A DNA stretch of 5,882 nt, from assembly GCA_021106775.1 (NCBI GenBank), contig JAIOTL010000221.1:1-5882 (forward strand), written 5' to 3'. This DNA comes from Planctomycetota bacterium. GTDB lineage: Bacteria > Planctomycetota > UBA8742 > SKZP01 > JAIOTL01. Under the pieces are notes generated by a model that made no database searches, was not told the origin of the DNA, and worked only from the letters and a program-made list of their open reading frames with translations. The position numbers and the translations under genes are program-made. Below, piece by piece: positions 1-5,882 of the stretch; position 1 is the first letter of the stretch; every line of letters begins with the position of its first letter.

Positions 1-8
1 CTGTTGAG

Positions 9-1565
9 TTGACAGGTGGCTATCCTCAGATGATGGATCCGAATTATGCTCGAAGAATCCTTTCGCTTGGAAAAGATGGACTGCCTGCAGTCATTGGTTG
101 TGCGAAGTCGTCGCATCTGTTTTTGAAAAGAAATGCGGTTGCAGCACTTGCGAATTATCATGATAAGGCAGCATACAAGGAATTACGGAAATATATCAAG
201 CATAAAGACCTTGTTGTACGTTTACGTGCGATGAAAGGTCTGATGAATACGAAATCAAAAGAGAATATCAGTTATTTCAAGAATATGCTGAGTTCAAAGG
301 ACCCAATGTTCCGCTCAATCGGTTGTTATGGACTTGGCAGTTACGGCGATAAGGACGTTTGCGGAAAATTGATGACATATTTCAATTTCGCACTGAAATC
401 CAATAATAAAGATTTTATGTGGTCGCTTTTGCCGGCAATCAGAAGATGTGACGATGCTGAAAGCAGCAAACGCGATTCATGGGTTGATATTTTACGTTCT
501 GCTGCGAAACGGTTTAAAAGGTCGTTCCCAAGCAGAAGTTCGGGTGATGCGGGTGGAGAAGTTCCCTCACCGCAAGACCCGAAGAGACCAAACGTAACAA
601 TTCTGGGTCAGCGTGCAGCATATCCGGAAAAAATCGGTTATAAGAACATAATTTTATGGCAAATGACACAACTCGCACTCGCTGCACTGAATTCTGAGCT
701 TGAAATCAACAGGGTTCTAAGCTTGTTGAAAAGCGGCGGTGTAGGGCAGGCTTTTCATAAGGTGAACTGGTTCTTAGTACCTGACGCACTTGGAAACATT
801 CCCGGTGGAAAAGGTGTCGATGCACTGAAATCAATTGCACAGGACGCCGCTATCCCTGAAAGTATCTCTGTTTGGGCTGTTCGCGCACTTGAAAGATTGG
901 AAGTCGAAGCGAAATGGTTTTATGATATTGTTGTCAGTTACGGACGTTCGACTGTTCGCGCGCAGGCATTGATTGCACTGTCGCAGAAATCGGGCAGCAT
1001 GGCAAAAGAAGCATGTCAGAAAGCGATTGAAAACTTCAACTCTGCACCTTCAAACGGAGCGGAAGCGTTCTTTTATACTTCGGTTTTGCATATAGGCGGT
1101 CAACTTAGCGCGTTTAAATCTGAAAAGCTGTTGGAAGTAACACGAGCTTGTTTCTCAGCACGTGCATACGCAAAACGTCAGGGAAATAATGACCCGGACA
1201 TCACAAAATCCAACATTTCAGTGTATCCGCCGCTTCTTGAGACTGCTATTCTCGAGCTTGGCAGGACTGGCGATGAGAAAGCGATTGATTTATTTATGGA
1301 TATTCTCAAAGCCGATATGCCTAACGGCTCACCTGAAGCAGCACTTGCTCTTGGTGTGCATCTCAAGCCTGAGGTTATACAAACGTTGATTGCCACGCTT
1401 CGGGATTGTTCTCAGGGTTGGACTCGGTTTTGTGCTTATCGTGCGCTTAAGAACCTAAGCGATAAGGATTATTTCTGCGATTGGATTTTTGGCAGTAAAT
1501 CAGTGAGGGAAAGACGTCTTTCTGGTTATGAAGACTGGCTAAAAGAGTTGAAATTGCCCAAATAA
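9..1565 (+). CDS. HEAT-repeat protein, probably 5'-incomplete
   Basis: This is a soluble alpha-helical repeat protein of 518 residues as counted from a TTG at position 9. Paired-helix repeats with the HEAT/PBS-lyase pattern (helix, A-x-x-A-L, G or N turn, D/K, helix ending L-x-x-x-L) are visible around residues 36-66, 67-98, 99-125, 256-280, 284-340, 406-435 and 441-465. A Ser/Gly/Pro-rich linker lies at about 172-195. There is no signal peptide, membrane segment or catalytic motif. HEAT arrays usually serve as protein-binding scaffolds; the partner is unknown. The start is uncertain: the frame stays open to the left edge, so the gene may begin outside the window. The ATG at 30 has an AGGTGG at 14-19 with 10-nt spacing and is the best in-window alternative. 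It stops with TAA 404 bp before the convergent regulator gene. The HEAT-type call is fairly sure; a specific function cannot be given. Confidence 0.8.
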   Translation: MTGGYPQMMDPNYARRILSLGKDGLPAVIGCAKSSHLFLKRNAVAALANYHDKAAYKELRKYIKHKDLVVRLRAMKGLMNTKSKENISYFKNMLSSKDPMFRSIGCYGLGSYGDKDVCGKLMTYFNFALKSNNKDFMWSLLPAIRRCDDAESSKRDSWVDILRSAAKRFKRSFPSRSSGDAGGEVPSPQDPKRPNVTILGQRAAYPEKIGYKNIILWQMTQLALAALNSELEINRVLSLLKSGGVGQAFHKVNWFLVPDALGNIPGGKGVDALKSIAQDAAIPESISVWAVRALERLEVEAKWFYDIVVSYGRSTVRAQALIALSQKSGSMAKEACQKAIENFNSAPSNGAEAFFYTSVLHIGGQLSAFKSEKLLEVTRACFSARAYAKRQGNNDPDITKSNISVYPPLLETAILELGRTGDEKAIDLFMDILKADMPNGSPEAALALGVHLKPEVIQTLIATLRDCSQGWTRFCAYRALKNLSDKDYFCDWIFGSKSVRERRLSGYEDWLKELKLPK

Positions 1566-1571
1566 GGATTT

Positions 1572-1601
1572 TGCCACAGAGAACACAAAGAACACAGAGA
1601 A
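1572..1601. repeat. 9-bp tandem repeat, CACAGAGAA type, three units
   Basis: Three consecutive 9-bp units are seen at 1575-1583, 1584-1592 and 1593-1601 (CACAGAGAA, CACAAAGAA, CACAGAGAA), preceded by TTGC. They begin 7 bp after the HEAT gene stop. Similar CCACAGAGAACACAGAG tracts are common intergenic repeats in many environmental bacterial genomes (general knowledge). The role is unknown. Confidence 0.75.
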
Positions 1602-1668
1602 AATATAGATTCTAAAATTAAGCTTCTTTTTTTTACTTTTCGCCTTGATGCCTTCTTTTAAGATTTTT

Positions 1669-1689
1669 TGCCACTAAGAACACTAAGAA
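1669..1689. repeat. 9-bp tandem repeat, CACTAAGAA type, two units
   Basis: Two perfect CACTAAGAA units at 1672-1680 and 1681-1689 are preceded by TTGC, exactly like the CACAGAGAA tract about 100 bp upstream. The shared TTGC lead and 9-bp period indicate one repeat family with two sequence versions. An inverted relative lies at 5628-5645. Confidence 0.7.
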
Positions 1690-1696
1690 ATAGTAG

Positions 1697-1714
1697 GTCA
1701 AGCATCTTGCCTGA
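1697..1714. repeat. Short dispersed repeat, inverted copy at 5676-5693
   Basis: The 18-bp sequence GTCAAGCATCTTGCCTGA matches the reverse complement of 5676-5693 at 16 of 18 positions. Each copy sits next to a CAC-TAAG 9-bp repeat tract and close to a MITE copy, so it appears to be part of a mosaic of intergenic repeats. No function is evident. Confidence 0.5.
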
Positions 1715-1724
1715 CGCTCAGCAT

Positions 1725-1750
1725 CAAAATAAACAGGCAGGGATGCCTGT
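1725..1750 (-). terminator. Candidate rho-independent terminator for the kinase-regulator operon
   Basis: A perfect 7-bp inverted repeat, ACAGGCA (1733-1739) and TGCCTGT (1744-1750), encloses a 4-nt loop. Read on the minus strand the stem is followed at once by TTATTTTG, a T-rich tract, so it would suit transcripts leaving the regulator gene after crossing the MITE. On the plus strand no T-run follows. The stem is short, and the motif resembles a common dispersed CAGGCA-GGATGCCTG repeat, so the terminator role is inferred. Confidence 0.4.
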
Positions 1751-1783
1751 TCTACCGTTTACTGAAACTTATGTAACATTGTA

Positions 1784-1967
1784 CTAGGCAGTGTTTGAAA
1801 AATAGTTATGATTGAATTATATCAGATTTGCGTGAGATTCGTAATTTCTAATTGAAGAACGCCGCAGGTGAAGCCAAAGCTTCATTGAGGACGTTTTGAG
1901 TGATGAAATTTTGAAGATTGCATGAAGCTGGTAAAATGCACAAAAGTAGTTTTCAAACACAGCCTAG
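1784..1967. mobile_element. MITE-like element, complete copy with CTAG ends
   Basis: This is a 176-bp non-coding element (1788-1963) with 14-bp terminal inverted repeats: GCAGTGTTTGAAAA on the left (1788-1801) and TTTTCAAACACAGC on the right (1950-1963), which pair at 13 of 14 positions. CTAG flanks both ends (1784-1787 and 1964-1967) and is best read as a 4-bp target duplication. A CTAG target would suit an IS5-like transposase (YTAR sites), but that family link is inference. Inside, GAAGC-CAAA-GCTTC (1870-1883) forms a hairpin, and AGCTTCAT (1878-1885) can alternatively pair with ATGAAGCT (1922-1929). No meaningful ORF is present, so it would need a transposase supplied in trans. A second copy starts at 5730. 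The right end lies 2 bp from the regulator stop codon. Confidence 0.8.
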
Positions 1968-1969
1968 TT

Positions 1970-3316
1970 TTACTTGAGCTTTTCATCAATCTCATCAGGT
2001 GTGATACCAAGTTCCTCGGATGCTCGTAAAACGTCCTGACTGAAGAATTCCAGCGTTTTTAAGATATGCTCGCGAACTACATCAGTAAGCTTGCGAGGGC
2101 GAAACTCTGTCAACTCGCTTTTATCCGAGGTCATTTTATCGCGAATGTATGGTGAAAGTGTTTCAATGCCTATCATATCGTTGTCTGCGTTAATCACAGA
2201 TGTTGCGATAATGTCGCGAAGTTCCTGCAAATTACCGGGGAAATGATAGTTTTTGAGAATCTCAATGTATGACTCAGCAAATCCCTTGATATTCTTGCCT
2301 GTACGCTGATTTTCTTGCGCCAATGCAAACTCAGCAATGAGAAGTAAATCATCCGGGCGTTTTCGTAGAGGTGGAATCACAATTGAATGCAAAATCAAAT
2401 GATTCAGCAGGTCGGGGATTATAAAATCGTTGAATTCATCGACAGTCAGGTCATGAATCGACGCTACAATTACACGTACATCGATTTTCTTAATTAATGT
2501 TGAACCTTCACTGTAATATTCATTGTGTTGAAGAACCCGATTAAGCCGAATCTGTGCTGCTTCCGACATCTCCTCAATGTTATTGACAAAAAGTGTGCCG
2601 TTTGCCGCTTCCTCAAGGAATCCGGATTTCTCCTCTTCGCCCTTCCAGTCTTGTGCCTGCCCGAACAATGCTGCAGAGAAAAGCTCAGAATCATGTGCAG
2701 CGACATCTACAGCGACAAAAGGCATATCTTTTCTGGGGCTTGCACTGTGAATTGCCTGTGCAAGAGAATTCTTACCGGTTCCTCTCTCTCCGATGATGAA
2801 AACACTCAGACCTCCCGCAGCCATCTTCTCAATCTGATGAAAAAGACGTATCATTTTCGGGTCTTGCGTTGGTACATGATCGAACACTTCTTTGTTTTCT
2901 AGGTCTTCTTTGGTCAATTGCTTGGGAAGCTGAATAATCCGTGTTCGCAGCGTTCTATGCTGAATCGATTTGTCTAAAGTACTTAACAAAAATTCATCAT
3001 CAACGGGTTTTGTCAGATAATCGAACGCGCCGAGTTTCAGTGCTTTCACCGCCAGGTCAACATCGCTGACACCTGTAAGAATAATAACGGGTGTATCAAT
3101 CTTTTTCTCTTTCACAAGCTTCAAAATGTCCATTCCGCTGAGATGCGGCATATCCATGTCAAGCACAATTGCGTCGAAAGTCTCTCTTTCAAGGATTTCA
3201 GGCACATCTCGCGAATCATTTACGATTGTGCTTTCGTATTTCTCAGTCTGCATCAAAAAAACCATCAGATAATTGGTTACAGCAACATCATCATCGCAGA
3301 TTAGTAATTTTCTCAT
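1970..3316 (-). CDS. NtrC-like response regulator with degenerate AAA+ and HTH domains
   Basis: Predicted cytosolic partner of the kinase encoded just upstream. Residues 1-120 are a receiver with all key positions: Asp8/Asp9, phosphoacceptor Asp53 (D-x-x-M-P), Thr81, Lys103. Residues about 145-392 align with the sigma-54 activator AAA+ domain. Walker A is GERGTGKN (176-183), keeping Lys182. Walker B reads TLFVNN instead of TLFLDE, so Asn245-Asn246 replace Asp-Glu. The GAFTGA loop is gone: 220-231 are two residues shorter than in NtrC and read DWKGEE there. Arginine fingers are replaced (Ile300, His306), and sensor II Arg of GNVREL is Gln364. The C-terminus (411-448) fits a Fis-type HTH (RASEELGIT), but its recognition helix is acidic (PDEIDEKL). 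The frame is intact, so this is not a decayed pseudogene by sequence. Normal sigma-54 activation looks unlikely; the output is unknown. The ATG overlaps the kinase stop. Confidence 0.92.
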   Translation of the reverse strand: MRKLLICDDDVAVTNYLMVFLMQTEKYESTIVNDSRDVPEILERETFDAIVLDMDMPHLSGMDILKLVKEKKIDTPVIILTGVSDVDLAVKALKLGAFDYLTKPVDDEFLLSTLDKSIQHRTLRTRIIQLPKQLTKEDLENKEVFDHVPTQDPKMIRLFHQIEKMAAGGLSVFIIGERGTGKNSLAQAIHSASPRKDMPFVAVDVAAHDSELFSAALFGQAQDWKGEEEKSGFLEEAANGTLFVNNIEEMSEAAQIRLNRVLQHNEYYSEGSTLIKKIDVRVIVASIHDLTVDEFNDFIIPDLLNHLILHSIVIPPLRKRPDDLLLIAEFALAQENQRTGKNIKGFAESYIEILKNYHFPGNLQELRDIIATSVINADNDMIGIETLSPYIRDKMTSDKSELTEFRPRKLTDVVREHILKTLEFFSQDVLRASEELGITPDEIDEKLK

Positions 3317-3329
3317 GATTTGTTCTCTC
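3313..3329 (-). promoter_or_regulatory. ATGA overlap and ribosome binding site coupling kinase to regulator
   Basis: The kinase stop and regulator start share ATGA (3313-3316 on the minus strand). A GAGAG purine tract (3325-3329) lies 8 nt upstream of the regulator ATG, inside the kinase 3' end. This arrangement fixes the regulator start and suggests translational coupling, giving matched amounts of the two proteins. Confidence 0.7.
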
Positions 3330-5334
3330 TTTCATGCTTGAGAAATCTTGTTGATTCCTGGCTTTTCTTGCGTATCGGGATGCGAATTGTGAATGTAGTG
3401 CCTTCGCCGAAATTGCTTGTAGCGGAGATTTTACCTTTGTGTTCCTCAATAATTCTGTACGCGATTGAAAGCCCAAGCCCGGTGCCGCCTTTTGCGCGTT
3501 TTGTTGTGAAAAAAGGGTCGAAAATCTTATTCAATGTGCCTTCGGACATACCTTTGCCGTTGTCCTCGACTTTTACAACAATTTCACCTTTTTCAATAAA
3601 CGTATTAACCTTAATGAGTCCGCGTTTTTCCTCGTGCATTGCCTGACTGGCATTAATAATCAGATTTATGATAATTTGTTCAATTTTCTGAGCATTTCCC
3701 TGAAACATGGGAATATCGTTACCGAGTTCAAGCTCAATTTCAGCATAATTATGAACTTGATTGTGTACAAGGCGCGTACTCTCAGCGATAACGTTGTTAA
3801 TGTCAACCTGGTCGATGAGAAGTCCCTCGTCCTTACGGGCGAAACCTTTCAGATCTTTTACAATGCGCTTGATACGTTCTGAACCGTTTGCCATATCATT
3901 AACAAGCGTAAGAATGTGCTGGCGGAAAAAATCGTATTTCAGTCTGGCGATTTTTAGCTCTAAATGCTCCTTCTGATATGCGTCGAGGATTGGCAGAATA
4001 TCTTCAAAAGCCTGCTGAATAATTTTGATATTACCCCTGATAAATTGATTCGGATTGTTAATTTCGTGACCGATACCGCTTACAAGCTGACCCAGCGATG
4101 CAAGTTTATCCGCCTGCTGAAGCTGTTGTTCATACGTCTTCTTAAAAGTAATATCCCGATAAAACTCAATTATTCCCTCAACTTCGTGCTCGTTGTTGAA
4201 AATCGGCATCGCATGTACTTCATAAAATTCATCTTCATGCTCAATCTCAAGTGTAATGGGCGTTTTTTCTCGGATTATGCGTTTGAGTCTGCAATCAAGG
4301 CAGGGTTTATCGCTGTTAAAGAACGTTTTATAGCATTTTTTCCCTGTTTCGACATTCTCACGGTTAGTCATAATAACATTGCGCTGTAAATCAATAATCG
4401 CCATCTCATCCGGAATCGCCTTAAACATTGTCTCAAGCCTGACTTTCGATTGCTCGAAGCCTTTTGAGACATCGCCGAGATAGGAATTCAACGTGTCAAG
4501 CTTGGCGTGTTGCTGATGTAAATCCTTAGTTCGAATTTCAATTTCTTCCTCAAGCTCCTTTAGCCTGCGATTATATTCTTCTGATTCCTCTTGTTTACTT
4601 GTAACAATCTCGGAAAGCAGTTTCCTATCGAGTGCCAACCCAAGCATACGAGCGATTTCATCCAATAATTTCCCTTCCTCAGGAAGCAATGCAAGCTCTG
4701 GCTTTGAGTAAAACACAGTTATCTCACCTTGTTTCTCATCGCTTAAGATTATCTCAGAGCGGATAACATTTTCATGAACTGGCTTTTTACCATATGAATT
4801 ATCCTGATATTCGGAATAAATCTGTGCTGATTCAGGATATTTCATTCCTTTGCTCAGATAGTTTGGCAGCTCAGCAAAGAATTCTTTGCTTGAATGCGAC
4901 TTCTGAATCCATTCAGCGACAGAGTATAAACACGCAAGCTCCTTGGCACGTTCGGTTTGTTCATATTCATCGGATATCGGCAGGTTCTCGAGGCTTGATT
5001 TATTATTTGACCAGAAAAGAAACAGTGTATTCCCGTTAGAGGTTGAAACAGAGGTTTTTAGAGGAATGTATGACTTTTTATCTTTATTCTTGAGATAAAA
5101 GATTTTGCTGGATTTTCCATCTCTTAAAGTTTGCAATACATTACGGAATTCTGTCAGTAATTCATCGTCAAAAATGCCTTTAAGCGTGATTTTGTCAGAT
5201 GTTACATTATTTCGGATGCATTCATCCCGAAATTGTCTGCTCATGCTGATTACATTTTCATTGCCATCAACAACAAGCACATAATTAAAACTTTTTTCAA
5301 GCAAACCAAGCAGCGTGTCCGTTGTAACTGTCAT
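3313..5334 (-). CDS. Soluble PAS/GAF hybrid-sensor histidine kinase, HEINNPN type
   Basis: Sensor kinase of 673 residues without membrane segments, so it likely senses a cytoplasmic signal. In order: a PAS-like domain (about 10-110, VLVVDGNENVIS); a degenerate GAF-like module (about 128-240, from ELACLYSVAEWI to LLDEIARMLGLALDRK); a charged coiled coil (about 240-300); a PAS domain (about 300-397) with a Cys cluster, Cys334, Cys345 and Cys348 (CLDC); a HisKA domain with H-box GHEINNPNQF (His423); and HATPase_c with N-box NLIINA (557-562), G1 DNGKGM (591-596), F-box FDPFFTTK (605-612) and G2 GGTGLGLS (616-623). All catalytic motifs are intact. The H-box is separated from RIKRIVKDLKGFAR (487-500) by a long helical stretch, typical of the kinase subclass with HEINNPN-x-FI boxes. 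It has no receiver of its own; phosphate should pass to the overlapping downstream regulator. The ATG at 5334 has GAGG 4 nt upstream. The ligand is unknown. Confidence 0.95.
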   Translation of the reverse strand: MTVTTDTLLGLLEKSFNYVLVVDGNENVISMSRQFRDECIRNNVTSDKITLKGIFDDELLTEFRNVLQTLRDGKSSKIFYLKNKDKKSYIPLKTSVSTSNGNTLFLFWSNNKSSLENLPISDEYEQTERAKELACLYSVAEWIQKSHSSKEFFAELPNYLSKGMKYPESAQIYSEYQDNSYGKKPVHENVIRSEIILSDEKQGEITVFYSKPELALLPEEGKLLDEIARMLGLALDRKLLSEIVTSKQEESEEYNRRLKELEEEIEIRTKDLHQQHAKLDTLNSYLGDVSKGFEQSKVRLETMFKAIPDEMAIIDLQRNVIMTNRENVETGKKCYKTFFNSDKPCLDCRLKRIIREKTPITLEIEHEDEFYEVHAMPIFNNEHEVEGIIEFYRDITFKKTYEQQLQQADKLASLGQLVSGIGHEINNPNQFIRGNIKIIQQAFEDILPILDAYQKEHLELKIARLKYDFFRQHILTLVNDMANGSERIKRIVKDLKGFARKDEGLLIDQVDINNVIAESTRLVHNQVHNYAEIELELGNDIPMFQGNAQKIEQIIINLIINASQAMHEEKRGLIKVNTFIEKGEIVVKVEDNGKGMSEGTLNKIFDPFFTTKRAKGGTGLGLSIAYRIIEEHKGKISATSNFGEGTTFTIRIPIRKKSQESTRFLKHERENKS

Positions 5335-5338
5335 AATA

Positions 5339-5387
5339 CCTCAATATTTATCACATAAATTTTGTCTCTGATGGAGTTATTATCATA
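5339..5387 (-). promoter_or_regulatory. Candidate -10 box and ribosome binding site of the kinase operon
   Basis: On the minus strand, GAGG (5339-5342) lies 4 nt before the kinase ATG and supports this start. Further upstream, TATGAT (5382-5387) matches a sigma-70 -10 box at 5 of 6 positions, about 45 bp from the ATG. The sequence 17 bp further upstream (TTAGTA) matches the -35 consensus poorly, so the promoter is tentative while the RBS is more certain. Confidence 0.4.
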
Positions 5388-5435
5388 TTGCGGAAATTCC
5401 ATAATACTAAACTTTTAAAATAAAAAAAGCGAGGG

Positions 5436-5449
5436 GTATGTATACATGC
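5436..5449. promoter_or_regulatory. Palindrome upstream of the kinase, possible operator
   Basis: ATGTATACAT (5438-5447) is a perfect 10-bp palindrome, extended to GTATGTATACATGC with one mismatched pair. It lies about 103 bp upstream of the kinase ATG and about 50 bp upstream of the candidate -10 box. The position would suit a regulator site, but a 10-bp AT-rich palindrome may also arise by chance. Confidence 0.25.
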
Positions 5450-5514
5450 ATAATCCTGTGCCACTTTAGCATTTTTTACTGAATTTGTCGTTTTTGTAGA
5501 GAAAACATCCTCTT

Positions 5515-5546
5515 GTCATTGCGAGCGAAGCGTGACAATCTTGGAG
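5515..5546. repeat. Dispersed GTCATTGCGAGCGAAGCG-type repeat
   Basis: GTCATTGCGAGCGAAGCGTG followed by ACAATCTTGGAG matches, from memory, a repeat family widespread between genes of many bacteria (the CATTGCGAG...GCAATCT type). GTCA (5515-5518) and TGAC (5533-5536), with inner GC/GC pairs, can form an imperfect hairpin. No function is shown; a single copy is present here. Confidence 0.6.
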
Positions 5547-5627
5547 TTCCATCGAATCCAACCTGACAAAATGCTGATTCTGATGAACATTTGCTTTATT
5601 TTTGTTAGCGTATGCGAACCATGGTGT

Positions 5628-5647
5628 TTCTTCGTGTCCTTAGTGGC
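5628..5647. repeat. Inverted copy of the 9-bp CACTAAGAA repeat family
   Basis: Read on the minus strand, this is GC followed by CACTAAGGA and CACGAAGAA, two diverged 9-bp units of the family seen at 1669-1689. An AGTTTTTA lead replaces the ATTTTTT lead of the other copy. The two tracts lie in opposite orientation on the two sides of the two-component operon. Confidence 0.6.
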
Positions 5648-5675
5648 TAAAAACTCTTAATTTTTCCTGTGAATA

Positions 5676-5729
5676 TCATGCAAGATGCCTGACTCTTCTA
5701 CTTTGTGCGAAAATCAATGTAACTTTGCA
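5676..5729. repeat. Repeat module bordering the second MITE copy
   Basis: 5676-5693 is the inverted partner of 1697-1714 (16 of 18 matches). In direct orientation, GATGCCTG (5684-5691) and TTCTAC (5696-5701) correspond to GATGCCTG (1742-1749) and TTCTAC (1750-1755). From TTCTAC onward the spacing to the MITE is identical in both places, and ATGTAAC-x-TTG-x-A directly precedes CTAG in each. So the DNA next to both MITEs is related beyond the element itself. Confidence 0.5.
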
Positions 5730-5882
5730 CTAGGCAGTGTTTGAAAAATAGTTACGATTGAATTTTATCAGATTTGCGTGAGATTCGGAATTTCTAATTG
5801 AAGAACGCCGCAGGTGAAGCCAAAGCTTCATTGAGGACGTTTTGAGTGAGGAAATTTTGAAGATTGCATGAAGCTGGTAAAA
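5730..5882. mobile_element. MITE-like element, second copy cut by the window edge
   Basis: This copy begins with CTAG (5730-5733) and the terminal repeat GCAGTGTTTGAAAA (5734-5747). It aligns without gaps to 1788-1936 at 145 of 149 positions, in the same orientation. The four differences are single substitutions. The last 27 bp and the right terminal repeat fall outside the window. The high identity suggests recent movement or gene conversion. It lies 396 bp upstream of the kinase start, so with the first copy it brackets the two-component operon. Confidence 0.8.

Follow-up and report, generated by a model that had tools for sequence, protein, structure and literature searches.

INTRODUCTION

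The sigma-54 activators known as bEBPs (PF00158), which include NtrC, ZraR and NtrC1, are textbook ATP-driven activators, and their sensor I and sensor II contain residues with functional roles. The roles of the GAFTGA loop, the Walker B glutamate (E108 in PspF) and the arginine finger (R168 in PspF) are described in the available portions of PMC7175178. According to the available portions of PMC10274813, NtrC of R. capsulatus has no GAFTGA, works via sigma-70 and requires ATP binding, not hydrolysis, and the function of Caulobacter NtrC requires Walker A and Walker B residues. A further described system that bears on the present locus is the electron-bifurcating Stn transhydrogenase, of which the structure 8OH5 represents StnABC and in which StnC is a fusion of GltD and NuoG (PMC10482914, available in part); in the accessible main text of that source the terms ‘operon’, ‘gene cluster’, ‘histidine kinase’ and ‘response regulator’ do not occur. 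A search of the literature at the level of titles and abstract openings, mostly excluding subscription papers, found neither a kinase–regulator pair beside Stn nor an account of a family such as the one described below.

Here we analyzed a stretch of DNA of 5,882 nucleotides (hereafter referred to as the window), which, according to a prediction made from the sequence alone (the original prediction), encodes an NtrC-type regulator with a dismantled ATPase site, and compared this regulator with its relatives and with ordinary bEBPs.

MATERIALS AND METHODS

A protein search at E 1e-20 gave 3511 homologues among 7999 candidates scored, and the best 120 of these 3511 matches (the query and 119 others) were used and are therefore the nearest homologues. 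A genome scan and phylum searches yielded 77 family loci, 11 of which repeated a genome, leaving 66 distinct genomes in which a family member could be placed at a usable locus; one additional genome (G296) matched the family and gave no locus, and is not among the 66. The family set comprised 186 sequences including that of the window (181 distinct sequences; 145 at 90% identity), and the comparison set comprised 68 ordinary bEBPs. Because the same pattern scan yielded both sets, the ordinary set is biased towards similar proteins. The tree was computed using FastTree (LG) from 254 sequences and 450 columns. Most of the data are draft genomes from metagenomes, and phylum names were deduced from the titles of the sequence records.

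RESULTS

The regulator encoded in the window

The features of the kinase–regulator pair are summarized in Table 1. The residues on which the original prediction was based (K182, N245-N246, S286-I287, I300, H306 and Q364) are all correct in the translation, and the region that it described as the altered ATPase (2219–2599, minus strand) corresponds to residues 240–366. Two further losses were observed in the same protein: the GAFTGA loop now reads GQAQDWKGEEEKSG, and the C-terminal HTH has TPDEIDEKLK in place of a basic recognition helix. Pfam matches extended over residues 5–113 (receiver), 150–306 (sigma-54-activator AAA+ domain; PF00158, E 7e-35, 120.6 bits with a cut-off of 20.2) and 318–400 (AAA lid; 61.2 bits with a cut-off of 27). 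Thus, of the features that define a sigma-54 activator, the protein has the PF00158 AAA+ domain with its AAA lid and Walker A Lys182, and lacks GAFTGA, the Walker B Asp-Glu pair, both arginine fingers and the sensor II Arg. The acidic pocket and the phosphorylation sites of the receiver are all present (D8, D9, D53, T81 and K103).

Table 1. Coordinates of the regulator, its partner kinase and their functional sites in the window
Feature	Position	Strand	Basis
Response regulator with putative pseudo-ATPase AAA+ domain, 448 aa	1970..3316	minus	Translation; Pfam Response_reg, Sigma54_activat and AAA_lid_14
Receiver domain, residues 1-120; Asp53, Thr81 and Lys103 intact	2957..3316	minus	Pfam and alignment (D53, K103: 186/186)
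Walker A, residues 176-183 (GERGTGKN); Lys182 intact	2768..2791	minus	K182 in 186/186
L1 loop, residues 219-232; DWKG-type sequence in place of GAFTGA	2621..2662	minus	Alignment (GAFTGA-like in 0/186 vs 65/68 ordinary bEBPs)
Walker B, residues 240-247; Asn245-Asn246 in place of Asp-Glu	2576..2599	minus	Translation and alignment
Sensor I; Ser286-Ile287 in place of Thr-Asn	2456..2461	minus	Translation and alignment
Arginine-finger region, residues 299-306; Ile300 and His306 in place of Arg	2399..2422	minus	Translation and alignment
Sensor II, residues 360-366; Gln364 in place of Arg	2219..2239	minus	Translation and alignment
C-terminal Fis-like helical region, residues 405-448; acidic recognition helix	1973..2104	minus	Charge comparison and AlphaFold2 model
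Partner histidine kinase, 673 aa; 4-bp overlap with the regulator gene	3313..5334	minus	Translation, Pfam and synteny
Cysteine motif C334-x10-C345-x2-C348 in the PAS domain of the kinase	4291..4335	minus	Each Cys in 50/50 full-length kinases
Presumed phospho-acceptor His423; H-box GIGHEINNPNQF	4066..4068	minus	Sequence; H-box residues kept in ≥90% of the kinases (n = 50)

The nearest homologue (P0003, 82% identity) has the same residues as the window at 12 of the 12 key positions compared, which rules out sequencing error or chance as their origin. Identity with the ordinary bEBPs from the pattern scan is only 30–35%, and the best named homologues, among the matches listed, belong to Eisenbacteria.

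Elsewhere in the window, a convergent gene for a HEAT-repeat protein (PF13646; positions 3–1565, plus strand), open at the window start, had no match among the open reading frames of the 12 relatives compared. A 193-nt direct repeat with 91% identity (positions 1744–1936 and 5690–5882; same orientation, 3946 nt from start to start) flanks the kinase–regulator pair, and an Rfam scan of the whole window gave 0 matches.

Phylogeny and distribution of the family

The 186 family sequences formed one clade containing none of the 68 ordinary bEBPs (support, 0.963; stem, 0.80). At E 1e-80, family-positive genomes carried one copy each, and positive genomes were found in the phylum containing Aegiribacteria/Fermentibacteria (27/42), the phylum containing Krumholzibacteriia (31/80), the Eisenbacteria phylum (3/47), the class Holophagae (3/148) and the phylum of locus L009 (2/10). 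In searches of 12 genomes at E 1e-30, family members scored 396–532 bits, and no other match exceeded 219 bits. No viral relatives emerged when viral contigs were scanned with the regulator; the two pattern matches obtained were not relatives. Several family members are publicly annotated as sigma-54-dependent Fis family transcriptional regulators, an annotation that could mislead regulon predictions.

The family genes are nearly all open reading frames. In one draft locus (L012:8437–11113), the kinase is split between two frames, with its second part adjoining a shortened regulator; in another (L009:10001–11248), a stop was found within the regulator match. Sequencing error is possible in both.

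Residues kept and lost in the AAA+ domain

Asp53, Lys103 and Walker A Lys182 were present in all 186 family members. The output residues of the AAA+ domain differed from those of ordinary relatives, as the original prediction had supposed. In the ordinary set (n = 68), Walker B was DE in 67 proteins and DD in 1, sensor I began with T (64) or S (4) followed by N (62) or H (6), and Arg was present at positions 300, 306 and 364 in 68/68 each, whereas in the family Arg300 was found in 0/186, Arg306 in 7/186 and Arg364 in 7/186 (one of the 179 members without Arg364 has a gap there). Loss of the first arginine finger is therefore conserved throughout the family. The loop corresponding to GAFTGA is rewritten throughout the family and is shorter by just one or two residues. 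When six output features of bEBPs were scored, 156 family members had none, 25 had one, 2 had two and 3 had three (n = 186), compared with all six in 67 and five in 1 of the ordinary set. Position 204, that of the switch asparagine, was left out of this comparison because even ordinary bEBPs vary at this site (N 43, A 17, D 7 and H 1; n = 68).

The replacements are themselves conserved (Ser300 in 171, His306 in 175 and Gln364 in 160 of the 186 members), and the signature of the family combines Ser300/His306/Gln364 with an acidic tail and the rewritten L1 loop. The Walker B pair, however, varies among NN, DN, DE, SN, GE, DH and others, somewhat above the variability of the median column, and DE or DD is retained by 16 of the 145 non-redundant members, so that hydrolysis is possible for some of them. 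The Asn-Asn pair, for which conservation among homologues had been envisaged, is accordingly one of several Walker B losses, and represents a local state and not a family signature. The original interpretation is thus supported in part: the reading as a pseudo-ATPase withstands the refuting condition set for it, since Arg300 is absent from all 186 members and none combines an intact Walker B with intact arginine fingers, but the Asn-Asn pair is not family-wide.

On the tree, position 300 changed once and positions 306, 364 and 287 changed 5, 6 and 4 times, respectively, and Walker B underwent seven changes (Fitch), or eight losses when regain was barred. The repeated changes at Walker B, as opposed to the single change at position 300, suggest an order in which loss of the first finger and of the sigma-54 loop probably preceded the repeated losses of Walker B.

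Purifying selection acts on the family in relatives. In the 14 closest genome pairs, several of which share members and all of which are among relatives, with the window in none, dN/dS was 0.05–0.13 for the whole gene, a comparison that the original prediction had proposed, and 0.02–0.13 for the AAA+ part; the C-terminal part gave higher values (0.02–0.37; 13 pairs).

The C-terminal region

We compared the mean charge of the 11 residues following the HTH turn, limiting the comparison to sequences with the motif A[AS]xxLx[IV], which was absent from 23/120 listed proteins, 17/66 genome loci and 40/68 ordinary bEBPs. The mean was –2.56 in the listed proteins (97/120) and –1.94 in the genome loci (49/66), as opposed to +2.93 in ordinary bEBPs (28/68). 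An AlphaFold2 model of the window regulator (mean pLDDT, 89.9; pTM, 0.79) keeps the NtrC fold, with NtrC1, NtrC4, LuxO and NtrX as its best structural matches, and contains three C-terminal helices, which, together with the acidic recognition helix, indicates that the fold is retained and the surface changed. Judging from these residues, DNA recognition by the C-terminal helices has probably been lost.

The partner kinase and the gene neighbourhood in relatives

The window kinase contains PAS_4, HisKA (below cut-off) and HATPase_c domains. In 64 of the 66 genomes, an orthologue of it directly precedes the regulator on the same strand; the two genes mostly overlap by 4 bp and are never more than 228 bp apart. 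In the two exceptions (L101 and L113), the regulator lies within 100 bp of a contig end. Cys135, Cys334, Cys345 and Cys348 were found in 50/50 full-length kinases, the window included, and might serve in redox or metal sensing. On the side of the regulator, at least 160 of the 186 members share family-specific residues in and around helix 1 of the receiver (residues 12–33; e.g. T14 and N15 in 185; Q23 and N33 in 186). The face formed by this helix is the usual kinase docking side.

Upstream of the kinase, the relatives often have NuoE-like and NuoF-like genes and a 1.2-kaa GltD/NuoG-like gene. The 1228-aa protein at locus L155 matched 9bov_A, which we take to be a related Nfn-type enzyme, at E 8e-229 and 8oh5_C at E 3e-213. 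The synteny count covered 49 of 67 loci, namely those in which the stretch included the kinase and at least 800 bp preceding it; L002 has a 107-aa fragment of the large subunit that scored below the limit used. The large transhydrogenase subunit ended no more than 200 bp before the kinase in 26 of these 49 loci, namely in the Krumholzibacteriia-containing phylum (21/22), the L009 phylum (2/2), Eisenbacteria (1/2) and the Fermentibacteria-containing phylum (2/23), and was 1.1–6.3 kb away in 8 more of the 49. Within the Fermentibacteria-containing phylum, it was 3.0–6.3 kb away in 6 of the 23 loci and was not seen on the stretch in 15. Direct linkage with Stn in relatives therefore spans four phyla. 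The window holds 551 bp upstream of the kinase, and no transhydrogenase gene was found in it; from the relatives, it may be supposed that the organism of the window shares the link.

Co-occurrence was evident in the Krumholzibacteriia-containing phylum, where the transhydrogenase was present in 29/31 family-positive versus 4/49 family-negative genomes (Fisher P 3e-15, a test that is inflated by shared ancestry). The latter count becomes 12/49 if eight genomes with only 40–45% identical matches are included, and G295, counted as lacking the gene, has a fragment with 45% identity at the edge of a contig. The gene was carried by 36 of the 42 genomes of the Fermentibacteria-containing phylum (24/27 family-positive and 12/15 family-negative), and its presence is uninformative there because family-negative genomes carry it too.

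In 19 loci we observed a second response regulator composed of a receiver and an Lrp/AsnC-like domain (e.g. L155:90–1076), and Pfam detected no HTH in the 6/6 examined. After the regulator in L155 (10823–13119), and also in L187 and L196, genes for an FAD/NAD-binding sulfide/dihydroorotate dehydrogenase-like subunit and gltA follow on the same strand and resemble Nfn subunits. The probable change in DNA recognition, the cysteine-bearing kinase and the linkage with Stn in relatives all lay outside the view of the original prediction.

DISCUSSION

The explanation that we favor, with a probability of roughly 0.55, is a redox-linked two-component system in which the regulator is a non-hydrolysing phospho-switch belonging to a monophyletic ‘pseudo-NtrC’ family, with a protein–protein output and, in relatives, a link to Stn. 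The kinase, which is probably redox-sensing, would phosphorylate Asp53 of its dedicated regulator. The AAA+ domain would very likely still bind nucleotide through Walker A, and would neither hydrolyze it normally nor open sigma-54 promoters; a role as a scaffold or in an oligomer is conceivable, as originally proposed, and ATP is possibly a structural ligand in a phospho-controlled protein contact. If both hydrolysis and the reading of DNA by the C-terminal helices have been lost, phosphorylation would be expected to switch the oligomer state or to expose a protein-binding surface, and the output would consequently be control of a putative protein target rather than sigma-54 transcription. Reporting or controlling the NAD(P)H/ferredoxin balance would be a likely task, because the pair is often found within a gene cluster for the Stn-type transhydrogenase in relatives. 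A more specific form of this explanation, which we put forward only tentatively, is that an NtrC-shaped, ATP-loaded and non-hydrolysing ring or dimer acts outside transcription and, when phosphorylated by the redox kinase, binds and gates the Stn-type transhydrogenase or the HTH-less regulator post-translationally.

The alternative that survives best, although we consider it unlikely, is a DNA-binding sigma-70 regulator without GAFTGA, comparable to Rhodobacter NtrC or VpsR, in which ATP binding, a phosphorylation-dependent change of oligomer and DNA binding are kept. R. capsulatus NtrC provides a precedent (PMC10274813, available in part), some DNA binding is possible because the C-terminal region of the model still forms three helices, and PF02954 (Fis-type HTH) has a precomputed match in 6 of the best 120 proteins. 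However, family members have an acidic recognition helix where ordinary bEBPs have a basic one, a Pfam search of the window protein detected no HTH at E 0.001, and in one member (L011:516–2075) a PAS-like sequence, read by eye, replaces the C-terminal HTH region in frame.

The regulator might instead serve as a phosphate sink by which the kinase or the HTH-less second response regulator is tuned, the AAA+ domain being structural ballast. Within the family, the receiver is indeed conserved more strongly than any other domain (mean entropy, 0.99 vs 1.28 for the AAA+ domain), an order that is reversed in the ordinary set (2.04 vs 1.45), and the second regulator without a detected HTH is available in 19 loci. 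Ballast would hardly be expected to remain under purifying selection as strong as that measured for the AAA+ part, or to keep the Walker A lysine in every member, and we regard this explanation as improbable.

Sigma-54 was found in 58/58 family-positive genomes of the Fermentibacteria- and Krumholzibacteriia-containing phyla, and in 10/12 genomes from several phyla (none was seen in G007 and G009, which are drafts and possibly incomplete). A lack of sigma-54 was thereby rejected as an explanation for the two phyla, and a role related to sigma-54 is possible. One such role would be that of a dominant-negative subunit that enters the rings formed by the cell's ordinary bEBPs and poisons them, for which candidate partners exist as further bEBP-like matches at E 1e-30 in 10/12 genomes. 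We give little credence to this role, since the regulator has its own kinase and resembles the ordinary bEBPs from the pattern scan only distantly, and since two of the 12 genomes (G002 and G009, drafts that are possibly incomplete) hold only the family match at E 1e-30, with no sigma-54 seen in G009.

It is also conceivable that the protein is a divergent but active ATPase with a relocated arginine finger and an alternative catalytic acid, as Arg301, one residue from the canonical finger, is present in 147/186 members and a Walker B acid pair survives in a minority. The window regulator, however, has Pro301 and no acid at 245–246, and the sensor II Arg and GAFTGA are also gone, which makes this very unlikely. 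Finally, recent decay of an ordinary bEBP in the lineage of the window, which the disappearance of several catalytic residues might suggest, can be dismissed given the 186-member clade, the conserved replacements, the low dN/dS in the pairs measured and the nearly universal open frames, and the state is one of conservation.

The explanation as a non-hydrolysing phospho-switch would make this multi-phylum clade a natural separation-of-function experiment on the bEBP fold, in which the phospho-receiver and the ATP-binding lysine are invariant while polymerase contact, presumably hydrolysis and probably DNA recognition have been lost. The link with Stn offers a concrete and testable candidate for the way in which anaerobes may sense or control electron bifurcation.

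With respect to known systems, the 1228-aa protein encoded nearby in L155 combines GltD and NuoG-like parts, as StnC does in the Stn enzyme (StnABC, PDB 8oh5), with NuoE-like and NuoF-like genes adjoining; this comparison concerns a neighbour in relatives and not the regulator of the window. The regulator itself resembles the sigma-54 activators NtrC, ZraR and NtrC1 in domain order, fold and receiver phosphorylation site, with 29–33% identity to NtrC1 and LuxO in structure alignments. It differs from them in that the family is devoid of GAFTGA and Arg300, mostly lacks Arg306, the sensor II Arg and the Walker B acids, and has an acidic recognition helix. The family shares the loss of the sigma-54 contact loop with the GAFTGA-less sigma-70 bEBPs (R. 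capsulatus NtrC, Caulobacter NtrC and VpsR), but, unlike these, it has also lost the fingers and sensors, probably along with DNA recognition, and in it the L1 loop has been rewritten, not deleted.
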